From NCBI GenBank assembly GCA_946629525.1, contig CAMOXU010000021.1:1-34339 (forward strand): a DNA stretch of 34,339 nt, given 5' to 3'. The notes under the pieces are model-generated. The model was not told where the DNA came from. It saw only the letters and a program-made list of their open reading frames with translations, and searched no databases. This document shows, piece by piece, positions 1 to 34,339 of this stretch. The translations under genes were made by a program, and so were the position numbers. Position 1 is the stretch's first letter; every line of letters starts with the position of its first letter. Origin of the DNA: an uncultured Clostridia bacterium. Its GTDB lineage: Bacteria; Bacillota; Clostridia; Lachnospirales; Lachnospiraceae.

Positions 1-330
1 GAGACGGAGAGGCTTCGCAGCGAACTGGAGAGAGCCCGCCGGGAGGCAGAAGAGAAGGTCCGCACGGAAGCGGCAAGAATCCGCCGGGAAGCGGAAGAGA
101 AGGCTTCGGCAGAAGTGGAGAAGCTTCGCAGCGAACTGGAGAGAGCCCGCCGCGAGGCGGAGGAGAAGGTCCGTGCGGAAGCGGACAAAGCCCGCCGGGA
201 GGCGGAGGAGAAGGTCCGCGGTGAAGCGGAGAGAGCCCGCCGCGAGGCAGAGGAGAAGGCTTCGGCAGAGGCAGAGAGGCTCCGCAACGAACTGGACAGA
301 GTCCGTCAGGAGGCGGATGAGCGGCTTCAT
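1..330 (+). repeat. In-frame tandem repeats encoding the coiled coil
   Basis: Units of about 45 bp (15 residues, consensus EAEKARREAEEKVRA) recur, nested in a longer repeat: the block starting at base 1 is closely repeated from base 115. The repeats keep the reading frame, as expected for coiled-coil expansion. They are a likely site of length variation between strains. Confidence 0.75.
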
Positions 331-1227
331 CGCGAGGAGGCGGAACGCCTTCAGCGCGAGGCCGAAGAAAAATCCCGCGCGGGAGCGGAAAGGCTTCTGC
401 GGGAGAATGCCGAGAGAATGCTTGCGGCGAAGGAAGAGAGAGCCGCTTCGATGCGGGGATCCAAACGCGGTCCGGAGGTCATCCTCATGCACGGAAGCTG
501 CGGGGGTGCAGGGAAAACTGCTGTGGCCCTCGGCCTTGCATACTGCATGACCAGGATGAGACAGCGGGTACTTTATGTCGATGCCGAGTATATGCAGGAT
601 TTTCAGGTATACATGAGATCCAGGAAAGCGCTGTCAAGAGATGCGCTCGCCTGCCTTTCATCGAATCCGGAGAATATATATGAAAAAATGAAGAGCTTTC
701 TCTTCCGGGAAGGCTTTGCGTATCTTCCCGCATCGCCCAGATATCTGCAGCTTTATAATGTAGGAATGGACGCGTATTTTAATCTGATCCGCGGTGCGAA
801 GGCATCCGGAGAGTACGATTACATCATTGTCGATACGGACAGCGCTTTCGGCAATGTGAAAGCCACGTTGTTCTCGATCGCAGACCGTGCCGTGATCGTC
901 TCGCGGGCGGGGCAGGAGGGGGATGCACGCCTCGGTGTGCTCCACGGGATCCTGGATTCGGAGAGCAATACGGGGCAGGTCATCTATGCGCGGAATTTTG
1001 CGGAGGATCCTCTGAGCGGAACTTCGGAAAATGCTTCCGGCTCCGGATCGAAGAATATACTTCTGAAGAAAGATGGTCATCAGCGGACTGCCGGGAGAGA
1101 GAAGCAGGGTGATTCGATCGTTATAGAAAAAGCTGCAGAGCCGAAAAGTCTGGAGGATCTGGGAAAGATCCGGGGGATCCGTGAACTGGCAGTCAGGATC
1201 GTTACGCTCCCGGAAGTACCCGCCTGA
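1..1227 (+). CDS. ParA/MinD-like ATPase with long N-terminal coiled coil (5' end outside window)
   Basis: The reading frame is open from base 1, so the start lies upstream; the GTG at 115 is just a codon within the repeat. The first ~140 visible codons are Ala/Arg/Glu-rich heptads, predicted as a long charged coiled coil built from ~15-residue repeats. A P-loop follows at about 490-519 (GSCGGAGKT, resembling the deviant Walker A of the ParA/MinD family), then a VLYVDAE strand and a YDYIIVDTDS Walker B-like strand near 810-840. These features fit the SIMIBI class that position proteins or act as CpaE-type pilus-assembly ATPases. No conserved lysine early in the P-loop is obvious, so classification is tentative. 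The last ~70 residues are polar and look disordered. Partner genes lie outside the window, so its cargo is unknown. Confidence 0.7.
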   Translation, partial: ETERLRSELERARREAEEKVRTEAARIRREAEEKASAEVEKLRSELERARREAEEKVRAEADKARREAEEKVRGEAERARREAEEKASAEAERLRNELDRVRQEADERLHREEAERLQREAEEKSRAGAERLLRENAERMLAAKEERAASMRGSKRGPEVILMHGSCGGAGKTAVALGLAYCMTRMRQRVLYVDAEYMQDFQVYMRSRKALSRDALACLSSNPENIYEKMKSFLFREGFAYLPASPRYLQLYNVGMDAYFNLIRGAKASGEYDYIIVDTDSAFGNVKATLFSIADRAVIVSRAGQEGDARLGVLHGILDSESNTGQVIYARNFAEDPLSGTSENASGSGSKNILLKKDGHQRTAGREKQGDSIVIEKAAEPKSLEDLGKIRGIRELAVRIVTLPEVPA

Positions 1228-1238
1228 GTAAAGCAGAC

Positions 1239-1357
1239 CTGAGGTGCAGCCTGCAGCAGATCTGAGGTGCATCCGGCAGCAGCCCGCCGGAAGCTCAGGT
1301 CCCGCAAAGAAAGCAGTCCGCGGAAGCTCATCTGCAGGACAGCTGCGGGACCGTGAG
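1239..1357. repeat. Direct repeat and inverted repeat in the leader of the exonuclease gene
   Basis: CTGAGGTGCA occurs at 1239 and again at 1262, each followed by a GCAGCAG, giving a 23-bp period. Downstream, CTCAGGTCCCGCA (1294-1306) pairs with TGCGGGACCGTGAG (1344-1357) with one bulge. The loop of about 37 nt could hold a smaller hairpin. There is no T-run after it, so it is not a standard terminator. It could be an mRNA leader structure. Confidence 0.45.
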
Positions 1358-1390
1358 ATTAAGGGGAAGACAGTTGAAAGGACTGGAATT

Positions 1391-2350
1391 ATGAACTATA
1401 TTGTGCTGGATCTTGAATGGAATCAATGCCCGTACGGCAAGGCGAGGGAGGAGGAAAGACTCCCTTTTGAGATTGTCGAGATCGGTGCCGTCAAGATGAA
1501 CGAACAGAAGGAGATCATCGATACTTTTCATATTCTTGTTAAGCCGATCGTCTACAGGCGGCTGCATTACAGGACGCAGGAGGTCATCACGCTCTCGATG
1601 GAGGACCTTCAGGAAAGAGGTCTGATCTTTCCGGAGGCAGTCGGAAAGTTCCTGATCTGGTGCGGACAGGGAGACGACGAATTCTGCTTCTGCACCTGGG
1701 GGACGACGGATCTCACGGAGCTGCAGCGGAACATGGCCTTCTATTATATGGAAGATCTCCTGCCGGGCCCGATCTATTATGAAGATGTTCAGAAACTCTT
1801 CGCGATCACATTCGAGACGAGAAAGGACAGACGCGCGCTCGGGTATGCGGTCGACTTTCTGAAAATAGAAGATAACGGTGAGTTCCATCAGGCACTCGAC
1901 GACGCGGTCTATACCGCGCGCGTGCTCTCCTTCATCCCGGACGAGATCATCGACAGGAACTATTCCATAGACTGCTATCAGAATCCCAGGACCCGCGAGG
2001 AGGAGATCCGGGTCCGCTATGACACTTATGAGAAGTTCATCTCCAGAGAGTTTGCCACGAAGGAAGATATCATGGCAGATAAGGAGGTCACTGCGCTCCG
2101 CTGCTTTGCCTGCGGGAGGAACGCGAAGAAGAAGCTTCGGTGGTTCTCCGACAACGGGCGGAATTATTTCGCGGTCGGATACTGCGAGGAGCACGGCTAC
2201 GTGAAAGGAAAGATCCGCGTGCGGCGCGCCGTGGACGGTGCATTTTTCGCGATCCGGACGACCAAGCTGATCGGAGAGTCGGAGGTCGATAAGATCCGCG
2301 GAAAGCAGCTCTCGCTCCGTGCAAAGAGACAGAAGAAAGGCAGAAAATAA
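1391..2350 (+). CDS. 3'-5' exonuclease, DEDDh (DnaQ/RNase T/KapD-like) family
   Basis: A 319-residue protein. Its N-terminal half is a DEDDh exonuclease fold that removes nucleotides from 3' ends of DNA or RNA using two metal ions. Exo I is YIVLDLEWNQ (residues 3-12), the middle Asp lies in the TDLTELQRN segment near residues 110-120, and Exo III is HQALDDAVYTARVL with the His and last Asp about 180-185. The C-terminal ~90 residues carry a CFACG pair plus CEEHG (Cys/His, possibly zinc-binding) and a very basic tail, suggesting nucleic-acid contact. The ATG at 1391 is chosen because AAAGGA (1376-1381) precedes it by 9 bases. The longer in-frame opening from 1244 covers only structured leader with no ribosome binding site. 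Substrate (RNA or DNA) cannot be told from sequence. Confidence 0.85.
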   Translation: MNYIVLDLEWNQCPYGKAREEERLPFEIVEIGAVKMNEQKEIIDTFHILVKPIVYRRLHYRTQEVITLSMEDLQERGLIFPEAVGKFLIWCGQGDDEFCFCTWGTTDLTELQRNMAFYYMEDLLPGPIYYEDVQKLFAITFETRKDRRALGYAVDFLKIEDNGEFHQALDDAVYTARVLSFIPDEIIDRNYSIDCYQNPRTREEEIRVRYDTYEKFISREFATKEDIMADKEVTALRCFACGRNAKKKLRWFSDNGRNYFAVGYCEEHGYVKGKIRVRRAVDGAFFAIRTTKLIGESEVDKIRGKQLSLRAKRQKKGRK

Positions 2351-2422
2351 TCTTCTATTATCGTCTGGCCTGAGTAGGGATGATGGTTGAGACATTTCTT
2401 TGTCTGAATATTAACATAATAG

Positions 2423-2463
2423 AGTCCTCAGGGATTCCGGACCGGGATTCCTGAGGACTTTGG
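2423..2463. terminator. Hairpin terminator between the convergent exonuclease and zinc-ribbon genes
   Basis: AGTCCTCAGG (2423-2432) pairs perfectly with CCTGAGGACT (2450-2459), and the stem continues inward to about 16 bp with two wobbles around a GGACC loop. The T-tract is short. It lies between two converging genes and may serve both. Confidence 0.6.
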
Positions 2464-2466
2464 CGT

Positions 2467-2982
2467 TTAATCTGACGGAATTGTAAATCGCTTGTAAGTC
2501 TTTGTCACTCCGCTATCTTTCCATATCAAGATAAGTTTGGAATCAGTAAGATTCGCATATATTAAAGGGTTGAACAGTTTTGAAATTTTCCGGTTTGGAA
2601 TTGCACTTTCTGTGATAGTATCCCAAGAATAATCATCAAAAACAACATATTCACAGATGTCCGGTCTTTCTGCATACTTTATTCTGTTATCTTCTTCATA
2701 TATTCTTTTCACGTATTTGTGTTCATCGAAAAATATGAATGCTCCACACTTCGGACATTTCCATGCTTTCATGATTGATTCTTTAAAATCAGATTCTATT
2801 GTATCTGTTTGATAAAGAGCAGGTGAAGAACTTCCATTTATATATTGTTTATTTCTGGAATCAAAACGAGTGGATATAATTTTATTCCAATCTTTCTTCT
2901 TAATAAATATATACTCTATTCCTTCTGGTTCACCGTGATAGTGGATCCCGGCTTTACACTTAATGCATTGAGTTGATGCCAT
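2467..2982 (-). CDS. Hypothetical protein with two CxxC (zinc-ribbon-like) pairs
   Basis: A 171-residue protein of no family I recognise. The N-terminus has CIKC (about residues 6-9), and a second pair lies in WKCPKCGAF near residue 77; together they could form one four-Cys zinc site. The rest is mixed charged/aromatic with no signal peptide or membrane segment, so it is probably cytoplasmic. The ATG at 2982 is chosen over upstream in-frame ATGs because GGAGGG sits 9 bases before it. That site lies inside the end of the preceding nuclease gene, whose stop is 1 bp away, so translation is probably coupled. By position directly after a toxin-like nuclease it could be an immunity partner, but that is inference from gene order only. 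Confidence 0.65.
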   Translation of the reverse strand: MASTQCIKCKAGIHYHGEPEGIEYIFIKKKDWNKIISTRFDSRNKQYINGSSSPALYQTDTIESDFKESIMKAWKCPKCGAFIFFDEHKYVKRIYEEDNRIKYAERPDICEYVVFDDYSWDTITESAIPNRKISKLFNPLIYANLTDSKLILIWKDSGVTKTYKRFTIPSD

Positions 2983-2983
2983 G

Positions 2984-3442
2984 CTATTTCCCTCCGATTC
3001 TATACATCTTGCCATTATGCATGAGCCAGACTTCACCTTTTACGTATCCCTGCGACTTTGCCTTTCTGTAACCTCCAAACACAGTTTTATATGCTGTTTT
3101 GATATTTGGATATTTTGACAATATCACGACCCTTCCATCACGATGAGAATCTGAAGGATATCTGTAATTATCTGCCGAAACTTGCTCAAACCCCTCCTTG
3201 ATATTATTAGCTACTTTGTTTGTAGAGGTAGAGGACATTCCCTTCACCTCTGTATGTATACCGCCCACAGACAGATCAGCTCTTTGTTGGTTAGATTTCT
3301 CCTGTAAAAAAGCAACATATTCTCCTTGGTTAATATAATACTCTCCTACCGTAATCGCGTTTTTGTCCTTAACTTTACGGCCGCCGGTATCATAGTATAC
3401 TTTATCTCTGCTTCGGCCGCTGCTGCCACCATATCCACCCAT
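2984..3442 (-). CDS. Small PD-(D/E)XK-type nuclease resembling CdiA C-terminal tRNase toxins
   Basis: A 152-residue protein. After a Gly/Ser/Arg-rich N-terminus (residues 1-12) comes a compact domain with the pattern E34 ... D56 ... E65-V-K67, matching the E-D-ExK arrangement of PD-(D/E)XK nucleases. The surrounding text (NQGEYVAFLQE, HTEVKGMSS, a closing GEVWLMHNGKMYRIG) reads like the restriction-endonuclease-fold tRNase domains at CdiA/polymorphic-toxin C-termini. Here the domain stands alone, without secretion or delivery modules. The ATG at 3442 is preceded by AGGAGG at 8-base spacing and overlaps the upstream stop (TAATG). Being between a DUF4417 gene and a zinc-ribbon gene suggests one transcript. 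Nuclease activity and the tRNA substrate are inferred from the family, not shown. Confidence 0.65.
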   Translation of the reverse strand: MGGYGGSSGRSRDKVYYDTGGRKVKDKNAITVGEYYINQGEYVAFLQEKSNQQRADLSVGGIHTEVKGMSSTSTNKVANNIKEGFEQVSADNYRYPSDSHRDGRVVILSKYPNIKTAYKTVFGGYRKAKSQGYVKGEVWLMHNGKMYRIGGK

Positions 3443-4116
3443 TACGCACCCCTCCTTTTTCTCCATATCTGGCTATAGCTGGGGATGTGTATTATCCGAA
3501 CATTAGGGTATTTGGTATCGAGCCATGCAGGGCTATTTCCGCAGACTACAAGTGCAAAAGGCTGAATCGTATAAATCAAAGCTTCTACGCCGCCTGCAAA
3601 AAGTCTCCTTGCTTCGGGATCGTTCAACGTCCCATTTGTTGTTATTGCGACCGTAGAATGTACAGGAAGTCCATCGAAGCACCATTTCCATGTTCTCTCA
3701 GACCCAAAGCCTGCTGTTGGTATCAGAGGAACGTTTGCTTTTTGGATGGCATATGCCAGAACCCGATTACGGTAACAGTTCCAGATTAACGCATCATCCG
3801 TATAATCTCTGTAAAGGCTGAAGTCTGTCGATATAAAGCCTTTAGCTCCTTGAATCAGTGGCAAGTATCGGTATAAGCCTGACCATAACCGAGAAAACTG
3901 GTAATCATCACAAAAACAATGGTACCACCAATCCCAGGGGTTCTTCGATGACAATAGATAGTTGAAACTGGCTGCGGGCCCTTCTGGAATAAGCTTTTCC
4001 TTCTGCAACTGCGGAAATCCATACTTTCCTACTCTTTTTGCACCAGAAGCATAGATCTCCCCGAGAAAATCATACTGCAGATAATCCGGATTCCGGCGCA
4101 TATATTGTGCTGGCAT
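3442..4116 (-). CDS. DUF4417 domain-containing protein
   Basis: A 224-residue protein with the signatures I associate with DUF4417, a family of unknown function common in Firmicutes and phages. Seen are YGFPQLQ (32-38), an aromatic stretch WYHCFCDDYQF (64-74), FISTDFSLYRDY (94-105), a WNCYRNR block, VPLIPTAGFG with a following WCFDGLP, and a late ALVVCGNSPAW. No signal peptide or membrane helix is evident. The ATG at 4116 has AAAGGTG upstream. The gene ends in a TAATG overlap with the nuclease gene, a strong sign of co-translation. No catalytic motif is recognisable, so no function is proposed. The link to a nuclease is notable because DUF4417 genes are often reported as orphans. Confidence 0.75.
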   Translation of the reverse strand: MPAQYMRRNPDYLQYDFLGEIYASGAKRVGKYGFPQLQKEKLIPEGPAASFNYLLSSKNPWDWWYHCFCDDYQFSRLWSGLYRYLPLIQGAKGFISTDFSLYRDYTDDALIWNCYRNRVLAYAIQKANVPLIPTAGFGSERTWKWCFDGLPVHSTVAITTNGTLNDPEARRLFAGGVEALIYTIQPFALVVCGNSPAWLDTKYPNVRIIHIPSYSQIWRKRRGA

Positions 4117-4131
4117 ACATCAACACCTTTC

Positions 4132-4285
4132 ACTGACCAGGAAATGAGGTGATGGGTGGTCAGATTTCATAAATATTTCACCTCATCCCATGGAAAAGTG
4201 TGATATACTTCTCTTGCCACAGAGTTTGATATATGTCACACTCGCCATGGAAGCACATTTTGCTATTACCGTAGTAAAATGTGCT
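4132..4285. repeat. Cluster of inverted repeats between the ImmA and DUF4417 genes
   Basis: Four palindromes fill this 173-bp gap. CTGACCA (4132-4138) pairs with TGGTCAG (4157-4163). ATGAGGTGA (4144-4152) pairs with TCACCTCAT (4178-4186) and overlaps the first, so they are mutually exclusive. GTGTGATATA (4199) pairs imperfectly with TATATGTCACAC (4230). AGCACATTTT (4252-4261) pairs with AAAATGTGCT (4276-4285). The last has a T-rich flank on the plus strand only. They could end or attenuate the upstream transcript, or be operators for an internal promoter. Confidence 0.55.
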
Positions 4286-4289
4286 TTCT

Positions 4290-5111
4290 TTATAGGAAAT
4301 CGAATAAGGACATTTGAGCATGCTCCTCTTCGAATTTCTTTTTTGTTATATAAAAACCGGTCTTCGTCAGACGATACCTGATGGCTTCTTTGGACATATT
4401 GTAAATATTCTTCAGTTCTTCCGGAATTGTATGATAAGATAACTCCCAGGAGCCCGGATCTGTATCAATAACCATCTGTTGTCCGTTAACCCCATAACGT
4501 TTGAATAATTCGGGTACCGCTATTTTTAGGCTTTTTCTGGGCAGTGCCATCGTAACCGCAAAAGTGGTTGCCTGCCATTCTCTCCATGACTCTTCAATAG
4601 AAGAATATGGTTTTTGAACTTCTTCAATCTTACTTCTGCTGCAACAGATTTTATTATACTTAAACCCAGCCAAAGTCATCTGGTGAGGGTCTTCCTGCAG
4701 AAGCGGGCCGTGAATCCAAATATGACCTCCTTCATGAAGACCGGTGATGTTCTCCTGGATAACACGATTCCCTTCGACAAGAGAGAGGTCCAGTACTACT
4801 GTATTCGGTCCGTAGTCCCGATAACTCTTTCGCTTATTTTCTTTGTCAAAGACAGCCAGTCTCTGATTAGAGAAAATTGCACAACCGAGAATATCCCCTT
4901 CATCTCCTGAAGTGTAAATATGCTGATAGTCCAGTGATACTCCCAGATATCCTTCCAGAAAGTCGTCATATTCGATTGCTCCGGGTTCTGTCAGCAGTTC
5001 GGGCTTATAGTCCTGCAGAAGCATTTCTGTAAGCGACTCTATATCCAAATAAGACAGATATATCCCGCCGGTTTTTGTACGATGAAATCTATTGTAATCA
5101 AATTGAATCAT
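4290..5111 (-). CDS. ImmA/IrrE-family metallopeptidase
   Basis: A 273-residue soluble protein with the zinc peptidase motif HEGGH (126-130) followed by E178-W-Q-A-T-T-F-A, the ExxAxxFA helix that supplies the third ligand in ImmA/IrrE proteins. The family cleaves partner XRE repressors to relieve repression, as in ICEBs1 ImmA-ImmR, or radiation-response regulators in Deinococcus. The start overlaps the stop of the XRE gene by 4 bp (ATGA), so the two are translationally coupled, as expected for a protease-repressor pair. Length is slightly above that of ImmA, with extra N-terminal sequence. It probably controls the islet in response to DNA damage or another signal; the substrate being the adjacent XRE protein is inference. 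Confidence 0.85.
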   Translation of the reverse strand: MIQFDYNRFHRTKTGGIYLSYLDIESLTEMLLQDYKPELLTEPGAIEYDDFLEGYLGVSLDYQHIYTSGDEGDILGCAIFSNQRLAVFDKENKRKSYRDYGPNTVVLDLSLVEGNRVIQENITGLHEGGHIWIHGPLLQEDPHQMTLAGFKYNKICCSRSKIEEVQKPYSSIEESWREWQATTFAVTMALPRKSLKIAVPELFKRYGVNGQQMVIDTDPGSWELSYHTIPEELKNIYNMSKEAIRYRLTKTGFYITKKKFEEEHAQMSLFDFL

Positions 5112-5494
5112 TGTTCATCCTCCATTTTGCGAATCAGTTCCTTCCAGAGCTCAACACTCCCCTTCCCCTGGTTGACCATCCGAAGAGCTTTCCTCGCATA
5201 ATCACCCTCTTCTGTGTACATGATCGTATCCGCAATGTCCTGTGAGACCGAATCGCTATCACGTGCCGCCAAATCATACATTTCTGAACGTTCTTCGTCG
5301 GATAATTCAAGTAACTTGCAGAACAACTCGATTCTATCTGCAGGAAATGGTCTCTTGCGATTGTTCTCTACATCACTCAGATAGGTAAGGGCAACCCCTA
5401 ACTTTTCAGCCATCTTCTTCAGAGTAAGCCTTGGTTGGTGTGCCAACCTTTTTTCCTTGATAAAACTACCAAACGATTGTGTCTTTTTTTTCAA
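5108..5494 (-). CDS. XRE-family helix-turn-helix transcriptional regulator
   Basis: A 128-residue protein with a Cro/CI-type helix-turn-helix at about residues 22-48 (TLKKMAEKLGVALTYLSDVENNRK), then an acidic helical C-terminus with no enzymatic signature. It starts at TTG 5494: AGGGAG lies 6 bases upstream and there is no alternative ATG nearby. Its promoter has consensus -35 and -10 elements, with a palindrome that begins at the -10 and runs downstream. That layout fits autorepression. It forms a pair with the following ImmA-like peptidase through a 4-bp overlap and is the likely controller of the whole minus-strand islet. Confidence 0.9.
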   Translation of the reverse strand: MKKKTQSFGSFIKEKRLAHQPRLTLKKMAEKLGVALTYLSDVENNRKRPFPADRIELFCKLLELSDEERSEMYDLAARDSDSVSQDIADTIMYTEEGDYARKALRMVNQGKGSVELWKELIRKMEDEQ

Positions 5495-5514
5495 TTTTTT
5501 CTCCCTTACATGAT

Positions 5515-5533
5515 TTACACTGATTTGGTGTAA
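5515..5533. promoter_or_regulatory. Palindromic operator at the XRE promoter
   Basis: TTACAC-7 bp-GTGTAA is a perfect dyad. One arm touches the -10 hexamer and the rest covers the transcription start region, so a bound repressor would block RNA polymerase. The XRE protein encoded just downstream is the obvious candidate ligand (inference). Confidence 0.65.
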
Positions 5534-5561
5534 TTATAGTATAATGATGTTGGCCTGTCAA
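5533..5561 (-). promoter_or_regulatory. Consensus sigma-A promoter of the XRE-ImmA islet
   Basis: On the minus strand TTGACA (5556-5561) and TATAAT (5533-5538) are both perfect consensus, separated by exactly 17 bp. The transcript would begin near 5526 and read through XRE and ImmA, possibly the three downstream genes. Confidence 0.85.
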
Positions 5562-5685
5562 GAATGTACTGGATTAGTTTCAACTTGATAGAGCTGAGCG
5601 TTTCCACCTGACCTTTGTGATTGAGATAGTTACTGTGTTGCGAAATTCACTGGGCTGTACACGTCTGGAAGGCCGGGGGTTCTTC

Positions 5686-5715
5686 TTGACAATCTGCGGC
5701 GCTACCACGTATAAT
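5686..5715 (+). promoter_or_regulatory. Sigma-A promoter of ileS
   Basis: TTGACA (5686-5691) and TATAAT (5710-5715) with an 18-bp spacer. The predicted leader to the ATG is only about 40 nt, too short for the T-box riboswitch that often controls ileS in Firmicutes, and no T-box core sequence is visible. Confidence 0.8.
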
Positions 5716-5762
5716 GACAGTTTGTATAGGGCAGACCTGACGAGAAAAGGAGCCAGAGGAGT

Positions 5763-8700
5763 ATGTATAAAAAAGTAGAAACAGACATGAATTTTGTTGA
5801 GCGGGAGAAAGAGACCGCCAAATTCTGGAAGGACAACGACATTTTCCAGAAAAGCATCAAGCAGAGAGAGGGCAATCCTACTTACATGTTCTTTGACGGG
5901 CCGCCGACCGCGAACGGTAAGCCGCACATCGGCCATGTTCTGACGCGCGTCATCAAGGACATGATTCCGCGTTATCATGCCATGAAGGGTGAGTACGTTC
6001 CGCGTAAAGCCGGATGGGATACGCACGGCCTTCCCGTCGAGATCGAGGTCGAGAAGATCATCGGAATCGAGGGCAAGGAGGCGATCGAGGAGTACGGTGT
6101 CGAGCCGTTCATCGAGAAGTGCAAGGAATCCGTGTGGAAGTACGAAGGCATGTGGAGAGAATTCTCCGACATCGTAGGATTCTGGGCGGATATGGATAAT
6201 CCGTATGTCACTTATCACGATGATTTTATCGAGTCCGAGTGGTGGGCACTGAAGCAGATCTTCGACAGAGATCTTCTGTACAAGGGATATAAAGTCGTCC
6301 CGTACTGCCCGTCCTGCGGAACGCCGCTCTCGAGCCACGAAGTGGCACAGGGCTACAAGACACTGAAGGAAAAGTCGGCGGTCGTACGCTTCAAGGCGAA
6401 GGACGGAGATTTTTATTTCCTTGCATGGACGACGACCCCGTGGACACTTCCGTCCAACACCGCGCTCTGCGTAAATCCGCATGAGTCCTATGTGAAGGTC
6501 GTTGACGGAGAGTATACCTATATTATGGCGGAAGCGCTGGTCGAGAAGGTCCTCGGCGAGGGGAAGGAGATCCTCGAGCGCTATACGGGAACCGACCTCG
6601 AAGGCATGGAGTACGAGCCGCTCTACGACTGCGCGAGAGAAGCTGCGGAGAAGCAGGGCAAGAAAGCGCACTTCGTGACGGTCGACGAGTACGTCACCAT
6701 GACAGACGGTACCGGCATCGTTCATATCGCTCCGGCATTCGGTGAGGACGACTCTCGAATCGGACGCAATTATGACCTTCCGCTCCTCAAGTTCGTTGAC
6801 GAGCAGGGCAGAATGACACCGGATACGCCGTTCGCCGGCTACCGCTGCAAGCCTACCCAGAAGGAAGTGAAAGAAGGCGCGGTGAGCGCGGATCCCGAGA
6901 TCCTGAAGGACCTCAAAGAGCGCGGACTTCTCGCTGCGGCTCCGAAGTTCGAGCATGACTATCCGCACTGCTGGAGATGCGGAACTCCGCTCATCTACTA
7001 TGCGCGTGAGTCCTGGTTCATCCGCATGACGGCCGTCAAGGATGACCTTGTCGCGAACAACAAGAAGATCAACTGGATCCCGAAGAGCATCGGAGAAGGC
7101 CGTTTCGGCGACTGGCTGGAGAACATCCAGGACTGGGCGCTCTCCCGCGACCGCTACTGGGGAACTCCGCTTCCGGTATGGATCTGTGACGACTGTGGAA
7201 AGAAACACGCGATCGGATCCAAGAAGGAACTGAAGGAAATGGCAGTAAACTGCCCGGACGAGATCGAGCTGCACAAGCCGTTCATCGACCGTGTCGAGCT
7301 CAAGTGCCCGTGCTGCGGCGGGACCATGCACCGCGTACCGGAAGTCATCGACTGCTGGTTCGATTCGGGTTCCATGCCGTTCGCACAGCACCATTATCCG
7401 TTCGAGAATCAGGAGCTTTTCAAGGCTCAGTTCCCGGCTTCCTTCATTTCCGAGGCGGTCGATCAGACGAGAGGATGGTTCTATTCGCTGCATGCGATCT
7501 CGACGCTCATTTTCAACAAGCCGTGCTTTGAAAATGTCATCGTACTCGGCCTTGTCCAGGACGAGAACGGACAGAAGATGAGCAAGTCCAAGGGCAACGC
7601 GGTGGACCCGATGGAAGCCCTTGCGAAATATGGTGCGGACGCGATCCGCTGGTACTTCATCGTGAACTCCGCTCCGTGGCTCCCGAGCCGTTTCTACGGC
7701 AAGGCGGTCATGGAAGGCCAGAGAAAGTTCCTCGGGACCCTCTGGAATACATACGCATTCTACGTACTGTATGCGAACATTGACAATTTCAATCCGCTCG
7801 AGCATGAACTCGAGTATGACAAGCTTGCCGTCATCGACAAGTGGATCCTGTCTCGTCTCAACTCGACGATCAAGACCGTGGACGCCAACATGGCTTCCTA
7901 CAAGATCCCCGAGTCGGGCAAGGCTCTGCAGGCATTTACCGATGATCTCTCGAACTGGTACGTCAGAAGAAGCCGTACCCGTTTCTGGGCAAAGGGCATG
8001 GAGCAGGATAAGGTCAACGCTTACATGACGCTGTACACAGCGCTTGTTACGCTGTCGAAGCTCGCTGCACCGATGATCCCGTTCATGACGGAGGAGATCT
8101 ACCAGAATCTTGTCCGCGGAATCGATGAAAATGCGCCGGAGAGCATCCACCTGACAGATTATCCGGTGGCGGATGAGAGCATGATCGATCCGGAGCTCGA
8201 GGAGAACATGGACCATGTCCTGAAGATCGTCGTGCTCGGACGTGCTGCCAGAAATGAGAGCGGCATCAAGAACCGCCAGCCGATCGCCCGCATGATGGTC
8301 AAGGCACCGTATGAGATCCCGGAATTCTATCAGGAGATCATCAGGGAGGAGCTGAACCTCAAGAAGGTCGAGATGACGGACGATGCGGACAGCTTCATCA
8401 GCTACACATTCAAGCCGCAGCTCAAGACCGTGGGACCGAAATTCGGAAAGCTCGTAGGCGGAATCCGCAAGGCGCTCTCCGAGATCAACGGCAGCGCGGC
8501 CATGAAAGAGCTCAATGAGCAGGGAATTCTTACGCTTGACATAAACGGTACCGAGGCCGTATTATCGAGGGACGATCTTCTGATCGATATGGCGCAGAGC
8601 GAAGGCTTTGAGACGCAGTCCGACGGAAAAGTGACGGTAGTCCTCGACAAGACACTGACTCCGGAGCTTCTCGAGGAAGGATTTGTGCGGGAGCTGATCT

Positions 8701-8924
8701 CCAAGATCCAGACGATGCGCAAGGAGGCCGGGTTCGAGGTCATGGACCGCATCCGCCTCTATGTCTCGGGAAATGAAAAGCTCGAGAAGATCATTCGTGA
8801 TAATGCCGCAACGATCGGAAGAGATGTCCTCGCGGATGACTATACGGTCGGAGAGACCGCCGGATACACAAAGGACTGGAAGATCAACGGGGAACCTGTG
8901 ACACTCGGTGTTGAGAAGCAGTAA
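5763..8924 (+). CDS. ileS: Isoleucine--tRNA ligase
   Basis: Charges tRNA-Ile with isoleucine in the cytoplasm. The class I signatures are HIGH (55-58, PTANGKPHIGH) and KMSKS (605-609). The large editing domain inserted in the Rossmann fold contains the TTTPWTLPSN and IVHIAPAFGEDD segments. A CPSCG and a CRCG-like pair, plus the CPCCGG segment, could bind zinc within the insert. At 1053 residues and with a long C-terminal region it fits the eukaryote-like type 2 IleRS, the class associated with low mupirocin sensitivity, rather than the ~930-residue type 1 enzyme; this subtype call rests on length and overall look. The ATG at 5763 has AAAGGAG about 10 bases upstream. It sits alone behind its own promoter. 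Confidence 0.95.
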   Translation: MYKKVETDMNFVEREKETAKFWKDNDIFQKSIKQREGNPTYMFFDGPPTANGKPHIGHVLTRVIKDMIPRYHAMKGEYVPRKAGWDTHGLPVEIEVEKIIGIEGKEAIEEYGVEPFIEKCKESVWKYEGMWREFSDIVGFWADMDNPYVTYHDDFIESEWWALKQIFDRDLLYKGYKVVPYCPSCGTPLSSHEVAQGYKTLKEKSAVVRFKAKDGDFYFLAWTTTPWTLPSNTALCVNPHESYVKVVDGEYTYIMAEALVEKVLGEGKEILERYTGTDLEGMEYEPLYDCAREAAEKQGKKAHFVTVDEYVTMTDGTGIVHIAPAFGEDDSRIGRNYDLPLLKFVDEQGRMTPDTPFAGYRCKPTQKEVKEGAVSADPEILKDLKERGLLAAAPKFEHDYPHCWRCGTPLIYYARESWFIRMTAVKDDLVANNKKINWIPKSIGEGRFGDWLENIQDWALSRDRYWGTPLPVWICDDCGKKHAIGSKKELKEMAVNCPDEIELHKPFIDRVELKCPCCGGTMHRVPEVIDCWFDSGSMPFAQHHYPFENQELFKAQFPASFISEAVDQTRGWFYSLHAISTLIFNKPCFENVIVLGLVQDENGQKMSKSKGNAVDPMEALAKYGADAIRWYFIVNSAPWLPSRFYGKAVMEGQRKFLGTLWNTYAFYVLYANIDNFNPLEHELEYDKLAVIDKWILSRLNSTIKTVDANMASYKIPESGKALQAFTDDLSNWYVRRSRTRFWAKGMEQDKVNAYMTLYTALVTLSKLAAPMIPFMTEEIYQNLVRGIDENAPESIHLTDYPVADESMIDPELEENMDHVLKIVVLGRAARNESGIKNRQPIARMMVKAPYEIPEFYQEIIREELNLKKVEMTDDADSFISYTFKPQLKTVGPKFGKLVGGIRKALSEINGSAAMKELNEQGILTLDINGTEAVLSRDDLLIDMAQSEGFETQSDGKVTVVLDKTLTPELLEEGFVRELISKIQTMRKEAGFEVMDRIRLYVSGNEKLEKIIRDNAATIGRDVLADDYTVGETAGYTKDWKINGEPVTLGVEKQ

Positions 8925-8978
8925 ACGGCGCGTTCCTTAAAGAGGAACTGTCTGTTACGGTAACACAAGAAGCCAGGG

Positions 8979-9011
8979 GCATGCGGAGGAGCGGAAATGT
9001 CCTCCGTGTGC
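8979..9011 (+). other. Hairpin between ileS and glgP
   Basis: GCATGCGGAGGA (8979-8990) pairs with TCCTCCGTGTGC (9000-9011) around a 9-nt loop, with G-U wobbles. No T-run follows, so it is either a weak terminator of ileS or a leader structure of glgP. One arm contains GGAGGA, which mimics a ribosome binding site but is sequestered in the stem. Confidence 0.5.
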
Positions 9012-9042
9012 TTCAGCCTAATACGAAAGGACGGATAAAAAC

Positions 9043-11523
9043 TTGGCAAAGAAAACATCCACTGGACTTATGAAAGGCGGAAGATTTGATAAGAAGGCGT
9101 TCAAGGAGAAGGTACGCGATTCTGTAAAGATGCTTTACAGAAAGGACTTCGAGGATGCCTCCCAGCAGGAACTGTATCAGGCAGTTTCGAACGTTATCGA
9201 GTCTGAGATCATTGACAACTGGATGACATCCTGCAAGCGTTTCGAAGAGCAGAGCGCGAAGATCGTCTACTACCTCTCCATGGAATTCCTGGTAGGACGC
9301 GCACTCGGCAACAACCTTCTGAACCTCGGGGAGTATGACGGGGTAAAGGCTGCCCTCACAGAGCTGGGCCTTGACCTGAACGCACTTGAGGACCAGGAGC
9401 CGGATCCGGCTCTCGGCAACGGCGGTCTCGGAAGACTCGCGGCATGTTTCATGGAGTCTCTCGCGACCGGCGGATATCACGCATACGGCTGCGGAATCCG
9501 CTATCACTACGGTATGTTCAAGCAGAAGATCAAGAACGGTTTCCAGGAAGAAGTTCCGGATAACTGGCTGAAGCACGGATATCCGTTCGAGCTGAAGAGA
9601 CCGGAGCACGCCCATGAGGTTCGTTTCGGCGGAAATACCCGTGTGGAGTACGACCCGACTATCGGCAAGAACCGCTATATCTATGAGAATTATTCCTCTG
9701 TCCGCGCAGTACCTTACGATATTCCGATCGTTGGATATAAGAACGGCGTCGTCGACACGCTCCGCATCTGGGATGCTGAAGCGATCGTGGACTTTGAGCT
9801 GTCCTCCTTCGACAAGGGTCACTATGACAAGGCTGTCGAGCAGCAGAATCTTGCCCGCACCATCACAGAGGTCCTTTACCCGAACGACAACCACTACGCA
9901 GGCAAGGAGCTTCGTCTGAAGCAGCAGTATTTCTTCGTATCCGCATCCCTTCAGGAAGCGCTCGAGAAGCATCTGAGACAGTACGGTACACTGAAGAACC
10001 TTCCGGAGAAGGCAGCCTTCCAGATGAACGATACGCATCCGACAGTCTCTGTGCCTGAGCTTATGCGTCTTCTCATGGATGTATATCACATGGAGTGGGA
10101 TGAGGCATGGGACATCACGACAAAGTGCTGTGCCTACACGAACCATACGATCATGGCGGAAGCGCTCGAGAAGTGGCCGATCGATCTCTTCTCCCGTCTT
10201 CTTCCGCGTATCTACCAGATCACCGAGGAGATCAACCGCCGCTTTGAAAATGAAGTGCGCGAGAAATACCCGGATACCTGGCACGACAAGCTCAAGAATA
10301 TGGGCATCATCTATGACGGCCAGATCCGCATGGCGTACCTCGCGATCGTCGGCGGCCATTCGGTCAACGGTGTTGCGGCCCTTCACACAGAGATCCTCAA
10401 GAAGGACGTTCTGAGAGACTTCTATGAGATGATGCCGGAGAAGTTCAACAACAAGACGAACGGTATCACACAGAGAAGATTCCTGCTCCACGGAAATCCG
10501 GAGCTCGCAGCCTGGGTCACTGACAAGGTCGGTGAGAAGTGGATCACAGACCTCTCCGAGATCTCGAAGCTTCGTCTCTTCGTCGATGACGAGAAGGCTC
10601 AGCAGGAGTTCATGAGCATCAAGCTACGCAACAAGCAGCGTCTGGCTGATTATGTCGCAGTGCATAACGGCGTGGACATCGATCCGTACTCGATCTTCGA
10701 CGTACAGGTCAAGCGTCTGCATGAGTACAAGAGACAGCTTCTCAACATCCTGCATGTAATGTACCTGAGAAATCAGCTGCTCGAGAATCCGGGAATGGAG
10801 TTCTATCCGAGAACATTCATTTTCGGCGCGAAGGCATCTGCAGGCTATAAGATCGCGAAATTGATCATCAAGCTGATCAACTCTGTCGCTGCTTCCGTCA
10901 ACAATGATCCGGCTCTTCACAACAAACTGAAGGTCGTCTTCATTGAGGACTATAAGGTCTCCAATGGTGAGATCATTTTCGCTGCTGCGGATGTATCCGA
11001 GCAGATCTCCACAGCGTCCAAGGAAGCGTCCGGCACAGGAAACATGAAATTCATGCTGAACGGCGCTCCGACACTCGGAACCATGGACGGCGCGAACGTT
11101 GAGATCGTTCAGGAAGTCGGCGAGGAGAACGCATTTATCTTCGGTCTGTCCTCCGACGAGGTCATCAACTATGAGCATAACGGCGGCTACTATCCGAACG
11201 ACATTTTCAACAATGACGCGGATATCCGCAAGGTCCTCATTCAGCTCGTGAACGGCACATTCGACCGCGACACAGAGCTGTTCAGACCGATTTACGATTC
11301 TCTGCTCACGAACAATTACGGTCCGGCCGACAAGTACTTCATCCTTGCGGACTTCCGCTCCTATGCGGAGGCTCAGAGAAGGGTCGAGCAGGCTTACCGC
11401 AATCACAGGGGATGGGCACGCATGGCTATGATGAATACGGCCTGCGCAGGCAAGTTCTCCTCCGACCGTACGATCAAAGAGTACGTGGATGAGATCTGGA
11501 AGCTGAATTCTGTGACAAAGTAA
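9043..11523 (+). CDS. glgP: Glycogen/starch/alpha-glucan phosphorylase (GT35)
   Basis: Cleaves alpha-1,4-glucan ends with phosphate to release glucose-1-phosphate. The 826-residue length is standard for the family. The pyridoxal-phosphate site is clear: EASGTGNMKFMLNG with Lys669, followed by TLGTMDGANVEI. The N-terminal part contains ALGNGGLGRLAACF, the usual glucan/allosteric core motif. The start is TTG at 9043: AAAGGA sits 11 bases before it and the MAKKTS reading follows, with no suitable ATG upstream in frame. A strong terminator follows, so it ends its own transcript. The glgB gene is 21 kb downstream in this window, so glycogen genes here are dispersed and not in one operon. Confidence 0.95.
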   Translation: MAKKTSTGLMKGGRFDKKAFKEKVRDSVKMLYRKDFEDASQQELYQAVSNVIESEIIDNWMTSCKRFEEQSAKIVYYLSMEFLVGRALGNNLLNLGEYDGVKAALTELGLDLNALEDQEPDPALGNGGLGRLAACFMESLATGGYHAYGCGIRYHYGMFKQKIKNGFQEEVPDNWLKHGYPFELKRPEHAHEVRFGGNTRVEYDPTIGKNRYIYENYSSVRAVPYDIPIVGYKNGVVDTLRIWDAEAIVDFELSSFDKGHYDKAVEQQNLARTITEVLYPNDNHYAGKELRLKQQYFFVSASLQEALEKHLRQYGTLKNLPEKAAFQMNDTHPTVSVPELMRLLMDVYHMEWDEAWDITTKCCAYTNHTIMAEALEKWPIDLFSRLLPRIYQITEEINRRFENEVREKYPDTWHDKLKNMGIIYDGQIRMAYLAIVGGHSVNGVAALHTEILKKDVLRDFYEMMPEKFNNKTNGITQRRFLLHGNPELAAWVTDKVGEKWITDLSEISKLRLFVDDEKAQQEFMSIKLRNKQRLADYVAVHNGVDIDPYSIFDVQVKRLHEYKRQLLNILHVMYLRNQLLENPGMEFYPRTFIFGAKASAGYKIAKLIIKLINSVAASVNNDPALHNKLKVVFIEDYKVSNGEIIFAAADVSEQISTASKEASGTGNMKFMLNGAPTLGTMDGANVEIVQEVGEENAFIFGLSSDEVINYEHNGGYYPNDIFNNDADIRKVLIQLVNGTFDRDTELFRPIYDSLLTNNYGPADKYFILADFRSYAEAQRRVEQAYRNHRGWARMAMMNTACAGKFSSDRTIKEYVDEIWKLNSVTK

Positions 11524-11562
11524 AGACATATTCCTTAAAAGGAATGGATTTTTTGAAGACCG

Positions 11563-11611
11563 GAAGGCCCGGGAATGTACGAACTGGTATGTTCCCGGGC
11601 CTTCTTTTTTT
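11563..11611 (+). terminator. Intrinsic terminator of glgP
   Basis: GAAGGCCCGGGAA (11563-11575) pairs perfectly with TTCCCGGGCCTTC (11592-11604), with TAC/GTA also pairing inside, followed by seven T residues. Confidence 0.95.
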
Positions 11612-11882
11612 GCATTTCTGCAGGGAAAAGGCCGGCTGCGGCAGTGCTCCGGAGGGATGGGAATTTCATTTTGCGTGGACAGAAAAAACCCGATATGTTA
11701 AACTTATTTTGATTATGGGGTAGTTTGCTTAATCGGATAATTGCCGTCCCGGATCGCACGCTTTTTTCTGCAAAAAGCCCCTGTCTTTTTGATTTTTTGA
11801 ACGGCATAAAAAAGCGTGAAGACCAGACGGCATTGTAATTCAGGCGGATTTTTTTATTTCCGCTGATATAGGGGTGAACATA
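11612..11882. other. Intergenic leader of the giant ATPase gene
   Basis: This gap of about 270 bp has no recognisable gene. It contains several A/T runs and a small GCGGA/TCCGC hairpin with a T-rich loop near 11843-11862. I could not identify a convincing promoter; one must exist because a strong terminator lies just upstream. Confidence 0.4.
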
Positions 11883-14800
11883 GTGGATAAGGCTGAATAC
11901 AGAATAAAACTGGAGCAGATCAACAATCTTGCTGAGAACGGCGACTTCAAGGGCGCCGCTGCCATTGCCGATACCATCGAGTGGAAGAAAGTCAGGAGCG
12001 TCAGGACGCTCTGCATGATCGGTGAGATCTATGAAGCGAACAGACGGTACAGTGACAGTGAGCAGATCCTGAAGTATGCGTACAGACAGTCCTCTTCCAG
12101 CAAAACGGTCCTTTACAGGCTTACTGAAATCGAGATCCGCATGGGGTTCTACGATGAAGCGAAGAGATATTATCAGGAGTTCGAGGAGCTCTCGCCGCAC
12201 GACACGTCGCGCTATATCCTGAAGTACAAGCTTCTCCGGGCACAGGGTGCACCGCTCACCGAGCAGATCGAAGTCCTCCGGGAGTACAAGGAGCGGGAGT
12301 ATACGGAGCGCTGGGCCTTTGAGCTGGCCAGACTGTACAAGAAGAACGGTCAGAAGCAGCGCTGCATCGAGGAGTGCGACGATATGATCCTCTGGTTCGC
12401 GGAGGGCAAGTATGTGACGCGGGCCATGGAGCTGAAAATGCAGCTCGAGCCGCTCTCCGAAGCCCAGCAGAAGCGCTATGACAATCGTCATAAGGCCGCG
12501 ATCGAAGCGGAGCGCAGAGCAATCCCGGATGACGATCTGAACGGATTTGACCGCGTCCAGCGCGCGATCAACAGGGCGGACGAGGAGGATTATGAGCTTC
12601 GTCCGGAACGTCAGAAGAAGGTGACTGCGGCGGAGGCGATCCAGAAAATGAACGCCGCCGCAGATGAAGCCGTAACCACCGCGATCTTTGAGGAGAAAAC
12701 GCCCAACGTACGGCCGGGGATCCGCACCGGAAGGGCTGTCGGACGGTCCTCTGATATTCAGGACCAGATCGCGAGCAGCTTCCGCGAGGCGGTCTCGAGC
12801 ATTCGGAAGCCCAGACAGCTCGATTATACAGATCTTTACAGCGAGGAAGAGGAGCCGGGTGAAGACTTTGAAGAGTCCTTTGAGGAGAGTGCCGAGGACC
12901 GCGGCAATGCGGAGCTGGAAGCCCTCTTCGCTGAGACCGGCAGCATGTTCGCAAAAGAGCTTGCGGATACTTTCGGCGTGAGAAGCGGGTCGACCGATGT
13001 GGTCGGGGAGACTCCGGAGACAGAGACTTCTGAGGAGCCGGAAGCGGCAGAGAAAGAGATGACAGCGGAAGCCGGATCCGCCGATGAGACGGAGGACGGA
13101 ACTGCGGAGGCTGCTGAAGAGGCTGCGGACACCGCAGACGAGGAAGTATCTGCGGAAGCGGAGGACGCTGCGGACGTCGCAGAAGCGGAAGAAACTGCGG
13201 AAGCAGAGGACGCTGCGGACGTCGCAGAAACTGCGGAAGCAGAGGAAGATACAGAGGCGTCTGAAGAGCCGGAAGAAGCCATCGAAGAGGTGTCCGGGGA
13301 ATCAGCGGAAGATGCTTCCGGTGAAGAGACTGAGGAGCAGGTCGAAGCGGTCGGAGAGGCGGAAGCTGAAGAGTCTGAGATCGCGGAGGCGGAATCCGGG
13401 GAGGTTCCGGAGGCGGAATCCTCCGAGACTACGGAGGCAGGATCTCCTGAGAGTCTTGAGTATGATATTACAGATCCGGAGATCGAAGGATCCGTTGCGG
13501 ATCCGGAAGATACACTGGAGCCTGTCGATCCCTCTGAGGCGATCGATATGATTGAGGAGATAGACCGGTCGCTTGTTGAAGGGGTGGATGAAGACCTTGA
13601 TCTGAGCGCCCTGACGGATGATGAGAGTGCCGCGGAAGCTGCGGAGGAAGCAGAGGAACCGGCGGAAGCTCTGGAAGAAGCTGCGGAAGCAGTCGAAGAG
13701 GCGGCGGACGAAGAGGCTGAAGTCGAAACGACTGAGGTAGCGGAGGCTGTTGAAGAGATCGAAGAGGCAGCGGACGAAGAGTCTGAAATCGAAACGACTG
13801 AGGTAGAGGAGGCTGTCGAAGAGGTCGAAGAGGCAGCGGACGAAGAGTCTGAAGCCGAACCGGCTAAGGTAGAGGAGGCTGTCGAAGAGGTCGAAGAGGC
13901 AGCGGACGAAGAGGCTGAAGCTGAAACGGCTGAGGTAGAGGAGGCTGTTGAAGCGGCAGAAGAGCCTGAGGCCGAAACGGATGAGATTCAGGAGGCTGTC
14001 GAAGAGGTCGAAGAGGCAGCGGACGAAGAGGCTGAAGCTGAACCGGTTGAGGTAGAGGAGGCTGTCGAAGAGGTCGAAGAGGCAGCGGACGAAGAGTCTG
14101 AAGCCGAAACGACTGAGGTAGAGGACTCTGTCGAAGAGATCGAAGAGGCCGCGGACGAAGAGTCTGAAGCTGAAACAACTGAGGTAGAGGAAGCTGTGGA
14201 AGTGATTAAAGAAGCAACTTCAGAAACAGCACCTGAGAACGCGGAAGCCCTGGAGGAAGCGGCGGAAGCGGATGCTGCTTTTGAAGAGACAGAAAAGGCA
14301 GAGGAGATAGAGCAAATCGCGGCCGGGGATTCTGATGAAACAGACATCCCCTGTGAAAAACACAGCTTCATCGAAGAGGAGATCTCCGAATCCGGAAGCA
14401 TCGATTCTCAGGAAGATGAAGCAGATGATGAAGAGGCTTACGAGCCGTACGATCTCGAGGCCGAGGCGGAAGCACTTCGTGCATTTGGCGAAACGTTCAG
14501 TGAAATTGAGCACGAGGCGGCTGAAATTTCTAAAAACGCGGCAGAGCTGCAGCCAGTCAATCTCTCCGTGGAAAATCTGGACGATATCGCGCCGGTTATC
14601 TATGATTCGGAGACCGCGGCGGAGGAAGCGGCGGTCAGAGAGGAACTGAAGGCTGAGGCGGAAGAATCCGAAGAAGTCACAGCAGAAGCTGAGGCGGAAG
14701 AGCCCGAGGAAGCCGTGGCAGAAGAGGTTGAGGCTGAGGAGCCCGAAGAAGTCACAGCAGAGGAAGCTGAGGCGGAAGAGCCCGAAGAAGTCACAGCAGA

Positions 14801-17312
14801 GGAAGCTGAGGCGGAGGAGTCTGAAGAAGTCACAGCGGAGGAAGCTGAGGCGGAAGAACCCGAAGAAGCTGTAGCAGCAGAAGCTGAGGCGGAGGAGCCC
14901 GAAGAAGCCGTGGCAGAAGAGGCCGAGGCGGAGGAGCCCGAAGAAGTCACAGCAGAAGCTGAGACAGAAGAACCTGAGAAGACCGCAGCAGAAGAAAACG
15001 TAATCGAAGAACTCGAGGAAATTCCGGAAGAAAAGCCGTATGTCCGTAAGATTCGACCGGTCACGGAAGAATCAGTCGCTCAGGAAATCGCAGAGGGGAC
15101 GGAGGACGTTCTTGAGGAGACCGTTCCGGAAGCGGTCTGGGCATCACTCAGCCGCCGGATGGCATCCGCAGTGGAGCGGATGTCCGCGAGAATAGCGCCC
15201 ACTATGTCCTGGGACAACGTGACGGATTCTTACGATGAGGCGGATCTTAAGAGTACAATTGAGCCGGAAGAGGAATCAGAGCCGGCAGTACCGGATCCTG
15301 AAGTCGAGACAGAGATAACTGAGGAGGCTGAGACAGTGGAAGAAACTGTCGAGGAGGCTCCGGAAGAAACTGTGGAAACTGAAGAAGCGGCAGAAACAGA
15401 AGCGGTGGAAGAAATCGTCGAAACGGCTCCGGAAGCAGTTGTGGAGACCGAAGAAGTAGCAGAAGCGGTGGAAGAAGTCGCTGAAGAGACCTTGGAAGAA
15501 ACTGCGGAAACTGTAGGAACAGTAGAAGCAACGGAAGAAATCGTCGAAGAAGCTCCGGAAGAGGCCGTGGAAACCGTCGAAGAGACAGTCGAAGCAGAAA
15601 CTGCGGAAGATCCTGGCGAAGATGAGGATCTGACGAAAGAAGCAGCGGCAGACATCGCAGTGGCCGTTGAGGAGACCATTGGTGAGGCGGAAGCAGCGGT
15701 AGAGGCAGTCGAAGCAGAAGAAGCTGGGGAAATCGAAGAGACCGGGGAAGCAGCAGAGGAAATCGAAGAAACCGCGGAAGCAGTCGAGGAAGCAGCAGTC
15801 GAAGCAGAAGAAGCTGAGGAAACTATGGAAACAGTCGAGGAAAAAGAGGAAACAGAAGCAGCAATTCCGGAAGAACCGGCATCGGAGCCCTCAGCAGAAG
15901 AAATTCTGAAGAGTATGGAGATCCCGACTGCAGGCGTTGATCCGGAGGAATTATGGAGACCGGTCGTCTCGCCGGAGGAGACGGAAACACTTCTCGGACG
16001 GGAGACAGACGAGTCACTTGGACTCACGAGAGAATTTAATTTTCAGGAGGAGCTCCGCAAAGCCATGGGCGGAGACATCACTCTTGAGGAAGCTGCAAAA
16101 CTTGTCTATGAGAAGGCTGAGGCCGAAGCGGATTCAACGCGGGAGGGTAAAACAGAGCATACCGCCTTTTTTCTCAGTCCCGAAGAAGAAGCAAGAAAAA
16201 CAGTTATGGAAGCGGCCGGAAAAGAGCTACCGGTGGAGGAACCCGAAGAAGAAAGCATGAATCCCTTTCCCGCAGAGCCGGACGGAGCGGTCAAAGAGTC
16301 TGTCAAAGCGGCCGAAGAGCCGGAGGAGACGGAAGAGCCGGAGGAACCGGAGGAACCGGTCAGAAAAGAGAGCGTTCCGATCCCGGTAGGGGAGATTCCG
16401 AAGGAAATCTTTGCTGACGAGTCAGATGAACCGCAGCCGGTCGAAGCGGCAGAGGATATGAGTGACATTCTCTCCGCTGAGGAGAGCGAATTCGGGCGCG
16501 ATACGAACATTATCGAGCACATTATGACGGAGCCCGAGATGGTGGATCGTGTTCCGGTCCTGCCGAGGAAATTTGATGAGACGGAGAGGAAGATTTTCTC
16601 TTATTTCTCGAATATACCGGGAATGCAGGAACAGATCACTCTGGCGCTCGCAGATATCCACAATAATTCCGGCGATAAGACATCAAGGCAGGGCAACGTT
16701 CTGATCATCGGACGGCAGGCATCCGGCAAGACAAGACTCGCGGAAGGCCTGATGCTCGCAGTCTGCAAGGACCTGCATATTCAGGCGGCCAAGAAGGCAA
16801 AGATCATCGGAGAGGATCTCAATAAGAAGGATCCTGCAAAGATTGTAAAGCTTCTGGCAGGAGGCTTCCTCCTGATCGAGGGTGCCGGAGCCATGTACGA
16901 CGAGACGATTGAAAAGCTTTCAAAGGCCATGGAATTCCGGACGGACGGTCTGGTCGTGATCCTTGAGGATGAGAAGCGCGACATGCGTGCAATGCTGAAC
17001 AGCCATCCGGAGCTCGCGGAGAAGTTCACATCGACCATTATTGTGCCGGTCTTTACCAATGACGAGCTCGTGACCTTTGCAAGGACCTACGCAAGGGAGA
17101 ACGGGTACAAGTTTGATGAGCTGGCGACGCTCGCGCTCTACACGATGATCGGTGAGAACCAGAAAGATTCCGAGCCGATGACGGTAGGGATGGTCAAGGA
17201 TATCGTTGATCAGGCGATCGAGCACTCGAAGAACCGCAGATTCGGATTCCGGTCCAGAAATCAGGCGGCACCGGACGGAAGGATCCTGCTGAGGGAGAAG
17301 GATTTCTCCTGA
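11883..17312 (+). CDS. Giant acidic repeat protein: TPR-like N-terminus, AAA+ ATPase C-terminus
   Basis: About 1809 residues in three parts. Residues 1-210 are helical with TPR-like pairs (GDFKGAAAIADTI, IYEANRRYSDSEQILKYAY). Residues ~320-1540 are extremely Glu/Ala/Val-rich, low-complexity and strongly acidic, with tandem repeats. Residues ~1567-1809 form an AAA+ domain with Walker A GRQASGKT (1610-1617), an LLIEGAG Walker B-like strand, and a CbxX/SpoVK-like layout (VLIIGRQASGKTRLAEGL, VVILEDEKRDMRAML). There is no signal peptide. The GTG at 11883 is preferred because GGGGTG sits 6 bases before it; the GTG at 11874 is itself part of that site. The protein could be a scaffold whose ATPase head remodels a partner; its function is unknown. 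Translation through such GAA/GAG-rich sequence is intact over 5.4 kb, implying selection. Confidence 0.75.
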   Translation: MDKAEYRIKLEQINNLAENGDFKGAAAIADTIEWKKVRSVRTLCMIGEIYEANRRYSDSEQILKYAYRQSSSSKTVLYRLTEIEIRMGFYDEAKRYYQEFEELSPHDTSRYILKYKLLRAQGAPLTEQIEVLREYKEREYTERWAFELARLYKKNGQKQRCIEECDDMILWFAEGKYVTRAMELKMQLEPLSEAQQKRYDNRHKAAIEAERRAIPDDDLNGFDRVQRAINRADEEDYELRPERQKKVTAAEAIQKMNAAADEAVTTAIFEEKTPNVRPGIRTGRAVGRSSDIQDQIASSFREAVSSIRKPRQLDYTDLYSEEEEPGEDFEESFEESAEDRGNAELEALFAETGSMFAKELADTFGVRSGSTDVVGETPETETSEEPEAAEKEMTAEAGSADETEDGTAEAAEEAADTADEEVSAEAEDAADVAEAEETAEAEDAADVAETAEAEEDTEASEEPEEAIEEVSGESAEDASGEETEEQVEAVGEAEAEESEIAEAESGEVPEAESSETTEAGSPESLEYDITDPEIEGSVADPEDTLEPVDPSEAIDMIEEIDRSLVEGVDEDLDLSALTDDESAAEAAEEAEEPAEALEEAAEAVEEAADEEAEVETTEVAEAVEEIEEAADEESEIETTEVEEAVEEVEEAADEESEAEPAKVEEAVEEVEEAADEEAEAETAEVEEAVEAAEEPEAETDEIQEAVEEVEEAADEEAEAEPVEVEEAVEEVEEAADEESEAETTEVEDSVEEIEEAADEESEAETTEVEEAVEVIKEATSETAPENAEALEEAAEADAAFEETEKAEEIEQIAAGDSDETDIPCEKHSFIEEEISESGSIDSQEDEADDEEAYEPYDLEAEAEALRAFGETFSEIEHEAAEISKNAAELQPVNLSVENLDDIAPVIYDSETAAEEAAVREELKAEAEESEEVTAEAEAEEPEEAVAEEVEAEEPEEVTAEEAEAEEPEEVTAEEAEAEESEEVTAEEAEAEEPEEAVAAEAEAEEPEEAVAEEAEAEEPEEVTAEAETEEPEKTAAEENVIEELEEIPEEKPYVRKIRPVTEESVAQEIAEGTEDVLEETVPEAVWASLSRRMASAVERMSARIAPTMSWDNVTDSYDEADLKSTIEPEEESEPAVPDPEVETEITEEAETVEETVEEAPEETVETEEAAETEAVEEIVETAPEAVVETEEVAEAVEEVAEETLEETAETVGTVEATEEIVEEAPEEAVETVEETVEAETAEDPGEDEDLTKEAAADIAVAVEETIGEAEAAVEAVEAEEAGEIEETGEAAEEIEETAEAVEEAAVEAEEAEETMETVEEKEETEAAIPEEPASEPSAEEILKSMEIPTAGVDPEELWRPVVSPEETETLLGRETDESLGLTREFNFQEELRKAMGGDITLEEAAKLVYEKAEAEADSTREGKTEHTAFFLSPEEEARKTVMEAAGKELPVEEPEEESMNPFPAEPDGAVKESVKAAEEPEETEEPEEPEEPVRKESVPIPVGEIPKEIFADESDEPQPVEAAEDMSDILSAEESEFGRDTNIIEHIMTEPEMVDRVPVLPRKFDETERKIFSYFSNIPGMQEQITLALADIHNNSGDKTSRQGNVLIIGRQASGKTRLAEGLMLAVCKDLHIQAAKKAKIIGEDLNKKDPAKIVKLLAGGFLLIEGAGAMYDETIEKLSKAMEFRTDGLVVILEDEKRDMRAMLNSHPELAEKFTSTIIVPVFTNDELVTFARTYARENGYKFDELATLALYTMIGENQKDSEPMTVGMVKDIVDQAIEHSKNRRFGFRSRNQAAPDGRILLREKDFS
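13692..14200 (+). repeat. 66-bp in-frame tandem repeats (22-residue acidic unit)
   Basis: About seven copies of a 22-residue unit like EVEEAADEESEAETTEVEEAV, one copy shortened. DNA identity between neighbouring copies is high, pointing to recent unequal recombination. The repeats preserve the frame. Confidence 0.85.
14652..14970 (+). repeat. 39-bp in-frame tandem repeats (13-residue acidic unit)
   Basis: About eight copies of a 13-residue unit EEPEEVTAEEAEA with VTA/AVA variants, in the same gene as the 66-bp array but unrelated to it in period. Confidence 0.8.
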
Positions 17313-17346
17313 TCACAGGATGATCCTGTAAATGAAATACACTAAG

Positions 17347-17386
17347 GGCAGGCAGTCTCCATTTTGGGCGGACTGCCTGTCTTTTC
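17347..17386 (+). terminator. Intrinsic terminator after the giant ATPase gene
   Basis: GGCAGGCAGTC (17347-17357) pairs with GACTGCCTGTC (17371-17381) with one wobble, followed by TTTTCT. It separates the ATPase gene from rsmA. Confidence 0.8.
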
Positions 17387-17484
17387 TAAAAGCATCCGCG
17401 GATCGCAGAGGTTGGCGGAGCAGAAAGCAGTACTGTCCGCAAAAATATCGTATGTGGATTGAAAAAATTTCAGGGAGGAATTTT

Positions 17485-18393
17485 ATGCCGAAACCATATC
17501 TCGCAAATCCGGCCGGCTGCCGAAAGGTGCTCGAAAAGTACGGATTTTCATTTCGGAAAAAATTTGGTCAGAACTTTCTGATCCGTGAGCAGGTGCTCGA
17601 GGATATTATCAGCACAGCCGGGATCAGCAAGGATGATTTTGTACTCGAGATCGGGCCGGGGATTGGTACGCTCACCCAGTATCTGGCCGAGGCGGCGGGA
17701 AATGTCTGTGCGGTCGAGATCGACCGCGCGCTGCTCCCGATCCTTGCGGATACGCTCTCGGAATGGGACAATGTCACGGTCATGCATGCCGATATCCTGA
17801 AGACGGATATTCAGGAGATCGCCGACCGTGAAAATGAAGGGCGTCCGGTCAAGATCGTCGCCAATCTTCCTTACTATATCACGACGCCGATCCTCATGGG
17901 TCTTTTCGAGGGAGGGGCTCCATTTTCAGATCTTACGGTCATGGTCCAGAAGGAAGTTGCCGAGCGAATGGTGACGGGTCCGGGAAGCAAGACCTACGGA
18001 GCGCTCTCTCTCGCAGTCAGCTATTATACGGAGCCGGAGATCTCCTTCCTCGTGGGCCCGGAATGCTTTATGCCGAGGCCCAAGGTGGACAGCGCTGTCA
18101 TCCATATGACGAGGCGTCCTGTGCCGCCGGTCCAGGTGAAGGATGAGAAGCTGCTCTTTGACCTGATCCGCGCATCCTTCAATGAGCGGAGGAAGACGCT
18201 TCAGAATGGGATCGCGAATTACGCGGGATTTTCATTTTCAAAGGCGGAGGCTTTGCAGGCAATTGAGGCCTGCGGGATGAAGCCCACGGTGCGCGGCGAG
18301 GCGCTCACCCTCAGTGAGTTCGGGAGGCTTTCGGATGAGCTTTTCATGATCAGGGCGGAAGGTGCAGACAGGAGCAACGATCTGTTATCCTGA
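17485..18393 (+). CDS. rsmA: 16S rRNA (A1518/A1519)-N6-dimethyltransferase
   Basis: Dimethylates two adjacent adenines near the 3' end of 16S rRNA during small-subunit maturation; loss gives kasugamycin resistance in other bacteria. The 302-residue protein has the KFGQNFL entry motif, the SAM-binding loop EIGPGIGTLT (55-64), acidic AVEIDR, and the catalytic NLPYY (127-131). The C-terminal helical domain carries the SFNERRKTLQN segment typical of the family. The ATG at 17485 is chosen because AGGGAGGAA lies 4 bases upstream; a longer opening from 17332 runs through the preceding terminator. It appears to be transcribed alone or with its own unseen promoter in 17387-17470. Confidence 0.95.
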   Translation: MPKPYLANPAGCRKVLEKYGFSFRKKFGQNFLIREQVLEDIISTAGISKDDFVLEIGPGIGTLTQYLAEAAGNVCAVEIDRALLPILADTLSEWDNVTVMHADILKTDIQEIADRENEGRPVKIVANLPYYITTPILMGLFEGGAPFSDLTVMVQKEVAERMVTGPGSKTYGALSLAVSYYTEPEISFLVGPECFMPRPKVDSAVIHMTRRPVPPVQVKDEKLLFDLIRASFNERRKTLQNGIANYAGFSFSKAEALQAIEACGMKPTVRGEALTLSEFGRLSDELFMIRAEGADRSNDLLS

Positions 18394-18537
18394 GGTTACG
18401 ATTGAAGACGAAAAGATTGCGGTTTTTTTGCAAATGTGACGATATTCCAGAACGGAAATGCAAAAAAGAGGCGGAAAAACCAACAAAGCATAACAGATAA
18501 GACACAGATTCTTCTCTGATACTTTAGCCTTTTTTAA

Positions 18538-18618
18538 GAGACATAACCGACTTTCCATGGTATTATGTTCCTCTGAAAACGGACATAAGAGGTCTGCGGC
18601 AGGAATGCACGGCATTCC
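18538..18618 (+). promoter_or_regulatory. Possible promoter and leader hairpin of the DUF1002 gene
   Basis: GAGACA (18538-18543), 17 bp, TATTAT (18561-18566) is a plausible sigma-A promoter (weak -35). The leader then contains GGAATGC (18602-18608) pairing with GCATTCC (18612-18618). The rest of 18394-18662 holds an AT-rich dyad (TTTTTTGCA/TGCAAAAAA near 18424-18470) and no gene. Confidence 0.4.
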
Positions 18619-18662
18619 CAATCATTATTTTTCACGCAGACCGCACCTGAAAGGAGGTATGT

Positions 18663-19565
18663 ATGTTCAAATTCAAAAAGAAAATTGCAGGGATCACAGC
18701 TGCGCTCATCACAGCCGCGATGCTCGTTCAGCCGGCAGCCGTCATGGCAGCCAACACAAAGCCCTATGTCGCGCTCGGCGCGGATCTGGACAGCGCACAG
18801 CGCGCGGAGGTCCTCTCGCTTCTCGGACTGACTGAGGCAGATCTTCAGAACAACACTGTCGTTACGGTCACGAACGCGGAGGAGCACCAGTATCTGGACG
18901 GCTACGTCGCCTCTTCCGTGATTGGAAGCAGAGCGCTTTCGTCCTGCAAGGTCGTTGAGAGCAGCAAGAGCGGGATCACGGTGGAGACACACAATATCAC
19001 CTATGTGACTCCGGGAATGTATCAGAACGCGCTGGCTACAGCCGGGATGAAGAATGCGGAAGTCATTGTGGCCGGACCGTCTCAGATCTCAGGGACAGCA
19101 GCTCTGGTCGGGGCGATGAAGGCCTATGAGCAGATGTACGGAAAGCCGGTCGACCAGCAGCGCGTGGACGGCGCTACGAACGAGCTTGTCACGACAGGAG
19201 AGATCGCGGACGCGATCGGTGACCCCAGGAAGGCAGCGGAGCTGATCGCCGCCGTCAAGCAGATCGTTGTACAGAATGATATGACGTCTGAGACCGATAT
19301 CCGGAACGCGATCATAGACGTCTCGAACCAGCTGCAGATCAGTCTGACAGAGGAAGAGGTCAACGACATCATTGCCCTCATGAAGAAGCTGGCAAGTCTG
19401 GACATTGATGTGGACGCACTGGTCGAGCAGGCAAGATCCATGTACGAGGAGCTGAAGAATTCCGGAATCGATCTTTCCGAGTACGGGATCACGGATGAGG
19501 ATGTGAACGGTTTCCTGGCATTTTTCAAGGGTCTCTGGCAGACAATCAAATCCATTTTCTCGTAA
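18663..19565 (+). CDS. Secreted DUF1002 protein (YpuA-like)
   Basis: A 300-residue exported protein. Residues 1-29 are a classic signal peptide: lysines, a hydrophobic stretch ITAALITAAMLVQPAAV, and an AMA-type cleavage site before NTKPYVALG. The body matches the DUF1002/YpuA family (ADLDSAQRAEVLSLLGL near the mature N-terminus, VEVETHNITYVTPGMY-like strand, then a helical C-terminal half). The family is found in Firmicutes and has no established biochemical role. AAAGGAGG precedes the ATG at 18663; an out-of-frame ATG four bases earlier lies in the same spacer. A terminator lies at 19809-19840. The Cys content is very low, in keeping with export. Confidence 0.85.
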   Translation: MFKFKKKIAGITAALITAAMLVQPAAVMAANTKPYVALGADLDSAQRAEVLSLLGLTEADLQNNTVVTVTNAEEHQYLDGYVASSVIGSRALSSCKVVESSKSGITVETHNITYVTPGMYQNALATAGMKNAEVIVAGPSQISGTAALVGAMKAYEQMYGKPVDQQRVDGATNELVTTGEIADAIGDPRKAAELIAAVKQIVVQNDMTSETDIRNAIIDVSNQLQISLTEEEVNDIIALMKKLASLDIDVDALVEQARSMYEELKNSGIDLSEYGITDEDVNGFLAFFKGLWQTIKSIFS

Positions 19566-19808
19566 AGGGACACTTTACTGTGGTAGCACGTTAATTGTGC
19601 AAAATGTATAAAAGTACTGAACTTTTCTGGTCACAACTTGTGAAAATGTGCAAAAATTTACAAAATATTCACAGCTTGTTCACAAATAACTGCTATATCT
19701 AATTTAAGTAAATGAAAGACCGTGTGAGAAAAACCTCACTACAATTTTTCATAATAATCGCCCCGGCAGCTTAGCTGCCGGGGCACTCCTCATTTTACGG
19801 GTATTTTT
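19566..19808. other. 3' untranslated/intergenic stretch with repeats and a GC-rich hairpin
   Basis: The AT-rich part (19595-19710) repeats TGTGCAAAA and TTCACA-like words, including the dyad TCACAACTTGTGA. Then GTGAG/CTCAC forms a small hairpin near 19725-19740, and GCCCCGGCAGC (19760-19770) pairs perfectly with GCTGCCGGGGC (19774-19784) around a 3-nt loop. No coding frame is convincing. It may be a long 3' UTR or hold a small RNA gene. Confidence 0.4.
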
Positions 19809-19840
19809 CAGGGCGCTGGTGCAGCGCCCTGTATTTTTTT
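19809..19840 (+). terminator. Intrinsic terminator of the DUF1002 transcript
   Basis: CAGGGCGCT (19809-19817), loop GGTGC, AGCGCCCTG (19823-19831), then TATTTTTTT. The T-run overlaps the stop codon of the converging rubrerythrin gene. Confidence 0.85.
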
Positions 19841-20381
19841 AATAGTTCTCAGCCCTTCTCTCGAAATACGCCTGCGGATGCGCACAGACCGGACAGACAT
19901 CCGGTGCTTCCTTGCCGACGACAATCGCGCCGCAGTTCCTGCATTTCCATACAGTATTCTCATCATCGCCCTCGAAGGTCTTGCCTGCCTTCAGGTTCTC
20001 GAGAATCTTGCGATAGCGCTCTTCGTGCTTTTCTTCAACGCCTGCGACCAGAAGGAACTTCTTTGCCAGCTCGCTGAAACCTTCGGCCTCGGCTTCCTCA
20101 GCCATGCGCTTATACATATCTGTCCACTCTTCGTTTTCTCCCTCTGCAGCTGCAAGAAGGTTCTCCTCGAGCGTGCCGATTCCGCCAAGCTCCTTGAACC
20201 ACATCTTTGCGTGTTCTTTCTCCTGATCCGCTGTCTCAAGGAAGATCGCCGCGATCTGCTCATAGCCGGCCTTCTTTGCCTGAGAAGCAAAGTAGGTGTA
20301 CTTGTTGCGGGCCTGGGATTCGCCTGCGAATGCCTGTTTGAGGTTTTCTTCTGTCTTTGTTCCTGCGTACTTGTTAGCCAT
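19839..20381 (-). CDS. rbr: Rubrerythrin
   Basis: Reduces hydrogen peroxide in anaerobes using a di-iron site fed by a rubredoxin centre. The 180-residue protein has the erythrin four-helix bundle with the ligand motifs GESQARNKY (E20 region), [10 protein letters not shown] (ExxxH) and [12 protein letters not shown], then the C-terminal rubredoxin knuckles CRNCG and CPVCAHPQ. This is the classic domain order. The ATG at 20381 has AAAGGAGA upstream. It is monocistronic behind the promoter at 20442-20471, which closely resembles that of the second rubrerythrin at 25554. It marks the host as an oxygen-sensitive anaerobe. Confidence 0.95.
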
Positions 20382-20441
20382 ATATCAATATCTCCTTTCG
20401 AAACAGATGATAACTTTAAAAGATATTCTCCATCTGTACTG

Positions 20442-20471
20442 ACTATAGCATGGCAGGAAGCGGTTAGACAA
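20442..20471 (-). promoter_or_regulatory. Promoter of rubrerythrin, shared type with the second rubrerythrin
   Basis: TTGTCT (20466-20471), 18-bp spacer, TATAGT (20442-20447) on the minus strand. The 42-bp segment 20438-20479 matches the equivalent segment of the other rubrerythrin at about 29 of 42 positions by eye, including ATTGTYTAACC and ATGCTA, with the same spacer length. Confidence 0.65.
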
Positions 20472-20509
20472 TACAAAACAAGATTTAATCTCAATAAATG
20501 ATGGCAGAG

Positions 20510-20790
20510 TTTGTTTCTGCAACCGAATCGGGTAATAAATTGTCCTTGCTTAGTTACTGTGGCCCATTACTGTTAACAGAGAAATAGTGCGAGAACTGAA
20601 GTCTATAATCAGAAAGGTGTCGTTATAGAACGACAAGAGCAGAGCCTTTGGGCAAAAAAACTTGATGTCTGATTGCGGAGTGATATACTAAATTTAGATG
20701 AAAATATTATAGAATTGTTGAGACGATCTCCTGTTCCTGATGCTTAATAATAAATAATAGTTTATAAGAGCGGAGTGTTATCGTAAGCAT
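20510..20790. other. AT-rich stretch without an intact gene, upstream of the cas2 relic
   Basis: All frames are broken by stops. Short readable fragments exist on the plus strand, such as LRSDILNLDENIIELL ending at the TAA near 20745, but I do not recognise them. By position in a type I-C locus this would be where cas1 lay, so it may be decayed cas sequence; I could not match it to Cas1. Confidence 0.3.
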
Positions 20791-20796
20791 AAAGCA

Positions 20797-21030
20797 CTTT
20801 GAGCGTTTCGGGATTTATGAAATTGTAAGCTCCATTAATATTCAGCTCGTTGACTTCGAGTGTAACCTTGATGCGACAATGCTGGCTGCAGTCCGTAAAA
20901 GGCGTTTGGAGCTTATTAATGAAAGGGAAGGCGGTCTGAAATATTTATAATCTGGGAAATAAGTATACAAACAAAATTGAGCATTATGGCACAAAAAACT
21001 TATGACCTGGTAGGAGAATGTTTTTTTTGA
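20797..21030 (+). pseudogene. cas2: Decayed cas2 (CRISPR adaptation nuclease), multiple frameshifts
   Basis: Translated pieces in successive frames spell a Cas2. One piece reads INIQLVDFECNLDATMLAAV then KRRLELINEREGGLK (20834-20941), matching the Cas2 strand/helix usually read as VQ-SVFECNLD...LLELINE-DSLR. After a shift near 20942 the frame reads IYNLGNKYTNKIEHYGTKN (20943-20999). After another shift at 21000 it reads YDLVGECFF and stops at 21030. Upstream, NCKLH in a third frame fits the preceding helix. No start codon or N-terminal strand is left. The type I-C order (cas1-cas2-leader-repeats) agrees with the array 150 bp downstream. The gene cannot make a functional protein. Confidence 0.75.
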
Positions 21031-21179
21031 GTGCGAAGTGGAGGCTGTTGGAATTAGGCAGGCTGGTTCGCACCCGAAATATAGGAATTTTACTTAAATC
21101 ATCTCATACCTAAGGGTATAGATGTCGTAGAATATGCCGGATATTGAACCGGATGGGGATTTATTAGGCGTATTTTGCG
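21031..21179 (+). promoter_or_regulatory. Probable CRISPR leader relic
   Basis: GTGCGAA (just after the cas2 stop) pairs with TTCGCAC about 35 bases on, an element I associate with type I-C leaders, followed by AT-rich sequence up to the first repeat. Inferred from position and composition. Confidence 0.5.
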
Positions 21180-21348
21180 GTCGCTCCCCATGCAGGGGAG
21201 CGTGGATTGAAATATAAAAAGTGTCTGCAGGCATTCGTTGAGAATTTGTCGCTCCCGTGTAGGGGAGCGTGGATTAAAATTTCAGAACGGACAGAAATGT
21301 CGCGAACAGTAATCGTCGCTCTCCGCGTAGGGGAACATAAGATTAGAT
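21180..21348 (+). CRISPR. Degenerate type I-C-like CRISPR array, 3 repeats and 2 spacers
   Basis: Repeat 1 (21180-21213) has the form GTCGCTCCCC...GGGGAGCG followed by TGGATTGAAAT, the well-known type I-C repeat type. Repeat 2 (21248-21280) differs at a few positions and ends TGGATTAAAAT. Repeat 3 (21315-21348) keeps the GTCGCT start and the GGGGA but its 3' half has decayed. The spacers, 21214-21247 and 21281-21314, are both 34 nt. Regular spacing and repeat palindromes rule out chance. The worn repeats and the broken cas2 show the array is no longer adapting. Confidence 0.88.
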
Positions 21349-21447
21349 TAATACCGGCCCTGAAATAAAGGGGACTAAAGATTACGCAGGCATAGAGATA
21401 AGTAGGGTGACAATACGCATAGCAAGTGTCGACAAGGGGAGATTGTG

Positions 21448-22239
21448 ATGAAGAAAGTGATAAGTATCTTAACAATAGCAGGAGTGAGTTTGCTTGCAGG
21501 CTGCGGCCATGAACATCAATGGACGGAAGCGACCTGTACCGAACCGAAGACATGTACAGAGTGCGGTGCAACAGAAGGCGAGCCGTATGGTCACAAATGG
21601 ATAGAAGCGACTTGCTCAGAGGCTAAGCACTGTTCTGAGTGCGGACAGAAAGAGGGCGAGCCTTTGGCACATACATGGGAGGAAGCAACATGTACGAAGG
21701 CAAAGACTTGCAGTGTATGCGGATATGCTGATGGAGAAGCGTTAGGGCATGACTGGATGGAAGCAACTCATCAGGCTCCTAAAACATGTAAGCGTTGTGG
21801 AGAGACCGAAGGGGATGTATTGCTTTACGAGGTGCCGGCGGGTTTTACTACGGACTATGAGTTTGGAGAGTTTTCAAGATTTAATAGTTTTGCCAGTGAG
21901 AACGGGCTTGGAGGAACGATGATATGGGTGGATGGGTCGTATGATGCGATCTCTAAACTCGATCTATCATCTGATATGGGACAAAGTATGAATGCGTATG
22001 TGTGTACATTTGTCGATCAGGACAATCATAAATGGTTCATACAGATAGATTTGGACTATTATACTGAGATTGACAAATACGAAGAATTATGTGGTCATTC
22101 TTTGTGCGTTACCGGGGAATATACAGGCTACTCGCAGTTGTATGAAATGCCTGCATTTGTAGTAGAGAAAATATTTGATAAGAATACCGGCAATATCATT
22201 ATCCCAACATGGTATAGTGAATATGCCAGTGGCAGATAG
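21448..22239 (+). CDS. Lipoprotein with four Cys-rich (HxWxEATC...CxxCG) repeats
   Basis: A 263-residue exported lipoprotein. The signal has lysines, a hydrophobic core and the lipobox LAGC with Cys19 as the lipidation site. Residues 23-126 are four tandem 26-residue repeats of the form HxWxEATC-x5-CxxCGxxEGExxGH. The fourth has His in place of the first Cys. The His/Cys spacing suggests a small metal-binding or zinc-ribbon-like fold; such repeats occur in surface proteins of Lachnospiraceae. The C-terminal ~135 residues look like a beta-rich domain (MIWVDGSYD, HKWFIQIDLDYY, VTGEYTGYSQ) that I do not recognise. GGGGAG lies 7 bases before the ATG at 21448; the GTG directly before it is less likely. 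Its A+T bias is stronger than that of the backbone genes. Confidence 0.8.
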   Translation: MKKVISILTIAGVSLLAGCGHEHQWTEATCTEPKTCTECGATEGEPYGHKWIEATCSEAKHCSECGQKEGEPLAHTWEEATCTKAKTCSVCGYADGEALGHDWMEATHQAPKTCKRCGETEGDVLLYEVPAGFTTDYEFGEFSRFNSFASENGLGGTMIWVDGSYDAISKLDLSSDMGQSMNAYVCTFVDQDNHKWFIQIDLDYYTEIDKYEELCGHSLCVTGEYTGYSQLYEMPAFVVEKIFDKNTGNIIIPTWYSEYASGR

Positions 22240-22297
22240 AGTAGTATTATGAACGCCCGGCATCTTGCTGCAAAGGGTATGATTATGGGAGGAGAAA

Positions 22298-22723
22298 ATG
22301 TCTTTTATTGGAACCTTGCACGAGATTTCTTTTTATGGACTTATTGTTTCGATATGGGGACTTATTTGTAAGAAAATCACCATACAACAATTAATATCAG
22401 CGGCAACTCATCCGGATGGATTTAAGATGATCTTTTTATGTTATTTATTTTGGGCGTCTGTTCTTTTTATTCCTTTGGCTGTAATAGGAGCATTTGTTAC
22501 TAAGTATGTAGATGATGGAGAAGGATTAAGCTTTTCTTCTGATAAAATAGTGGTTATTATTTTTGCACATATTGGCGAAGAACTGTTAGGTCTTATATTA
22601 ACACCTATCTGGTTCATAAAGGATGCTGTTACAAAAGATTTTGAGTTTTGGAAAGTAGTTGACTATATAGTTTACGTTATTTTATTGATATTTATCATTT
22701 TTGGAATATTGGTATTGAAATAA
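22298..22723 (+). CDS. Small hypothetical membrane protein
   Basis: A 141-residue protein with about three to four hydrophobic helices: FYGLIVSIWGLI, IFLCYLFWASVLFIPLAVIGAF, IVVIIFAHIGEELLGLILTPIWF and IVYVILLIFIIFGILVL. There is no family I recognise. GGGAGGAG lies just before the ATG. It follows the lipoprotein by 58 bp on the same strand and ends at a strong terminator, so the two may be one transcript. Its high A+T content matches the accessory stretch and suggests it arrived with it. Confidence 0.7.
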   Translation: MSFIGTLHEISFYGLIVSIWGLICKKITIQQLISAATHPDGFKMIFLCYLFWASVLFIPLAVIGAFVTKYVDDGEGLSFSSDKIVVIIFAHIGEELLGLILTPIWFIKDAVTKDFEFWKVVDYIVYVILLIFIIFGILVLK

Positions 22724-22749
22724 GCTGCTAATCAGATGGATCTTTCTCG

Positions 22750-22787
22750 AACCGACTATCTTATGCCAGGATAGTCGGTTTTTTATT
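22750..22787 (+). terminator. Intrinsic terminator of the lipoprotein/membrane-protein unit
   Basis: AACCGACTATC (22750-22760) pairs perfectly with GATAGTCGGTT (22770-22780), followed by TTTTATTG. Confidence 0.9.
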
Positions 22788-22848
22788 GTACCGATAAAAA
22801 GCATCAAAGAGGTAATTTTGGGAAAATATTAAAAAAATAAAAAACCTG

Positions 22849-22877
22849 TTGACAGGCAAATGCATATATGATATTTT
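22849..22877 (+). promoter_or_regulatory. Promoter of the padR operon
   Basis: TTGACA (22849-22854), 17 bp, TATTTT (22872-22877). It implies a leader of about 275 nt before padR, filled by the repeat array and further sequence. It could be autoregulated by PadR. Confidence 0.65.
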
Positions 22878-23001
22878 TACTACGACAGACATAGTACGAC
22901 AGACAAAGCAACGACAGGTGAAGGAACGACAGACAAAGTAACGTCAGTCGTAGGAATGCCAGTCGTAGTAAAGTGCGACACAGGTATGCCAATCCGAAGC
23001 C
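22878..23001 (+). repeat. 15-bp tandem repeat array with inverted halves
   Basis: About eight units of 15 bp. Four read ACGACAGACAAAGTA or close variants (22882-22940), then units such as ACGTCAGTCGTAGGA and ATGCCAGTCGTAGTA follow. The second half is inverted relative to the first: TACTACGAC (22878-22886) is the exact reverse complement of GTCGTAGTA (22962-22970). In RNA the two halves could fold back on each other. There is an open frame through it (TTDKA/TTGEG/TTDKV) but no start codon with a ribosome binding site. Confidence 0.7.
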
Positions 23002-23159
23002 CGGCGGCTATCGAAAAGCCAGCTGTACGGACAAAAGGCACACGGATGTCGGTCACGGAAACGCCCCTTTTCGGAACAAGGGCAGCGAAGGCAGCAAAGG
23101 CAACGAGCTCTTTTACATAGAGAAATCGGAGGAAAGAAGAACATGCGAGGTGAGTGAGA

Positions 23160-23495
23160 ATGGGAATCAGCAGTGATGTAATACGAGGTTACAACGACAC
23201 GATAATTCTCTGCATTTTATTGAAGGGGCCGTCGTACGGATACGAGATCTCGAAGGAGATCCGCAGGCTGTCCGAAGAAAAGTATGTGATCAAGGAGACG
23301 ACCCTGTACTCAGCTTTTACGAGAATGGAGAGGAACGGATACATTCAGTCGTTCACGGCGGATCCGACCGGAGACGGAAGTGGAAAGCGGCGCACCTACT
23401 ATCGGATCACACCGCTCGGGGAAGCGTATTATCATGAAAAGTGTGAAGAGTGGACGCTGACCAAAGATGTAGTCGAAAGGTTCATCAGGAGGTAA
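23160..23495 (+). CDS. PadR-family transcriptional regulator
   Basis: A 111-residue winged-helix regulator of the short PadR type. It has DTIILCILLKGPSYGYEISKEI (helix 1-2) and ETTLYSAFTRMERNGYIQS, the recognition helix and wing start, then a RRTYYRIT beta wing and a C-terminal dimerization helix. The family represses its own operon and often partner membrane genes in response to envelope stress or drugs. The ATG at 23160 has an AGGTGAG-like site upstream; GTG 23154 would only add two residues. It is followed by the HAAS-domain gene with 5 bp between, and padR-HAAS-DUF4097 is a recurrent Firmicutes cluster. Confidence 0.92.
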   Translation: MGISSDVIRGYNDTIILCILLKGPSYGYEISKEIRRLSEEKYVIKETTLYSAFTRMERNGYIQSFTADPTGDGSGKRRTYYRITPLGEAYYHEKCEEWTLTKDVVERFIRR

Positions 23496-23500
23496 AGGAT

Positions 23501-24520
23501 ATGGAAACACTTCGTAATTATCTTGAGACCATGTTTGCGGGTCTTCCCAATACGCCGGAAGTGCTCCGGGCAAGGGATGAACTCTGGCAGATGATGGAGG
23601 ACAAATATTCGGAACTGATCGCAGAAGGAAAGAGTGAGAATGCCGCGATCGGTACAGTGATCTCCGAATTCGGAAATCTCGACGAGATCGCCGGAGACCT
23701 GGGACTCACGAGGGGAGAGAAGTTTGATCTCTCGGTGGAACTCGCGGAAAAGCGGCGCCATGTTTCCCTGGAGGAGGTAAAATTTTATCTTCGCGATAAG
23801 GGAGGCAGTTCGCTTCTCACCGCATTCGGAGTTTTTCTGTGCATACTCTCTGTGACGGGACCGATCTTCTTCAGCAGCATTTTCGACGGCGGAAAGCTCG
23901 AAGACCTGATGTCTTTCATCGGTGTCTGCTTTATGATGGTCAGCGTTGCCGCTGCGGTCGGCTGCTTTATCTACGCTTCGCAGAAAATGAAAAAATGGGA
24001 ATTCCTCAAGAAGGAGCCGTGCTCGATCGATTACGCGACAGCAAATTATGTGCAGGACGAGAGCGTTCGCTTCCGGACGACCGGAACAATGATGCTGGTG
24101 ATCGGAATCATGCTCTGCGTGATCAGCTGGGTGCCGTCGGCGCTCATAGAGACCATTTTCTCCATATTCAGCCCGTTTGATATTTCGGAACTGACAGTGT
24201 CTCTCTTCTTTATAATTGTAGGATTCGGCGTGTTCCTGATCGTCTACAGCAGTCTTCTCAAAGGGCGCTATGAGACGATTCTCGGACTGAATGACAAGGA
24301 TACGGTCAGCGGAAACTACACGAAGCATCGGAAGGACGGAGAAGTATATTACGCTGATCCGAAGCTGGCGGCCTTCATGGGAGTCTACTGGCAGACGGTC
24401 ACCTGCATTTATCTGATCTGGAGCTTTCTGACATTTTCATGGGTCACATCCTGGATCATCTGGCCGATCGCAAGTGTGATTCATAAGGTGATCAAGAATA
24501 ACCTTGGCATCAGAAGATGA
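23501..24520 (+). CDS. HAAS/permease-prefix (DUF1700-like) membrane protein
   Basis: A 339-residue protein. Residues 1-75 form a helical HAAS-type domain (METLRNYLETMF, then ELWQMMEDKYSELIAEGKSE, SEFGNLDEIAGDL) typical of proteins paired with PadR regulators. After a linker come about five membrane helices: LLTAFGVFLCILSVTGPIFF, LMSFIGVCFMMVSVAAAV, MMLVIGIMLCVISWV, a FFIIVGFGVFLIVYSSL helix, and an LIWSFLTFSWVTSWIIW helix. AGGAGG lies 8 bases before the ATG and overlaps the padR stop, so translation is coupled. It probably senses or signals envelope state with padR; the ligand is unknown. Confidence 0.85.
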   Translation: METLRNYLETMFAGLPNTPEVLRARDELWQMMEDKYSELIAEGKSENAAIGTVISEFGNLDEIAGDLGLTRGEKFDLSVELAEKRRHVSLEEVKFYLRDKGGSSLLTAFGVFLCILSVTGPIFFSSIFDGGKLEDLMSFIGVCFMMVSVAAAVGCFIYASQKMKKWEFLKKEPCSIDYATANYVQDESVRFRTTGTMMLVIGIMLCVISWVPSALIETIFSIFSPFDISELTVSLFFIIVGFGVFLIVYSSLLKGRYETILGLNDKDTVSGNYTKHRKDGEVYYADPKLAAFMGVYWQTVTCIYLIWSFLTFSWVTSWIIWPIASVIHKVIKNNLGIRR

Positions 24521-24664
24521 GAGAACTTGCTTTGTTCGCAGCAGGGAATCCGGGGCAGGAATGACCATATGCTCCGAAGCGGGCAATCGAAAAATACAGG
24601 CTTTCTGCAAAGAGTATCGCAGGCATCTGATATGCCCTGAAGCTTTAATAAGGAGAGAGATAAA

Positions 24665-25480
24665 ATGATAGAAGAGAAGAAGAGGAAAAGTTCTTACCTC
24701 ACTATACTGACGATCGTAACGGTCATCTGTATTATTGCGGGATGTGTCATCCATCTGGGCTTCCTTCCGTTCGGCGGAAGATCCGGAAAAATGAAAAGCG
24801 AAAAAGTCGCGACAGATCGTTTTCAGAATGTTTCGCTTGAGCTGGATGTCGGAGATGTCAAAATCGAGAAGGGTTCCGAATTCAGTGTCACCTACAAGTA
24901 TCCGTCCGGCTGCCTTCCGGAGATCAGTGTTTCGGGCGGCAAGCTCACTGTGAAGCAGAAGATGAAAGACCACATAAGTCTGAAAGATCTGGACTGCCAC
25001 CTTACAATTACTGTTCCTGAAGGGGAAGAGCTTAAGAATGTCGACGGCTATCTGGATGCGGGAAGTGTTGAGGTCAGCGGGTTTACATTTGACAAGTCCT
25101 CGAACTTTAATATGGAGTCGGATGTGGGCAGCATCGAGCTTATCGACTGCACGTTTGGAGATCTTAAGCTTGAAGCGGACGTAGGAAACATTTCCCTTAA
25201 CGCGTGCACGTTCAAAAATCTTACTGCCTCCGGAGATGTAGGGGATATCGATCTCAGGGAGTGCTCGTTTGATGCTGCGGAGTGCACGACAGATACCGGT
25301 TCCATCAATGTATATGTATCGGGGGACGGAAACTTTTCCAGTCTTACCTGCAAAACGGATATCGGATCGATCACAGTCGATACGGACGATCCAATCAGGG
25401 ATGAGAAGATAGATCTTAAGGTGTCGACCGGCGATATCACTGTGAACGGAAAGGAATACGAAGGGAGCTATAAAAATTGA
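24665..25480 (+). CDS. DUF4097 membrane-anchored beta-repeat protein
   Basis: A 271-residue protein with one N-terminal membrane helix (LTILTIVTVICIIAGCVIHL) and an external beta-helix-like domain of short repeats: SLELDVGDVKIEKG, NMESDVGSIELIDC, KLEADVGNISLNAC, TASGDVGDIDLREC, TDTGSINVYV, CKTDIGSITVDT. These are DUF4097 strands. AAGGAGAG precedes the ATG. It is third in the padR operon, 144 bp after the HAAS gene with no terminator seen between. In relatives such proteins accompany PadR/HAAS modules; whether it senses the envelope is unknown. Confidence 0.9.
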   Translation: MIEEKKRKSSYLTILTIVTVICIIAGCVIHLGFLPFGGRSGKMKSEKVATDRFQNVSLELDVGDVKIEKGSEFSVTYKYPSGCLPEISVSGGKLTVKQKMKDHISLKDLDCHLTITVPEGEELKNVDGYLDAGSVEVSGFTFDKSSNFNMESDVGSIELIDCTFGDLKLEADVGNISLNACTFKNLTASGDVGDIDLRECSFDAAECTTDTGSINVYVSGDGNFSSLTCKTDIGSITVDTDDPIRDEKIDLKVSTGDITVNGKEYEGSYKN

Positions 25481-25494
25481 GCCGGCAGACAAAA

Positions 25495-25530
25495 GCGAGG
25501 GACTGACAATCATGTCAGCCCCTCGCTTTA
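25495..25530. terminator. Bidirectional terminator between DUF4097 and rubrerythrin fusion genes
   Basis: GCGAGGGACTGACA (25495-25508) pairs with TGTCAGCCCCTCGC (25513-25526) with one mismatch, loop ATCA. T-tracts follow on the plus strand (TTTAC) and on the minus strand (TTTTGTC), serving both converging genes. Confidence 0.85.
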
Positions 25531-25553
25531 CAGTTATATTCCGTTCCGAATAT

Positions 25554-26099
25554 TTAGCCGAAGTATCTGTCCAGCAGGCCCTTGAATGCCTTGCCGTGTC
25601 TTGCTTCATCGCGTGCCATCTCATGCACTGTGTCATGGATCGCGTCAAGGTTCAGAGCCTTTGCCTTCTTTGCGAGCTCTGTCTTGCCGGCTGTTGCGCC
25701 GTACTCAGCGTCAACGCGGACACGGAGATTTTCCTTTGTGGAGTCTGTCAGGACCTCACCGAGAAGCTCGGCAAACTTTGAAGCGTGATCAGCCTCCTCA
25801 AGGGCTGCGCGATGGAAGTAATCACCGATTTCCGGATAGCCCTCACGGAATGCCTGGCGGCTCATAGCGAGGTACATACCGACTTCGGAGCACTCGCCTT
25901 CAAAGTTCTCACGAAGGCCCTGGATGATGTCTTCCGGAGCTCCCTTTGCGACGCCGACTACATGCTCAGCAGCCCATACCATCTCGCCTTCATCCATCTT
26001 GTTGAATTTGGAAGCCGGGACCTTGCAGATCGGGCACCTCTCCGGCGGTGTATCGCCTTCATGTACATAACCACAGACTGAACATACCCATTTTGCCAT
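25554..26099 (-). CDS. Rubredoxin-rubrerythrin fusion (reverse rubrerythrin)
   Basis: A 181-residue protein with an N-terminal rubredoxin-like domain (CSVCGY at residues 5-10 and [11 protein letters not shown] at about 22-32), then a ferritin-like di-iron domain ([43 protein letters not shown]). Domain order is reversed from classic rubrerythrin, the form found in clostridia as a peroxide/oxygen reductase. The ATG at 26099 has AAAAGGAG upstream; extending to 26156 crosses no site. It is behind a promoter almost matching that of the classic rubrerythrin at 19839, so the two likely belong to one regulon. Confidence 0.95.
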
Positions 26100-26224
26100 A
26101 ATTATTCTCCTTTTTAAAAAATGAACGCAGGCGTCTGCGAAACATCCGTATTCCATTCAGAGTTTCGCTGCAGCCTGAAAATGAACTGCAAATGCAGTCT
26201 TTGCTGCCTTGTTTCCACGCAATT

Positions 26225-26261
26225 AGTTTAGCATAACAGGGACTGGTTAAACAATGCTAAA
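26225..26261 (-). promoter_or_regulatory. Promoter and palindrome of the rubrerythrin fusion gene
   Basis: On the minus strand TTGTTT (26249-26254), 18 bp, TAAACT (26225-26230). TTTAGCAT (26227-26234) and ATGCTAAA (26254-26261) form an 8-bp inverted repeat overlapping both the -10 and -35, a good place for a repressor. A leader of about 120 nt follows to the ATG. Confidence 0.6.
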
Positions 26262-26332
26262 TTGAGACAGAATCTTAAAAACTGCAGTCTCAAGGCCCTT
26301 GTTTTTATGTGTTAAATACGCGTGTGCTGTGC

Positions 26333-26468
26333 TATATTAAAAAAGTGTATTTGTTTGGAAATGAAAGGCATCCGACAGGTCCCGCCGATTCAGGAACGAC
26401 CGGCGTTCCTGCTGTGCCGCACAGGGCATCGTTCGAATTGCTCGGCTGCGGTCCGGTCCGCCGGATGC
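26333..26468 (+). promoter_or_regulatory. Promoter -10 and structured leader of the DUF2298 gene
   Basis: TATATT (26333-26338) is a likely -10; the -35 is weak. In the leader GCATCCG (26368-26374) pairs with CGGATGC (26462-26468), enclosing CAGGAACG (26391-26398) paired with CGTTCCTG (26404-26411) and a small TGCC/GGCA hairpin. The outer stem ends about 10 bases before the AGGAGGAG of the gene. I do not recognise a riboswitch class. Confidence 0.45.
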
Positions 26469-26489
26469 TATTAAACAGGAGGAGAGATA

Positions 26490-29018
26490 TTGGGTGTCAT
26501 TATCTGGTGGCTTTCGATCATTCTGATCGGCCTTGCTGTATTTCCTGCAGTCAGCAGACTGTTCATACGTTTTGAAGACAGGGGAATCGTATTTTCCCAT
26601 ATGATCGGACTTCTTTTTACGTCGGGTATTCACTTTGCGCTGAATACCATGCATCTGGTGCCGTTCTCGCAGGCCGGCTGCCTCATCATTGCGGCGGTGG
26701 TCTGCGCAGTCAACATCATTCTCTTCTATAAGGGAAAGTTCGCGAAGAATTTTGAAGGCGCGAATGTCAGCCAGATCGCTGCGGAGGAGGCGATCCTGCT
26801 TTTTCTCTACATTATCTGGGTGTGGATCATCGGCTACAGGCCGGGCGCGTACGGTACGGAGAAGTTCATGGACTACGGCTTCATCACATCGATGCTGAAG
26901 TCGAAATGGATGCCCTTCGAGGACATGTGGTATTCGGGCGAGCCGATCAATTATTATTACGGCGGGCAATATGTGACCGCGTGGATCGCGAAGCTCTCCG
27001 GCACAAGTGCCGGGATCGCGTACACGACGATGCGGGCGACGATCGCCGCATTTTCGTTCAGCCTGCCGCTGGCACTGGTCTGTCAGATGCTCCGGGACCG
27101 CTTTAAGGAGAGCTTCCGGCTCCCGTGGATCGGAGGTGTGCTGGCAGGGCTTGCCTGCGCTTTCTGCGGAAATTTCCACTACGTGATCTACGGGATAATT
27201 CTCTCCCTTGTGAACCGGATCAAAGGGGTGGAGTACAGCTACTGGTTCCCGGATTCGACCAGATATATCGGATATGACCCGGATCTCCCGGATAAGACGA
27301 TCCACGAATATCCCGCCTACTCAACGGTCCTGGGAGACCTTCACGCACACTATATCAACATCCTGTTCGTCGTCACGGTGACGGCGATCGCCTATGCATT
27401 TGCCCAGAGAATGCTGGCGGAAGGGCGGGAGGGCGAAGGGACGGAGTGGAGTGCAAAGTCACTCGCCCGGGACATCTTTCTGCAGCCGGAGCTCATACTG
27501 ATCGGACTGATCACCGGATACTTCCGCTTTACGAATTTCTGGGATTTTCCGATTTATTTCGTCGTCTGCGGATCGGTCGTCTTCTTTATGAATCTCTGGA
27601 AGTACGGCTGGTCGATCCGGCGCTTCGCCGCCGTGATGGCAGGTCAGGCTGTGTTCACATTTTTGCTGGGCGTCGTCGCCGCGCTGCCCTTCACATTGAC
27701 TTTTGACCAGATCTCCACGGAGGTCGGTCTTGTCCACAGTCACACACAGTTTTATCAGTTCCTGATCCTCTGGGGACTGCCGCTTGCGGTCTCGATCCTG
27801 TTCTTCGTGGTCTTGTTCCGCGAGCAGAGAACAAAGCTTATGCTCGCGAGGGATGCGATCCGGCTGACCGGGAGGCGGGAGGCACCGGAGCCGGAAAGAG
27901 AGGTATCCGGAAGGATCGGATCTGAAAATACGGATATAGAGATGGGCGAATTTAAATACGCGAATGCGGATAAATACGATCCGGAAAGGATGGGTACAGG
28001 AACAGATGAAGCTGGCTCTGTAAGTGCGGAGCATCCGGGCGCGGAGCCCTTGCATGGAAAGAAAGACGAATTCGGATTCGTGAATGCGAATGGTTCCGGC
28101 CCAGAGCCTTCTGACGATAAGAAGGACGAATCCGGATTCGTGAATGCGGATAGCGGAGATGCGGGATCCGCAGATCACGGGAAAAAGAAGGACCGGAAAA
28201 GCGGAGCGGATCGGCCGGACGAAGCGGATACAGCAGAGAGGTCAGTTTTCCTCGGTCTTGCCCTTCCGGATCTCGCCGCCCTTCTCTTCGGTCTCTGCGC
28301 GATCGGCCTCATCCTCATGCCGGAGGTCATCTACGTGAAGGATATCTACGGCGGCGAACACTATCGGGCAAACACGATGTTCAAGCTGACCTATCAGGCC
28401 TGGATCCTTTTTGCTGTCGTGATGGGGTATGCGCTCATCCGCATTCTTGCGGGAAAAATGAAACCCGCCCGCATCCTTGCAGCTGTCTGCACGGCCCTGC
28501 TTCTTCTCACACTGGGTTATACGCCGCGCAGTATAATAGACTGGTTCGGAAATATTTTTGACCCGTCGCTTAGGACCAGCACGGACGCATCGGTATTCGT
28601 CGACGAGTCTTTTAATACGGATTATGCGGCGATCACATGGCTGAACCGCGAGGTCGAGGGCCGGCCTGTGTGCCTCGAAGCGCCGGGCGACAGCTATTCG
28701 ACCCGGGAGCGTGTCTCGGTCGCGACGGGACTTCCGACCGTCGCCGGCTGGTATGTCCATGAATGGCTCTGGAGGGGAGACACGGATGCGCTCAGTGAGC
28801 GAAATGATGATATCAAGGCGATCTATACGTCCGGTGACGAGGAGCTCGTGAGGAGCCTGATCGAGAAGTACAACATCACCTACATCTATATCGGGACGCA
28901 GGAACGCCAGGTCTACTACAACAGTATTACGGATGTATTTCTTCAGAGTCTGGGCGAAGTGGTCTTCTCCGACGGGGAATATACATATATTCTGAAAGTC
29001 GGGCAGGCGGATGAATAA
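26490..29018 (+). CDS. DUF2298 (YYY-type) polytopic membrane protein
   Basis: An 842-residue integral membrane protein with about 12-14 hydrophobic helices. The family markers are GAYGTEKFMDYGFITSML, MPFEDMWYSGEPINYYYGGQ (the YYY run), and STVLGDLHAHYINILF, which resemble the Chlor_Arch_YYY/DUF2298 proteins, related to GT-C glycosyltransferase-like architectures; activity is unproven. A hydrophilic insert of about 125 residues (~465-590) with 60-bp repeats splits the helices. The C-terminal part ends in a soluble domain (ITWLNREVEGRPVCLEAPG, YNITYIYIGTQER) seen in the family. The start is TTG 26490 with AGGAGGAG about 5 bases before it. It precedes metG by 107 bp, with a separate promoter for metG. 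Confidence 0.85.
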   Translation: MGVIIWWLSIILIGLAVFPAVSRLFIRFEDRGIVFSHMIGLLFTSGIHFALNTMHLVPFSQAGCLIIAAVVCAVNIILFYKGKFAKNFEGANVSQIAAEEAILLFLYIIWVWIIGYRPGAYGTEKFMDYGFITSMLKSKWMPFEDMWYSGEPINYYYGGQYVTAWIAKLSGTSAGIAYTTMRATIAAFSFSLPLALVCQMLRDRFKESFRLPWIGGVLAGLACAFCGNFHYVIYGIILSLVNRIKGVEYSYWFPDSTRYIGYDPDLPDKTIHEYPAYSTVLGDLHAHYINILFVVTVTAIAYAFAQRMLAEGREGEGTEWSAKSLARDIFLQPELILIGLITGYFRFTNFWDFPIYFVVCGSVVFFMNLWKYGWSIRRFAAVMAGQAVFTFLLGVVAALPFTLTFDQISTEVGLVHSHTQFYQFLILWGLPLAVSILFFVVLFREQRTKLMLARDAIRLTGRREAPEPEREVSGRIGSENTDIEMGEFKYANADKYDPERMGTGTDEAGSVSAEHPGAEPLHGKKDEFGFVNANGSGPEPSDDKKDESGFVNADSGDAGSADHGKKKDRKSGADRPDEADTAERSVFLGLALPDLAALLFGLCAIGLILMPEVIYVKDIYGGEHYRANTMFKLTYQAWILFAVVMGYALIRILAGKMKPARILAAVCTALLLLTLGYTPRSIIDWFGNIFDPSLRTSTDASVFVDESFNTDYAAITWLNREVEGRPVCLEAPGDSYSTRERVSVATGLPTVAGWYVHEWLWRGDTDALSERNDDIKAIYTSGDEELVRSLIEKYNITYIYIGTQERQVYYNSITDVFLQSLGEVVFSDGEYTYILKVGQADE
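28055..28174 (+). repeat. 60-bp in-frame repeat in the DUF2298 hydrophilic loop
   Basis: Two copies exactly 60 bp apart share KKDEFGFVNAN / KKDESGFVNAD; a more diverged copy (FKYANADKYDPE) lies near 27950. They make a low-complexity charged loop, probably disordered. Confidence 0.7.
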
Positions 29019-29063
29019 GGATGCCTTCCCGGACAAAGAGCCGGAAGTGAGCGGCGTGACAGC

Positions 29064-29092
29064 TTGCTTAAATGAGGAAAATAGGGTATCAT
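29064..29092 (+). promoter_or_regulatory. Promoter of metG
   Basis: TTGCTT (29064-29069), 17 bp, TATCAT (29087-29092), 33 bases before the metG ATG. No T-box or SAM riboswitch fits in the short leader. Confidence 0.55.
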
Positions 29093-29125
29093 TTCATTTT
29101 AGGAAACCCACAAGGAGTGCGCAAA

Positions 29126-31150
29126 ATGAAAAATAAAGGCAAATATTATCTTACAACAGCAATCGCCTACACATCAGGCAAACCGCATATCGGAAATACG
29201 TATGAGATCATTCTCGCGGACGCGATCGCCCGCTTCAAGAGGCAGGAAGGCTACGATGTCTTTTTCCAGACGGGAACGGACGAGCACGGACAGAAGATCC
29301 AGGAGAGGGCTGCCCAGGCAGGAAAGACTCCGAAGGAGTATGTCGACGCGACAGCCGGCGAGGTCAAAAGGATCTGGGATCTGATGAACACGTCCTATGA
29401 TAAGTTCATCCGCACGACGGACGAAGATCATGAGAGACAGGTCCAGAAGATCTTCCGCATCATGCACAGCAAGGGCGACATCTATAAGGGAGAGTATAAG
29501 GGCATGTACTGCAAGGAGTGCGAGTCCTTCTACACAGAATCCCAGCTCGTGGAAGGAAAATGTCCCGAGTGCGGCAGCGATGTCACACCGGCCTCCGAGG
29601 AAGCGTATTTCTTCAAAATGAGCAAGTATGCAGACCGTCTGATCGAGCATATCAACACGCATCCGGAGTTCATTCAGCCGGAATCCCGCAAGAACGAGAT
29701 GATGAATAATTTCCTTCTCCCGGGGCTTCAGGATCTGTGCGTGTCGAGAACTTCATTTTCATGGGGAATCCCTGTAGACTTTGACCCGAAGCACGTCATC
29801 TATGTGTGGCTTGACGCGCTGACGAACTATATCACCGGAATCGGATATGACGGTGACGGCAATCACTCGGAGCTCTTCAAGAAGAACTGGCCGGCGGATC
29901 TGCATCTGATCGGAAAGGATATCATCCGCTTCCATACGATTTACTGGCCGATCTTCCTTATGTCTCTGGATCTTCCGCTTCCGAAGCAGGTCTTCGGTCA
30001 TCCGTGGCTCCTGCAGGCCGGCGGCAAGATGAGCAAGTCGAAGGGAAATGTTCTCTATGCGGACGACCTGGCGGACATTTTCGGCGTGGACGCGGTCCGT
30101 TACTTCGTGCTGCATGAGATGCCGTTTGAAAATGACGGCGTCATTTCCTGGGACCTCATGATCGAGCGCATGAATTCCGAGCTGGCCAACACGCTCGGAA
30201 ATCTTGTGAACCGCACGATCGCAATGAGCAACAAGTATTTTGGCGGCATCGTCGAGAACCGCGGCGTGCACGACGATCAGGGGATCGACGCGGATCTTGC
30301 TGCGCACAGAGAAGCTCTGGTCGGCCTTGTAGAGCAGAAGATGGATAAGCTCCGCGTTGCGGATGCGCTGACGGACATTTTCAATCTCTTCAAGAGAAGC
30401 AATAAGTATATCGACGAGACGGAGCCGTGGAAGCTGGCCAAGGATCCGGCTGCCCAGGATCGTCTCGCAACTGTCCTCTACAATCTGATGGACAGCATTC
30501 TGACAGGTACGACGCTGCTTGCCTCCTTCATGCCGGAGACCGCGGAGAAGATCTTCGCACAGATCGGCGCAAAAGCCGTCGATTACGATGATCTTGTGAA
30601 GAGCGGCAATTACCCGTCCGGAACCAAGGTCACTGACAAGCCCGAGATCCTCTTTGCCAGAATGAAGCTCGAGGACCTTCAGGACCGGATCGACGCGATC
30701 GAAGCTACACAGAAAGCAAGGATCGCCGCGCTGACCGGTATTAAAGAGGAGGAACCGAAGGAAGAGGCAAAAGAGGAGCCCAGGGAGGAAGCCGCGGAAG
30801 CTGCTCCGATCGAGCACAAGGAGACCTGCACTTACGATGACTTTGCAAAGTGCGAGTTCCGCGTCGGTGAGATCCTTGAGTGCGAGGAAGTGAAGAAATC
30901 CAAGAAACTTCTCTGCTCAAAGGTAAAGATCGGACCGGATGAGATCGTACAGATCTGCTCCGGACTTCGTCCGAAGTATACGGCGGCTGAGATGGTCGGC
31001 AAGAAGGTCATGGTCATCGTGAACCTTGCGCCGCGCAAGATGGCCGGACTTGAGAGCCAGGGCATGATCCTGTGCGCTGAGGACCCGGACGGCAGTCTGA
31101 GCCTCATGGTCCCGGAGAAGGATTTCCCGGCGGGTTCTGAGATCGGATGA
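29126..31150 (+). CDS. metG: Methionine--tRNA ligase with C-terminal tRNA-binding domain
   Basis: Charges initiator and elongator tRNA-Met. The 674-residue class I enzyme shows the HIGH-type motif KPHIGN (19-24), the zinc knuckle CKECESF...CPECG near residues 130-155, and KMSKS (301-305). The anticodon-binding helical domain follows, then a Lys/Glu-rich linker and an EMAP II/Trbp111-like domain (~569-674: YDDFAKCEFRVGEILECEEV, LCSKVKIG, QICSGLRPKYT, APRKMAGLESQGM) that dimerizes and holds tRNA. The ATG at 29126 has AAGGAG 8 bases upstream. An upstream in-frame extension to 29072 crosses the -10 element and is rejected. A terminator follows at 31180. Confidence 0.97.
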   Translation: MKNKGKYYLTTAIAYTSGKPHIGNTYEIILADAIARFKRQEGYDVFFQTGTDEHGQKIQERAAQAGKTPKEYVDATAGEVKRIWDLMNTSYDKFIRTTDEDHERQVQKIFRIMHSKGDIYKGEYKGMYCKECESFYTESQLVEGKCPECGSDVTPASEEAYFFKMSKYADRLIEHINTHPEFIQPESRKNEMMNNFLLPGLQDLCVSRTSFSWGIPVDFDPKHVIYVWLDALTNYITGIGYDGDGNHSELFKKNWPADLHLIGKDIIRFHTIYWPIFLMSLDLPLPKQVFGHPWLLQAGGKMSKSKGNVLYADDLADIFGVDAVRYFVLHEMPFENDGVISWDLMIERMNSELANTLGNLVNRTIAMSNKYFGGIVENRGVHDDQGIDADLAAHREALVGLVEQKMDKLRVADALTDIFNLFKRSNKYIDETEPWKLAKDPAAQDRLATVLYNLMDSILTGTTLLASFMPETAEKIFAQIGAKAVDYDDLVKSGNYPSGTKVTDKPEILFARMKLEDLQDRIDAIEATQKARIAALTGIKEEEPKEEAKEEPREEAAEAAPIEHKETCTYDDFAKCEFRVGEILECEEVKKSKKLLCSKVKIGPDEIVQICSGLRPKYTAAEMVGKKVMVIVNLAPRKMAGLESQGMILCAEDPDGSLSLMVPEKDFPAGSEIG

Positions 31151-31179
31151 TGAATGTCATATAAGAGATGAGTATGTGA

Positions 31180-31228
31180 ACCCGCAGCGTGAAGACCGGA
31201 AGGTGTGCGCTGCGGGTCATTTATTCTT
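31180..31228 (+). terminator. Terminator of metG
   Basis: ACCCGCAGCG (31180-31189) pairs perfectly with CGCTGCGGGT (31208-31217), followed by CATTTATTCTT. The T-tract is interrupted but workable. Confidence 0.7.
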
Positions 31229-31249
31229 CATCGTGAGTACAATCCCGCT

Positions 31250-31368
31250 CTTTAAGAGAACAGGCGGCAGCGGGGCATCCATCTTCTTAAGAAAAACATT
31301 CGATTTCGTAGGGAAGGACGAGTGTTTTTCGAAGAAGAGGATGCCTGCGCCGCCCCCTCCTCTTAAGG
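31250..31368. repeat. Large imperfect palindrome A (119 bp) in the metG-tatD gap
   Basis: The arms match over about 50 bases with small gaps: CTTTAAGAG (31250-31258) with CTCTTAAGG (31360-31368), GGCGGC (31263-31268) with GCCGCC (31349-31354), GGCATCC with GGATGCC, TCTTCTT with AAGAAGA, and GAAAAACA with TGTTTTTC. The loop is about 16 nt (31303-31318). No gene is convincing across it on either strand. It may be a dispersed foldback repeat or a long RNA hairpin. Confidence 0.75.
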
Positions 31369-31426
31369 CAATGGGCGTCTGAACTGTGCCTTTTCCCGCA
31401 AAAAAGGTCGAAAGAAGAGGAAGAGA

Positions 31427-31668
31427 GGAGATTGCGAAACTCAGTGCGGAATAAAATTGCATGAACAATTCAAACAATCTGCACAAGCCTTAGAACTTCT
31501 TCATGAGTGCAGGATGCGAAATGAGCAAAAAGCACGCGTCTGAGCGCAGCGAGTTCGTACTTTTTGCGAATGCCTCTTCGCAGCCTGCACGAATGATCAG
31601 AAGTTCTTGGCGCGGAAGCCGTTTGAATGTTCATGCAGTTTTTATGCAGCACACAGTTTCGCATTTCC
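31427..31668. repeat. Large imperfect palindrome B (242 bp) directly upstream of tatD
   Basis: Left arm 31427-~31545 and right arm ~31548-31668 are inverted copies with scattered mismatches and small indels. Matching blocks from outside in are TGCGAAACT with AGTTTCGCA; GCATGAACA and TTCAAAC (31459-31475) with GTTTGAA and TGTTCATGC (31621-31636); AGAACTTCT (31492-31500) with AGAAGTTCT (31599-31607); TGCAGG with CCTGCA; and GCAAAAAG with CTTTTTGC. The centre reads CTGAGCGCAGCGAG. The right arm ends about 23 bases before the tatD ribosome binding site. No transposase or tRNA-like part is seen. Confidence 0.85.
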
Positions 31669-31700
31669 TTAGAAAAGGAAGATTGCTGAAAGGAGTTTTT

Positions 31701-32525
31701 ATGATCATAGATACACACGCACATTATCACTCCGAACAGTTCGACCCGGACCGCGACGAGCTTCTCGCGTCTCTCGGACCGGCGGGCATCGGAATGGTCA
31801 TCGACATCGCCGCGGAGCCGGACAGCCTCGACCGGGTCATGGAGCTTGCGGGGAAATATCCTTTCATTTATGCCGCGATCGGTCTGCATCCGGATGAGGT
31901 GGGAGACCTGAATGAGGAGACGCTCACAAAGATCCGCGAATATTTGGCGGATGAGAAGGCCGTCGCCGTCGGAGAGATCGGCCTCGATTATTACTGGAAC
32001 AGGGAGAGCCGGGATCTGCAGATCTCGAGCTTTAAGAAGCAGATCGACCTGGCGCTCGAATATGACAAACCTGTCGTGATCCACTCGAGGGAGGCTGCGG
32101 CGGACACGCTCGAGGTCGTCACGGAGATGTACGGGGAGGGCTCTCCCTGGGAAATGAAATACGGCAGGACCCCCGCCGGCAAGATCCCGAGGAAGGGCGT
32201 CATGCACTGCTACTCCTACTCATCCGAGCAGGCGCGGATCTACACGGAGAAGCTCGGGTTCTACCTCGGGATCGGCGGCGTCGTGACTTTTAAGAACGGT
32301 AAGAAGCTGAAGGAGGTCGTCCGGCAGACGCCGCTTCCTTACCTGCTGCTCGAGACGGACTGCCCGTATCTGTCTCCGGTCCCCTTCCGCGGGAAGAGGA
32401 ATTCCTCGCTCTACCTGCCCTATGTGGTGCAGGAGATCGCGGAGCTGAAAGGAATCACGCCGGAGGAGGTCGTGCGGGTGACGGAGGAGAACGCCCGGTA
32501 CCTTTTCGGACTTCCTGAAAACTGA
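31701..32525 (+). CDS. tatD: TatD-family metal-dependent hydrolase (DNase)
   Basis: A 274-residue TIM-barrel metallo-hydrolase. Metal-site motifs are DTHAH (4-8), EIGLDYY from Glu92, VIHSREA, MHCYSYSSE and ETDCPYLSP near residues 215-223, all expected for TatD/YcfH. Family members act as 3'-5' exodeoxyribonucleases; the exact substrate is not evident here. GAAAGGAG lies 5 bases before the ATG at 31701. The in-frame opening extends to 31503 through palindrome B, but that reading is not conserved-looking and is rejected. In Firmicutes tatD often lies near metG, which is the case here, and near rsmA, which lies 13 kb away in this window. Confidence 0.95.
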   Translation: MIIDTHAHYHSEQFDPDRDELLASLGPAGIGMVIDIAAEPDSLDRVMELAGKYPFIYAAIGLHPDEVGDLNEETLTKIREYLADEKAVAVGEIGLDYYWNRESRDLQISSFKKQIDLALEYDKPVVIHSREAAADTLEVVTEMYGEGSPWEMKYGRTPAGKIPRKGVMHCYSYSSEQARIYTEKLGFYLGIGGVVTFKNGKKLKEVVRQTPLPYLLLETDCPYLSPVPFRGKRNSSLYLPYVVQEIAELKGITPEEVVRVTEENARYLFGLPEN

Positions 32526-32542
32526 TTGCAAAGTCTCCCGGT

Positions 32543-32580
32543 ATCTGCCGCGAAGGCATAGGAAGGATGCAGATTTTTTT
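32543..32580 (+). terminator. Possible weak terminator of tatD
   Basis: ATCTGC (32543-32548) can pair with GCAGAT (32569-32574) just before a run of seven T residues. The loop is long (20 nt), so this is tentative. Confidence 0.35.
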
Positions 32581-32723
32581 GCATGGAACAAATTCCGGAC
32601 AGATACGGATTTCATTTGTATCAGGACATGGAGAAAGGGATGAAATACAGCTTTCATCCGATGAAATATAGATGAATTATGGGCGCAGTTGGCGAATTTA
32701 GGCATAAATACAGGTCTTTTTCA

Positions 32724-32752
32724 TTTACAGACATTGAAATTCAGTCTATAAT
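32724..32752 (+). promoter_or_regulatory. Sigma-A promoter of glgB
   Basis: TTTACA (32724-32729), 17-bp spacer, TATAAT (32747-32752). The rest of 32581-32723 shows nothing I can identify. Confidence 0.8.
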
Positions 32753-32767
32753 ATTCATGAACGAATA

Positions 32768-32824
32768 GCGGTTTCCGCAATATTTTTCGTCATTTTGCAC
32801 GAATACAAGCCGCCGGTCGGCGGC
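32768..32824 (+). promoter_or_regulatory. Two leader hairpins upstream of glgB
   Basis: GCGG-TTT-CCGC (32768-32778) and GCCGCC-GGTC-GGCGGC (32809-32824) lie in the ~85-nt leader. The second ends 9 bases before the GAGAGG ribosome binding site, so it could affect initiation or only mRNA stability. Confidence 0.45.
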
Positions 32825-32844
32825 GGGTCAATGAGAGGTAATTT

Positions 32845-34339
32845 ATGGAGAACGAATATATTTTTTCAGATCTTGATCAGTATCTGTTTGGTCATGCAAC
32901 CCATTATGATCTCTATAAGAAGCTCGGCGCTCACCCGACGACGATTAATGGCGTAGATGGCGTGTATTTTGCCGTATGGGCTCCGAATGCGCAGAGAGTT
33001 TCGGTCATCGGAGAGTTCAACGGCTGGGATACAGAGGCCAATATTATCTCGAATGAAGATGACATCGGCGTATGGCAGGGATTCATTCCGGGAGTCAAGC
33101 CGGGTGATATGTATAAGTATTTCATCATCGGCTACCAGGGAGAGCATCTCTACAAGGCGGATCCGTTCGCGAACGCCGCGGAGCTTCGCCCGGGCACGGC
33201 TTCCGTCGTTGCGGATCTCCGCAATCTGAAGTGGACGGATACGGCGTGGATGAAGAAGCGCCAGAATTTTGATATCCAGAAGGATCCGATGGTCATCTAC
33301 GAGTGCCATATCGGTTCCTGGATGAAGCATCCGGAATCCGCCGGACGCGGCAAGGAAGGATTCTACACCTACCGCGAATTCGCCGAGAAGGCTGCGGACT
33401 ATATCAAGGATATGGGCTACACCCATATCGAGCTCATGGGAATCGCGGAGCATCCGTTCGACGGCTCCTGGGGCTATCAGGTCACGGGATATTATGCTCC
33501 GACATCCAGATACGGAACGCCGGCTGATTTCCAGTATATGATCAATTACTTCCACAGGAAGGGGATCGGCGTCATCCTGGACTGGGTACCGGCGCACTTC
33601 CCGAAGGATGCGGCAGGTCTTGCGAACTTCGACGGGACAGAGCTCTATGAGCACAAGGATCCGCGCCAGGGCGAGCATCCGGACTGGGGTACCAAGATCT
33701 ACAATTACGGACGGCCGGAGGTCAAGAACTTCCTGCTCGCCAACGCGCTCTACTGGGTGGAGTTCTTCCACGTCGACGGTCTGCGCGTGGACGCGGTCGC
33801 TTCCATGCTCTATCTGGACTATGGCAAGAAGGACGGAGAGTGGGTCGCCAATAAGTACGGCGAGAACAAGAACCTTGAGGCGATCGAGTTCTTCAAGCAT
33901 CTGAATTCCGTGATCCTCGGCAGGAATAAGGGCGCGGTCATGATCGCTGAGGAATCTACGGCATGGCCGAAGGTCACCGGCAAGGTCGAGGAAGACGGCC
34001 TCGGATTCTCCCTGAAGTGGAATATGGGCTGGATGAATGACTTCCTGGAGTACATGAAGCTCGACCCGCTGTTCCGCAAGGGCAATCACTATAAGATGAC
34101 CTTCTCGACATCCTATGCATACAGCGAGAATTACGTGCTCGTCCTCTCCCACGATGAGGTCGTTCACCTGAAGTGCTCGATGTGGAGCAAGATGCCGGGC
34201 ATTTACGAGGATAAGTTCCACAATCTGCGCGCGGGCTATACCTATATGGCAGGCCATCCGGGCAAGAAGCTTCTCTTCATGGGTCAGGAATTCGGCCAGC
34301 AGAGAGAGTGGAGCGAGGAGCGCGAGATCGACTGGTTCC
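32845..34339 (+). CDS. glgB: 1,4-alpha-glucan branching enzyme (3' end outside window)
   Basis: Forms alpha-1,6 branches in glycogen by cutting and transferring alpha-1,4 chains. 498 codons are visible with no stop before the edge. Residues ~30-115 are a CBM48-type module (YFAVWAPNAQRVSVIGEFNGW). The GH13 barrel then shows VILDWVPAHF, GLRVDAVASMLY with nucleophile Asp316, IAEESTAWP with acid/base Glu369, and LSHDEV with His436-Asp437. It lacks the extra N1 module of E. coli GlgB. The ATG at 32845 has GAGAGG about 6 bases upstream. It has its own promoter and is unlinked to glgP, which lies 21 kb upstream in this window. Confidence 0.95.
   Translation, partial: MENEYIFSDLDQYLFGHATHYDLYKKLGAHPTTINGVDGVYFAVWAPNAQRVSVIGEFNGWDTEANIISNEDDIGVWQGFIPGVKPGDMYKYFIIGYQGEHLYKADPFANAAELRPGTASVVADLRNLKWTDTAWMKKRQNFDIQKDPMVIYECHIGSWMKHPESAGRGKEGFYTYREFAEKAADYIKDMGYTHIELMGIAEHPFDGSWGYQVTGYYAPTSRYGTPADFQYMINYFHRKGIGVILDWVPAHFPKDAAGLANFDGTELYEHKDPRQGEHPDWGTKIYNYGRPEVKNFLLANALYWVEFFHVDGLRVDAVASMLYLDYGKKDGEWVANKYGENKNLEAIEFFKHLNSVILGRNKGAVMIAEESTAWPKVTGKVEEDGLGFSLKWNMGWMNDFLEYMKLDPLFRKGNHYKMTFSTSYAYSENYVLVLSHDEVVHLKCSMWSKMPGIYEDKFHNLRAGYTYMAGHPGKKLLFMGQEFGQQREWSEEREIDWF

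Follow-up and report, generated by a model that had tools for sequence, protein, structure and literature searches.

A five-gene islet in a clostridial genome is probably one allele of a DUF4417-headed polymorphic toxin-immunity cassette

What does an islet do in which an XRE repressor gene and an ImmA-like gene precede genes for a DUF4417 protein, a nuclease and a Cys-motif protein? To address this question, we analyzed the minus-strand islet at 2467..5561 of a stretch of 34,339 nucleotides, the whole of which we call the window. A first-pass annotation had described five minus-strand genes with overlaps and a 1-bp gap, a consensus promoter with an abutting operator, a composition more AT-rich than the flanks, and a layout not recognized as a named defense or toxin system. 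These observations proved correct, and no description of the arrangement was found in the literature searched. The features are as follows:

5561-5533, minus strand: consensus promoter TTGACA-17-TATAAT, 12 of 12 consensus positions
5515-5533, minus strand: perfect inverted repeat TTACAC-N7-GTGTAA abutting the -10 element, likely the XRE operator
5108-5494, minus strand: XRE repressor, TTG start; PF13560 (HTH_31) and PF01381 (HTH_3) over cut-off
4290-5111, minus strand: ImmA/IrrE-like metallopeptidase with HEGGH motif; PF06114 at E 0.056, below cut-off
4117-4289, minus strand: 173-bp gap with inverted repeats at 4251-4286, 4197-4242 and 4137-4193, possibly a control region for the toxin part
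3442-4116, minus strand: DUF4417 protein (PF14386, E 6.7e-38), fixed head gene of the cassette
2984-3442, minus strand: nuclease, putative toxin, with leader MGGYGGSSGR and a probable PD-(D/E)XK domain
2467-2982, minus strand: Cys-motif (zinc-ribbon-like) protein, probably conferring immunity; relatives lie behind the nuclease in 12 of 13 loci

The XRE and ImmA-like genes share a 4-bp ATGA overlap, the nuclease ATG at 3442 sits within the DUF4417 stop (TAATG), and 1 bp separates the nuclease and Cys-motif genes. Longer reading frames exist for the nuclease (from 3466, 160 amino acids) and for the Cys-motif protein (from a GTG at 3036). Because relatives of the nuclease share a conserved MGGYGG start, we favor the start at 3442, which gives 152 amino acids. 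The GC content is 0.33-0.45 in the islet versus about 0.51-0.58 in the flanks, and the islet is a discrete insertion: a same-genus genome has 216 bp at the site that takes up 3.3 kb in the window. A promoter scan of the window yielded 9 promoter-like sites versus 9.0 in shuffles, and only two sites score 12 out of 12, the islet promoter and one before ileS. No other site in the window matches TTACAC-N7-GTGTAA within two mismatches (0.36 expected). Within the gap at 4117-4289 the scan listed no sigma-70-type site of at least 9 out of 12 positions; the corresponding gap measures 127-401 bp at 21 other loci for which ImmA or Fic was called. An Rfam search of the window gave no match. We dropped the idea that the islet is left over from a larger integrative element, with no phage or integrase gene recognized by eye among the window ORFs.

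A scan covering 84,980 species genomes yielded 13 loci that carry a relative of the nuclease gene. DUF4417 lies directly upstream in 12 of the 13 (broken in one) and a Cys-motif gene lies downstream in 12 of the 13, although these loci, like those in our other counts, are not phylogenetically independent. The neighborhood survey of DUF4417 and the nuclease that had been proposed thus reveals a unit recurring in the same order across differently named clostridial lineages, contrary to a scenario in which the three distal genes never co-occur elsewhere. The nuclease had also been called "lone", a description we abandoned because it probably has an immunity partner in the Cys-motif gene downstream.

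Behind DUF4417 sit many interchangeable ORFs, of which the nuclease is one. Among 30 family-level loci, 26 carry a candidate toxin ORF directly behind DUF4417, and 24 of these 26 ORFs start with M-G; automated calling gave no directly downstream ORF in the other four (L009, L011, L021, and L027), and in L021 an ORF follows a DUF4417 gene broken by a stop. Behind the candidate toxin, an ORF of 60-220 amino acids was found in 24 of the 26 loci, itself leader-bearing in L015. Since start calling favored ATG and glycine, we applied the same start choice to other same-strand neighbor pairs: a glycine-rich leader occurs in 36 of 43 DUF4417 pairs, a set that includes related loci, versus 4 of 112 control pairs. 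Besides the window, 49 loci entered ORF calling; L087 had no DUF4417 match, and of the 49 that then remained with the window, six gave no usable ORF and were left out, three having none (L011, L021, and L027) and three only spurious short ones (L009, L060, and L086).

Behind DUF4417 genes that share 70-83% identity, similar leaders can be joined to unrelated bodies. Specifically, in 19 locus pairs whose DUF4417 identity is at least 70%, mean leader identity is 85%, and the bodies are less than 25% identical in nine pairs and at least 40% identical in nine; in L022 and L023, identity is 83% for DUF4417, 92% for the leader, and 3% for the body. Across 813 pairs with bodies below 25% identity, leader identity correlates modestly with DUF4417 identity (rho 0.26; 0 of 2000 permutations as high), which may partly reflect a recombination breakpoint. 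The Firmicutes leader ORFs (112-260 amino acids) thus display a trait of polymorphic toxins, a conserved N-terminal part (here a leader of about 10-14 amino acids) with interchangeable C-terminal bodies. The body families include LHH, EndoU, Gln_amidase, Ntox28 (just under cut-off) and, in a mycobacteriophage, an ADP-ribosyltransferase whose gene, with its glycine-rich leader, is overlapped by DUF4417. Most bodies of the 39 members scanned (set A5: 37 of 45 ORFs, the window, and L079) match no Pfam family; at most seven toxin-type matches, counting DUF6883 and the CdiA_C of L079, and one Cys_rich_CPCC were obtained. Neither a trafficking or secretion domain nor a MuF domain was found on them in Pfam at E 0.001, and NCBIfam returned no toxin family and one stray match (4e-4). 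A separate upstream protein at L079 has a weak MuF match (5.6e-4, below cut-off).

For the nuclease itself, D64, E73, and K75 (E73-V-K75, numbered in the 160-residue reading) are invariant in 10 out of 10 aligned members, and the predicted structure is alpha/beta (best pLDDT 78; five models 59-78). Among 10 members, weak PD-(D/E)XK-type Pfam matches comprise AHJR-like (5), NOV_C (4), and PDDEXK_4 (1), with the unrelated family Sol_i_2 scoring equally (0.0017) in the same scan. Judged by these residues and models, the protein probably has a PD-(D/E)XK nuclease domain. Its earlier label, "CdiA-like", holds for a distant prophage relative, L079 (weak match, E 8.2e-4), which matches PF18451 (CdiA_C) over cut-off at 5.8e-8 and is followed by an 82-residue Cys-motif ORF, but not for the window protein, for which Pfam gave nothing better than E 0.16, PF18451 remained unmatched, and which, unlike CdiA_C nucleases, lies outside any large CdiA protein. 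PDB profile searches returned no match for the nuclease alignment, and for the L079 ORF three weak ones (E 0.15 or worse) that we treated as chance. The allele is rare (2 of 299 family genomes, 6 of 392 genomes in the order, none of L004-L033), and searches of phages, plasmids, and viral contigs with the window nuclease and a branch-B member found no relatives.

The Cys-motif protein is, from gene order, probably the immunity partner of the nuclease. The motifs behind its earlier name, "zinc-ribbon protein", are present, but no profile scores over cut-off, and the name refers to those motifs. Phages, plasmids, and viral contigs gave no relatives, and a search of 391 class-level genomes returned the window's own gene and one weak match; L062/L063 carry an additional paralogous copy. 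At other loci the recognizable partners are SUKH with LHH and CdiI_3 with Ntox28 (just under cut-off), and at most 4 of 36 downstream ORFs (set A6: 34 of 39 ORFs, the window, and L079) match Pfam. Immunity-like ORFs occur without a toxin upstream, and the phage copy L080 and L004 have no immunity ORF.

In the XRE-ImmA (ImmR/ImmA) switches of integrative and conjugative elements (ICEs) and phages, the protease inactivates the repressor on induction. The window pair resembles these switches in that an HTH repressor gene overlaps the gene of an HExxH protein, and differs from them in sitting upstream of a putative toxin cassette. The XRE is 52% identical to one adjoining an ImmA in phage PV036459, and the best phage match of the ImmA-like protein adjoins an XRE. 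Whereas the HTH profiles score over cut-off, the name "ImmA-like peptidase" is only partly borne out: HEGGH is present and a 40% identical phage relative matches PF06114 (Peptidase_M78) at 9.6e-7, but the window protein itself stays below cut-off. Upstream of the 30 family-level DUF4417 loci, we found an ImmA motif in 12, Fic in 2, and neither in 16, ImmA and Fic being called by motif with only some confirmed by Pfam, and XRE genes being read by eye. XRE/ImmA is thus probably exchangeable with at least one other upstream module, Fic being found elsewhere. In the contexts read by eye, including 18 extended loci picked partly for having ImmA or Fic, the pair recurs beside DUF4417 cassettes, several between ordinary chromosomal genes, which argues against its always being part of a larger integrative element and unrelated to the distal genes.

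DUF4417 is found in 43 of 299 sampled genomes of the window's family (about one in seven) and, by tblastn, in 474 phage and 5 plasmid records; a scan of viral contigs with the window protein, which detects close relatives only, found none. The predicted fold alternates beta and alpha (pLDDT 78), and the C-terminal half alone matches PHROG 940, labeled nuclease. In a profile search of the PDB, the DUF4417 alignment matched only reovirus lambda-2 (E about 0.04), which we treated as chance. Because DUF4417 genes are labeled nuclease in some phage records, the protein may have an activity of its own. L005 encodes a ParB-DUF4417 fusion followed by a Gln_amidase-type ORF. In the available part of PMC12704722, which treats ParB-DUF4417 phage proteins, DUF4417 is mentioned only as a domain of unknown function within a fusion; the cassettes contain the same domain but, unlike there, with an adjoining putative toxin gene.

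Because unrelated bodies behind similar leaders are a hallmark of polymorphic toxins, we read the nuclease and Cys-motif pair as toxin and immunity, and the islet is likely to be one allele of a polymorphic toxin-immunity cassette headed by DUF4417, a degree of confidence that covers this reading as such, since not all of the rivals below exclude it. As in the polymorphic toxin systems of PMC3482391, in the portion available, toxin domains of shared families are interchangeable, putative immunity genes (SUKH, CDI-type) are adjacent, and immunity-like genes occur without toxins; unlike those systems, the cassettes combine short putative toxins lacking any recognized trafficking domain with a fixed upstream partner protein and, at part of the loci, XRE/ImmA or Fic. 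With the MuF toxins of temperate phages, as covered in the accessible text of PMC5576092, they share a variable putative toxin with a small downstream ORF, and an occurrence in temperate phages of Firmicutes in a DNA-packaging neighborhood, a streptococcal phage DUF4417 pair adjoining terminase genes. They differ in that a short glycine-rich leader and a DUF4417 protein encoded by its own gene stand in place of a MuF domain, and in that some copies, the window's among them, are not close to phage genes.

In the mechanism that we infer, extending to repressor logic, toxicity, neutralization, and use against other cells, the XRE would repress its own promoter, and presumably the downstream toxin unit, through the repeat at 5515-5533, until ImmA, activated by stress or DNA damage, inactivates it. 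DUF4417 would then be produced together with the adjoining toxin, whose leader it would recognize and whose PD-(D/E)XK body would act as a nuclease, while the producer would be protected by the Cys-motif protein; body and immunity gene would be exchanged jointly behind the fixed DUF4417 and leader.

An unlikely alternative is an intracellular anti-phage (abortive infection) module. DUF4417 would be its sensor or a decoy, infected cells would be killed by the nuclease, the Cys-motif protein would serve as an ordinary antitoxin, and toxin diversity would reflect escape from phage counter-measures. The lack of trafficking domains on the scanned ORFs, the phage-type XRE/ImmA switch, the many phage records with DUF4417, and the islets between chromosomal genes would fit. 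However, the PADLOC 2023 models match none of the nuclease, DUF4417, ImmA, and Cys-motif proteins (the XRE matches five: HTH_VI at 4e-7, capH at 2e-4, and three weaker, including BrxC at 0.0046), phages themselves carry DUF4417 with a leader ORF, and SUKH/CdiI_3-type partners and toxin-less immunity-like genes suit competition between cells. Quite improbable is a domesticated remnant of prophage cargo, kept by chance or addiction with no present delivery: DUF4417 and leader ORFs do adjoin genes for terminase or head-tail proteins in phages and prophages (e.g. L108), and some copies are degraded (L053/L061, L060) or carry a stop in DUF4417 (L021, L085), but here the frames are intact, the nuclease being 53-59% identical to its nearest full-length relatives, and chromosomal copies have a downstream partner and XRE/ImmA or Fic, absent from the streptococcal phage copy. 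A plain type II toxin-antitoxin pair with unrelated neighbors, suggested by two small adjacent genes, is very improbable given DUF4417 directly upstream of nearly all nuclease relatives and leaders that co-vary with it.

Returning to the toxin-immunity cassette, our favored hypothesis is that DUF4417 is a leader-recognizing carrier or chaperone. More speculatively, and at best tentatively, it might load interchangeable toxins onto particles of phage type, or onto another exporter, with chromosomal cassettes as cargo that leaves with induced prophages under ImmA control. If true, such loading would be a trafficking mode common to Firmicutes chromosomes and actinobacteriophages, and one beyond the "at least eight" counted for polymorphic toxins in the portion of PMC3482391 available. 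The cassette reading gives DUF4417, a domain of unknown function, a testable role, and pairs of ORFs following DUF4417 genes offer a route to new toxin and immunity families. Should DUF4417 recognize the leader as an address tag, the cassettes would represent a new delivery route for antibacterial proteins.

The islet (2467-5561) contains all five minus-strand genes described in the first-pass annotation, encoding, in transcription order, an XRE repressor, an ImmA-like metallopeptidase, a DUF4417 protein, a nuclease and a Cys-motif protein, and lies between an exonuclease gene and ileS. The consensus promoter and AT-rich composition claimed for it also held up: the promoter matches 12 of 12 consensus positions, with a perfect inverted repeat as operator-like element adjoining it, and islet GC falls to 0.33-0.45. 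Read by eye, the remaining window is ordinary-looking chromosome (e.g. glycogen phosphorylase, methionyl-tRNA synthetase and branching enzyme); a second lower-GC stretch (20250-22900, 0.33-0.49) includes a lipoprotein-like ORF with many CxxCG-type repeats (21445-22239). When comparing window 2100-6100 with 42 same-genus genomes, we observed some match in 38, mostly at ileS, and the whole stretch in two, the window's own genome and G332 (99% identical). In genome G319, window 1362-2352 aligns at 89% and 5673-7797 at 93%; because only 216 bp separates these flanks, the islet is a discrete presence/absence unit. The exonuclease-ileS site looks variable among same-genus genomes. In several of them, the position of the islet is taken by one long ORF (~900-1200 aa) that may encode a surface protein or an autolysin:

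L045, 1304-4156: long ORF
L046, 1380-4127: long ORF
L050, 1218-4862: long ORF

The window DUF4417 match is clear (E 6.7e-38), and the domain occurred in 43 of 299 family genomes (40 above the curated cut-off) and 9 of 398 phylum-drawn genomes (8 above cut-off). Across 30 family-level loci (L004-L033), a candidate toxin ORF lies directly behind DUF4417 in 26; 24 of these ORFs start with M-G, and 24 are in turn followed by an ORF of 60-220 aa (in L015, this following ORF is itself leader-bearing). An ORF also directly follows DUF4417 in 5 of 6 further phylum-search loci. By a simple criterion, the ORF behind DUF4417 begins with a glycine-rich leader (variants MGGRGASSG, MGAGFHGGFG, MGAGQSDLY, MGRGRGGY and MGGYGGSSG) in 36 of 43 pairs, compared with 4 of 112 control neighbour pairs drawn from the window and 18 extended loci. 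Among 19 locus pairs with DUF4417 at least 70% identical, leader identity averaged 85%, and the bodies behind the leaders were <25% identical in nine pairs and at least 40% identical in another nine. Leader and DUF4417 identity correlate among the 813 pairs with bodies <25% identical (rho 0.26, 0/2000 permutations). The great majority of bodies and partner ORFs had no family match, which is a limitation; those that matched were:

Body, LHH: L006, L007
Body, Gln_amidase: L005
Body, EndoU: L033
Body, Ntox28 (just below cut-off): L022
Body, DUF6883: one member
Partner, SUKH: beside LHH
Partner, CdiI_3: beside Ntox28
Partner, DUF7674: once

In addition, the L083 body matches Cys_rich_CPCC, not an evident toxin family. 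ORFs that resemble immunity genes but have no toxin ahead of them were seen at L011, L104, L105 (three) and L059, and L062/L063 carry a second Cys-motif copy of this kind. At L109 (2104-2843), a toxin-like ORF with an MGAGFHGGFG leader, an HELNH motif and a SprT-like match below cut-off lies with its small partner upstream, not downstream, of DUF4417, and the order at L027 looks similar by eye. On an Enterocloster bolteae plasmid (L081, 3905-5374), the gene after DUF4417 encodes a protein of 260 aa that contains GGRGASSG internally and matches nothing in Pfam. L086 and L087 carry divergent DUF4417-like domains within longer proteins (L087, 342 aa, below the Pfam cut-off); the stretch following the L086 gene yielded no leader ORF.

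The grouping of DUF4417, nuclease and Cys-motif genes singled out at first pass recurs elsewhere. In a scan that took one genome per species (84,980 species), a query alignment made from the window nuclease plus a fragment picked up relatives at 13 loci, including a near-identical copy (L056) and two near-duplicate pairs (L057/L058 and L062/L063). DUF4417 lies directly upstream in 12 of 13, counting a broken copy (L060) and a short reading (L066); the exception, L061, is degraded, with XRE, remnants of ImmA and of the nuclease, and an intact Cys-motif gene. The Cys-motif gene lies downstream in 12 of 13, all except L057, at a contig end. In L058 (2310-3635), a second ORF pair directly behind the nuclease/Cys-motif pair comprises an ORF matching the toxin set by BLAST (2917-3255) and a small ORF (3252-3635), possibly a tandem cassette. 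An order-level search gave nuclease matches in 6 of 392 genomes, adding G1010 (L078; Fic, DUF4417, nuclease, Cys-motif) and a weak prophage match, L079; neither the nuclease nor the Cys-motif family occurred in L004-L033.

Neither the nuclease nor the Cys-motif protein of the window matched a Pfam family above cut-off. Ten aligned nuclease members share invariant D64, E73 and K75, other members have weak PD-(D/E)XK-type Pfam matches that an unrelated family equals in score, and the best structure model is alpha/beta (pLDDT 78). L079 links this nuclease family to known toxins: its nuclease-like ORF matches CdiA_C above cut-off (5.8e-8) and is flanked upstream by a protein that weakly matches MuF and downstream by an 82-aa Cys-motif ORF.

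The upstream genes vary. XRE and ImmA precede the cassette in L056, L064 and L065. In L062 and L063 the two are fused, L057, L058 and L068 have Fic in that place, and L059, L060, L066 and L067 showed neither module. In L004-L033, an ImmA motif lies upstream in 12 of 30 and Fic in 2 of 30. Where ImmA or Fic was called (21 loci), 127-401 bp separate the module from DUF4417; the window's 173-bp gap contains inverted repeats, and the promoter scan listed no promoter-like site there. We read XRE/ImmA as a replaceable upstream module, apart from the cassette proper (DUF4417, leader-toxin and immunity gene). The window XRE is an HTH protein above the Pfam cut-off, and its ImmA-like neighbour has HEGGH and a sub-threshold PF06114 match. 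The latter's best match among phages shares 40% identity with it, and one gene away from that match is an XRE with 52% identity to the one in the window; since these relatives sit together in a phage and match their own Pfam families, the switch is of phage type.

Phages also carry DUF4417. We inspected neighbourhoods in two of 474 phage records (EvilGenius and Anon) and in streptococcal phage MissD. In mycobacteriophage EvilGenius, the gene overlapped by DUF4417 (9.5e-64) encodes an ADP-ribosyltransferase (4.1e-22) with a long, glycine-rich N-terminal leader. The gene after DUF4417 in Gordonia phage Anon is annotated as a metalloprotease; its product starts MTGGGTGGSSGGG and has no Pfam match. 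In MissD, DUF4417 overlaps an MGGRGASSG protein adjoining terminase genes, and a table in PMC8066415 lists another streptococcal phage in which the DUF4417 gene overlaps the next gene near terminase. The MissD copy lacks an immunity ORF, while related chromosomal ORFs (L018, L020 and L082) do come with such a partner, a difference to be expected if a chromosomal copy has to keep a living producer safe. By eye, L108 lies within a prophage head-tail region, L097 adjoins phage lysis-type genes, and L092, L095, L096, L099, L101 and L106 are flanked by ordinary chromosomal genes.

DUF4417 has a predicted alternating beta/alpha fold, and a sequence-based search among known structures turned up no convincing relative. 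It is labelled a nuclease by PHROG 940 and in some phage annotations; because the PHROG 940 match is confined to the profile's C-terminal half, this label may stem from a fused ParB part. PMC12704722 reports DUF4417 fused to phage ParB. DUF4417 might nevertheless have enzymatic activity of its own. A table in PMC5478533 has a DUF4417 entry, and titles and abstract starts of open-licence PMC papers, where absence is not proof, yielded no description of the gene arrangement reported here. The constant position of DUF4417, its co-variation with the leader and its phage locations suggest, as a hypothesis, that it serves the leader as carrier or chaperone. Overall, we read the islet as a polymorphic toxin cassette made up of DUF4417, a leader-toxin and an immunity gene, with XRE/ImmA as a replaceable module upstream.
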